Source of the DNA: Circinella umbellata
Lineage: Eukaryota > Mucoromycota > Mucoromycetes > Mucorales > Lichtheimiaceae
Reading direction: 5' to 3'
Assembly: GCA_025093555.1 (NCBI GenBank)
Contig: JAIWNF010000003.1
Location: 1,178,001-1,242,000 of the forward strand
DNA: 64,000 nucleotides
Part shown: piece by piece, positions 1-64,000 of the stretch
Numbering within the stretch: position 1 is the stretch's first letter
How the letters are laid out: the number at the start of each line of letters is the position of its first letter
Position numbers and translations under genes: made by a program
The notes under the pieces: generated by a model
The model's database searches: none
The model's input: only the letters and a program-made list of their open reading frames with translations
What the model was told of the DNA's origin: nothing

Positions 1-1533
1 TCTAAATAAAAAATAAAAAACACCAAAAAAAATGGTTTGTATTTTTCCTTTTACCTTTTCAGCAGCTGACCCAAGTAAAATTAATGCTTTTTGAAGTAAC
101 TCATTTTTTGAGCGATTGTCGAAAACCATCTTGTTGTTGTTACCATCGATTTGTTCGAAAAGTAATTTACTAACAGCAGCCTGCGCTTTTGAGTAACCTT
201 GTGCTGCGGCTGTGCTGTACCATTCATATGCCACTTGCAGATTGATTTTGTAATCAGCTTTACCATGTTGATAATAGTATCCCATCATATATTGAGCCGG
301 AGAGTAACTGTGGTTGGCAGCCGAGATAAAATACTTCAACGCTTTCATTTCATCTTTAAGGACTCCTTTTTTTCCGTTGAAGAGCATCTCACCAAGATAA
401 TACTGAGAGCTCGAAACAATGCCACGAATTTGTTCATGTTGTGGGTGATTTGGTTGGGCGTCCAATAACTTTTTATATTCTACAGCAGCTCCCTGAAATA
501 AAGTAAAAGCTTTATCATAACTGGGTTTTCCAGAAGATGTCATACCATAGTATTGAAAGATTGCAAAAGGATAATAGGCTTCGATTTGTTTGCTTTTTAC
601 GAGTCGGTACAAGTCTCGATACTGTTGTTGCTGCTGCTCGTTCTTGCTCGCTTGTGAAACAAATGTAGACTGGTCATTCGCGCTTGTCACGAGACTACTA
701 CTATTATCGGTCGCAGCAGTAATAGAAGTTCTCGACGATAATGGTAGCAATAACGAGCTAGTGGAACTGGGTGCTGTTAATGATGGTGCACCTGTCGAAT
801 TTTTATTAGCGGTCGTCTGAGTAACATTAGTAACGATATTCGAGCGTCGGTGTTGTTGCTGCTGCTGCTGGCGTACATGAATTAAAGCGGGTTGTTGTTG
901 TACGGGAGTAAATTTACTGGAGTAAATTGATGGTGCAGCGGAGGACATAGATGATGGTGATGAAATGGTTGAAAACATTGCTGTTCCCAAGGAGGCTGTT
1001 GATGATGATGATGACAAAGTAGGTGGAATATACTCTTGAAGGTCACTATATAACAATCGATCGTCGTTGATGGTTAGGCGACTTTCTTCCATGATATGTT
1101 TTTTTATTAAGCTTGCAGAATCATTTGAGTAAAAATCAATCGATAAATGTGGTCCAAAACTACCTTCGTCATCATCATCAATGAGAATGGGCTGGGATAT
1201 TGATATCGTGGATGGTTGGTGGCTGCTATATGGTGAATTTGATAATATTTGTTGTTGCTGCTCTAATATCGATGATGAGGAAGATGATTGTTGTGATGTA
1301 GAGGAAGGATTATGATAATGACTACTACTACTACTACTACTACTACGATCATGTTGAAACTGTTGTTGACGCTGACGTTGTAATTGTTGGGTTCGTAATG
1401 GTTGTGGCTGTGGTGGTTGTGGTGAAGAATTTGGGGCTAAGGACGTTGAGGATGATGTTGATGGAAAGTGACGTGCTCTGTTGTTATTGCTACTTCTACG
1501 ATGTCTGCCAGTTTTACTCTGATGTTGGCCCAT
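1..1533 (-). CDS. Sel1-repeat protein with long disordered N-terminus (partial, 3' end outside window)
   Basis: The frame opens at ATG 1533 and is open to a GT donor at 54. A 53-nt intron (54-2) ending in TTTAG leads to the next exon at the window edge, so the C-terminus is missing. Residues 1 to about 310 are Ser/Gln/Thr-rich and likely disordered, with poly-Gln and poly-Ser runs. From about residue 320 Sel1-type repeats appear: YYPFAIFQYYGM, SQYYLGEMLFNGKKG, KALKYFISAANHSYSPAQYMMGY and AYEWYSTAAAQGYSKAQ carry the family's alternating Ala/Gly/Tyr pattern. Fungal proteins of this shape (Skt5/Chs4-like and relatives) are adaptors, for example for chitin synthase, but the visible part does not decide which. 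The N-terminus MGQHQSK fits the N-myristoylation pattern M-G-x-x-x-S, suggesting membrane attachment. The start is favoured because this is the first ATG and matches that motif. Confidence 0.8.
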   Translation of the reverse strand, partial: MGQHQSKTGRHRRSSNNNRARHFPSTSSSTSLAPNSSPQPPQPQPLRTQQLQRQRQQQFQHDRSSSSSSSSHYHNPSSTSQQSSSSSSILEQQQQILSNSPYSSHQPSTISISQPILIDDDDEGSFGPHLSIDFYSNDSASLIKKHIMEESRLTINDDRLLYSDLQEYIPPTLSSSSSTASLGTAMFSTISSPSSMSSAAPSIYSSKFTPVQQQPALIHVRQQQQQQHRRSNIVTNVTQTTANKNSTGAPSLTAPSSTSSLLLPLSSRTSITAATDNSSSLVTSANDQSTFVSQASKNEQQQQQYRDLYRLVKSKQIEAYYPFAIFQYYGMTSSGKPSYDKAFTLFQGAAVEYKKLLDAQPNHPQHEQIRGIVSSSQYYLGEMLFNGKKGVLKDEMKALKYFISAANHSYSPAQYMMGYYYQHGKADYKINLQVAYEWYSTAAAQGYSKAQAAVSKLLFEQIDGNNNKMVFDNRSKNELLQKALILLGSAAEKVKGKIQTIFFGVFYFLFR

Positions 1534-4500
1534 GTTTTTATGTTTGTTTGGTAAAGAAGTACAATGCAAACAACAGATTTACAATCTGGGGAAAAAAAAG
1601 CCAAAAAAAAAAAAGAGAAACAGAGAAATGGATGGTCGATCAATATTAATTTATATGCTTTAAGAGAAGAAACGTGTTGGATTGGTTTCTTTTTTTTTCT
1701 CAACAAACCTGCTGCATCACACGAGCGATTCCTAATTAATCGAACGGCGTAGAATTTTAAAGCTCGACTACCTTTTTGTAATACTCAAAAACATTCATTA
1801 ACTTCACTCTCCCCCCAATTCCCCCCTTCGCTTCTCCTTTTCTTTTTATGTAACATGAAAAATACGCGCCAACTCATCATTATCAAGGTTATTTATTATA
1901 TTTTTGAAAGTTTATTTTTTTTATATATGGACATACAACAACAAAAATCTTTCTTATTCCTCTTATTATCAATAATACAAAAAATATGTGTAATTACTAT
2001 CACAATATAAATTATACGCCATTTGCGTTACGTTGTAGTCAAGGTACCCAGAAAATAATATAATCCAAAAGTGCCTCATTGTGAAACGTCACTATTCTCG
2101 CACGGCTCATTGGCGGCCTTTTTTGCTAGTTGGCTGGGTCGGACGAAAAAGGGGTTTTATAAAGATTTACACCATCATCACCAATGGTATATAGGTTTCC
2201 TTTTCTTGCTTCAAAGAATTTTTTGCGTAGTACGTATCTGATGCATCAGATCTGCATCCTATAAACCAGGAATCTAACATTTATTTTAGTTTACTTGGTC
2301 AAAAATAAAATAAATTAACGTTATATGATCATAATAATGTCTATTATATTAATTAATCTGATGTGCAGTATCGTTGTCAGTGCTTTTATTTTGTGTATTG
2401 AAGTTGTTACGGATAACCTTTATCGGGGTTCTTCAAAGCATCTGGTTCACTTGCAATAAAAGGTAAGTCCTTGCGCCGCACATGTAACGTTCCAATTTAC
2501 TAGATTATATTATATATTCTATTATAATATAATGTGTAGTTTAATAAAGATTCATGTTTGCTATAATTTTTTGTTAATAATACTTATAAATTGAATTAAT
2601 TGGGACCCTTCTTTTATTTATTTATTTTTTATTTACAGAATAGCAAAATTGTCAAATAGAGACAATATATAAACAAATAATTTTTTTTCGGGGGGGGGGA
2701 ACAAATAATTATAAGCCTGAAACAGTATAACATTAAGAATTATCATAATCATTCTCTTATACCTGATGACAGAAAACTTGTGCTCTTGGCGTCTTATACA
2801 TAATAGTATTATATCTGCTGACTTGACTTTTTTTCCTGTTGTTACTTTCTATTATAGTATTCATAGCTAGCTAAAAAGATTGTACATTTCATTGATCTCT
2901 ATTATCAAAAATATTCTTCTAGCTTATCTTTTCTTTTCTTTGCGAAAATACGTAAAGCGACGTACAGAATGAAAGAACAGAACTTTTTTTTATTAACGAT
3001 TCCGAACAATTCCAAACCAGAACTTTGACCAGTAATTCGTCGTATAGCAGCAGTAGTATAACGTTATATATAAGCGCAAAGCCCAAAATACTTAGAGAAC
3101 TTATAACGTACACAGACACGTGTACAAAAGGAAAAAAAAAGATTTTTTTTGGGGGGGTTGAGGAAGGAGGTGGAAAAAGTGAGAAACTAGTATAATATCA
3201 GAAGGGGAATAACAATAATAATAGTTACAACGCTGCGCCTTTTTAAAGATGCAGGACAGCCTGCATGAAAGCCGGTAAAAATATGCAGTTCTTTTGTCCG
3301 ACATGATTGTTACAGGTTGTACATGTAGATTATAATGGTATTGTTGATTTAGACTATACAAGATATAAATCAGTAATAAGATTCATCAACTTTTATTTTT
3401 TTAACTCTGAAGTATCGCATGGTACTCAAGACATAATGGTAAATCACTTATAGTTTATGCAAGTTCGGTTTTTAGATATATTCACTTTGGGATAGTATTA
3501 CATTAGTGAAAAAAACATGAAAACCTAAGTATAACAACGACAACTTATTACTACTTAGTAACACTTAATCTCTCTTTCGGTGCTCTACGTGTTAAAAAAT
3601 AAGACTTTTTATAGGTGTATTTTATCCACGTAAGCTTACTATATTCGCGCGAACGTCGAGCATCATATTACTTGTCATGTGCTTTATTTTGTAATAGTAT
3701 ATGTATATAATGTATATATATATATAGTAGTTGTTGTAAAGGAGTGGAAAATGATAAGAAATTTCTGTAATAATTGTTAATGTGATTAGTTAGAAACAGT
3801 GACTTTTTCATCGAATCAATGAGCATCCCTTAGCTTGCATGTCTTCTATTAGTTGTTTAAGAAGAACATACGCATGTTCTTATTTACATGAATAATGGGA
3901 TTAGTATGTTGCTGAACCGAATCTTTATTATTAATACGTACATATATGTAAAATTTGCTGCGATAAAAAAAAACCTGTATAACATTGCTTTGCTTTTGTA
4001 AATAGGGAATTCTTCGTGGATATGCTGTAAAAAAATATTATTAAAGGGGTTAATAATATGTTCCTATTACAAGAAGCCGGAGCAAAAAGTATACAAATTT
4101 TTCTCAAAAGCTATAATATACGTACATACAATCTAAAAGCAATTAAAATATTGCTATATTCCCTTGTAAGTTGATACGTAGAACGGTAGTAGAAGCTACT
4201 AATGACTTTACAATTACATGATTGTTCTCTTAAAAAAAAAGATACCCATACGCATACCACCTCGAAACAAATTTATTCCTCTTTCATATTATAAAAAGCG
4301 TTATTAATCGTATCTTTGTACCAATACAAGTAAATAATTAATTATATATATAACCTCCACTATCCGTCCAAAATTATACAGGAGTATGTACCATTCTAAA
4401 ACTATGTCATGGCTTAACATAGCATATTCTATAAATTAAATCATCTGCATGTTTTATACTCTCCCTTCATAATTGATAGGTATTTACGTATATAATATAA

Positions 4501-5288
4501 TACAGACAAGGGCTAGTTATTTTTTACGGTTATCATTATGTAATTAGATAATATGTACCTAAAAAAAATTATACTTATCCTTTAAATAACTTTTATCCGG
4601 ATAAACCGTCTTAAAAGACTAATAATATATTGGGTTTTTCCCAAGTGTTTTGCGGGCTGATTATTAGGGGAAAAACTCATCTCTCTGTTACATTTTTTAT
4701 CCATGAACTACTGCCTGCTTGTGCATCACGCGACCTTTGGCTCGGTGTTTCAGACGCATGACCCGGTTCTAAAGAAACATTCTTATAAAAAGTCATGGTA
4801 ATGATCGACACATGGCATATATGTCGTGTATTAAACATTCAATAAGCAAAGTTATATATAGAACCTGGTATTTTTTTTTACCCATGTTATTTTATATACA
4901 TCGATTTTCTGGATAAATGTTTGGTTTATAATAAAAATGAATAAAATAAAAAAATAAAATGACAAAAATAATAATAGCAAAAGATTAGAACGAGAAAAAT
5001 GCTATGCACAAGTTTGTAAGGTAGTTCTAGTAAAACGAATAAAAAAGGAAAACTTATTATGGGTTCTAAATTGAATGCTGCATTGGGGAGAAAATGACTA
5101 AGATCAGTATGAGAAAAGAAGAAATGAGTATAATAACGATTAAAAAAGAAGGTAAAATATTGTGTGACAAATAAAACAAAATGTTGAGATGAATGTTATC
5201 TTAAAAATGTAAAGCTGTTTGTGCTTGATTAATGATGCTGTTGTGTCAGACATAAAAGATGATCATGTGAAAAAAAGTAACAGTTTTT
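1534..5288. other. Gene-poor AT-rich spacer
   Basis: About 3.7 kb with no reading frame that looks like protein. Contents: homopolymer tracts (G run near 2691, G run near 3151), a perfect 16-bp palindrome at 2236-2251, an inverted repeat with 8-bp arms and a 4-nt loop at 3862-3881, and short TA/ATA microsatellites near 3700. An ATTGG/CCAAT-like box near 2109 and a TTATAAAG near 2157 could be an unassigned promoter. Short ORFs here have no codon structure or homology that I recognise. Confidence 0.6.
2236..2251. repeat. Perfect 16-bp palindrome
   Basis: ATCTGATGCATCAGAT reads the same on both strands. It lies in the spacer about 700 bp upstream of the Sel1-repeat gene start and could bind a dimeric regulator. 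No function is shown. Confidence 0.6.
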
Positions 5289-7096
5289 TCAAGCTGAAGA
5301 GATCTCCAATAAATTATCAACTTGGTCGATGACCTTATAATAATAATATCCCCCCACCAAAAAAAATGTGAGTATCAGTATAATTCAGTTTAAGATCTAA
5401 TCGCTCTTATTCTTCTTTCTTACCGATTGTATATCAGCTCGTTCTTTCCTATCCAGTACTAACATTGACTTTATGAGTTCTCTTAAGCCTTCACTATAAG
5501 AATCACCTTGTGATGGAAATTTGTATTTATTATTCAAAACCGCCAATGACATGGATCCGCCCACATCCTGTGTATTTGCTTCAAATGGGCTTTGCCCATA
5601 CGCAGTAGCGTATAATAAACAACCAAGACTCTAAAAATCATGAGCGTTGGTTACTATGAATCATACGGAACGTATATTTGCTATCATGTCCATCCGTATC
5701 AACACAAGCCAAAATAGCTTGGTTTCTTAAATTCTTACCCATATATCCACTTTTTCGTCCAACTCAGTTCCTTTTTGAATATCATATAATTCCGGAGAGC
5801 GATATGCCATTGTTGAGTGCTCCGCAGTAAGATCCTATGCAATTTTTTTAAAAAGGTTAATTTAAGTTATGTTCTTGTATTTATGGATTTTTTTCTTCCT
5901 CTTACTTGTTGTATTAACGCATCTTGTCGAGTTTTGATGGTAATACGTGCTCTCATGATAGAACCAAAATCAGATAAAATAGGTGTCTGACCATCGTCTG
6001 CTATGAGTATATTACCAGGTTTCAAATCTCGATGTGCTATAAAAAATAATAGTGATAATTAGTCTAAGGAAAAAATAAACAGCAAAAAAGCATCATCAGT
6101 TTACCATAGGGAACCACTGTTCCTTCTTCGTTGTCTGATGTTCGTTGATATCCGTTACTGTGGTGATAGGGTTTTGAAGGGGCCATCGCGTGATCGGATG
6201 AGACGGTGACCATACGCTGATTTACTGTATCAGGAGCCGGGGAGTCTTCTTCGTCATTATTTCTCATTGGAACTCTTGGCAGTTGGAATGTGTGCAGGAC
6301 ACGGACAGCATAACAAATTTTTCGAAAGAAACGAAGAAGCTCTCTTTCGGGAAAATGTGTTTTACTTAAGTTATTGGCATTGATGCTATCTTGTAAATTG
6401 CCTCGCTATATAATTAATATAAATTAAAAATATGCATATATGTATTATATTATCAAACGCATTATAATTAACTATAATTAACTATACATACCTTATAATA
6501 AGGCAAAAATATATAAACTATCTTTGTGCCATCCTTTTCTGTCATAATACTAGTATTCTAATGTGTATATATTTTATCCAGCAACACATATAATAATAAA
6601 AACGAAGTGTATCAGTGTGAAGCTTTATATAAAGCCATAAAAGTCAAAATATTCATATGCATTTACCAAAACTTTAACAATATTTTCATGTTGGAACATG
6701 CGATACATGTCAACTTCTCTCATTGCATCTGCCACTGCATCTTGGTCGCCGGGTGGACAACGGATTTTTTTGAGTGCATAAAGACGACCTGTTGGGACGT
6801 CTTGAACAAGATAAACGAATGCATATCCACTAAATATTCATATATATATATATATGTGTGTGTGTGTATAAATGTCAACAATTGTCCATTAACCATTTAC
6901 TATCCGGAAAGTTGGCTTATGTTTTTTTTTCTTTCGAGAGATAGAAATAGGGTGTTATATATATAAAGATAAATTACCCTTCACCTAGTAGTCGAATTAC
7001 TTTAAATGTTTTTTTGTTAATTTGTATGGTTGGGTTAGGAAAGCAGCATGACGTTACGCCATAAACTGTATCTCTCAATGCTGATGCTATTGACAT
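5289..7096 (-). CDS. STK16/Env7-type Ser/Thr protein kinase (NAK family)
   Basis: Eight exons: 7096-6978, 6829-6667, 6557-6492, 6405-6105, 6036-5906, 5834-5739, 5630-5424, 5333-5289. Family members are lipid-anchored kinases of Golgi or vacuole membranes (human STK16, yeast Env7). Visible in order: N-terminal TSCCFPNP, with a Cys pair suited to palmitoylation; glycine loop LGEGGYAFVYL; VAIK-like lysine in YALKKIRC; FLPYYKRGNLQDSI after the hinge; catalytic loop AHRDLKPGNIL; DFGS; activation segment TAEHSTMAYRSPELYD; then DIWSLGCLLYATAYGQSPFE. An insert of about 50 residues, rich in Ser/Asp/Asn, sits just before the catalytic loop. The last exon supplies SVIDQVDNLLEISSA before TGA. Reading straight through the last donor would give a shorter, less family-like tail. 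The kinase assignment is very secure; the substrate is unknown. Confidence 0.93.
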
Positions 7097-10000
7097 TGAA
7101 TAATATAATGAAAATGTTGAAAATATGTTTGTTATTAAAGAAGAAAAAGAAGGTGAGTCTTTTTTTTTCTTTGGCTATCTGGTTAACAACTGTTAAAGGA
7201 GAACCAAGTTATTGTTCCCGCTTTGAAAATTTATGTACAATTTATAATTCTACATTTTTAGTTCGACTTCTGAGAAAGTTTTATGGATTGCTTTATGTAT
7301 CGTATCTTATGCTTTTTTTCCCTCAGTTGGCGTAAATCAACTAAGCTCATGTGGCATTTGATTTACTACAAGATTATGTTTTTTACGATGTTGACTTTTT
7401 AGTTATTATATAACTAAACACCAAGTCAACCTTTTGAAGATAAATAGAATATATATTAGTTACAACAACTATCGGACTTATTATCAAGAAATAACTCTTT
7501 TCAAGTATTACAAACATTTTTCATTTAACAATGTGAATCGTCATTTAATTGCTTGTGGAAAAGTCAATGGCATGGGTAATCTGTAACTATAGAATTATAT
7601 ACAGTATTGACATGGCAACATGCTAGTTGATGACTATAGATAGAATATGATCATAATAGTAATTCAATAAGAGCAGAAAAGGATAATCTTTTTCATCCAT
7701 TATAGAAAATTACTTTTCAGTTTTATAATATGCGAAAAATCCAACTATGGTATCTGCTTATCTGTATACAATGTATTGGAATGCATTTATCAATAACGAC
7801 TGAGCCGATGATCGTTATTTTATTGACCTTTTGATTTGTTGTAACGAAATAAGCAAAGTGGCTTTATCACATTTCGAAGGTCCGTAATTAACAATAGTAC
7901 TGTTTATTTTTTCCCAATGAAATCAGAAAAACATAGCCCATACTACTTTTTCTTGTAAAGATAACAGTTGACTTTTTAAGTTATAAAATGTGTAATAGTC
8001 TTAGACGACGATCAATAATCGAAAAAAAGGCATTATAACAAAGGAAAAAAACACTAATTGTCAGCGCCAGAATTATTATAATAATAAAGATCATAAATTA
8101 AAGCTCTTCACTAGCCCATATCAACTTTTATATGCTGTCTAATTTCTGCTTCTCCACAAGAGCAAAGAAACTGGAAGAATGTACAAAGTGAAAGAGATAA
8201 TAAAGTTTACGAGCCATAGTAATTCAATCGTGCAACTTTTTTACAATACACATTATACGTATGGTGTACGTAGTGAATACGTAATCAACCGATGAAGGAG
8301 ATAAGCACAAGAAGAACTATAATATTGCTATTACTATTTTGTATACTGCTACACTAGTAAAAAAGAATTAGATAGCGTACTAGATTACTATTACTACATA
8401 CGTACTTTGTCATTCTTTTGCATGACTTGTGGTGCGACGAAAGATGATGATGTTGATTAAACTTTAGCGATATCAAATCTTGCATATTTTCTATAACTCT
8501 ATTCAACTCCACACAACATGTGCATAGTCAACTTTACTATATGGATATTTTCTTACTGCTCCTCATTTTTACAGTACAAAAATCTTTTACGTATACGTAC
8601 GTAGTTATAATTCTCATCTTTAAAATTTTATAATTATAACGTAATATGGGTATATTTTAATTTGGGGAAATGAGCAACATCCATCTATGGCTGTTTTTTT
8701 TATTGTCTATTTGCAAAATAATAAGTAATATCAGTTAATATAATATACAATATTAGTATAATAGACAAACATAATGTAACTAATACATTATACATGAACA
8801 GCTATACGTATACAAAATTTATATTCTCTTTGTTTTATACATACGTATAATCTTTAGTTTTTATTATCTTCATCATTGCATCGACGGCGATGGAGAAAAC
8901 GAGGAGAAAGAATAAAATCAAGGAGAAATATTCTTTTTATTTTGTTTAAAATAAGCTTTCATTGAGTTAGCAATACTAATGAAAGATGAGGAGAAATATA
9001 TTATGCTAGAGAATAGTTATATTCCTGGGCTAATAGAACTCAAGGGTCACTTTTGTGGAATAGTAGGTAATAGGAAAAAGAGAGGAATGAGGAGGGAAGA
9101 GCCTGCTCGTTTTAAATCAGTAAAAGCGGAGGTACAATAAAAGCCTGCAAGGACAACTATGCAGAGAAAAGAAGCAAGGAGGTTTGAATGCGAAAGACAG
9201 GGAAATATAATAATACATCAATATATGCGATTACGTTCGATAATGAAATAGCTTCTATTTTCTTATTCTTTCTGGATAAAGTACTAGATTTTACAGAGTA
9301 AATATTACCTAGAAGGGGATAATAGTAAAAGAGGAAAAAGAATAAAAAAAAAAGGAGAGACGCGGGAGCAAAGGGATAGTCGGGAATTCGAAAGAACCAT
9401 AAAGTTACAAGCTATATTTTAAAGTGGGGTCAAAGTTGGCGATTTTTATTATTATTTTTCATCTTTCGAAGTTTTTATCTTTTCCAGATTATGAATAGAA
9501 TGTCTGTTGTGTATGTGCTATTTAAGAAATATATATCTTTTCTTAAACTATGTTAAAAAGGAGGTCTCAATCTGCCTTGAAAACTTTCATTGTGTTCTCC
9601 TCACTTTTTTTTTATATCTTATGTTCGATACAAACAATCTTAATATTCATTTGACATGAAATATGAAAAACAGAACTGATAGCAATAATAAACATATACT
9701 AATATATGCCAGTCTAAGTACTACACTATCTTTATGTACCTGTATGTATGTATGTACAGTACCTAGTATGCGTATTTATTTATTTGAGACAGAAACAAAG
9801 AAATAAAATGGTCAATATTAGAACATGGCTTATGCGTTTCTTTGTTGAAATGATTACCTTTGTGCAGATTTAAACTTTTGATTTTATTTAGCATATAATA
9901 TTATTTCCCAATAAAAAACAGAAAAAAAACTTCTCAGTTCTTGTATATATTTTTTTTGCTCCAAAAATTAGGTTAGGTAATTACAGTACAAATAAGAAAA

Positions 10001-10251
10001 ATAAAAATAAGCTAAAGTCAAAAACATTATAGGAGCAGAAATAAAATTTTAACCTTTATTCATACGGCATCAACATTTTTTTTTCATAACTACTATAATA
10101 ATATAATGGTGTGCGGGAATAATATTATGATAATGCCTATATTTTTTGGTCGCTTTTTCTTCTTCTATTTTTTATACTACTTTCTTCTTTTAATTTTATT
10201 TTTATTTCTTATTAACTAATTTTTTATTCCCTTTCGTCTTTATATAGCACT
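7097..10251. other. Gene-poor AT-rich spacer
   Basis: About 3.2 kb without a supported gene. Frames are short and broken by stops. There are TACGTA-rich stretches (for example 8587-8605) and purine-rich stretches near 9050-9380, which may be upstream regulatory DNA of the gene starting at 10252. I see no tRNA or recognisable repeat. Confidence 0.55.
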
Positions 10252-12766
10252 ATGGGGTTTTTCCGTCGTGCAAATAGAAATAAAGAAAAAGTATTACCTG
10301 TTTCACCAACAGTAACAACTTCATTCAGTAGCCCTGGTCCCTTTCACCTGAAGCTCAACAACGAAACAATGGGGGTGATGAACAACAAAAAGACCAATAA
10401 TTATAACTCTAAAATTCAAGCTAATAATGTATATACTGACAGATCATCTATTGAAAGCTCTTTCATAAAAAGTAAGAATGACAGCGAGGAAAAAGTGTTT
10501 TTTAACACGGGAGCTATATCTCCCCCGGCAAGTCTAATTGATGATACATTTTTAAAATTAAATGCATCGAAAACAAATACTGAGGACAGTTCCAGTAAGT
10601 GTTCCAAACTAGCTACTAGTGTATTATATAGAATATACGTATATCTATTAAAGTAAGAAAAAAAACTAAAGATAATATCTATATTATCCTGCAGTATATC
10701 ACCATAATAATCCGCTATCGACAATTTCTTCGTTCGGATCACCACCAACACCAATTAGATCCGGTGACTTTTTTCCAACAGATGCTGTCCCAGTCGTCTC
10801 TACAAGTATTTCTTCTCGCCCTAGTAATGTCAACTCAATCCAAGAAGTTGATGTTTCTCATTCAAATATCTGGAAAGGGACAGAAAAGGGTTTGACTCTT
10901 CCTACCGCCACCATTGCCAACTCCACAAAAGCAATAACTAGCACAGCCACGTTGAGTACTAATCATCCCATAAATTCTGCTCCTGATCTAAAAGAAAACA
11001 GCCACACATTTACAAACTCATCTTCAACAAATAACACGAGTAATGTCATCACCACTATCCAAACAAAATCGACTTTATTCAAGCAAAAAGCAGGATACAT
11101 TTTCGATTCAGATGCTTCAGAGTCCGAGGACGAGGAGGAAAATAATGAAGACAACGACAATGGTACTGGCTCTTTTTTATGGAGTAATATCTCGTCTGAA
11201 ACCAAAATTCCTTCCAACCACATTAAGCAGCGAAAGCAACATCGACCGAAAGGGCCTGTTACGAAAACACCTGCTGCTACTGATGCTAGTAATAGTAATA
11301 CATTAGGTAGAAAGTCTGGAGTTCCTCCACAAGCAATATTGATGTCTCGTATGAAAGAGCGCCACCGCCAAGAATGCCGAAAATCGTGGGAGCCTTTGGG
11401 CCAGCAGCAGCATAATCAAGCGTATTTGAAGAGGATGACACCTACTAAGCCGACCATGTATAAAATGGATGCTATTGTTTCACCAGCAACAAGCGGAATA
11501 TTGATGTCAGAATCTGCCATATCATTCGCTTCATTATCACACCAATCAGCAGCATCGCCAACAACAACTCAAACTATAGATTTAAATAAGCAGCAACATC
11601 AGCAACGTCAGCAAAAAACAATATATTGTTCTCGGTTACCACAACCACTGTCAATTCCATATGCACTCGAAACCAACGTGTCTCGGGGTTCCAAAGGTGG
11701 ATCAATCACATCCAGGCGTCCTACAGTGTCTGTTACACTATCAAAACGAAATTCTATTATGAAAAAAATAAATCGTTCAGCTCGAGCCTCATCATGGTCG
11801 ATATCACGAAGCCACCAGCAACAACGGCCACAACAGAAAGATGTATTTTCTAATGGACCGGCAGCGTTCCAATTAGCGGACACACAGTCAACAATGCCTT
11901 CTCCATCCTCTCCCATACCTGGTTATTATCAACAACAGCAAAATGAAAACGTAGTACCTCGTATGATTCCTGTGACACCTCCGCCTGATGACATCAATTC
12001 ACCTATTGTTTCACCAACAAGACTAACCCAGTCGATGCTAGATATAAAAGATGTAGCATGCAAAGATGCCTCGGAGTTTGAACGGATGCATGAAAATCGA
12101 TCATTGTACTCACTTCCCGATTTATCCCAGTTTGCAACTACCATGCAGAAAGAACGATCGCACAATAAATACCCTCGATTTGTCGAAAAGCCTTTAAATG
12201 GCTTGAATAAAGAAGCAGTAAAACCGAAAGTTAAAAACAATAACAATGAAACTACTGCTTCCTCTACTATCAAAGATCATGAGACACTGGATATTGAAGA
12301 AAGAAATGGAACCACATCATGTTCGCTTCTTTCAAGTGTAAATGGTGATATGGAGCTTGGACACAAACGACTTTTACCACTCGGAGATACGTTACCAACA
12401 GTACTAGTTGCCAAGGAATCGGGCCTTAACCAATACTATTTAGTGTTATCTCAGGAGCAACATTTCGAATTTTCTTCTTTTCAGCATGGGTATAATCATC
12501 ATCACCGGTGCTGCCATACCCATAAAAAAGGTCATCATCATCATCATCATCATCATCCGCAGCAGCATCGATGTGATGGTTGTCCAATGCAAAAACAGAC
12601 ATTTTTCCATAATTATAATCAGCAACACCGGCACCACCGTCGCTATAATTTACCATTATTCAACGCGCCATCACCCCAAAGCAGCAAACGTCAAAATAAA
12701 TGTAATCGTTCCAGATCGAGCGGAAAATCGTGCAATCATCATCAACAACAGCAACAAAAACAGTAG
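10252..12766 (+). CDS. Disordered Ser/Thr/Gln-rich protein with His-rich C-terminus, unknown function
   Basis: Two exons, 10252-10594 and 10695-12766, joined by a 100-nt intron (GTAAGT ... CTGCAG). The predicted protein has 804 residues. I do not recognise the family. Features seen: basic N-terminus MGFFRRANRNKEK; an acidic patch DSDASESEDEEENNEDND after FKQKAGYIF; a charged segment SRMKERHRQECRKSWEPLGQ that may be a short conserved helix; a basic Ser/Arg segment around RRPTVSVTLSKRNSIMKK, a likely phosphorylation region; and a C-terminal 100 residues extremely rich in His with CC and CxxC pairs, plus poly-Gln. Such a tail could bind metal or mediate nuclear-speckle-type targeting; this is inference. 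The start is the first ATG, with the open frame preceded by a pyrimidine-rich leader. A regulatory or scaffold protein is possible. Confidence 0.75.
10595..10694 (+). other. Intron of the His-rich protein gene
   Basis: GTAAGT donor after TTCCA and CTGCAG acceptor before TATATCACC. Removing it keeps one open frame. Reading through meets a stop at 10654. Confidence 0.8.
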
Positions 12767-13874
12767 ATATCATAATCAGACTAATATCATAATGCAGTAT
12801 GTGCAATACAAGAAGTAAATCAGCAAGACAGTCGTCACTATTGTGGTAATGTACCATTATCATGATGGTGAATGTATTGAATCATTATACTCTATAAAAA
12901 GTGAACTGAAATGTTCTTCTCCCCCTGCATCTTAGTATTGCAGTTTTCTAGCTCCTCTGCCTTTTTTACCCTTTGTATGTACTACAGTTTAAAAGCCCAA
13001 AAATTATAATAAATTACGTTTTATAAGGAGATAGGATAAGATAAACATTATACATAATAATACATGCTGTGGACCCTTACAGTGGCGTATAATATAATTA
13101 TTATTTCTCATTATGCAATACATATCATATTGTACAAAAGATAAATATAGCTATAACGTACATGATGCATCACTATTTATAATATTGGATTCAAAAATCA
13201 AGCAAATGCAATAGGAGTGTTTCTTAAAACTTTCTATAAATTTAGTTGAACGAAAGTTACTTTTTCGCGAACAGAATATTGAAGAGCATGAAAATCAATA
13301 ATACCACAATACAAAAGTTTACCATCAAGCTCTTTGAGAAGCAAGTGTATGGGATGGATTATGCATGGTACGTATACTGCTAACCTAATTATACGTACAA
13401 GGTGTTTTAGATGAAGCTGTGTATGGATTTAAAATCTCCTCGTGATCTGCAAAGTCCCATGTCCTATTATATTCGTCAGCATCCAAAAACATATGTGAAA
13501 CACATTGGAACTTTATATTTAATAATGCATCTTTGCCCTGTTACATAGTTAAAAAGATATACACTTATATAAGGATCTTTAGCAAAGCACGCCCACTGTT
13601 TAACTGTGAACCGAAATAAAAATCGACTCTTTTACGAGCCCTAAAATATTACGATAATACTTTGTTATATAATACTAATTACTATGAGTACTAATTATGT
13701 ATAATGTATGCAAGAGAAGTTTAATCTACTTCACATGTTACATATGGAAAAGAGTAAGATGTAAGGAAAAGTAAAGAGGAGAAAATGATGACTAGATTGT
13801 AGAGTGCTTTTGAAATTTTTTTGAACCGTCCATGAACTAAATGGACATGGTACTAAAATGAAAACTATAGTGAT
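12767..13874. other. 3' flanks of two convergent genes
   Basis: About 1.1 kb of AT-rich DNA between the stop of the His-rich protein gene (+) and the stop of the Zn2Cys6 gene (-). No open frame of note; AATAAA-like signals occur near 13008. Nothing else is seen. Confidence 0.5.
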
Positions 13875-16598
13875 TTATTCGGGTAAAACACGTAATCCAT
13901 CTTCTGGCGGCTGTTGGAAGTTTTGATTATTCAAATAATTGTTCCATTCTTCCACATCAAATGATGTTGGTATCCCCCAAAATGCCATGTTAATTGGGTC
14001 AAACTGCTGCTTTTCTTTTTGATTAGCTGACGCAGAATCATATGCATTGACAAAAGGGAATTCATAATCAAATGACGGCTTTGATGATGTGATGGTAGAT
14101 GCTGTGGTTGTGGTAGATACTGGAGTTCTTGGTGTCATATCGTTATTTTGATATGGGTTCGGTGCTGATCCATATGATGCAGAGGTAGTAGATCGTTGTT
14201 GTACACTATCAGTAGTTGTGGTCGTTGAATGTGATAATACTGGCGAGGTGGGTACAGCTATTGCTGGAGTGGATGAAAGCTGCTGCTGCTGTTGTTGTTG
14301 TTGCTGTTGTCGTTGTTGCCTATCATCCCCGACCCCCGCCCATTCTTCGAGATTAATGTCACGTAATCCGGCTAATTCACCAAGAATATTCGAATGTCGT
14401 GCTGATGTCTTCCATGTCTTTTCCACTTGTTCCATTGCACGCATAATTCTGTTGACGTTGATTTTGGCTTCTAAAGCAGCATTACTATCTGATGAAGATG
14501 CGTCGTTGATGAAAATTGTACCAGCAGTAAACATAAAGTACAATGCGTAACAATTTACATTGTTAAGGCGACCTTCTTCCATTAATGACACTGAAATATC
14601 AAGAATTTTATTAGCCGCATAGGTACAAATAGCGCCTGCTGGAAACACAGATGGAGTTACTGAATGGCATTTTCCAGGAATAAAAAGTCGATGTAACAGA
14701 ATCAATGTTGTGTAAAACAACATATGAAGTTGACATCGCTCTAATGATGGTGCAGGTGCCCTGTCTCCTGCTCTTGTGTTGGGAGGACGATATAATACAG
14801 ATAATGGTAATTTTGCCATCCATCCATTCAATTCTTTATCAAGGGCGGAAATAACGCGGTCGGGTGTTGACATGACTGAAAGTTGATGGCGACCGTAAAC
14901 TGTATAAAGCTGTCGAAGTACTGAACCCAATGTACCACACAATTTGATAAGTTGATGCAAGTTATCCACGACGCTGGGGTCATCCTCGTCAATAGCTGTT
15001 GGGAATGGTGTGTCGTAATCTCTTTCGTCAATTATAGGAGTTCGACCAAACATAGCACATGCTAATCGATCCACCACAAAGCAACAAAAAAACGCTCGTT
15101 TCCGATTTTCTTTTTCAATGTCCGACATTTTCCATTTGTCACAATTCCTGTTGAGACCAAGGTTTTGAAGCATTCGGAATGCCTATGAAGGATTAAATCG
15201 ATTTTTATTTCAGTTAATGTCAATATTTATTTTCTCATTTTTATACACTTAAAAATGAAATCCATTATTATATGAAATACTAACCAATCCACTGTATAAC
15301 CATCCACGGACTGTTTTCATTGCTCCTGTTTGATGACTACTCAACAAAATGAGCGACTGTACCGTAGATACCGTAAAGTTCTCCCATTCGTAATCCAGCA
15401 GCAAACGTGCACGTTCAAAAAATATATCGCCAGCTGTCTCAGGTAAATTTGGATCTGCACGTACACGGGGATCAGGTGAGATACGCGAGGCCAGCGCATA
15501 AATTGAGTTCAATAAGAGTGGTGATGGTGGTAAAACTGAACTATCTTGACTTTCCAATGACGCGAGAAATGAATTCTTATGCAGGATAGGAAGAAATGGG
15601 TAATAATGTTCAAAGTAAACGTCAATTAAATGTTTCGACAAATCTTTCGGAGGCATTTCGTAAGGATTAAGAGATAATAGCGCTTTAACCGACGAAAGAC
15701 GTTCACTATCTTTACAGTATCCCTTGGAGTTAAAGCGAAATACACCATCACGATAATTTTTGCTGTCACGAAGCATGTAATAACCCGACGCTTTACCATA
15801 ATAACGTACGGGACTGCTTCCGTCTGTATATTGACTTCCCAAAGTATCATTTGTTTCAAGTGTGTTCTTGTTAGCACTGTTATTGTTGCCACGCCCACCT
15901 CTACCCTGCAACTGTAATTGTAGCTGTAATTGTCGTTGTTGTTGTAACTGTTGTTGTTGTTGTTGCTGCTGCTGATATTGTTGCTGCTGCTGTTGCTGTC
16001 GTGACGTACTAGTAGGTCCACTTGTTGCGCTATTTGGTGTTGATCCAGCTGATATTGACGATTGTTCTGATTCATTAAACCCTCTTCCTAAAAGTCGAGG
16101 GCGGACGAGTTCTCCATAAGGTGTGTGAAGTGGCGCGTTGAGTTCAGCCATAATTGCTTGTGAACGTGGATCGTCTTCTTGAACTACGCTACCGAGTAAT
16201 GCCTCAAGTCGCTGTAATCGTCCTTCAATAGCTTCTATGTAACCTTTAGGGGGGCCACGCTTCATTATCAAGAAAAAAAAAGTGAATGATGTTAGTTTAT
16301 GCTTAATCATAACACACGGACCATGTTACTTTAATTTATATACTTCATTTTCCAATGTAAATATTAAATACCTTTTTGTTTGTTTCATTGTATTTGCATT
16401 CAAGACCCACCGATCTACAGTTACTGCATTGTGGTGTATCACCATCGCATTTAACTTTCTTCCGACGACATTGATCACTACAAGTTCATTATATTCATTA
16501 ATAAGTTATTATTATTACTATTACTATTATAATAATTATTATACATACCAAGCTTTGCTAACACGTTGTCTTTTTGACGGATGATTTTCTTCTGCCAT
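13875..16598 (-). CDS. Zn2Cys6 transcription factor with Fungal_trans-type domain
   Basis: Four exons: 16598-16549, 16477-16372, 16259-15285, 15182-13875; 812 residues. Exons 1 and 2 build the zinc cluster, C-x2-C-x6-C-x6-C-x2-C-x6-C, beginning CDQCRRKKVKC about residue 17. It is followed by KRGPPKGYIEAIEGRLQRLE, the linker and short coiled coil usual for these dimeric factors. Residues of about 115-150 are poly-Gln. The middle homology region carries YFEHYYPFLPILHKNSF, then WLYSGLAFRMLQNLGLNRN, ENRKRAFFCCFVVDRLACAMFGR and DYDTPFP, all typical of the Fungal_trans domain. The C-terminus is Gln/Ser/Thr-rich, a possible activation domain. It acts in the nucleus on CGG-type sites; the regulated pathway cannot be read from the sequence. 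Confidence 0.93.
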
Positions 16599-19500
16599 AA
16601 TTTTTTTTAAAACAGAAATAGTTTAAGACGAGAAAGAAAGGAGGATATATATTCTGTAAAGAAAAAGAAAGTTATTTGGAATAAAGTAAATGTGAGGGTT
16701 AGTTTTTTTTTTTTTCTTTTTTCTTCTTTAAAAAATCACGGGAAAAAATTGATCCGGACCAGTCTTTTGTTTATGAAATATGCTTACTTTTTGCTTGGTG
16801 TTTAGTGTTCCCCGTTTTTATTTTAGAAAACAGAGGGTTTAGTACTACTATTATTACAATAATTATTACTTTTTACTGAAATAGATACAATAGTGCTTAT
16901 AATTTTTACTTTATTTTATACTGTTCCATAATAGTTGTGCTACAATTAATAATCAATTCTTAACTTGTGAGTAAGTCGTTCAATATTCTTAAAATGGGAT
17001 TTGTCCGGTTATACCATCCTCCGATTATTCGTGTTGTAAAAAGAATTAATTCCAATAACTGCATATAGTTTTAACCGGATTGTTTTTTTTAGCGATGTAT
17101 GTCATTTATCAATCATATTTTTATAAAAAGTAAAAGGCTTGTTTTCAACATTTTATAATTTGAACAAACAAAATTCATTCCAAATTTTCTGCACAAAATA
17201 AAAACTTTAAAATTCTCGGTTTTAAAATCTGCTTGCAGTATTTATTTTAAGGATTATAGTAATATAACGTTGTCACTGAGTAATTATAATAATTCAATAA
17301 TAATAATAATAATAATAAACTGGTACGTATAATCAATTAAATGTTTATATTGTTGCATTTGTATGAAAAAATAACCGTACCCGTCTCTTACAAGTGTTAC
17401 CATAATCTTCCCAGCAAAATCGGTTAATGAAATTTTATCAGTCATCACCATTTACGGATGACACATGATAGTCATCGAGATTCAGTGTAACAAATATATA
17501 ACAAATATTTGTCTTTTCCTGATTAGTCCGTGGAATTATCAAAACATAGAGTAGTTCATTATCAACATATGTAAGAGAAGAAAATCACACTTATTATTTA
17601 CTAGGTAGATTTCTATCGATATTAGACAAGAAACAATAGAATAAGTAGAGCAGCAGTTCTGTTTACATATTACTTATTTTTTTAATGGCTTACCTATTAA
17701 AATAAATTCTGTGATCATCTTCTTCCCTTCTTTAGCTTTTTGAGCTATTGATAACGACGATGTTTTGGAAATACAATATGAATGGAAATACTGATATAAT
17801 GGAGAAATTAGGACCTGTGAAATTGATCAACAATTGTCGTCGAATTTACACAAGAAGCACACAAAATGTGTTTGTTATGCACTAAAATATATGTCGCTTA
17901 CTGTAATCGAGTAGAACAAGTATAGTAATATATCCAAATTCAAGGTTGTTGCTGGACATGTATATTTGCGGAATGCTAGGAATCAGCGGTAGAATGGTTG
18001 AATACATAGATGGATAGATAATCTATGTATATGGGGGTGTTGAATATTAATATATCATATATGTTATCAACTAGATGTTAGTACGTATAAGCTCTTGATA
18101 TTTTAACTGTATAGAATATATTTCCAGTCCCTCTATTTCTATTTTTGCACTTCCTCATACAATCTATTTAATCGATCTCGATTATAAGTACAGTGCGTGC
18201 TATTTTACTTTGCTCTGTTATGCTTAACTATGTTTTAAATCGCTTATTTTATATTATTTTTTTTACCGAGCGTTACGAAAGCTCTACATTTAAGTCTTTT
18301 TTGGCTGGTTGATTCACGGGGTACTTAAATATAAAAGCCTTATCTTTTACGTATATAATGTTTCAGTGCCATTGTGAACAGTGTTGGGATTCGATGATAC
18401 AATGCATGAGTTGAAGTCGCCTAGGATGTCTGTTGATAAAAAAAGAAAAATTCGTTTCAAGTTATTGAACAAGAATCAATAACCCTGATCGATCGAGCCA
18501 GTGTATTATACCAACTAAGAACACTTTTACTCTTGGTGTAAATTCTGCCAAAAGGTATGTACGTACGTACCGGATTTTTTTTTGGCTTAGATCAAGAATC
18601 TGTGACTGGAGGCGCATTTATTGACATTCAGTTTCTTTAAATGTTTTTTTTATACAAAAGACGATATACGTGACACCTAGAGATATATGATCATATTCTT
18701 GAAACAAAAAGTAACATGTATTTATCCACGCAAAGGTATCAGGTCGTATGAGCATTCGAAGCAATAGTAGAGAAAATAGAATTAGTTTGCATTACTGTTG
18801 CAGTCACGTATAACTGCCCAAAATCAAATATGCGTAATTATCACTCAACGTCTGGTAATAATATTTTCTTATATCAAAAATGTATACAAAAGACGGGTAT
18901 CTTTAATATTTAATGCTTATTAACATGAAAGAAATAAGCAACGTTTTCATTGATTCCCGCATAAAATATCTTTGTGACCTAACACCTTTCTGAAATAAAA
19001 AGCTTACCTCACTTAATATGGATTTTTAAGATATAGCTCATTGTAAATGTTGCCCTCAAATGTGTAGCTAGTCAATTTGAAAATGATATGTGACTTTGAT
19101 AGAAGTAAGCTATTACGTGGATGCTGAGCATTCTCGTTTTTGACCCGTATTTCGTATAGATTGTTACTCTGATGAAATGGACAGAAATAGCACTACATAC
19201 GTACTTGGAAACGCAGAAACAGTAGCCGTAACTACCAACCACAGATAATATATCCAGTAAGAAATAGGATCGTCCAAAATAATCACATCATCAGCAACAA
19301 GGTACATCCAAAAATTAGAACAAACAACAACAGCAACGTACAAAGACTTTAATAATCGGTAGATCATATATAGCTATTATCTGCACATAATATTGCAAGT
19401 ATTTATTATAGTCATTAAATCTACAAGAGCTAGATTATGTTAATAATTCATTAAGATCATCGTATATATGAGAAATCTATACGCCGTAATATAAACCTCA

Positions 19501-19825
19501 GTCATAACAGGTCGCATACGTAAGAAAACATTTTTTCTTTTTATTTGATGTCACAAATTAATATATCCCATTCAATACACTTATCCTTTATGGTTTAATA
19601 TTAAAAGTATAATAGGCTTAGATACTAAGATCCATAGCGTGAAATATGTTATTAAAAGCCGTACAATATTATCCAATTGTTGTTATCACGACAGGTTTGG
19701 CAGGAATTTGTTGATCCAGTGATTTTGTCTGAGTATGCGAAAAATCATTGTGGCTTGGAAAGGGCAAGTTTTAAGTACCCTCACGCTGCCTATGTTCAGA
19801 TCTTCCTCTTTCTCATACACTCAAT
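16599..19825. other. Gene-poor spacer between the Zn2Cys6 gene and RPS14
   Basis: About 3.2 kb without a supported gene. An ATA/AAT microsatellite lies at about 17298-17320. A TATAAAAGCC box occurs near 18340. A 7-bp stem (GTTATTG/CAATAAC) lies near 18462-18484. A tRNA-like A-box on the minus strand near 18520 was examined and rejected. The last few hundred bases are presumably the RPS14 promoter. Confidence 0.5.
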
Positions 19826-20726
<901 letters not shown>

Positions 20727-22048
20727 ATGGTTGGTTATATTACTATCTATTTTCAATTTCAATAAAATGTACTCATTATTATTTGTGGGAGCATGTAAAC
20801 TTTTGGTATTTTTAATATTAACTACTGTGAAGCAATCATATTCATATATAATATGGGGGGCTGTATATTTAATTGCTGTAAGATCTACTTATGTCTAGAA
20901 GAATATGTATTAGTCATTAATAATCTTTATCGTTTGATTTCATTTTGGTGTATTTCTGTTATTGTGTATAGAATTTTTATAAAAGATAATATTTCTTAGA
21001 ATTTGATATTGTAGATGTAGGAGATGTGGAGTAATTTGTATCTAACTTCATTATAAGCTCTTGGTAGATAGTGTAATAGAATACAACCGCGCAAGATCAT
21101 ATGCGAAACCTTTGATTCTGGATCAAATTGTATATATATATATATATATAGGGGGGGAGAAACAGCAATTTTAATAAATTGGATTAAAATGTCGTTGGTA
21201 GATTGGATATACAATATAAACTATAGCTTTACTAAAATATGTGGTCAGCAGGTGGATCCAAGTTTGTTGATATCAAGAGGACGAAAAATTAAATGATATA
21301 TTAAAAGACGGAAAAGGGTAATTTATTCTCATGATATCTATATTGATATGGGTTGGCATTCACGTTTAACAAAGACGGTGATAAATGCTATACTGTCAGT
21401 AAATGTTGTTAACTTTAATGAAGAAATAATTTAGCATTTTGAACGTAATACAATGTTTATATTTAAGCATGTCTGAGTTCATGTAAAACCTTTATACTTT
21501 ATACTTCCTTCTGAGTTTAGAAATGATAGAGTACACAAATCGAATGTTCCGCTCGATAGCTTAAAAGTTATCAGATCTTTCCCTTTTTACCAAGTGCATC
21601 ATCCCGTTTAAAAAAGTTTTGAAGTGAATTGGTAATGGTTGAGGGAAAAAGTGGACATATCTGAAAAGTCGGTATATACGAGACAAAGAGCAAAGATCAC
21701 ATATGGTTGTTTAATTAAATTAGATAAACTGTTCGAGCAAACCATGCTTTTTCAAAACAGCTCAAGATTGTTTTTATTCAGAACACTATTATAACTGATT
21801 AAAGAGATGTAAAACCAATCATACTATTTGACTAGCTTCTTTTTCGAATGTACGTAACATTAACATTAATATCACATTGGACTTGACTAATGTGCCGATT
21901 AAAAAAAATAGGTAGTACAATCGATCAAGATAGTGCTAACAATAGAGAACTAACGAAATGATATTAAATACAAATAGTTCGACCCATGGTAACAAATATA
22001 CACATCAACTCATTTTTATTATTAGTTTCATCTTTTCTATAAGGGATC
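20727..22048. other. RPS14 3' flank and AT-rich spacer
   Basis: About 1.3 kb with no gene seen. AATAAA occurs at 20760-20765, soon after the RPS14 stop, and is a likely polyadenylation signal. A (TA)n run followed by GGGGGGG lies at about 21131-21157. Confidence 0.5.
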
Positions 22049-22219
22049 ATGGTGACAGAAAGTATAATAGACTTATTACGAAGAAGAATAGTTGAAAACA
22101 AGGATGGAGTGCGGACCTTCGGGGCACAAAAAGAACAAGAGAGTTTGAGTGAATTAGTGGAGATCAAGGAAAATCTTGAAAGGAAACTTGGAACAATTCC
22201 TTTAGGTTTAAAAAAATAA
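22049..22219 (+). CDS. Possible 56-residue small protein or upstream ORF
   Basis: An ATG at 22049 opens 56 codons ending TAA at 22217-22219. The translation is charged and helix-like (starts MVTESIIDLLRRRIVENKD, ends GTIPLGLKK), with a balanced amino-acid mix unlike the surrounding noise frames. It ends five bases before the start of the next gene on the same strand. It could be a small gene, the last exon of a gene whose acceptor is TATAAG at 22045, or an upstream ORF that tempers translation of the transcription factor. I recognise no family. Confidence 0.4.
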   Translation: MVTESIIDLLRRRIVENKDGVRTFGAQKEQESLSELVEIKENLERKLGTIPLGLKK

Positions 22220-22224
22220 ACCTA

Positions 22225-24728
22225 ATGATGCATAAAGGGAAAAATGTGCCTTGTGAAGGTTGATATTTTCAAAAGAAATCTTGAATTTTTTCATAGCTAT
22301 TAGCAGCTTAACTGATCAGAAGTATTCAATATTAGGTTGTCGAGAACGCAAAAAGAAATGCAGTTCAGGTCAACCTTGTGAAAGGTAATTTCAAATTCTC
22401 TCCTCATGAATAAACTTTTGAAGAATTTTGTTGACATTTTTTTTTATAAAACAAAAATGTCATAGATGCAAAAGACTTGGCATTGAATGCCATTACTTAA
22501 AACCAGTCATACCACCAGACCTCAATTATGTTGATATGGTCAATAATCATGAATTGAAAGCAAATGTTGACGAACTGGAACATTTAATGAAGTCCATGGA
22601 AGCAGAAATGCGGCAATTACAACAATCATCACATTGTAATCAAGTATCACCATCATATTCATCGTTACGTCCTTTAATAACGAAAAGGGAGCTATCCTCT
22701 GACAGCATACCATTTGAAAGCAGCAATTGTTCAACTTACAGTGTTTCCACCATAAACTCACCAAGTACGATCTTAACAACGACTCCACCATTACATCCTA
22801 CGGAGCTTACGGCTGTTAAAAAAAGAAAACCGCAGCATCGGTATTATCAACAATCAACCATAACAACAAATTGGGAGCTTAAGCTTGGTCCACATGGGTT
22901 ATGCATAGAAACAAGTATATTGTCATATGATGATTTAATGCATCAAATCCAAGCTTTTGCTTTTGCTAGAACTTTGAACGAAGAACCTATTACACCTATG
23001 TTTAAACAACCCTCCGATTCCACTCATCCAACTATTCCTCGCTATGCGCTCAATTCGCCAATGCGACGTGCTCATTTTCGCGCCATTAAGGAATGTATAA
23101 CTTTTAATGAGCAACACAGTGTACAAGAAGCATCATCATCGTCATCGTCACCATCACTATCATTAACATTATCACCTAAAAACGAAAAAAACGACGTAAA
23201 TGTTAGCTGGAAAGGCGATAATGATAGAGGAGTATTAAGTGGTATTTTACATTTCAAGCAACAAAACTCGCAACACATTACGCTGAAATTAATCGATATA
23301 TTTTTCTCATGCCAGTTCTACCAAAACATTTGTCTTCACCGAAACACATTCTATTCACTTTTTGTGAATCAAGACGATCCAGAAGCGTCGCCAGTTGTAT
23401 GCGCCTTGACAGCAGCTATCCTGACGATGCACTGTCATCATATCTTGGAGATCATCCCTTATTCACAACAAATTAATGCTCACTCATACTTTATTTCACG
23501 TGCAAAATATTTACTTTCGAACGTATTTGACGAATTGACACTCGAACCTTATTTGACTTACCTGTTTATGGCGCTATACTATATTAAATTACAACGACCA
23601 AGAGATTCTATACGATACTTTGAACAGTGCATACGGATACGTCACTTGCTTGTTGATGAATATATGCCAAAAAAAGGATACTCAGACCACACTGGAGAAC
23701 AGGAACTTTTTAAGCGTTCACATAAGGTTTTATTTATGATAGCGCGACAGGTAGAATTTCTGCATAATAGGAGGGGTATTATTGTTCGATCCATGGAGCA
23801 TAAACGTCAAACAATACCGTCATTAGTTAATGAACTTAAAGAATACGTAAAACCAGAAGATTGTCTTCCCACCTCGTTTCCGGACGAAGACACTAGGATT
23901 TCGCGTGTCATAAAACAAGACGGATGCTCAGATCGGATATATCATGTATTGGGTAAATTTCTCGCTTTCACCCGCTACTCACAAGATCCTGTACCACTCT
24001 CGATGCTAGTGAAGACCGAGGCTGCACTGAACGAATACTATTTCAAAGACTTACCTCCGGAGTTCCGATTAGCCTTTAATATTTTTGAAGACAACCTATC
24101 CGATGAAGAATTTCGACTACGACTAGCAGGTGATGATAATAGTGATGCAGCATCGATCATACTCGCAATACGATACTATCAAGCAGTCATTAGTATCCAT
24201 GAACCATTTATTCCAACACTACCACCAGAATACAACTTAAACAGCACAACCAAGGACACGCCCGGTGCGCTACCAATCCTTTCGACGGACGAAGAATATT
24301 CTGCTTATGAAAAATACGAAGAGCATGAGCGCGCGATGCACACACTTCGAGCGTTTGAAATTTGCTATCGGTCATCGATCATACTGGTTCGACTCCTTGA
24401 GTACTTGATTGTCACATTAGATATCTGTACAGACTCACTGATGCCGTGTTTACTAACTGCATGGGATATACATATACGAAGTGCATGTTTGGGACTCACA
24501 GACCCTGAAAAAGCACAAAAACATGTGCCGATCCAGGTGGTCAAGGTTTCAAGAGAATATGTTTTACGATGTGTTGATATCGTACGAAAGGGATTCCATT
24601 ATAATGCGGCTGATAAAGGTTTATGGGAGCATTATCAAAGTGTTGAAAGCGAATTATTGAATGCAATATTTGTTACTAGACCGTATCCTGCACAACATTG
24701 GAACTCGCTAGGATCTACCAATCACTAG
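22225..24728 (+). CDS. Zn2Cys6 transcription factor
   Basis: Exons 22225-22258, 22336-22384 and 22466-24728; 781 residues. The zinc cluster is assembled across three exons: VPCEGCRERKKKC, then SSGQPCERC, then KRLGIEC, giving C-x2-C-x6-C-x5-C-x2-C-x6-C at about residues 10-37. A short coiled coil follows (NVDELEHLMKSMEAEMRQL, about residues 57-75). A Ser/Thr-rich linker leads to a helical middle region (IDIFFSCQFYQNICLHRNTFY, AKYLLSNVFDELTLEPYLTYLFM) resembling the fungal-specific regulatory domain. Lone CDS prediction from the third exon would miss the DNA-binding domain. Two alternative ATGs are adjacent (22225, 22228). The target pathway is unknown. Confidence 0.88.
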
Positions 24729-25335
24729 GTAAAAGTGAGGTATCTGGCTTTTCGAACAAATACATCCCACACTAATTTGTAATAGACCTTCTTCCCCTTA
24801 CCTTGCCGTATTCCGTATTCCGTTTTACTCTGCTATTTTTTTCTTGTTAATATTCATCATCTTGTACATTGTTTTTCATGTTATTTCATTTTTTAATACT
24901 AATACACCACATCCATTACTTATACTATCTATATCTATAATAATTGTTACATTACCTATCACATACATACTCCCATTTATCCTTACTCTCCAGATTCTTT
25001 TCTGATTTTTATTATTTTCGTGTAAATTATATTGTAACCATCATTTTGACGCTATTATTTAATTTGTGATGGACTTTTTTAATATAACATAAGTAAAACA
25101 TAAAATATGTAAGATATAATGTATAGATGTATAGTATATAATATAAATAGATAAAATAAGAAAGTGCGGTGTACGTGTGTGTATCTTTTTAATGGGGTGA
25201 TTGGGGGAACAAAAGGGATATAATAAGTGAAGAAAAGATATGGTAATACGGCGATGTAGCTATGGCCACTTTGCTATAGTCCTCCGATGATTAATATTAT
25301 GGGACTATAATTAGATAAACAAAAAAAAGGTTGCG
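24729..25335. other. Convergent 3' flanks
   Basis: About 600 bp between two convergent stops. Pyrimidine-rich on the left and AT-rich on the right, with no frame of note. Confidence 0.5.
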
Positions 25336-28300
25336 CTACATTCGACCTGCAACCTTGCCTAATTCACAAAGTATAGTGTGATACAAATTGCGATAAATTT
25401 TGGATGTGCCATTAGCAGTGGTTTCATCCTCTGCTTCCTTGACTTTAACACCTAACCGACCGCCTGCCCAGCGTGCTTGATAGATCATAACAGTAAACCG
25501 TAATGGTTCACCTTCCAAATCCGAATCATTACTTGGACCTCCTGTTTCAATATGGCTTGATTGTCCTGAATCCGAATCACTGGGTTTTGTTAAGAACTTG
25601 AGCCAATCTGGATAATCACATTCACAATCCAATACAAAAGGTTCTAAGACAGATTGTTGGGTTCGAATATTCATTAACCACAATAGATCATTCAAATCAT
25701 CCATCAATTTTTGTGGTTTGCTACGGAATAAATGCCGTCGGTTAAAGTTAAAAAGACTTTTTGGGTGGGCTCCTAATTTAGGCATAGGTCCTATATCCGT
25801 ATCTATTTTTTTTAATATTTTCTATTTATGAGCTTTCATTTTCTTATGTCTCCTAGATGTGCATGGTGAGGGGGCTTATTCTTATTTTATTTTTACCTCT
25901 AGTATTATCACCAGATTCTGATGCCCGACCGTTGCTTGTAGCCGACTTACTTTGAGAAGGTGCAGGAGGCATCGGTTCAACAGCACTAGCAGCTTCCATT
26001 GATGCCCGTGAATATTTTGAAGAGCGACTAATCGAAAGACGCCGCCATGAAGATCGTTGCTTGTCAGATCCCCCATCTTTGTTATCGACTTTGAGCAATT
26101 GCTGAAATGTCTTTTTGAGTGGTGTCGACATTGATGATGTAGGTTCAGGTCCGGAACCAGTTGTGGAATTATGGAAGCTGTTAGTGTTATTATTATCATT
26201 GTTAGTGTGATCATCATTGATTTGGCTGCCGGGTAATGGCGGCAATGCTTTGTCCGACGAATTATCTACAAGTGTATGCCGTTGAATGTTTGTGTTGGGT
26301 AACATTGCGCCAATTTTTCGAGCAGCACTCTTGCTTCGGGCCAAAAGGGCTGAAGATGCCCCACGCGCACTGTTTGATCGTGTGGGGAAGTGAAAACTAC
26401 CTGATCGTGTGACGTTTGAACTCGTGTTATTATTATGCCGACTATTATTATTATTGTTATTATTATTATTGCTGTTACCGCTGTTCAATTTAGGTGTGCT
26501 GGGTGTACGATCCGTCTTGCGTCGTGTCAATCCTCCTCCTGCTTCAGCACGCGAGGTTGTGCTTGTTGCAATGGTGCTGTTGCTGCGTCGTAAAATAGGA
26601 GTAGACTGTGCTGAAACCATTTGTGCTCGCTTGAGTTGACGTTGTCGAGTGTCGTATTCTTTTTTCTCTTTCGCTAGATAATATATGGATACCAAAGGTT
26701 CGTACATTGCAGGCAGAGATTGTGGATCGTCTTGAATGTGAGACATGCGCTTTGATCTCAAACTTCGTCGCCAACGTGGTTTACTTGAATATCCTTGATT
26801 TAGTAAGCTTTGTTGATAATTGTGATCAATCTGGGAAGCTGCATTACGATATTCTGAATTAGCAATTAAGGATTCCAACTTTGTATAAATATCCTTGGGT
26901 TCGCCAAATCCAAACCCGCCCATCCCGGCAACGATATCCATATCAATCGAATGTAATGCTTGTCGATGTGGGATATGATTTTGAATAGATTCATCATGAC
27001 CCTTGTTCATCCATGGATGGTCACGAACTTGTGATAAGTTAGCGCGACGTTTGGGATCAACGACAAGAATCTTTGTTAGAAGATCAACACAATCTATATA
27101 AGATTATTTCATTATAGGTATTCGTTATCAATAATTAAACCACAAAGGTAAACCACGTTTCATACGCGTGTAGGTGACACAAAATGATTTAAAATGATAT
27201 AAATGAGACGTGATATCAAAATACTTTACCTTTACTTAAATGATCAGGGTACCCATCAACTTGACCAGCCTTGATTTTGGCGTGCAATGCAGGTAAACTG
27301 GTATCATCAAAAGGTACGCGGCCACATACAAGTACATATAACACAACACCAAAACTCCAAACATCGACTTCGGGGCCGGTATAATGTCTTGCCTGTAATA
27401 GTTCAGGAGCAGCAAAATAAAGAGAGCCACAAAAGGTACTCAGCAAACGTGAAGGGGAATAAATATTTGATAAACCAAAGTCGATAATTTTAATATCTTC
27501 GTCTCGGGTGATTAGGATATTTTCTATTTTCAGATCTGTTCCGAAAAAGGCAAGAGCCGGAGAGGAGAAAGAGACGGGTGGGTTATGGGGAGTAGAGCAG
27601 GGGCGGCATGAGGTTAGTACACAATTTTATATATTATCAAAGTGGGCTAGCGAGCTCGTGTTTTTTCATTTCATTACCTCGATGGACAATAGAATTTCGA
27701 TGACAGTAATCTAAATCAATAAATAATAAATGTCCCATTAGGAATCGTTTTAGCAATGGAATCTTAATCATAATAAAACACACTGACATTTTCCATCCCT
27801 CTTTTTTTCGATTTTGTTGTCAAAAAATAAAATAAAATAATAAGAAATTACCTAAAGCGCTGACAATCTGTCGTGCAAATTTGCGGGCTTGCTTCTCGCG
27901 CAGTTTACCATGGCTGATGATATAGTCAAGCAGCTGACCACCATCTACATATTCCAAAAACATGTAATAGTAATCACCCTCATTGACCCATTCTTTCAGT
28001 TGACAAATATTTGGATGACGCAGAAGTTGCATCATAGCCATTTCACGTACAGTCCGTTGTTCTCGTTCTTTAGGTGTATCTTTGGGATCTTTGGCTTTAT
28101 TGCTATTTGCATCAGACATGGCCGCTAAATTCACTTTTGGCATGATCTTGACCGCATACTATATATAATTACCATGTAATAAAAGATCAAAGTAAGAAAA
28201 AACAGGTTTTTTTTTGGGGGGGAAAGGAAGAACCTTTTTAAAAACGAGTATTGACAAGATTCAGAAAAAGAATAAAAAAAGTAGCACTTCAGGTCCCGGA

Positions 28301-28751
28301 TAGAATAGTAGGTTATATAGGTTGAATAGCGTATAATGGTAAAATACCAATACAATAAAGTTATATGTACCTGTTGTCGGTCTGTATCGGTCAAACACTC
28401 TGCTAGTTTAACTTTGCCCATACTACCAGCACCAATGGTTTTTCGATTTATTATATAGTTTTGAATGCGAATTGGTTTTCGTCGTTCGGATTGTCTTCGG
28501 CTTACTAGACTTTCTTGACTACGTCGTTTTTTATTATCCAAAGTACCGGTTTGGCTTTGCGAATTACTATGGCGTTGAAGTGATGACGGATCTCGTGATG
28601 AAAGAGATGATCTTTTAGATTCATGATTAGATGACCGAACAGATGCTGAACGACGTGCTAGAACTTCAGGTTCTCGTTGCTGCTGCTGTTGTGGTTGTTG
28701 ATATTCATTAGTTACAACGGTTGATGGTGGCGCTACGGTGGCGGCTGTCAT
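25336..28751 (-). CDS. KIN1: KIN1/MARK (PAR-1)-type Ser/Thr kinase with KA1-like C-terminus
   Basis: Six exons: 28751-28371, 28158-27852, 27710-27678, 27535-27230, 27093-25897, 25802-25336; 896 residues, close to fission yeast Kin1. The first 110 residues are Gln/Ser/Arg-rich. The kinase domain reads [21 protein letters not shown] (Lys), a short third exon with [11 protein letters not shown] that with exon 4 gives [27 protein letters not shown] and [25 protein letters not shown] ends the domain. A long disordered region follows (Asn and Ser runs). The tail has [21 protein letters not shown] and [19 protein letters not shown], matching the KA1 lipid-binding fold. Known roles in fungi are cell polarity, septation and exocytosis at the plasma membrane; the role here is inferred from homology. 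Confidence 0.93.
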
Positions 28752-28859
28752 GGTGATATTATAGTTGCTTGGTTATAAACTTATTTTTAAATATAATGGT
28801 TCTTTTTTGTGTTGTTTTTTTTTAGTAAAGCGAAGTAGAAAAATGAGAGAATAATAGTT

Positions 28860-28923
<64 letters not shown>

Positions 28924-30600
28924 CTAATAAGTAGTGATAATAATGGTTGTATGTCGTAATAGCAGTAGTAGCAATAACGAGAAGAGAGAAAGAAAAAATA
29001 GAGAGAATGAAATAATAAATATATAATAAAAGTGTGTGTTATAAGTTGGTTTGGTGGGTATACACGAGGGGAAACGCTGTTTTATTGGGGGGATGAAAAG
29101 GGAAGGGGGAGTAAAAAAAGAAAAAGATTAATACAGTGACAAAACTAAATATAAAAAGGAAAGGAAAAGAGAAGCAAAGGTGTGTGATGCGAAGGAAGTG
29201 GACGTAATTTTGTAACAATTCTCTGTATATAAAAAAAAATTGGGGTGACGAAATTCAATTTTAGCTTTGTACCCCCCATCCTGATTCTCTCCTGCTTTTA
29301 TATGTTCAAGCATAATAAATTATTTTCTGATAATGATGGAACCCTGAGTATATATATATATTTTATTTTGACTCCAAATGATCGCTGACAGCTTTTTATT
29401 CGTCAAAGAAACTAATTCATTATTTAAAATTAATTAATACTAGAACAAGACGCTGTTTACTGTTTTATTACAAAGTGCAGATTGATGGATGAGTACTCCG
29501 GTTAATCTATCCAACTATCGAGATAGCATAATATGTATATTGTCAGAACGCAAATAAAATTTTCCTGGTTCATTGGGACGTGTATTGCTACCGTTTTTCG
29601 TTCGTATCCATGTGGCGATATCTTTGTGAAACTTTAAGCTGAGCGTTTCATGGCTGAGGATGAGATTAACAACTTCAACACAGCTGCGTTCGAATTTAAA
29701 TGTATTTTTGTTAATGTTACTGCCGTCTCGCTCTTGATTAAGATTTTAACAGTAGTTTTGCTGATATTCTATTATATTTCGTCTAGTATGGCACATTAAT
29801 TTGACTGCAGTGGGACCATACTGTATAAATGAACTATTGATAGTTGATAATGAAATTTTATACTTTTCATTACATATTGGTAATAATCATACAAACAACG
29901 AGACTACGTTAACCCTGTCTGATGAAATGACGCAGAAATAAACTATTGCTTAAACACACTTATCCCGACTAACAAATGTACTAGACGATAGATATATATC
30001 CATTTGTTGTCGTTAAAATTTTTTTGACCATGTTTATTATCAGTACGTATCGTCATGAAAAGTATTATGATGGTAAATCATAGCACGTTTTTAGCAATTA
30101 AATTAAGAAAATACCATCTCTTTTAATTTCTTATGCTCTAGATTATCAGTCTTTGCATGTGAATAAATACTAACAGTTGTATTGCTTCGGATGCTATTAA
30201 CAAACAGCGGATAAAATCACTCAAAATAGTCCCAGGCAAGTTTTGACATACAGTAAAAAGTTTCTTTTACCCGACATAGAACCAAACTTTTGTATAAAAG
30301 GCACTTTTTAAGAAAAAGTATGGACATGCATGTGAATTATTGATCCTGGTTCTAATTCTGATTATTTTGTCCCATTACGTAACAGGGTCTTTTTAGTTTT
30401 TTATCAAATACGTCCAGTTTATGATGTACAGCATCTGGACACTCTTCGTTTTACGATATCTTTAACGAGTCTACTTTCTGGCTATCACTCACTATATTCT
30501 CTTTTGAGGTACACTGCTGCTATATCATAGTGATACTATATATCATCTCATAAGAACAAATAGCATATATATATATATGCGTGTGTGTTTGGAGGTCGTG
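28752..30600. other. KIN1 5' flank with ATA microsatellite, then AT-rich spacer
   Basis: A long AAT/ATA trinucleotide run lies at about 28866-28922 in the likely 5' leader or promoter of the kinase gene. The rest, to 30600, has no supported gene; frames are short. A (TA)n followed by TG repeats lies near 30565-30590. Confidence 0.55.
28866..28922. repeat. AAT/ATA trinucleotide microsatellite
   Basis: Roughly eighteen perfect TAA-phase units about 115 bp upstream of the KIN1 start codon. Confidence 0.9.
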
Positions 30601-30763
30601 TAGCTTGAAATACATAGTGCATAACTTATTTAGTGGTCACCCATGGTGGGTTATAACTCAGGTCACCAGCCTGAGTCTTATAATTGATTATTTTTCGAGT
30701 CTTTTTTTTTTCGTTTGTCTTTCTTTTCTGAATTACTCTTTTGTTTATTATTGATTAAGTAAA

Positions 30764-32300
30764 ATGAATCGTAACTCTATTTCCAACGCTTCTTCATCGG
30801 CATCCTCATCTTCCAATTGAGATGCTGATTCGAATGACATTCTTAACTCTTCCCATGCTGCTGCATTGGCTGAAAATCAAGCCAAGGAAGCTGAAATCTT
30901 GGGAGAGATGCTTGTCATGAAATAAAGGCTTCAAAGTGAAAACACACAAAGAAATTATAAAAAGAAAAGACAATTGTTTATTGTAAGTTCTAGGGCGTCT
31001 CGTTCTAACATAATAAATGTCAAACTGTAGCTCCAGAGGTTTATCTAAATAAAATAATGTGAATGAATAGGATTGGTGTGCAGAAAACTATCGTTATGAA
31101 GTTGAGCCAAATGTTTTAAAGTATACCGCCGAACCTACGTTTTACGAGTTCATTGAAACTAGGGTGAAGGATGTATATATCTGGTCTTTGGCTTCGCAGT
31201 CACGAAATGAAAACACTTTGTATTCATTATGGAAAGACATATTTGTAAAATTATGGAAACTTTTCAAGACTGAACGTTACCAATGGTAAGCGTTTAGTTT
31301 TTTGTGCGTTTTTTTTAAAAAATATTTGAACAGGAGTGATTACACTAATAGATATTATACGCAACGATGCTAACAATTTTTTGTAACTTATAGTATCATG
31401 TATGACAAGGAATCGTGGTCGAATATTGAAAAAGAAGTGACGCTACTGGTATGCTAGAACACGAAGTGTACTTTCCTTCGATACCAATTTGAAAGTAAAG
31501 ATTGAAAAAATTATCAAGGTAAAAAAAAAAAAAAAGAAGAATAAGTAAGAATCCTTGACGGTTGAAGGAAAAGAAAGTCCCCACTTACTCATTTGCATTT
31601 ATTCTTTGTCATGATTTAGAATGTTAAAAATGAAAAAATGGAGCGAACGGATGCAAATATTGAGTTACTTCGCTTATCTAAGGGCAAATCTAAAATATTT
31701 AAAAAAGTCATTAAATGCATGGTGAACCTGTATGTTTATTTTTATTTTTTCTGATTTATATCTGAATGGAAAATGGGAAAATATATTTATTATGCATTTC
31801 TATATTTATTTTTAGGGTCCTCTTCATCGACCTTTTCATAGTAAGTGTCATAGATTTGACACTTCTTCTTGAGAGCCGCAGCATTGATAAACTCCCCAAT
31901 CAAAAAATAGCTTCGGAGATAAAAGAAACCGAGTTATGCCAAAGATTTATAGATCCTTTACTATCCGGTTTATTTGACGATCCTGACGACGGAGTCCTAT
32001 TTCGGTGGTAAGTGATTTAATGTTGTAGTAAAATAACAGGGTGTTTGAAGTTCTTTACTTAATGCTCATTTTCTGATGTGCATTTATAGGGCAAGTATAA
32101 CAAATCAAGAAGCAAGAGAAACGTCTGTAAAAGGATCTATTTCAACCCACCGTCCCGACTCGTGTATTTCAGAAATGGACGGCCTTTTCTTTGGCTCTTC
32201 ACTTGGATATGTCGAAGTCAAACCGGCTTCCGAAAAATATAGTAAGTATGCTGTCATTGGATGTGTGTGGTCTGAAAGCATGTATGTGTATTCAAGTTGT
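30764..32300 (+). pseudogene. Degenerate chimeric gene: recombinase-like N-terminus joined to repeated PD-(D/E)XK-like family copy (left arm)
   Basis: From ATG 30764 the frame meets stops at 30818 (TGA) and near 30923 (TAA). After that comes a segment reading RLQSENTQRNYKKKRQLFI, which a plausible intron (about 30981-31072) joins to DWCAENYRYEVEP. This resembles the N-terminal helical domain of tyrosine-recombinase-like proteins. From about 31118 the frame passes into the repeated family: YTAEPTFYEF, YSLWKDIFVKLWKLFK, then later exons with FIDPLLSGLFDDPDDGVLFRW, and THRPDSC ... GYVEVKPAS near 32145-32235. The R-P-D plus E-V-K spacing resembles the PD-(D/E)XK nuclease core; that link is inference. 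An in-frame stop lies in the exon near 31440 in both copies. Probably not functional. Confidence 0.55.
31118..32132 (+). repeat. Left arm of large inverted repeat
   Basis: Pairs with 32354-33255 on the other strand. Exons and introns match throughout at high similarity. The left arm keeps about 115 bp (within about 31800-31925) that the right arm lacks. The spacer between arms is about 221 bp. Confidence 0.85.
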
Positions 32301-32353
32301 TGGTAAGCTCTCTTTTCTTCTTCTTCTTCTTCTACTTATTATTATTATTATTA

Positions 32354-33255
32354 TTTTACAGACGTTTCTCTTGCTTCTTGATTTGTTATACTTGTCCTAT
32401 AAATGCACATCAGAAAATGAGCATTAAGTAAAGAACTTCAAACACCCTGTTATTTTACTACAATATTAAATCACTTACCACCGAAATAGGACTCCGTCGT
32501 CAGGATCGTCAAATAAAGGATCTATAAATCTTTGACATAACTCGGTTTTATCAATGCTAAAAAAAAGATAGAAATGCATAATAAATATATTTTCCCATTT
32601 TCCATTCAGATATAAATCAGAAAAAATAAAAATAAACATACAAGTTCATCATGCATTTAATGACTTTTTTAAATATTTTAGTGATTTGCCCTTAGATAAG
32701 CAAAGTAACTCAATATTTGCATCTGTTCGCTCCATTTTTTCATTTTTAACATCCTAAATCATGACAAAGAATAAATGCAAATGAGAAAGTGAGGATTTTG
32801 TTTCCCTTCAACCGTCAAGGATTCTTATTTATTCTTCTTCTTTTTTTTTTTTTTTACCTTGATAATTTCTTCAATCTTTACTTTCAAATTGGTATCGAAG
32901 GAAAGTACACTTCGTGTTCTAGCATACCAGTAGCGTCACTTCTTTTTCAATACGCGACCACGATTCCTTGTCATACATGACACTATAAGTTACAAAAAAT
33001 TGTTAGCATCGTTGCGTATAATATCTATTAGTGTAATCACTCCTGTTCAAATATTTTTTAAAAAAACGCACAAAAAACTAAACGCTTACCATTGGTAACG
33101 TTCATTCTTGAAAAGTTTCCATAATTTTACAAATATGTCTTTCCATAATGAATACAAAGTGTTTCCATTTCGTGCCTGCGAAGTCAAAGACCAGATACAA
33201 ACATCCTTCACCCTACTTTTAATGAACTCGTAAAACGCAGGTTCGGCGGTATACT
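32354..33255 (-). repeat. Right arm of large inverted repeat
   Basis: Reverse complement of 31118-32132 with scattered substitutions and a net deletion of about 115 bp. Both arms contain the stretch that encodes SLWKDIFVKLWKLFK and the same intron sequence ending in the poly-A/T tract. Confidence 0.85.
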
Positions 33256-33307
33256 TTATATATTTTTTAAGTTCAAGGAAACCAGGATGAGTTTCGACGT
33301 TATCCAT
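32354..33307 (-). pseudogene. Second degenerate copy of the repeated family gene
   Basis: Begins with ATG at 33307 (MDNVETHPGFLELKKYIK), then the family segment YTAEPAFYEFIKSRVKD to ERYQW before a donor. Downstream exons carry the same TGA as the left copy (in the segment before RYWYARTRSVLSFD) and lack the exon part deleted near 32545. It stops at the inverted-repeat centre, so the R-P-D/E-V-K exon present in the left copy is absent. Truncated and probably inactive. Confidence 0.6.
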
Positions 33308-34190
33308 GTTAAATTTAACTACAGTATACGAAAATATATATTGTACCCGTTAATATATTTAAACTAATAAGATTGATACACAAAAACGTGCATAAAAAAA
33401 GTATGATCTATACAAACAGTACCTTTTTTTAATTTCAATTTTTTGTTTTGACTAAGAATTCTTTTTTGCTGTTGTACAGTGTATTCAGTATTCAGGTATA
33501 TGTGTAAAATTTCTGAAGAAGAGTGAAGAGTGAAAACGCGTATAAAAAAATTGGAACCCGTCGGAGTAATACATAACTAATGTTACAAGTATTGTCAAAT
33601 AACCACTTTTGTTCCTCGCATATCACTACTATTATAATTTTTTTCCTATTATGATTATTATTAAATATGGTTTTGTGTCAAAATGCATTAGTAAAAAAAT
33701 ATCTCTTTTCATAAGGATTGTGTATTTATTCCTTCAATATGGGATATCAGTTACATCTATCTTTTTACATAAGTCTTAAAAGAATACTCTTCTTTATTAT
33801 GTACAAGAAATATTTTTTTTCTTTTATCCAACCCATTTATTATTCTCATATCAACGCATATATTTATTTTTTGAGAGTCTGTTAATACAATGTTTTGAAT
33901 AGTATATTTATAGAACCAAGTTACCACGCTAAATTATTGCGTGCTTTGCTTTTTGACGATTCACGTTACTCCGCTGATTGGCTTCTTGCATGATTTTCCT
34001 TTATTCCCGTTTTCAGATGCCGGTTTAACTTCGACATACCCAAGTGAACAGCCAAAAAAAAAAAAAGTCCAACCATTTCTGTTATACACAAATCAGGGGG
34101 CTGCGCTGAAATAGATCATTTAGTAAATATCATGCTTGTTCTATAAACGAACATAAAAAAATAGGTGGTAGGTAAAGAATTTAAACTTGT
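33308..34190. other. AT-rich spacer within the repeat-rich region
   Basis: No coding signal seen. Homopolymer A/T tracts; the last bases lead into the third family copy. Confidence 0.5.
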
Positions 34191-34600
34191 CTTACAATAT
34201 TAAATCACTTACCACCGAAATAGGACAATCATCACCGGGATCATCAAATAAACCAGATAATAAAGAATCTAAAAATCTTTGGCATAATTCTGTTCCCTTT
34301 ATCTCTGGCAATTTCCTGGCCGGGGGAGTTTATCAATGCTGAAAAAAAAGGTCAACCCCAGCAGCGGTGCTAAAATACATTTTTTGTAAAATAAAACCCG
34401 CAATGTATCTATAGCAGTGGTTGTAGCAACTCACTGATGGAGAAAAATCATCCAGGTTGCTAAAAGGAATGCATTTTGAATCTAAAGTAGCAACAGGAAT
34501 ACCTCCCACTGCTGGGGTTGTCCTAATAGGTGTATTTTCCAAGATTTTCATTCAGATATAAATCAAAGTAAATAAACATACACATTTGATACACGCAAAA
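34191..34600 (-). pseudogene. Third, partial family copy interrupted by a TIR element
   Basis: Minus-strand exon reading CQRFLDSLLSGLFDDPGDD matches the left-arm exon FIDPLLSGLFDDPDDG, and the following donor region CTTACCACCGAAATAGGA is shared. The flank at about 34545-34585 matches the intron of the other copies (TTCATTCAGATATAAATC). Between them sits a 174-bp insertion (34350-34523). The rest of the gene is absent or unrecognisable. Confidence 0.6.
34350..34523. mobile_element. Short element with terminal inverted repeats (MITE-like)
   Basis: The ends are inverted copies: GGTCAACCCCAGCAGCGG at the left and the reverse complement of GGACAACCCCAGCAGTGG at the right, 16 of 18 matching. It is 174 bp long, has no reading frame and interrupts sequence that is continuous in the related copies. 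No clear target-site duplication is seen. The superfamily is undetermined. Confidence 0.6.
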
Positions 34601-36227
34601 ATGAATAGAGTACCTTTTTTAATCATGAGGAATAGCATATATAAATAAGGCTTCCTCTTTTTTTTTTCCGGGTCTGCATACTCGTCCACATGATCTTCGG
34701 ATCTATATGACCAAAACGTGTGATCAAGTCCAACGACGCACTACATAAACATCAATTATTAGTTTGATATCATACAAAACTTTTTACGTCACTATTTTAT
34801 CCTGCCGTTTTCCTTTACGCACTTGAAGGGTTGAATGAGTCAACAAGATAGCACGACATTGAATTTTCCGTGGTGATTGTTCATCAGAACTAGCTTCTGA
34901 TTCTTTCTTTCTGATTGACCTCGTCCCTTGGTCTTGCTCTTTTTTTTTTTCTTTTTTTTTTTTGGTGCTTCTTGCAACCTTCAAGTTCTTTCTGGTAAAA
35001 GATAATTAGACGTTCATCACAATTCATTTTTCGCAACAGAATCAACCCAATACCGGAGATATAGCAGGTGTTTGAAGAATCTATCATATAAAACCAAAAA
35101 TATTGGTATATTGATTTTTATTTTAACTAAATGAATAGAAATATTTTTCGGCTTACAGTAAAACTTGCTGGCTAGAACAAGCGTTGACCCATGTCTTCTT
35201 GGCGTTGTCTTTCTTTTTTATTAAATTTTGAAAATTCCATAACAGCTTTCTTAAAAAAATTGTTCTCGCCATCAACTTTGTTTGTGATGCCTTACTGTCT
35301 AAAAAAAAGCGGGAAGGTCCAAGTCACAGCCCTTAGCTCGCGCTTCTTTTACCAGTGCATTACGAACATCAACATATGATACACTTTAGTTTATTACTTA
35401 CAATATATGATGCACATCCCTGCCCATGAATAATCCACTGGAATTTTTTCAAGTCACTTTTTGAAATACATAAAATAAGATAGTAAAATATTTATTCCAT
35501 CCACTTGACATTGGTCGTTTATTGAAGCGATTTTTTAATTCAAAAATTTCACCATTTGGTTTATGGTCATTATCATCATCCCTGTTATTACTAGAATCAT
35601 TATGATTGATAATACCAATATCACTTTTCTTTTCAGTTAAATGCATGTTACGTTTAACAGAAAAAGAATGTGTTAGACTTTCTTTATACCAGACAAATTT
35701 ATACCCATTTTCTATTACTCATCTGCTTATTGCTTACCTCTTATGATTTTGATCAATAAGGTGTTTCAAAGATGGATTTTTTTTTCCGCGTCTCATGAAA
35801 CGCAGTGAAATCGATTTTTCAATAACGTTTTGACCAGCTCAACTGCTCATTTTTCCTATAAAAAAAAAGGTATATACCATGTTAGAGAGAATATGAAATA
35901 GTTACCAAAAGTAAAATAAGCAATAAAACGTACCAAAACCTTCACTTCTTTTTCGATCTTAAACTAAATATTTTTTTTATCATAGGTATACTATATAGTT
36001 ATAAAAGGGTTGTTAGTATCCATGAGATGTATGTTTATTTAGTCTAATTAATGTCGTTGAAAAAAAAATGCTTACGTACTTGTCACAACGATTTTTCTTT
36101 AAACTTGCCCAAAGCTTTATATATTTATTCTTCCACAAGCAAAATAACAAACTTTCATCACATGGTTCAAAGTTTAACGACCCTATCGAGATCTCCTCAG
36201 CGTTAGGTTTCTTGGCTTTTCTTTGAA
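34601..36227. other. Degenerate region with coding-like minus-strand fragments
   Basis: On the minus strand, short stretches look like exon remnants. One near 34745-34625 reads CVVGLDHTFWSYRSEDHV, one near 35085-34980 ends in a Lys-rich run, and one near 35255-35165 reads SKFNKKERQRQEDMGQR. They are separated by stops and cannot be joined into one frame with confidence. They may be remains of a transposon or a lost gene; I recognise no family. Confidence 0.35.
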
Positions 36228-36410
36228 TAGGCTCTTAGAGCATCTCCAAGCGGGGGCTGTAAATCACCCAAGGGTTGTAACTTTACAGCCCAGTTTTTAC
36301 AGAAAAGTGGTCTGTAAAGTTGAAAGCACAGTCAACAGGCTATAAAGTTTTAGTTTTTTATAACACTACTGCTCCACTTGCTCATTCTGAGTAGCTTGCT
36401 TGAGCTTCAA
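36228..36410. mobile_element. MITE-like sequence with GAGCATCTCCAA end
   Basis: Begins CTCTTAGAGCATCTCCAAG, an end sequence typical of several non-autonomous DNA transposons in eukaryotes. Internally, GGCTGTAAA and CTTTACAGCC form inverted pairs. The far end, near CTCCACTTGCTCATTCTGAG (about 36371-36390), is a weak inverted match. No open frame. Confidence 0.4.
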
Positions 36411-36859
36411 AGTGGTCCATAGCGAATTTGACCATTGTAAAATAACAAAAGAACATGAGATTTATTTTGGAAATAGTACCCTTTCTAATATCAACTTTTG
36501 AATATATAAGAAAGCAATAAATAATAATATTCAGATTATTGAACCTCAAATATGATTGAAATTATATCTTTTCAATAGTAATCTTAGAATATAATGATAA
36601 GGAATCTCGCGTAGGTTTATAAAAAGTAATTAGGACAACTATTATGCAAGAGGGTTTGATACTAAAATTGGGGCGATTGAACTTGAATTTTTTGTAGAAC
36701 AGTCTCGTCATTACCAACGACAAAATCGGAAACTACACAAGCTTAAAAACCGCAGCTTACTTTTCCAAAAGTTACTATAATCGTTACCATGTAACTGTTT
36801 CGGTAATAACAATGTTAGTACTGGATTTTAGACTGCTTTTGCGCATTATAATTTTATTT

Positions 36860-37234
36860 ATTCTGCTTGTTCAGTTTTGAATGTATTAGCACTCATTCTC
36901 ACTCTCTTTTTTTTTCCTTTCTTTCTCTTCATCCAAAAGTGTTTTGGAAAGGATGCTATGCGGTTCATCTATGTGTGGTTAACACCTCATTCATGGTGTA
37001 TAGTTTAATTTTCAAGGTACTTGTCTCTATAATAATAATGTTGTGGAGTATTTTGTATATATTTTTTTCAAATTGTTTATTAACTGAGAATTACGGCAAT
37101 ATTTTTATTTATTGTTTTTTTTTTCACTCGACAGATCCATGCAACGAGTGCTCAAGTGCCAGGTGAAAATGAAGAGTTTGCTTTGTTCGTCTTACGTGCA
37201 TTGAGCGATTCATTAGTAACGTATACCTTTTAAC
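36860..37234 (+). pseudogene. Gene fragment leading into the 141-bp repeats
   Basis: A frame at about 36940-37017 (GKGCYAVHLCVV-like) can be spliced (donor GTACTT at 37018, acceptor CGACAG at 37134) to a segment starting IHATSAQVPGENEEF, continuing ALFVLRALSDSLVTYTF and ending TAA at about 37232. The second segment looks protein-like. The family is not recognised and the start is not found. The segment's sequence is then repeated in the minisatellite. Confidence 0.3.
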
Positions 37235-37802
37235 TAGCAAGATGCCGTCAAGATTGGTCAGGGATACTGCGTGGTTCGTCTTACGTGCCATGAGTTATCC
37301 CAAGTGAAAATGGAGAGTTTGCTTTGTTCGTCTTACGTGCATTGAGCGATTCATTAGTAGCGTATACCTTTTAAATAGCAAGATGCCGTCAAGATTGGTC
37401 AGGGATGCTGCGTGGTTCGTCTTACGTGCCATGAGTTATTCCAAGTGAAAATGGAAAGTTTGCTTTGTTCGTCTTACGTGCATTGAGCGATTCATTAGTA
37501 GCGTATGCCATCTAACTATCAAGATGCTGTCAAGATTGGTCAGGGATGCTGCGTGGTTCGTCTTACGTGCCATGAGTTATTCCAAGTGAAAATGGAGAGT
37601 TTGCTTTGTTCGTCTTACGTGCATTGAGCGATTCATTAGTAGCGTATGCCATTTAACTATCAAGATGCTGTCAAGATTGGTCAGGGATGCTGCGTGGTTC
37701 GTCTTACGTGCCATGAGTTATCCCAAGTGAAAATGGAGAGTTTGCTTTGTTCGTCTTACGTGCATTGAGCGATTCATTAGTAGCGTATGTCATTTAACTA
37801 TT
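37163..37802. repeat. 141-bp minisatellite, about 4.5 copies
   Basis: Units begin at 37163, 37304, 37445, 37586 and 37727 (last one partial), spacing exactly 141 bp each time. Each unit contains two related sub-blocks, TTCGTCTTACGTGCATTGAG and TTCGTCTTACGTGCCATGAG. Copies differ by a few substitutions only. The period is a multiple of three, and the first sub-block overlaps the coding-like segment described upstream. Confidence 0.95.
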
Positions 37803-38616
37803 AAGGGGGGGTTGGCAAAAATCAGAAATTCCTGTAAATGTATATTTTAAAAGTTTCATGTTTTTTTTTTTTTTTTGCTAACTTCATGTATTATAGGATC
37901 GCTCTTATTTTTTTTTGTCGTCGTCCGAATTAGAATAATACATGGTACGGATTAATATCAAGAGTTTATCGAGAGATTGTTATTGATCACAAACTAATTT
38001 AATCTTTATCTGCTTTGTTAATTTGTACGGATAATAAACCTATTTCTCTGAAAATATATTTGATTGCAGTTGTCAAAATATTTTCTAGTCATTACCAATT
38101 ATTAAATTTGTTTGTATTATTTGCACTGAAGCAAGAATAAAAATGATAATTTTGGGTTGCTAGTTTTCCGTCGGAATACATAATTATATCTACTAGCCAT
38201 CAAGCGAAATTTGACACAAAGCTATCATACTTATTACAAGAGAAAGCAGTTCTTTTTCTACACGCTCATAAAGTAAAAAATAAAATTGCTTAACATGGTG
38301 ATTAGCTCCTGATATTTCATTGTTTTATCTGCAGCTAATCATCTACATGCTACCGCGTATGGCGTCAATAGAGTAAGCTTTGTGTTATTAATGGGCCGAG
38401 ATCAAATCTTTTTTTTTGTGCGACCTACAACAAAAATAAACCACTTTTGTGTCACCAATAAACTCGTTTGATGAAAAAGGCAAAAGTCATCAAGCAACCC
38501 CTTACGTATGCTGTAAAATAACTCTTCTGGTTTTTTCTCTTAAATTATGTACAGCATCTCCATAGTCCTTTATTATTAAATTATTACTACTATTATTATT
38601 ATTATCATTATCATTA
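37803..38616. other. AT-rich spacer, 3' flank of acetyltransferase gene
   Basis: Homopolymer G and T runs at 37805-37875, then noncoding AT-rich DNA. A TTA/ATT microsatellite lies at about 38581-38617, just beyond the stop codon of the next gene. Confidence 0.5.
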
Positions 38617-39851
38617 TTATTTGATTAGTCGCTCTATAGCTTCTTGTTCTGTCCGGACGACGTTACTATATGGATGACGCGCAAGATACCGACGTACAAA
38701 TGGGCATGTTGCAATGATCAGAGCTTTACGTTCTTCGGCCCATTCGAACGCTCGCTTGACGAGTAGATCTCCCAGACCCATGTCTCGATATCCAATTGGA
38801 ATTTCCTAAGACATTTGATACATTCGGTGGTTAGTATACACAATGCTTTTCCATAGTTGTTGCTCTTGTGCTGTCACTTCAAACATTATAAAGCTTATAC
38901 TTACAGTGTGATAAAATTCGATTAAATTTTGTACCCTTGTAGGTAAGTAGCATAATGCAGCTAAAGAACGAAGAAAAAGATGCTTTAGTTTGGGAATGAT
39001 ACTTTTTTAACACATCAACATATCTCTTTTATATCCAACGTACCAATACTTCCTCTTCCATCTATTTTCATTTTAAACATACAGGCCTGCCCATCATGAA
39101 CAATATCGTATGACCCTGCTGCTAATGGCAAGCCTACGATCCTCGCTTTCGTTGGAGGAGACCCGTCCTCTGTTTGAGTGGCCGTATCCATGGAACGCTT
39201 CCGACTGTTACAGATGCTGGTACTTGTATTTGTATCACCAGTAGCAATAGTAACACTGTTATTATTTGATGTATTATTGTTATTAAAATTTACTCTTGAC
39301 TGTAACTGTTGTTGTTGCTGCTGCTTTTTTATCGTTGGTAATGTTGCAGTTGTCATTTTGGTTAAATTATTTCTGAGATTTTGATTGATCGATGAAGAAT
39401 TTGGGTAATGAGAAGTATTAGCAGTAGAAATTGACATAGATGGTGTTGTTCCCATCATCACGGTGGGCGATCCAGCCAAACCGAACGATCCTCTTTGCTG
39501 TCGAAGACGATCGAATGAATCTTGGACAATACTTCTTTTACGTTTGTGGCCTCGAACGGGCCGTTCTTGTTGCTGAGAAGCGAGTTGGAATTCCAGAACG
39601 GACGACAAACCACGACGTTTTAAGAGGAAAAAATGAATATGAAAAAAGAGGAGAAAATAAAAAAAAGGGAATATTCTCTCTTCTTTTATGCAGTTATAAA
39701 CTTTAGAAGGGGGATGGTGTTTGTTCGGGAGAAGGGGGTTATGAACGGGAGTATTAATAAGAGTTATTTGAAAGATTTGCTTTGTATAGGTTTGGTTATA
39801 GTAATATATCGCTGCTATAGATAAACAAAAGTCTGAGACTCTTGCCCCCAT
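38617..39851 (-). CDS. NATD1-like GNAT-fold N-acetyltransferase
   Basis: Exons 39851-39044, 38960-38905 and 38805-38617 (350 residues from the first ATG). The C-terminal 110 residues match the compact GNAT domain of NATD1/YidJ-like proteins: SYDIVHDGQACMFKMKIDG, AALCYLPTRVQNLIEFYHTEIP, then GYRDMGLGDLLVKRAFEWA, where G-x-G-x-(G/A) would bind acetyl-CoA phosphates, and IATCPFVRRYLARHP. The N-terminal part is Gln/Asn/Ser-rich with a basic GHKRKRS nuclear-localisation-like motif. The first about 85 residues are hydrophobic and odd, and may be untranslated leader; the true start is uncertain. The substrate is unknown. Confidence 0.8.
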
Positions 39852-40189
39852 AAAAATTAGAAGAAGAAAAAGGAAAAAAAGAAAAACGACGAAAAACCAG
39901 CTCCCTCAAACAAAAATAATAATATTTATTATGTTTATTATTATTATTACTTGCATATAAGGTGGATCGCACAGACCAGCGTTTTCAACGGTCGAGACTT
40001 TTGAACCCAAAAATGGGAAATCCCGATGGCATTGGATGAACATTCTTTTTAGGCATGGGATTGTTTTCGCTGCTAAAAAATAGTTTCAAGTAATCTGACA
40101 CATTGCGCATACTTTTTATTTTTCCTTGTTTCTTTAATATTTTTCCACTTTTTGTCTCTTTTTATTCATTTTTTTCCCTATTGAAGCAT
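39852..40189. other. Divergent promoter region
   Basis: Between the acetyltransferase gene (-) and the caleosin-like gene (+). Holds an ATT microsatellite near 39920-39950 and a TTATATGC box near 39955 on the minus strand. The pyrimidine-rich stretch 40105-40180 is probably the leader of the plus-strand gene. Confidence 0.45.
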
Positions 40190-43137
40190 ATGTCAAACCA
40201 AACCAGCGAATGGAATCGTTCGCGAAGTAACATCACGAACGATACAAACGATGAACATATAAAGATTGTGGATTCAGAACATTTTTACAACCTCCATCAT
40301 GGTGACCAAAGGGTAGCAGAGTCTATTGTTGGAGGTAATGATCATTCTTCACAGGAGCAAGATTTTCCATTACCTCGAGAGGCTGCCACCATTTCTAAAA
40401 ACGAGCAGGAAAGCAGAAGTGCCGCCCCACCTACAGCTGGTGGTGTAGGAGATTTGCTAAACACAAAACTGTCTTCCTCTATGAACTCAGGTAAAAATCT
40501 CAGTGGAAACAATCAATAGATATGTATTTTTCACATGTCATGTAATCGCTATCTATAGTTGCTAATGATAGTGACCGATCTTTTATGTATTGGGAAAAAA
40601 AACAATAGAAACAAACAGTGAACGTTCGTATGCTTTTGTCACCGATTTTCCACCGCCTCAGAAGACTGCTAAGGCAGCAAATGATGGTCCAACATCTATG
40701 GGTGTTGGCGACCTGCTTCATCACACCAACGGTGTTGAGCATACGAAGGAGCAACAGGAGCATTTAGACCCCTCCATTCCACCGCATCCAGACCGGTCTT
40801 TTGCAAGTGTTGCTGGCAACAATAATATTCCGAGTTCGGCGTCGAGTTCAACGAATAATGATGTAGGCAAGGATGAGAAAGAAAAGGATGAAGGTGGTGA
40901 TCCTACATCTTCGGCAGAAGAATTTCCATTACCTCAAGAAGCTTCTGCTGCCTTTAACAACGAGCCTAAAAACAGGGGTGTTGATTTATCTGCTACTGGT
41001 GTAGGGGATTTGTTAAACAAAAAATCATCACCTTCTATAATGTTAGGTAAGAATGTTAGCGAAAACAATCGATACATCTACTCTTTTTACATAAAATTGC
41101 TAATGACAGTGGTCTGTACTTATATATATTATGAATAAAACAAATAATAGAAACAAACACTGAACGCTCGTATGCTTTTGTCACCGATTTTCCACCGCCT
41201 CAGGAGACTGCCAAAGGAGCAGATGATGGCCCAAAATCCATGGGTGTTGGCGACTTACTTCATCACACCAACGATGGTAAACATAACAAGACACATTTAG
41301 ACCCCACCACCTTGTCGCATCCAGAACAGCTTTTTGCAAATGTTGCTGGCAACAATAATATTCCGAGTTCGACGTCGAGTTCAACGAATAATGATGTAGG
41401 CAAGGATGAGAAAGAAAAGGACGAAGGTGGTGATCCTACATCTTCGGCAGAAGAATTTCCATTACCCCAAGAAGCTTCTGCTGCCTTTAACAACGAGCCT
41501 AAAAACAGGGGTGTTGATTTATCTGCTACTGGTGTAGGGGATTTGTTAAACAAAAAATCATCATCTTCTATAATGTTAGGTAAGAATGTTAGCGAAAACA
41601 ATCGATACATCTACTCTTTTTACATAAAATTGCTAATGACAGTGGTCTGTACTTATATATATTATGAATAAAACAAATAATAGAAACAAACACTGAACGC
41701 TCGTATGCTTTTGTCACCGATTTCCCACCACCTCAGAAGACATCCAAGGTAGCTCATAATACTCCAAAATCCATGGGTGTAGGGGACTTACTTCACCACA
41801 CAAGCGACGGTGACCGTAACAAAGAACAACAGGAGCACATAGACCCCACCATCCCACCACATCCACAACGTTCTTTTGCAAATGTTGCTGGCAACAAGGA
41901 TTTTCCAAGCCTATCACCAAGCTCAACAAATAATAGTGTAAGCACGGCTTTAGAAGAACAAGAATCGACTGAAAGTTTATCAAATATACCGGACGTCAAG
42001 GATATGTTAGGCTCGACCTCTGTTAAAGTGAAGCCACCACCTTCATCCCAAAGCTTTGCGAAGATGGCTGCGAAACCACCACCATCCGATGACAAACCAA
42101 GCCCTCGTACAATTGCACTCGAAAAACAAAATCAAGCATTAAAAAATCAATCAGATTCAACAATAGACCCTAGTGCAGTTACTCATGAAAACTTCCCTAC
42201 ATTGGCTCAAGCAAATCAGATGTTCGAACAAGGAGTGTCTGTCGATGATAAAAAAGAGAAAGCCATGTTTACAGAGATATCCAAGATCAGTGATGCGGCT
42301 GAAGCAGCCGTGGCCGTAGATGCTGCAAAGGAGGGTTTGGACGTTTCTAAGGAAGATAAAGGGCGAGGAGACACGACGTCATCTTCATTTGCAAATATCA
42401 CTAGCAACAATCTTGACAAAGCACCACCTTCTGCATCGTCACGTCCTGTACCAAGTCACCCAGAATATGACGAGCAGACTATGATGAACGAGTCTATGAA
42501 GCGTGAGGTACGGAAATCAAAGCAAGCTGACACTCACGAAGATATCGTCACTCCAGAACAAGTTTTGTTACAAGAAAGGGCGGATGAAATAAATACTCAA
42601 AAGAGAAACGAGGCGATGATAGTGTCTAAGTGTATCGAGCGATTTGACAAGAGTAGACAAGGAAAGTTCACCATGTTGGACACATTCAAGATCTTGTGTG
42701 GAATGGGTTATTCATTTATAACTGCTATACCTATGACGGTATTAATGCATCTCCGTTTGTCGCCACTGACATCGCCTTACCCATTGCCGTTTCTCTATCG
42801 CTCTATTACAGATTGGTTTACCTTACCTATATATACAAACAAAATTGTTCCTGCCCTTGCATATGGGTCTAGATCTCTGTTGACAGGTAAACGTGGCGCA
42901 TTTCTTGTCAATCGTTATGGACGGCAGCAGCATGGTACAAATAATATTGGATTGACATTTTGGGATGGTATACGTGGTATGAACAAAGAAGAGCGATTGG
43001 GATGGTGGCAAATTAGTTCGTGGGCAGTACATAGGTTACAGTGGATGGTTATTTACACCATTCTTCAAGATCCAAAAAGTCATCTTGTAACAGCCGATGC
43101 ACTTTCGGGTTTACCGAGTTATTCTACATCTCTTTAA
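40190..43137 (+). CDS. Caleosin-like protein with tandemly duplicated exons
   Basis: Exons 40190-40490, 40609-41046, 41151-41579 and 41684-43137; 873 residues. All introns are phase 1, so each middle exon can duplicate without shifting the frame. Exons 2, 3 and the start of 4 repeat the same module: ERSYAFVTDFPPPQ, GVGDLLHHT, a (S/L)FA(S/N)VAGN motif, then FPLPQEASAAFNNEPKNR and GVGDLLNKKS. Further SFA-type motifs follow (QSFAKMAA, SSFANIT). The C-terminal 190 residues resemble caleosins: an EF-hand-like FDKSRQGKFTMLDTF, a membrane-type GYSFITAIPMTVLMHLRLSP, then YTNKIVPALAYGSRSL, WWQISSWAVHRLQW and SHLVTADALSGL. Caleosins are lipid-droplet/ER proteins, some with haem peroxygenase activity. 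The EF-hand has Gln where Asp/Asn is usual at position 5, so calcium binding is doubtful. Confidence 0.75.
40609..41579 (+). repeat. Tandem exon-intron duplication (about 540-bp unit)
   Basis: 40609-41150 and 41151-41683 are near-identical exon plus intron blocks. The introns starting at 41047 and 41580 are almost the same base for base, and the exons differ mainly by a 9-bp indel and a few substitutions. A third, more diverged exon copy starts at 41684. Confidence 0.9.
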
Positions 43138-43512
43138 AATAGAGATAATTTACATTTTTTTTTGTATATATGTTTTTCTTTGTATATAATTTACAGTTTT
43201 TTCCGTAATTTCTTTATTACGCATATGATAAGTGCTTTTTTGGTAATTACATCATTTTTAGCAAATTGGCGACGGGTAAATATTTTATGCTGTACAAGTG
43301 TGTAGGGCATTGAAGAAAGGGACGTTTCACAGCATGACTGAATTTCCACATGAGTAATTGTTTTATTTATGCTGAATAAACTTTACATTACATTGTTCCA
43401 AAGGAAAAGAAAATATTACAACTTTTTCTGCAGCGTATTTTATTATATGATACTTTTTCATTTGAATAATTTACATAAAGTCTAATTGTTTTTTTTATTA
43501 TTTCAGGATTAC
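43138..43512. other. Convergent 3' flanks
   Basis: AT-rich DNA between the stop of the caleosin-like gene (+) and the stop of GUF1 (-). AATAAA at 43375-43380 on the plus strand. No gene seen. Confidence 0.5.
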
Positions 43513-46500
43513 TCAAGCCTTTTTGTCTAAAAAGTCGTAAAATGCTTTTTGTGGAATTTCCACGTTTCCTGGAGATAGAAAAAAAAAACCATGTAATTTA
43601 GTAATACAAAAATCATTTAGCACATAGTACTAATTTTATATGAGTTAACTGAGCTTACCGATCGTTTTCATCCTTTTCTTTCCTTCTTTCTGTTTTTGTA
43701 ATAATTTCATTTTACGTGAAACATCACCGCCATACTAAATAATATACAAGAAAATGCGATTTTTTTTTCAGTTAATACTCATTCGTTCATCCATCATTTT
43801 AGCGTTCAAATACTTACACATTTTGCAGTAACATTTTTTCGTAACGCTGGAATACTGGATAGTTGAAAAAAAAAGAAGAGCATTATCTTTTAGCTTATAT
43901 AAATAAATATTAAACTTATTTGAATCAAATTCTTACGTTTCACGTGCAACAATTTTCGCACCAAGTGCTGTTTGAATGACAATCTCGAATAATTGTTTTT
44001 GAATAACGTCTTTTAACCGTTTCACCCAATCACGACCCACAATATCAACCTGCGAGCGATGAAGAATGACTGATAAAGCATCAACCGGCTTGTGATTTAA
44101 TAACACTGTCATCTATAAATAAAAGTAACAAGTGAGAATAAGTTTCTTTGCCATGCACTTATTTCAAAATACAGTGATATATAAACAAAAAATTAATATC
44201 TTATATACCTTTACGAGATCACTTTCTTCATACCCAGCATCTTCATAATCAAATGATGCATACCCAGATGATCGACTTTTGAGTTCATCGTAAAAATCAG
44301 TTACCACTTCAGCTAGCGGTAAAGTATATTTCATCATAACTCTTGTTTCATCGACAAAAACATAGTCACGTTGTTCTCCTCGCCTGCTCTATAAAGTTTA
44401 ATTCAATGTTAAAGAAAAAACATCCTCTATGAATCTTGTCTTTTTATTAATACTATTTTCATATCAACTTACACCACATAATTCAATCATTTTGCCCATA
44501 TATTCCTAAATATTTATATATTATGTGTTTGAGTGAGATTTTTTCAATCCAGTTCAAGTTAGACCTTACGACACAGGTAAATAAAATAAGCAATAACTTA
44601 CTTCAGGAAAGATCATTGTTGCTAAAACCATCGGTTCTTCTAAACGGGCCACTTTAAATGCACGTTCTTCAGAATCCGGAAAATCGGATGGATTACGAAC
44701 AATTCTTGTGGTCTTATCTTTAAATACCACTAAAGTATAGAAAATGACTCAGTATGTTTACTAACTAATATAATGCATTATGTTATAACTTACCCCGGTA
44801 AGGTACAGTTGGTTGCGTTACAATAATATTCGCTTCGTATTCCTGATTAAAATGAAAAAGGAGTAAAGATATATAAGGTAAAAAGACAAAAAAAATACTT
44901 CCTCTTTAAAACACAGTTTTCTACATACATTTTCCAATCTCTGACGAAAGACGTCCATATGTAAAGTGCCCAAGAACCCGAGACGCCATCCTTGACCTAA
45001 AGCGTGACTTTTTTAATATGTTATATTTAGTACCATGGTAACAATCACATATTTTTTCTCCTTCTTCGCACGCGCAATACATTCATCATTATGACAAAAT
45101 AATCGAGGAATAGCGAGCAAAATATTTTTAGTCACCTTGTTTCTTTGTGGACAGAAACACTTGCATCATTCAACGTTAATTTTGTGATAGACTCATCCAA
45201 CCTTCGAAAATCATTGGTGTCCACAGGAAAAATACCAGCAAAAACCATGGATTGTGCAGGTTGGAAACCTGGAAGTTCTTCAATTTTTTGTCCAACATGA
45301 TGAAAAGTATCACCAACATGTGCTTCTGAAGCAGTTTTCATTCCACATATTACGTATCCAACTTGACCAGCATGTCTAAAAAATAATCACAAGATTTAAT
45401 TACTACTATTAGTTTATGGAAAATAGAGGATCGAAGATATGTATGCACTTACAGATAACCAGTAGAGACTTGCTCCGGATGCATGATTCCCACCTATAAC
45501 AAAATATTTTAATATCCAGTTTCAATGCTTATGTCGAAAAGTATATACTCAAAGAAATATTTTGTTTATACCTCAGTCACCTCATACTTGTTTATTGAGT
45601 GAGCGGATGTAATTTTATCACCTGCAAACCATAAATAAAAAGGAGTTTTAGTAAAAAATTCATAGCACAAGGCTTTTTTTTTTTTGGCTGTTTTATAAAA
45701 AATACCTTTTTTAATTTTGCCATCGACAACACCTAGCATGCATACGACACCTACATATTGATCATACCAGGAGTCAAACAAAAGAGCTCGGAAAGGACGA
45801 TCGATAATTCCAGTAGGTCTAACAAAACAATTCTCGTCAAGGCTTTTCATCTAAGATAAACAGCAAAAAGAAATACTTACGGTGGAATATTTTCAATCAC
45901 TCTTGGTAAAATAGTATCAATATTAACGCCAGTTTTTGCAGATATCTAATCGGAAAGTATTCTCAAGTTTTTAGTAATATTTTGTTACAAGCTGTTATAT
46001 CAAAAATCGTACACAATTACCTTTAAAATAGATGATGTGTCCAATTCAAAAGCACTTTCAATTTGTTTCATAGTTCTTTCACAATCAGCTCCCGGAAGAT
46101 CCACTTTATTTAGTACGGGTATGATATTAAGTCCTTCACCAAATGCTAGATAAAAATTGGCCACTGTTTGTGCTTGAATACCTTGGGCTGCATCAACAAG
46201 TAGAATAGTACCTTGGCATGCTGCTAATGAACGTGATACCTCGTAGCTAAAATCCACATGTCCCTTTAACATATTGAAAATGAAATGAATCAATACAGTG
46301 AATCCTTCTTCAATTCTTTTTTGTATAACTTACTGGAGTATCAATTAGATTTAATAAATATTCTTTTCCTTTATATTTGTAGAACATAGATACAGTCTAA
46401 ATAAATCAGTTAGTAGAAGAACTAAATTCAATTTTATTCTTTCTATTCTTGCCATGTACCTGGGCTTTGACAGTGATGCCCCGTTCACGTTCAACTTTGA

Positions 46501-47095
46501 GTTTATCAAGAACTTGTTTATTTGATCCAGAGGATGAAATGGTATTTGTATGTTCAAGTAGTCTAATATATAGTCCCATAGTGTAGTTAATTATTCTATT
46601 AGTATGTTTAAATCATCTGCTGAAAAATTATTTGTCTATTTTACCTATCAGCCAACGTGCTTTTGCCATGATCTATATTATATATTTCATTCTTGTGTTA
46701 CCAAATACTCAACAAGTGTATTATATTTATTTAAATCCATAGTTTTTTTTTTACAATTATCTTTTTTAGAATGTGTTTCAAAGAATGCCACGTACCGATA
46801 TGTGCAATAATGCTGAAATTACGGATATATTCTGCAGGAAAATCTTTCAAGTCAAAATTCCTAGAAGGATCAGCTGCTTTAAGTTTCTGTTGTGAAGTAA
46901 TTATTATTTTTTAAAGTTTGTCATGGTAAATGTTATTGTTTATAGCCTTAGAAACAAGATCGCAATATTAATGTATACCTCTGTTGTCGTTCGTTTCGAA
47001 TACCAACGTTGTGTTACCGAAATTGTAGAGAGCTGAGTGCGATATGAGGACTGACAACATCGCGTTATTCTACCAATGTGGGTCAAACGAGTCAT
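43513..47095 (-). CDS. GUF1: Mitochondrial translation elongation factor 4 (LepA/GUF1 GTPase)
   Basis: Many-exon gene. The first exons are 47095-46979, 46886-46796, 46672-46645 and 46562-46460; the last exon ends TGA at 43513. GUF1 is a ribosome-bound GTPase that back-translocates stalled mitochondrial ribosomes. Seen in order: an Arg-rich mitochondrial presequence; [19 protein letters not shown], with the P-loop split over two exons; [11 protein letters not shown] (switch I); LIDTPGHVDF across a further junction; NKVDLPGAD (guanine specificity); [20 protein letters not shown] (domain II); then [51 protein letters not shown] and the tail [14 protein letters not shown]. These match LepA almost throughout. 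About 17 exons are expected; only some borders were set exactly. Confidence 0.95.
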
Positions 47096-47259
47096 TGGAC
47101 AAGTTTAGAAAGAACGGTGGTCGTGTGTGACGGCGAAGTTCTTTTTCCAGGTTTATGCAAAATTCGGGAAACTTCTTTATTTTTTTAATTGTCAGCTCTT
47201 CTTTTTATTTCTATTACTGTTATCCCATTTTTTTTTTTGGCTCGTAAAAAAACAAAACA
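47096..47259. promoter_or_regulatory. Shared divergent promoter of GUF1 and HSP78
   Basis: Only 164 bp separate the two start codons. It contains GAAACTTC (47168-47175), the inverted nGAAnnTTCn core of a heat-shock element. Nearby GAA/TTC triplets occur (AGAAAGAA at about 47108-47115, AAGTTCTTTTTCC at about 47137-47149). Both genes serve mitochondrial protein homeostasis, so shared heat or stress control is plausible but inferred. Confidence 0.55.
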
Positions 47260-50200
47260 ATGTTGCGATTTCAACATAATGCTTCTATAAAAGCTTCAAT
47301 TCAAAAGGGTATCTCAAGATACAGTACTTCAACAGCAAACTCCCGAAATGGTTGTGCTGTAACACCTTACTCCACTACTAGTCGGTTCACTACTAGTTCT
47401 AAACGTGTTGCCGTCACTCAACGTTTTTTTCAACCAGCGGCTCTTCTTTCATTAAAAGGTGTCCCTTTATATACAGTGAAACGTTTTTATAATGGTAATA
47501 TTTCCACCTTCCATTGTCATTTTTTCTTAGTGGTGATGAAGTTGTATATTATATTATAGAAAAACTGATGATGTTTATATTTACAAGGTGGTGGTGGAAT
47601 GCCACCAGGCGGAGGATATCGTTTAAATCCGAACCAACAACAAGAAGAAGCAAAGGCATTGGAGCAATATGTATGAATGATTTGATTCCTTTTTTAGTAG
47701 TTTCTCGGGTAATATAAAAAATTGTTTATTAATTCAATACGATTATAAATTTTTGACAGGGTATCGACCTCACAGAAATGGCAGAGAAAGGAAAGCTTGG
47801 TAAGTATTTTTTTTTTACTTTAATGCATGGATTTTGTTGTCGGACCTTCCTTTTGACGTAACTCATCCATCAAAATCATATATAGATCCCGTTATTGGCC
47901 GAGATGAAGAGATTCGTCGAACTATCGAAGGTGAGAATGATATAATATTTTCACAATAAAACGTAACTCGACATGAAACAATAAAACTAACATATCTCTA
48001 TGTAAACTTATTATGTAGTGTATGAATATAGTATTAAAGAAGCAACTTTAAGAATGAAATTAAGCAATAGGCTAAATGAACGTTATGTCTTTTTTTAATT
48101 CAGGTTGGCACGTCGAACAAAAAATAATCCTGTATTAATCGGCGAGGCAGGGTAAGAGAAGAAGAAATTATTTATTCTGAAGAACTGAATGATTATAAAC
48201 TGATCAAACATAAACTCTTTGTAGTGTCGGCAAAACAGCCATTGCTGAAGTGAGTTATTTATCTATATGCTTGGAAAAGCAAGAATATTCAATATAATAC
48301 TTAAAGAGTTATATAACTAATTTTTTAATTTCAACACAGGGTCTTGCACAGCGCATCATTGCTAATGAAGTACCTGAGTCAATTCAAGGGAGACGAGTTA
48401 TCGCTTTAGATTTAGGTGTAAGAGCTTTTTCTATTATACTAAAATAAATCATTTGTATAGTTCAAAGCTTAACGACTATTATTAATCATGACAACTATTA
48501 TAGAGTCTAATTGCAGGTGCCAAATTCCGGTAAGTTTATACAAATTTTGCTTCTTATTATTGTAAGTGAATAATTATTAAAATCAAAAACAAAAAGTGGC
48601 GAATTTGAAGATCGTCTTAAGGCGGTTCTAAAAGAAGTAACCGAAGCCGAGGGAAAAATAATTCTTTTCATTGATGAAATTCATAACCTCCTTGGACTCG
48701 GAAAATCAGAAGGCGCGATGGACGCTGGTAACCTTTTAAAGGTTTGTACCCTTTCTTCTTATTGTTCTTTATAATCATGGCACTATTTATTAACATTCTG
48801 TTATTATTGCATTTTAAGCCTGCTCTTGCTCGAGGGCAGCTACGATGTGTTGGTGCGACAACAATTGATGAATATAGAAAGGTAAATTATAGTATAAAGG
48901 AAGAAAGACCTTATGATTAGAATAGATAATTAATGCGTTGTTGTAAATCCTATCTTTAGTATATAATGGCTGATCCGGCATTAGCCCGCCGTTTCCAGTC
49001 AGTTATGGTAAGTTATCTTGTAGTGTTAAAAAAATCCAATATATCTAATTACCTTTTTATTATTATTCTCTTGACAGGTGGATGAACCTTCGGTAAGTCG
49101 ATTTGGTTTATTTTTATTATAGGTAGCATATACTCATTTACTATTTCATTTTAAGGTTCAAGATACAATTTCAATTTTGGTAAGTTAAAATCATACTCTT
49201 TTTTTTTCTCCCTCTCTCGCAGAATAATTGTATGTCGTAACTAAATAAATCATGTAATAGCGCGGTTTAAGGGAACGATATGAGGTCCACCATGGTGTTC
49301 GAATTGCTGTAAGAAATTGAAAATAAAGAATTATTTGAAAAAGTCCAATATTTCTTTTTATGCTGGCTGTACTGATGACTGGCATTTATATAGGATTCTG
49401 CACTTGTTTCAGCTGCCATTCATGCGCATAGATACATTTCTGACAGGTAGTACTGCTGACATCAATAATATGAAATAGACTATGTATATTTATATTTATA
49501 TTTATCTTCACATTCTTCCTTTTTTCAGATTTTTGCCCGATAAAGCAATTGATCTTGTTGATGAAGCATGTTCAAAACTTAGACTTCAACAAGAAAGTAA
49601 GCCCGAAGCACTGGAGAAACTGGACCGTCAAATCATGACTATGCAAATCGAGCTTGAATCGTTACGTAAAGAATCCGACACCTTATCCGTTGAACGTCGC
49701 GATAAATTGCAATCCGAGTTAGATGAAAAGAAGAAAGAAAGTGATCGACTTTCTGGTGTCTGGAATGAAGAAAGGTAATTATATTTGTAGTAAAAGGAAA
49801 ACGAATAGTAAGTATATCCGTTTTGTTTCTAATTTGTTGATTGATATTAGACATAAGTTGGATGAAATCAAGAGAACTAAAGAAGAATTAGAGCAAGCTC
49901 GTGTTGATTTGGAAGGAGGTAAATATTTTGTGCTATAATGTATATGTTTTTATCCATAAAACCATTTACTAAAATGTTATCTATAGCTCAAAGAGCTGGT
50001 AATTTTCAAAAGGCGTCTGAGTTGCAATATGGTGTCATTCCTAATTTGGAAAAAAAAATTCCCAAAGATGCTACAGAAGATGAAAATCCAGACTCACTAA
50101 TTCATGAACGTGTTACTTCTGATGATATTGCCCGTGTTGTCTCTCGTATGACTGGTATTCCTGTTCGTGTAAGTATTAATTTACCTTTGTTATTAAAGAT

Positions 50201-51796
50201 AATATATTGTGAATTAATAACGATATCAATAGAACTTAATGCGAGGCGAACGAGAAAAACTGCTCCATATGGAAGATGTATTACGCAATCGAGTTGTTGG
50301 ACAGGATGAAGCTATTACGGTAAGTTTGTCCGTTGCCTTATTTTTGTTGAAAGAAAATTTATTAACGAGTACGTATTGAAATTTTTATAGGCCGTATCAG
50401 AAGCTGTCAGGTATAATTTACTAAACATATAATAATGAACTAGTGAACGCTAATACACATATTATTAGATTGAGCCGTGCAGGTTTACAGAACCCTTCAA
50501 GACCTATCGCTTCATTTTTATTCCTAGGTCCAACAGGTGTAGGAAAGGTAACTTGGAACATTTTACACTTAATTCGATTTATACCAAAGTGCTTTACTCA
50601 TTATTTCCAATCGGTATATACATAAGACCGAGCTTTGCAAAACAATTGCACAATTTCTTTTTGATACTGAGAATGCAATCGTTCGTGTCGATATGTCCGA
50701 ATACATGTACGTATATATTTTTCTTCTTTTTTCGCTGAGTACATATTAACTTAAATATTCTTTAGGGAAAAGTTTTCTGTAAGCCGTCTGATCGGTTCAC
50801 CACCAGGTTACGTTGGTCACGAAGAAGGTGGTGAATTGACGGAAGCCATTCGACGAAAACCATATGCCGTTGTTCTTCTTGATGAAATGGAAAAAGCCCA
50901 CCGTGACGGTAAGTATAAATATTCAGTGTATCAGAGTATGAAAACTAATAAATAGACATACACCTTGTTTATATTAGTTTCGAATCTTCTTCTTCAAGTT
51001 TTGGATGATGGTATCCTGACTGACAGTAAGTTTCATAGCTCTTAATTTATAAAAAGCTGAGCCACGTCTTCTTTTATTAAACACTTTTTCCCATTAATTC
51101 ATAAAGGTCAGGGAAGAAAGATTGATTTTAAGAACACAATCATTATCATGACATCCAATCTTGGAGCAGAAGCCCTTGTAGCTGATGTCCGTGATGATGG
51201 TGGTGTCAGCCCACGTGCAAAACAAAGCGTCATGGATGCTCTTCACCATGCATTTGCACCTGAATTCTTGAATCGTGTTGATGAAATGGTTGGTTTTATA
51301 TTTGCTTTCGCTTCTCTTTGCTTATTCATATATTAATACGCTATTCATTTACTTTATATAGGTTGTTTTTAACCGGTTGTCACGTAAAGCTCTTCGTGAT
51401 ATTGTGGATGTTCGTTTGAAGGAAGTGGAGGAGCGCGTTAGTGACCGTCGTATCACAATTGACGTTGATTTAGAAGCACGTGATTGGCTTGGTGAACATG
51501 GTTATGATCCATCCTATGGTGCACGACCATTGAATCGTTTGATTATGAAACAAATTTTGAATCCTTTAGCACGATTGTTAATTGATGGTGGTGTACGAAC
51601 CGGAGAAAATGCTAATATCAGAGTAACAAAACAGCCTTCTGGTGAAACTACTTTGGAAGTCCAACGTAACCATGCTCCTGGAGAAGCATCCAATCAGGAT
51701 AAAGAAGAAATGGCACCAGTGGGAGATGAAGAAGAGGTACTCCGTGATGAACACAATCATGAACATAATAAAGAGGACGACAAAAAGACAGAATAG
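47260..51796 (+). CDS. HSP78: Mitochondrial ClpB-type disaggregase Hsp78 (AAA+ chaperone)
   Basis: About 27 small exons, starting 47260-47494, 47588-47670, 47760-47799, 47886-47930 and ending in 51361-51796. The N-terminus is a Ser/Arg-rich mitochondrial presequence. Mature sequence starts near a Gly/Pro-rich [13 protein letters not shown] and lacks the Clp N-domain, as in yeast Hsp78. AAA-1: GEAGVGKT (Walker A, split by an intron), [10 protein letters not shown] (Walker B), [10 protein letters not shown], and the arginine-finger region ALARRFQ. A coiled-coil middle domain follows (about [17 protein letters not shown] to [12 protein letters not shown]). AAA-2: [30 protein letters not shown], and sensor-2 [13 protein letters not shown]. 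The C-terminus is acidic and His-rich. It threads aggregated matrix proteins with Hsp70. One joint (E-V-L-A-R-R) requires a one-base exon at 48019. Confidence 0.95.
48019..48019 (+). other. Predicted single-nucleotide micro-exon of HSP78
   Basis: Exon 4 ends ATCGAAG before GTGAGA (47931). The next obvious exon starts at 48104 with GTTGGCACGTCGA, one base short of the conserved frame EVLARR. A T at 48019 is flanked by TTATGTAG on the left and GTATGA on the right, forming an acceptor and a donor. The left intron (88 nt) has an ACTAAC branch-site-like motif about 30 nt before its acceptor; the right intron (84 nt) ends TTTTTTTAATTCAG. Including this T gives GAA GTG TTG GCA, exactly the family sequence. 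Confidence 0.55.
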
Positions 51797-52200
51797 TCAA
51801 GCACCAAAGTACATGGTATAAAATTATAAGTTAGACAGTAACTATTTACCTTAAAATGGAGTAAAATAAAATAGAGAGTATTATTAATAATACGTCACCA
51901 ATTCATCTGATAAAAGCTTTGATTTCTGTGGTATTCTTGTGTATATATCCAGAACTCAATTTTTGTTTAAAGAAAAAAATGCTAAGCGAGAGAGTTAATC
52001 ACATGTTTGACTCTTATCTTTCTAATATGAACCCTGCTAAAATTAAAATAGACAAAATTTGTGTCAGCCCCACCAATTAATCCTATTTGTACTACCATTC
52101 TAGTTGGTGTCGATCATTCTTTATTTATTTCTTTTTTTTTACTTGATTTATCAGCTGTCTATAACAATATAAAAGCAAATATTGCATAAAATCAGACAGT
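51797..52200. other. Convergent 3' flanks of HSP78 and the SCAMP gene
   Basis: AT-rich noncoding DNA with an AATAAAA signal at about 51864. No gene seen. Confidence 0.5.
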
Positions 52201-53413
52201 TTACTGGCGACTATTCATCGCTAATGAGAAAGCTGCATTGCGCGCTTGACTAGATCTTCCAATCCTTCCATATGCATCATCCTTTGCTTCCTTAAAGGTA
52301 TGACCAGCTGCTTTGTAATGATTATAAGTCTTTTTATACAAATAGATTGCCAAACAGCCCATACCGATCCAGCAGATGGCTGCTAATAATGCGATGACGC
52401 CTGTGACAACATAACCATCGGTAAAGAGTGCGATTACAAGAATTAATCCTGAACCACCACTATCAAGATAAAATAAAAAAACAGTTACTATCTAATTATA
52501 AATGTACGCCGCAACTATTTGGTCTATCTATAGCAGCTCCTTCATTTTTTTGACTTACGTGTTTGGAATACCCACAGCCTTGTAAATTGTATAAAGAATA
52601 TGAAACCCATTAAAGATAAAATACATTGCTAATAAATTTCATTATTATCATTAATTAATGCATGTTTTTTTATTTGTAACTCCATTATCCAGTGAAACAG
52701 AACTTACTATAATACAACGATACTTCTTTCATATAGGCATTATATACCGGTCGATACCAAAGAAAAAAACTGGCCAGGGTATGTGTGAACATTTCTGTCA
52801 GTGCAATGCCCAAGTCTGTCGGGGCACTGGTTACAGATTCAGGGTGAGAGAATAATAAACACAAACACGCAACAAAGTTCCAGACAAGGGTCAATTCGAA
52901 CCAAAGCCATTCTCGATATAACCACCAGACAGTTGACTGATGATTCAAAGGAATTTCTGTTGTAATATCAAGGTACATTATTGGAAAACAAGGTGGAAAA
53001 TTGTTTGCATGAGGACGACGACGTTCTTCAAGATGTGCTTCCCGTTCAGCTAATTCACGTTCTTTTTGTCGAAGTGCTTCCTCTCTGGCATTCAAATCAT
53101 TACCGCTCGATCCATCCCCATGATTGGTGCCGCTAATCTGCTCGGGCTCTTGACTATCAACAAGTGCTTTTTGATTATGAACCGTCGAGAATGGATCTTG
53201 ATTGCTATCTGGATATTGCCGAAAGCTAGTAAAATTATCATTTTCATTATTATGAGTGGCGTTGAAGTTGTTGTCATGGCGATCATTGTGTAAAGGGTCT
53301 TGTTCAAGGGCGAATGAGGAATCTTGGTTGTTTGAATTTAATGCCGAGGTAATTGTGGGATCCTGGAAAGGATTTGTTGGGTCATCAAAAGGACTCGGTT
53401 GATGATGAGCCAT
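52201..53413 (-). CDS. Secretory carrier-associated membrane protein (SCAMP)
   Basis: Exons 53413-52708, 52628-52559 and 52459-52201; 344 residues. SCAMPs are four-span proteins of the trans-Golgi, endosomes and secretory vesicles. The N-terminal half is acidic and Asn/Asp-rich with NPF-type EH-domain ligands (TNPFQDP near the start, further DPF motifs). A coiled coil follows (LNAREEALRQKERELAEREAH), then PPCFPIMYLDITTEIP, matching the signature at the start of the membrane core. The core has the spans around EWLWFELTLVWNFVACLCLL, an Ala/Leu-rich second span, MYFIFNGFHILYTIYKAVG and VVTGVIALLAAICWIGMGCL. The tail YKAAGHTFKEAKDDAYGRI matches the usual Tyr/Gly-rich SCAMP C-terminus. A role in membrane trafficking is inferred from homology. 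Confidence 0.92.
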
Positions 53414-54750
53414 TTTATTCTAAATGGTATTATACAAGGAAGAAAGAAAAAGAGGGGTACCGAAAAAAAAGAAAGGGGTAGAGATATCTAAAGATATCCA
53501 TGCTTAACTAAATTTGTATACTAAAAGGCGCTAAATTAAACCGAAATGAAAGATATTATTGGGTTGTTTTGGTTCTTGGCTTTTTATAGGGAGTCATTGT
53601 TCTCCTTCATAAGAACTTTTATCCGTGAACGAGACAATAGAAGTTTGACAAATGGTATTTTAAAGTGATGAGCTTCTGTAATAAATAAGAGTAAGTTGAT
53701 GATGGCTTTTTAATTTCTTGGCTTTTGACGCCAAGATTTAAACAACGTTGCCTCATTTTTATTTTGTAACGTGAATAATGATAACGAATTTAAATAGCAA
53801 TATCATTACACACAAAATAAAGCTACTTCTTTGGTAAATTTAATGATAGATGAAAAAAAAGGCTTTATTTTAATCTCGTAAATACAAGATCTGTCGAGTT
53901 CTTTATTTTCACAATTGTCGGTCGATTAATACAAAATCAGGGTCTCGCTGAAGAATCGAGCTTCGGTCTTGGCTTGCGACTGAGGAAGTCAGATACTATC
54001 TTGCGATGATGGCATAGAAGCATATTGTAATTTTCATTGCGAGATTTATTAACCGACTCAATATTTATAACGAAATATAACCAAAATAACTTTTGCTTGT
54101 TTTGTTTCTCTGATTCATATCAATTCTTTCTTATTTTCATTTTACAAGTCTTCAGTGCTAGTCGAAAAGTAATTAAGAGAAGTTTGTATCGACTTCAATA
54201 TGTGGATAACATAATACAATGTACTTTTTTATCTTTGCCGAGTGGATGAGATGAATACTGAGACTTACAGAATGATGGTGTAAGCTTTTCTATGTATGTG
54301 AAGAGTGGTGCAAATATACGAGCCCAATAATATAGTGAAACGCCAAAAAGTGTTGATCTGCATGAGCTTTTTTTCCTTTTCTCTTACTCCTGTAACTTAT
54401 ATTTTCTGTTCTGATTCGAACAAACATGAATAGTATAAGTCATATAATGAATGTGTTTCTTTGCAAAAATGCTTTTTACTGACTTCACTATCAGAAGAGT
54501 TAAAAGAATATATTATTCAATAACTGAAACCACAGCTTCTTTCTACAGAAAAGAGCCAAATGTGTTATAAACAACTGACGTTTCCTTCCTCGATTGTAAA
54601 CCGCTTTGCTTGAGAGTAGTGTGTTTTTATTATTTGGTTAGCCAATAATAGTATCCATTACGAATCCAATAATGAGCTATTACGTTTGGTTTAATCTCAT
54701 TTGAGCCTACAGTAATTATATCCATGTTAGCATATCCCATTCAATGTTAC
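53414..54750. other. Spacer between the SCAMP gene (5' side) and TFC3 (3' side)
   Basis: About 1.3 kb. A TCTAAAGATATCC-type purine-rich stretch near 53480-53500 lies just upstream of the SCAMP start. The rest is AT-rich without a supported gene. Confidence 0.5.
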
Positions 54751-57700
54751 TTAAAAAGTGATCCACATACCCTTATTTTTAAGTAAAGATGTGTTTTTGA
54801 ATAACCCATGATATCCTTTTGGTTTTCGACCTTGAACAAATGCTTTACTTCTAATTATATTTTCTTTGGATAGATAAAGTAGCAAATCGTCCACTTCAGC
54901 GATAGTCATGTATCCATTGAATAATTCTTCAATTCGTGTCTAAGTAGTTTTTGTCATTACTTAGTGGACAATGTTTGGCATTAAATATGATAGATAAAAA
55001 AATTAAAAATTAAACTTTTTTTTACCGAAGATATGCCTGGTTTTTCCGTAATCAGTAATACAAGTTTGCGCACACATCCTTGAAATACATCTTGGTTAAC
55101 ACTACCATCGATATTATACCACATTCGTGGTTGCAAGTACTGTTCGGGCTTTGATTCAATAATCCATGAAGATATATGACTCGCAACAACCAATCTCTGA
55201 TCCATAAATCCAACTGAATATATCAAACCATTCAATTTCAACTGTTCGACGCATTGAATAACATCTTTGTCATCCATACTTTGCAATTGTTCCTGAAAGT
55301 TTTTTTTAATATATTATACATTAGTTTTTTAAAATACATAAGCTAACAAAGGTTATCGCATATTACCTTTAGCGCAACGAGCGTAGCACCTGAATTCCCA
55401 AACGTTTCCAGAGCCGAGTAGACATATCTTGTTTGAGTAGATAAGTGAGATAAACTGTTCGAATCTGGTATCTTTATGGTGCCGTTGCTTGTCATTCCAA
55501 CAGCAGACTGGGTATCAGTTGGACGTGTAAATGTAGCGGAAAGTCTCAAGGTCCGATCAATCATATTATTCACCAAGGCATCTAATAAAGATAGAACCAA
55601 GATGGTTATGAGTATTACCTGGTCACAAGTATATAACAAAAAAGCAAATGTCATACCATGCTTCAATCTAGGATAATACAATTGTTGAAAGGTCTTCCGA
55701 AATTGATCTATGGTTGTTATGTCCAATTCAAGCTACAAGGATAATAAAACAAGATGTCGTTCAACGTACCGGACTCCAATTGTTTTTTTATTATCATCTT
55801 ACCTTATTAGCAGATATCATGTCTATCATAACTGCAATAGCTCCTGGGCTGAGTCCACTTGGTAAATCAATGATTTCTTGTAAATTGTTATAAAATTCAT
55901 TAGCTTCATCCAATAACTGTCTGGAAAATCGTTCACTGGTAAACATACGTATGAATCTAAATAGAATGGTATGCTTATTTTGTTGGTATATAATCATTTT
56001 GGTTGCTACCTAGCTAGCCTGTTTACAAAAACATACTTTTCCGACACATTATACACCTGTCCAGGGATGAGTCGGTTAAAATTTTTTCGCATTATCACCA
56101 AAGCTCCAGCTGATCGTAAATACTGTAAAGCTTGTTCGATGGTTTCTTCTGTAAACGGTCGAAAAAGTACTCTTGATTTTTCGGCATTATATGTATTAGG
56201 AGGCATCATAAATACCATCTAATACAACTCATACATTATTTTTAAGTATAAAATCCACTTTTGTTTATTTGAAAAAGAAAACCTTGATGCTCTTGAAATA
56301 TATGTTAATTGCTTGTATATAAAGAACAAAAACTTACCCGAAGCACTATCGATGCCAAGAGCACCGAGTTAGACAGTCCACTATTATCTAAACCAGTATT
56401 GCACTTATTTAATCCTAGCGTCGCCCGTGGTCTTTTATGTTTTACTAAAGGCCTTTTAATAATATCATATCGTGTCTTCAATAAATTTGAATTATCGGGT
56501 AAACAAATGGAGCTATTATAAACACAAAGTAATTATAAGTATCAATCACCATTTCCTTTAGAAAAAAAAAACAGAAAACACTGAGTAAAAGCTGCAAGTG
56601 CATAAGCAAAATACATACCATTCATGCAGATCCTGCTTTAATTTAGTAACAAAGTATTCTAATTGACCAAGTATATCATAGTTACGCCAATCCCACGGTC
56701 GGCTATCCACCAGTTCCCCAGTAGCGATGCCATGCGCATAAATTATTGCCCATTTTCGTTTCAATAATTCAATGTGATCATTAAACCGTGGCCATGTTTC
56801 CTTTAAATGTGATATCCGTCGACGGCACGTGCTTGGCTCCCGATTTGTTATAACTTGTGAAATAGGCGCCCAGGAAAATAATGTCCCATTAGTTTCACTT
56901 CGATGTCGCATGATTGAATAAGCATATAAAAGTGCTTCGTGCTCGACTTCCAGCCATCGTTGAAGTGGCTGTTTTAACTTACTACTGACTATATATATTG
57001 TTTGTATGTATTTACAAATTAGCTTCGCACATATAGTCGTTAACGTATTTGAACATGTGTATACCTGCGCGTGGATATCGATTTCGTACAAACTTTCGAG
57101 TAGGTGCAAATGTGCGCTCTTCTGCTTTTATCCCCGTACATTCTATAGGTGCAGGTTCAAAAGTATGCCCAGATCGAATTAATTCGCTTACCATTATCCG
57201 CTTGGCTGACTTGATTATCTTTTTCTCTTTCTGTCTATTATGTGCACGCATAAATCCATGAAAGTAATTCTTGATTCGACCTTGAGGTAAACCAAGTGTT
57301 CGGGATAAATAAGCAATAAGAGGTGCATCGTCAACAGGTGCTATCCCTTCTGAACGGTCAATATGTTGATCTAGTATATTGCGTTGTTCCTTTGTCAACA
57401 TTGATACTGTTACCCACGTATGCGGCATCAAGATTGTATCCAAGACATGGCCTGGCTTAATACTTCTAACAGTATCCGAAGAGGTACAAACAAACTGCAA
57501 TTCCTTCCAAAAAGCATGAATGTCTTCTATCGTGTTTATTTGAAACGTCTGTATCACAGGCCACGATTCCACATTGAAGTTTCTGACTTTGCCTTGATGA
57601 AGTAAGCGAACGGTACTATCACTTGTGGATGATGGTAATTTTATATTCACACGTTCAAGTAGTTCCAACGCTACAAGAATATCAACCAATATCGAAAGTT

Positions 57701-60298
57701 GATGTCGCAATCGATAACGGCTTGTAATCATTTCTGTTTCAATATCCTTCGGTAGTTTAGAAAGTGCCATATCTTTTTGTGCTGTACGCATAAACTCTTC
57801 TACTTTATCGCTGTAACGGTATAATCCAATCGTTTGGGAATATATGTTAAGTGGTAATTCGTTGAGTAAATCGCCTAATTTAACTACGTCCTTGTGTTTA
57901 CTGAATAGATATTCATGAAGCAGTTTTGCTCGTAACCATTTGGATCGAATCCATCCGTGTCGCTGTGCCACTTCTCGCCAATGTTTTTCTGGGGACATAT
58001 GCATAATATTGCGTGATGCAAGTTGCCTCTGCGATAGATCTGTATTGATCGATGTGCTGTCGTCAGTGACATGGATTTCTTGTATGTATCTTCGTCGGGC
58101 TGGATGAGGATTTACGGTTTTATTGGTACGAATACGGTCAAGATATTGTTTTACATCAGGACTGTTTTGATCCAAGTCTGGATGAAGTAATAATATTTTA
58201 TTCTCCATACCCCCACCATATATAGGTACGGTACACTTGACCACGCGTATAATTTCGTGGCCATGTAATGATTCAGCGAGTCGGATCAATGTTGTCCTCG
58301 CAATAGGTGGGGCATCATCAGAGTTGTCTGCCGCGGTAGCGGTTGTAATCTCTTCACGTAAATCATTATTTATTTCACGTACTTTATCGCGCAAAACGAT
58401 TGTTGTGATGGCTTGTTTTCTTTTATTACTTGTAATGTTGGACCCTTTCATCGACTGAGGTTTTGATTTTGTCGCTGTCGTTGCTATGGTAGATTTCTCG
58501 GGGCCTTTTAGCGATTTGATCACTCGTTCGTTGTTTTCCTGCCCTTGTCGTTTTCTTTTGAGGTCGCTATTATTACTGCCATGGCAGTTCGTGTTGGGTT
58601 CAGTCAAGCAGTTATGATACTCACATTGTTCAGCTACTGGAAATTGAGAACGTGTTGTGATTGATCCGCTAGTGTTTCCATGTTTTCGCTTTTTCCCAGT
58701 AAATGATCCGTCGCCATCCTCAACATTATCGTTATCATTATCGCTCAATTCAACAAGTTCACCTCGACTTGCGTAATACTTTAAAATTCCGTCACGAGTG
58801 AAATAACGATACTGACGTACACGACCTTGTGATTCGATAATGGTATATAATCTATATTTTGCGCCCTTTTGCACGTTGAAGTGAAGCATTTTTCGAAGAT
58901 TGGTCCATTTGACATCAGGTATCAATTCGTATAGATCCTAATAATCCATTTTGTTCTTAGCTCTCCATTCATTAATCCATTAACTTCATGTTTACCTTGG
59001 TTGTAACACCTGAATTGGATTCAACATGCTTTAAAATAGTTTTTGCCAATCCTTCACCGCATAAAGTAGCATTTTGTCTTTCATGCTCTTCTTGTTTTGC
59101 GGCATTCAATTTCTCAGGCTTTGTGATCGAGGTTAAGGGTGCAACCCATTTCAAATAAACGACCCGTTTATTATCTGAAACAACTTTTACTTTTTCAAAA
59201 ATGCCTTGCTCTACTCGTTTTGTGATATGGTTTCGAATCCAAGCAATATGCTTTTTAGTCGTCATTTCCTAAATAAAATATTATATTTTTTATTAGCAAC
59301 TCGTTTACACTTTTTTTTCATTATGTATATGTATACTGTACCAAAGCGGTAAATAATTCTGTCAATGGCATCATGTGATCTTTGGCTTCTGATAATACTT
59401 GAACCATTTTACGATCGACTACTTCATGTTGAATTGTACCGTTAGTGGCAATGGTTGAACTGGTATCATTTTTAGGCGCGAATCTAACATGATAACACAT
59501 CTGGGTATATGTTTTTTCTTGTACAGCAGGACGTCGTACACTACCGGAGAGAAACAAATTAAAATTCATGCGGGATAAACAATAATAAAAAAACAACACA
59601 AAAACATTACATTAAACCAAGGTTCTCTAATCGTTTGACACGTGTATATGTTGTAGCTGCTGTCAATCCCAAATCTTTTGATAGTTTCAATTGCGCTATT
59701 CCTTCGTACCGCTTATTCGTTATAGCTTCGAGAACTTGAAATACGTTGTCAGATATACTCGCTTCACGATTCTATCGACATTCATAGTGGTTATAAGTTC
59801 ATATTTTTCTCGCACATATCGTAAAAATATATAAAACCTTTAATCGAACCTTCTGCTCTCGTGTGAGATTCTTTTTGCGTAATGAAGTCGAGGCGATTAA
59901 ACGTAAACTGTTAGATTGATTGCATTTGGTTACAAGTTGATCGTTCTGTAGAAAAGAAAAAGAAAAAGAAGGTAGCACAATAAACATGTATAAAAAGTTA
60001 CTTTGCACATTCGTTTTTTGCTCGTATTGAATAACATATGCCACCAACTATTTAATTTACCTCATATAGCTCGATTGATTCATTTTTGCAAAGCGCCTTT
60101 AATAATGCTTCGGGTGAAATATTCTTTGGCTTCTTTAATTGTAACCATATCGTATTGAAATCACAACCTTTGCATATGTAAATACAGATATTATGTTAGT
60201 TGATTTATGCAGAATATGTTTTTTTTTCCGTGTTTTTTGTGTCAATTTAAACCTTGAGAGCCGTGAAGAACTAGCTCTTCAATGAAGTCTGATTCCAT
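54751..60298 (-). CDS. TFC3: TFIIIC B-block-binding subunit (tau138/Tfc3-like)
   Basis: A large gene on the minus strand with about 15 or more exons, start ATG 60298 and stop TAA 54751. TFIIIC binds the A and B boxes of tRNA genes and recruits TFIIIB and RNA polymerase III; this subunit contacts the B block. The N-terminus MESDFIEELVLHGSQ runs through KKPKNISPEALLKALCKNE. The B-block winged-helix module follows: SISDNVFQVLEAITNKRYEG, LKLSKDLGLTAATTYTRVKR, then VRRPAVQEKTYTQMCYHVRF. Later come MTTKKHIAWIRNHITKRVEQ, a winged helix, and a long exon 58925-57012 region with RHGWIRSKWLRAKLLHEYLF and PQGRIKNYFHGFMRAHNRQK. The C-terminal exons include EELFNGYMTIAEVDDLLLYL. Highly charged, Ser/Lys-rich linkers separate the modules. 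Family assignment rests on the order of winged-helix segments. Confidence 0.85.
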
Positions 60299-60483
60299 TG
60301 CGTCCTGTATTAGGAAAGCCTTGTTTAAAAAAGAAAAAAAAGAATTTGACAAGCAAGATAAAGAAAAAAAAATCCTTATTCACATGATCTTTTTATATAA
60401 GCCTCCAAAAAAGACGTTTTGCATAAATCACAACCAAGTTTATTATAATTAAAATATAAATTGGATAATAAGAAAAAAGACCA
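60299..60483. other. Short spacer between TFC3 start and the deacetylase-like gene stop
   Basis: 185 bp; TFC3 starts at 60298 and the next gene ends at 60484, both on the minus strand. A-rich tracts, no frame. Confidence 0.5.
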
Positions 60484-61865
60484 TTAAGTCAAAACAACCG
60501 TGGCAATTACAAAGATAAATAATGATAGCCAGCTCGATACTGTCATTGAGCCAGTACTTTCAGTTTTCTGGGAATCAGTATCAGCACTCTCACTATCAGC
60601 TATTTCATCGTTCGTTGACATGCTAGGTGGCATTTCTACACGAACTTGCCCTTCCTTGTAACCTGGCGAACCAAATGAATGCTTATCACCTACAGCTTTT
60701 TTTGAAGTCGCAGCTATAAAATAAATATTGTTGAATAATTCTCTTTTAGTACACAGTCCGATACATATTTGAACGTACAAGTCCAACAAGAAAAAAAAAA
60801 GGACAACTACATTCTTTATAAGGCTCTTTATCATTTAAGCAGCCATCCAATCGAACTAATTTATAACCGGCCGTATCCACCTTATTAATTGTATCAGAGA
60901 CTGCTTGCCATGAGCCTGTATCGGGAATATCATATTGGACTGTAATGAAAGAGCCTATGGAATCATACGTCGACAATTGTTTTTCAAACGTAGTTTGATA
61001 CAGTTCTGCAATTCCTTTTGGATTATTCTTGAAATTATAATCTTGGGTATCCAAGTTATAATAGATCAATGTATAACCCATATCACGGACAATATTTTGC
61101 AAACGAGTATCTTCAGGTTGAGTATAATGCAACCGGATATATTTAGGTGCTACGCCAATCAAAGTTTCAATGACCTTGGCCGAGTTGGTTACGTCTGTTT
61201 TAATTTGATCGTCTGTCATGTTTTCAGTTGTATCATCAGGAGCGCGATATGTCATACCGATTAAGTGACCATCGTTATAAGCACGTTGTAAAATCATGGC
61301 ATATTGCTGAGTATATAACCACGTTGCATTGACGAAGAAGCTTGCTTTTGCTTGACTGTTCTTTAGACCGTTCAATACTTTAGCTGTAACATCACTGGGT
61401 CCTTCATTCTAGAATATAATTATATAAACATTACTAAGTAATTATTTAATTCCTTCCTTCAATCTTTTACATAATATAAAAAGTTTCATACATATGTGAG
61501 AGCAATATCTCCTGAATGAGCACAAGCAGTAGCTTGAGGAGCAGGGCTATTTGTACCACTTGGTCCATCAAGAGGATGATTCCAAATAGGCAATAGCATT
61601 GAATCTAAAAAAAAAGAACGTTTTAAGGTAGTCATTGTTATACACGCCATCACAAATCATGTAATATTGTTTTTTTTTGTTATGTATTCAATTTTATTTT
61701 ACCATTCTTACTAGTATCAGCGTGAGCCCATTGGGTACATAGTACTACAAATCCAACCAGCCATACTGATACATATAAACTATGAGTAACTCACGAACCG
61801 TTTTTTTTCACACATTTTTTTATTGTATGTATTAACTTACCACAAATTACACTGAATGAACGCAT
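60484..61865 (-). CDS. Chitin-deacetylase-like GPI-anchored protein with degenerate catalytic motifs
   Basis: Exons 61865-61841, 61765-61703, 61604-61492, 61408-60811 and 60713-60484; 342 residues. Residues 1-24 form a signal peptide ending WAHA. The polysaccharide-deacetylase fold follows: ALTYNEGPSD at motif 1, where active enzymes have TFDDGP; KASFFVNATW; LIGMTYRAPDD at motif 2, where the two zinc-binding His (H-(S/T)-x-x-H) are missing; IRLHYTQPE at motif 3 (usual R-x-P-Y); NLDTQDY at motif 4, kept; and SFITVQYD at motif 5, without the usual His. The tail is Ser/Asp-rich and ends in a hydrophobic stretch (SSWLSLFIFVIATVVLT) suited to GPI attachment. It is probably a cell-wall protein of the deacetylase family that no longer catalyses the reaction, perhaps a chitin/chitosan binder. 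Confidence 0.88.
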
Positions 61866-64000
61866 TACTCCGGAGAAAAAGTAAGAGTAGGAGAAAAAGA
61901 AAACAAAAAAGAGAGGAAGGAATAGAAAACAAAAATTCTTGATGATATAATACATTGCCCTAGTTGCAACAACAATAATGTACTCCAAGAATTTTTACTA
62001 ATCCGAATTGTCGGGCACTTTTTTTGTAAGTATCTTTAAGAATAATAAAGAAGTAACTAGTTTATTGAGTATTTATAGAAGTTGATACATTATTTAATAG
62101 GATGAGAATATTCTTCGTTATAATTTACACTTTTTATACAAAGAAAAAGCGATACCCCGGTAGAGCAATAATAGTATACTGCCAGGCCAACTTTTTATAT
62201 TTACACTATTTCACCTACAAGTATGAGTAAACATAGTCCGTAATATGAATACCATAATATCAAAAATAAATCTGATAAATTCTTCAGTACAAGTATACTA
62301 CGTGAATTGTATCAATATATACGACACCGCACTTTACTGTTTTATTCGCATCACATTTATTTTATTATTTAGGAGTTATTCCTTTTTTTTTAATCTAAAT
62401 ATGTCATTACCGCTATTATCTTGCATAGCTATAAACTTGTGTTTACACTTCTATCCTACCCAAAAAAAAAAGAATATAACACTGCTTGCTTTGGCTTTCT
62501 TCCTTGACGAAAAAAAAAAACGACCGCGTTCTTTTAATATCTATAACTTCCTATTTCTATATTGCTATGATAAAGCATAATCTGCACGTAACAAGGAGAG
62601 CGATCACTGAAAGCATACAGTAAAATGGAGCTTTCTTAAATGAGCCTTGGAGGGAACACAGCAATTTTATTATTATACGTACGTATACAATAATTGATAA
62701 TAACGTAATCTGCAAGCAAAATATTTTCTTAACGAGTATTATTAGTAAGTTATAGTGTTTATTATTATAGTAAAGTATGTGTTATTTTAATGTAAAATAG
62801 GTCTACGTAATAGATTTTTTGAAAGCAATAACCTATCAATTCGTAAATAAAAAAGTGACATATCAACTTAAACTCTCCTTTTTTGAAAATATAAAAAGTA
62901 CACCATTTCCAACTGATTTTTTTATATTTATGACAGAATAGATTTATTATGTAACCGAGTTACGGATACTACTTTGAACGCTATTAAAAAAGTTGTTGTG
63001 GGTAATATCTTGTTTTTATGTTCATTGTTCAATAACCATGACCTTAAATTGTAGTATATAGTGTCTTTTATTTTACACTTGTTAATCGCACATTCATGTC
63101 TCTACAAGCTGTTTAATATTTTGTATATTATGTCATTGGCTCGATGTACACAAGTGCTCATATAGAGGTATACAGTTCGTTTTACGGTTTATAGTCGTAC
63201 ATACAGTACGTAGTGATTATCCATCCGCTGTTCTAAAATTCTCTTCTGAAGCTATTCAACTATCTGACTAACTACGCCCCCAATCATCTAATTATTTTTT
63301 ACGTAATTATTTCTCTGAGATATAGAAATGCTCGTACGTACACCGTCATACTCAATTTCTAATAATAGTATCGATGTCTTTGAACAAATTACTATAGGTT
63401 TTCTTTCTATATATATTGCTCCTAATATATTGTGAAGCTTAATATAGCTTAACTGATAGCAGTATACTGCTATTTACATCTTCCTTAGGGCTTATACAAG
63501 TATCCAGATAGACATGACTATTTATAGTTTACATCAGGCATATAGTTAAAATCAAGATTTTGTAACTTCCTCGCTCAATAGTCTTTGGCTGTCTATCTAT
63601 GCTGCAAAAACGTTTGGTGATTGTTAAAGTTATATCTCGTGTGATATTTGCTTATTTCAATAAGAGTAGGGAATGACACATACAAGGTAAAATCCTTTGG
63701 ACTTTGTTATACATCTTCAATAATAATTCAGAAACTAGACTAAAGTTATACTTTTAAAATAATATTTTACAGAAACGACGTATTTATATGTTTTCTAGAG
63801 TCGGGTACTCGGGATTAGTCATTAATACTGAGAAGGTTACTATAGCTACTGTTCTGAAGTATATTGGGCTTAGCCGTGATACTTTTCTTTACTCTTAAAT
63901 TTAAGTTGACAGGGCGCAGGGAATCGGTATGCGATTTTACTCAGTTTCCATTTATTATTAAAAAGATATGAATTTATTTGACGGCTCCGACTTTTCGGTG
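61866..64000. other. AT-rich spacer, no gene seen
   Basis: About 2.1 kb upstream of the deacetylase-like gene to the window edge. The longest frame (62245-62580) is a low-complexity Phe/Ile/Tyr/Lys translation of AT-rich DNA without coding character. No tRNA or repeat of note. Confidence 0.5.

Follow-up and report, generated by a model that had tools for sequence, protein, structure and literature searches.

A Very Probable One-Nucleotide Exon in the HSP78 Gene of Circinella umbellata, with Likely Counterparts in Other Mucorales

The HSP78 locus

The window, a stretch of 64,000 nucleotides from an assembly of Circinella umbellata (50.8 Mb in 210 contigs), carries a plus-strand gene that was spliced by hand into 27 exons and 26 introns (Table 1). 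This gene is HSP78, the gene of a mitochondrial ClpB/Hsp100 protein. The product has two AAA modules in the ClpB architecture without the ClpB N domain, it matches the structures of ClpB and Hsp104, and several orthologues among the matches listed carry the name HSP78. The ClpB model of NCBIfam (TIGR03346) scores 1135 bits over residues 90-793, which does not reach its cut-off of 1232, the profile being entered from position 143. Circinella minor supplies the nearest relative among the matches listed, a predicted protein that is identical at 815 of 830 residues when residues 135-152 are left out.

Among the best candidates in the genome, no second copy of HSP78 was found; they comprised an Hsp100 of 56% identity and one short match of 44%. 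The former (L002, G000:C90:706131-707252) was aligned over residues 10-373 of a 373-aa query and is a single open frame of 566 aa with no stops, in contrast to HSP78 with its 26 introns.

A minus-strand gene piece (46000-46329) adjoins HSP78, its transcription pointing away from that gene. It matches LepA/elongation factor 4 (TIGR01393) along 91 residues with 122.8 bits, short of the whole-protein cut-off of 533.9, and we presume that it belongs to the mitochondrial GUF1. At 47163-47175, approximately 85 bp upstream of the HSP78 ATG, lies TTCGGGAAACTTC, a perfect copy of a motif resembling the heat-shock element; it is the sole match in the window, for a chance expectation of 0.98 per 64 kb.

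Table 1. Positions of HSP78 and of the putative one-nucleotide exon with its flanking features in the window.
Feature	Position	Strand	Basis or remark
HSP78 coding region, ATG to TAG, 848 aa	47260..51796	+	Hand-spliced model translates without a stop
Exon 4, GAA G at its end (phase 1, base 1 of the Val codon)	47886..47930	+	Sequence, spliced model
Intron 4, 88 nt, GTGAGA...TATGTAG	47931..48018	+	Donor 5.2 bits, acceptor 3.1 bits
ACTAAC branch-like motif in intron 4	47986..47991	+	A at position -28 of the intron
Putative exon 5, one T (base 2 of the codon for Val 135)	48019	+	EVLARR restored
Intron 5, 84 nt, GTATGA...AATTCAG	48020..48103	+	Donor 6.0 bits, acceptor 6.3 bits
Exon 6, begins G (base 3 of the Val codon), then TTG GCA CGT CGA	48104..48151	+	Sequence, spliced model

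A single base restores the reading frame

The original prediction held that a direct join of exon 4 to the exon at 48104 loses the frame by one base, and that a T at 48019 between an acceptor and a donor restores it. Both statements were borne out at exactly these coordinates: without T48019 the translation shifts and meets a stop 11 residues past the Glu, while exon 4, T48019, and exon 6 together read EVLARR. The base has AG directly upstream and GT directly downstream (TTATGTAG-T-GTATGA, of which TAG-T-GTATGA occupies 48016-48025). With a minimum intron length of about 30 nt, T48019 was the sole internal GT-AG exon between exons 4 and 6 (47931-48103) with a length of 1 mod 3 and free of stops, every other candidate of such a length containing a stop. 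A single canonical intron was rejected because it loses the frame and ends in a stop, as was retention of intron 4, which brings an in-frame stop. A recursive site or ratchet point of zero bases was rejected as well, since the AG and the GT have a T between them that the protein requires.

The remaining 24 HSP78 introns range from 58 to 93 nt (mean 75.75, SD 9.85), and the two introns beside T48019 fall within this range, while a merged intron would be 173 nt; thus, the earlier view that 88 and 84 nt are typical and 173 nt unusually long is correct within HSP78. The four splice sites flanking T48019 also lie inside the ranges obtained for the other introns by leave-one-out scoring (donors 1.4-9.7 bits, acceptors -3.1-9.4 bits). 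The branch-like motif that had been noticed in the 88-nt segment was located (Table 1). A YTRAY branch motif is absent from intron 5, as it is from 5 of the 24 other introns.

The chance expectation was estimated from dinucleotide shuffles of this stretch, 20,000 per script in two sets. In the first set, AGTGT occurred anywhere in 18% of shuffles, and in 1.9% with both introns at 58-93 nt. In the second, 0.87% of shuffles had AGTGT with introns of 58-93 nt and sites above the worst leave-one-out site of the gene, and 0.11% also had a CTAAY motif. Since 46% of shuffles (second set) contained at least one internal exon, of whatever length, that had acceptable sites and restored the frame, the frame argument by itself is weak, and therefore the case rests on the exact Val codon, on the intron lengths, and above all on the relatives.

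Judging from the canonical sites, the gene-typical intron lengths, the restored frame, and the conserved protein, we consider it very probable that T48019 is by itself a constitutive exon, with ordinary U2-type introns of 88 nt upstream and 84 nt downstream. A one-base exon is the best reading of the locus, as originally proposed. The mRNA would then have the junction CTATCGAAGTGTTGGCACG (GAAGTGTTGG), and skipping of the T would give CTATCGAAGGTTGGCACG. The two introns would be recognized by intron definition and removed one after another, because only one base separates the acceptor of intron 4 from the donor of intron 5, and the two sites could hardly be occupied together. After removal of the first intron, the T would carry the remaining splice site. 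A transcript in which the T is skipped would meet the stop after 11 residues and would be a likely target of decay.

Orthologue models break at this junction

Orthologues were read as predicted proteins, and exon edges were deduced from their peptides. Groups were formed by name among the matches listed (best 120 per search), giving 53 models of Mucorales and Umbelopsidales, 19 of Glomeromycotina, and 31 of Mortierellomycotina; unnamed lgn, jgi, and ena proteins were excluded from the group counts, and models not spanning a junction were excluded at that junction. Among the matches listed, the 53 models of Mucorales and Umbelopsidales comprise 16 with a normal V or I, 9 with G for V, 15 with inserts, 4 with exon 6 lost or shifted, 1 with a deletion, and 8 without the exon-4 motif, and 28 of the 53 are aberrant exactly at the Val codon. 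Three of the 16 that read normally (P0024, P0028, and P0051) show damage a few residues past the codon. The original prediction had named homologues with one intron and an undisturbed frame as contrary evidence; on these models, they are not the common picture, while some of the 16 normal ones, e.g., that of Rhizopus delemar, may have lost one intron.

In a uniform alignment test, 23 of 50 Mucorales and Umbelopsidales models had an indel anomaly at the T48019 junction, compared with 40/1214 at the 24 other junctions (Fisher 6e-19, an overstated value because models of related species are not independent). The Glomeromycotina were anomalous here in 10 of 14 models versus 6 of 428 elsewhere (Fisher 1e-13, likewise overstated by kinship), and all six of the latter anomalies sit at N-terminal junction 1. 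The Mortierellomycotina served as a control, with 1/31 anomalous versus 12/735 at the other junctions (p 0.42). The apparent sharing of the problem at this junction among Mucoromycota had been overlooked in the first reading.

Individual models illustrate the trouble. Phycomyces blakesleeanus has three models with three solutions (EVLARR, EGLARR, and EGNKLYIYVNIRLARR), the L. corymbifera model starts right at the junction (MDHYAR/LARR), and the Mucor saturninus model carries an insert there. DNA scans for AG-N-L[AS]RRTKNNP gave 0 matches each in viral_contigs and genome_contigs. A one-base exon would explain the wrong HSP78 models in many Mucorales and Glomeromycotina, which often show a damaged first ATPase domain.

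Garbled stretches indicate the exon edges

The edges were analyzed in 78 models, namely the 53 above and 25 others (19 of Glomeromycotina, one unnamed lgn protein, 3 of Endogonales, Calcarisporiella, and Spizellomyces). If exon 4 ends in the lone G of the Val codon in a given model, a wrong continuation has to start with GNN, and therefore with one of the residues Ala, Asp, Glu, Gly, and Val. Such a residue follows E/Q in all 23 insert models, compared with 28/67 control insertions elsewhere (Fisher 2e-7), and the count becomes 38/38 once 13 models with exon 6 lost or shifted and 2 deletion models are included. The test is cleaner with the 23 insert models alone, since the first residue of the others can be a conserved residue of a later stretch. 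Kinship among the models makes these counts phylogenetically dependent, but the signature recurs in 24/24 genera of a hand-made list, Calcarisporiella and Spizellomyces included.

At the other edge, if exon 6 starts with one base before TTG, reading through the acceptor gives AGN, which is Ser or Arg. An R or S stands last before L[AS]RR in 23 of 32 models (control, 4/67), and the Val that is expected there from an ordinary phase-1 intron in only two of the 32. Both signatures occur together in 16 of the 23 insert models. From the two signatures, the flanking exons seem to miss exactly the middle base of the Val codon, and this missing base seems common to many Mucorales, Umbelopsis, Glomeromycotina, and Endogonales. 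On the orthologue models, the split codon would be common to many Mucorales and Umbelopsidales and probably to Glomeromycotina and Endogonales too, and the exon would therefore be old. We think it likely that the one-base exon is shared across Mucorales, and lean slightly toward its being shared with Glomeromycotina by descent.

The breadth of this sharing, as distinct from the reading of the window, is where another explanation has some weight: the T may be real here and in close kin, while the distant anomalies have other causes, e.g., other microexons or 2-nt exons. In the models of Calcarisporiella (P0101) and Spizellomyces (P0117), IQ is followed by 'VS', as a read-through of a phase-0 donor (CAG/GTAAGT) would give, and the sequence returns with R before LSRR. 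On this view, two bases would be absent, a hint of a 2-nt exon. The relatives are, moreover, known here from predicted proteins rather than DNA. We nevertheless regard this explanation as doubtful, since both edges imply exactly one missing base in many lineages (16 of the 23 insert models, of which 2 are Calcarisporiella and Spizellomyces themselves).

Rhizopus delemar P0033 reads LEVVGKT, with exon 6 skipped, and this fits an exon 4 that ends in GAAGT. It is possible that the first of the two introns (intron 4) was lost in this lineage.

Alternative readings of the Val codon

A single intron of 172 nt with a non-canonical donor (TG...AG, 47932-48103) would give EGLARR, and it predicts the junction CTATCGAAGGGTTGGCACG (GAAGGGTTGG) in RNA. 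Ten of the 78 models do have G at the Val position, as expected from a donor displaced by one base, but the 87 sequences with an undisturbed motif have V in 67 cases, I in 11, and G in 9, eight of these nine being models from Mucorales and the ninth from Rhizophagus. In addition, a TG-AG intron of 172 nt is unlike any other HSP78 intron. Two cDNA-like contigs of other Mucorales, P0007 and P0018, speak against it as well, both reading EVLARR. The former (3315 nt, 801 aa) is Lichtheimia-like, with 94-96% identity to three Lichtheimia models, and the latter (2627 nt, 828 aa) is Mucoraceae-like, with 84-86% identity to Helicostylum, Pilaira, Rhizopus, and Mucor; we infer that both are cDNA from the length of contig versus ORF. 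The EGL and QGL models can be understood as artefacts of a late donor call (GAAGG/TG...AG/N TTG), the aligner having assigned the missing base to the donor. Altogether, we give the TG-AG intron only a slim chance.

The base missing between two conserved exons might also suggest a sequencing or assembly indel, the genome truly having an extra base in exon 4 or 6. The C. minor model argues otherwise. From PVIGRD to EQKIIL, it is exactly exon 4, 48019-48030, and exon 6 of the window joined together, and its exon 6 frame is shifted in the same way as that of the window read without the one-base exon. As C. minor has this shift too, and at the same place, the indel that the original prediction had raised as an objection is very unlikely, and with the same one-base deficit deduced in many other genera, its probability becomes negligible. 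The 12-nt exon of the C. minor model (TGTATGAATATA, 48019-48030) was rejected for the window, where it leaves the frame still shifted. It is very probable that C. minor shares the AG acceptor and the T; the donor G that follows is left unfixed by its protein. As evidence of conservation it is weak, because the two species are close (98% identity).

A frame-shifted pseudogene, which the bare shift would suggest if T48019 were ignored, is just as improbable as an indel, given that all other exons are open across 848 aa with canonical introns and that no second HSP78 appears among the best candidates in the genome.

Known one-base exons and the age of the HSP78 exon

In the literature searched, nuclear genes reported with one-base exons were APC11 and VPS55 of plants and CYP621A of Fusarium. 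Two-step splicing was proposed for the one-nucleotide exon of plant APC11 (PMC4674806), which is reported from most land plants and was lost through intron loss in most monocots (PMC8831610). The APC11 and VPS55 exons are described as conserved down to mosses, liverworts, or Selaginella, with RNA support (PMC8831610). As in HSP78, the APC11 exon is one base between AG and GT inside a longer apparent intron, essential for the frame, and missed by annotation (PMC4674806); it lies, however, in a plant gene and was proven by cDNA, reporters, and RNA-seq (PMC4674806; PMC8831610), whereas that of HSP78 is deduced from sequence. The VPS55 exon is also one base, missing in annotations, and conserved over land plants including a liverwort, a hornwort, and Selaginella (PMC8831610). 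Unlike HSP78, VPS55 is a plant gene that is alternatively spliced in early lineages, and its exon was confirmed by RT-PCR (PMC8831610).

CYP621A is, like HSP78, a fungal nuclear gene in which the single base is the middle one of a conserved codon, after a phase-1 exon and before a phase-2 exon; its apparent intron is approximately twice the usual length, and database models are wrong at the junction (PMC12940212). It differs in that the base is G, the product is a P450 rather than a core chaperone, and the exon is reported in Fusarium orthologues, with confirmation from 18 SRA reads (PMC12940212). The report on CYP621A claims it as the first fungal gene with a one-nucleotide exon (PMC12940212). 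The ratchet points of Drosophila likewise juxtapose an acceptor and a donor for stepwise intron removal, but they keep nothing and lie in long introns (PMC8605326), whereas HSP78 would keep one base between short introns. One-base exons have also been reported from mitochondria, in cox1 of a placozoan (PMC5436844) and in a fungal rnl, between group II introns (PMC12308204).

The literature searched on Mucorales microexons, Circinella introns, and HSP78 exons yielded no report of a one-base exon for HSP78 or Mucorales. One-base exons and their deep conservation in plants are already known, while the gene, the reach at the level of kingdoms, and the probable age would be new. HSP78 would join the three nuclear genes above as a fourth, a core chaperone gene in which it was apparently kept across a fungal order or more.

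Mucoromycotina are placed as sister to Glomeromycotina, with Mortierellomycotina set aside, and Glomeromycotina are dated to an origin ca. 659 Ma (PMC6303338). If the exon is homologous in Mucoromycotina and Glomeromycotina, it would be ca. 659 Ma old, and its absence from Mortierellomycotina would be due to loss or to branching. That it predates the split of these two groups and has been spliced ever since, with loss of a flanking intron in some lineages and absence in Mortierellomycotina, seems to us a little better than an even proposition. If true, deep conservation of a one-base exon would be on record outside plants for the first time, the age of the exon at least matching that of the plant APC11 and VPS55 exons, and long-lasting one-base exons would not be peculiar to plants. 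The natural series of homologues would also allow tests of splicing order.

Other very small exons occur in HSP78 as well (48225-50410 of the window), of 15 nt (49078-49092), 20 nt (50391-50410), 24 nt (49156-49179), 25 nt (48225-48249), and 26 nt (48504-48529).
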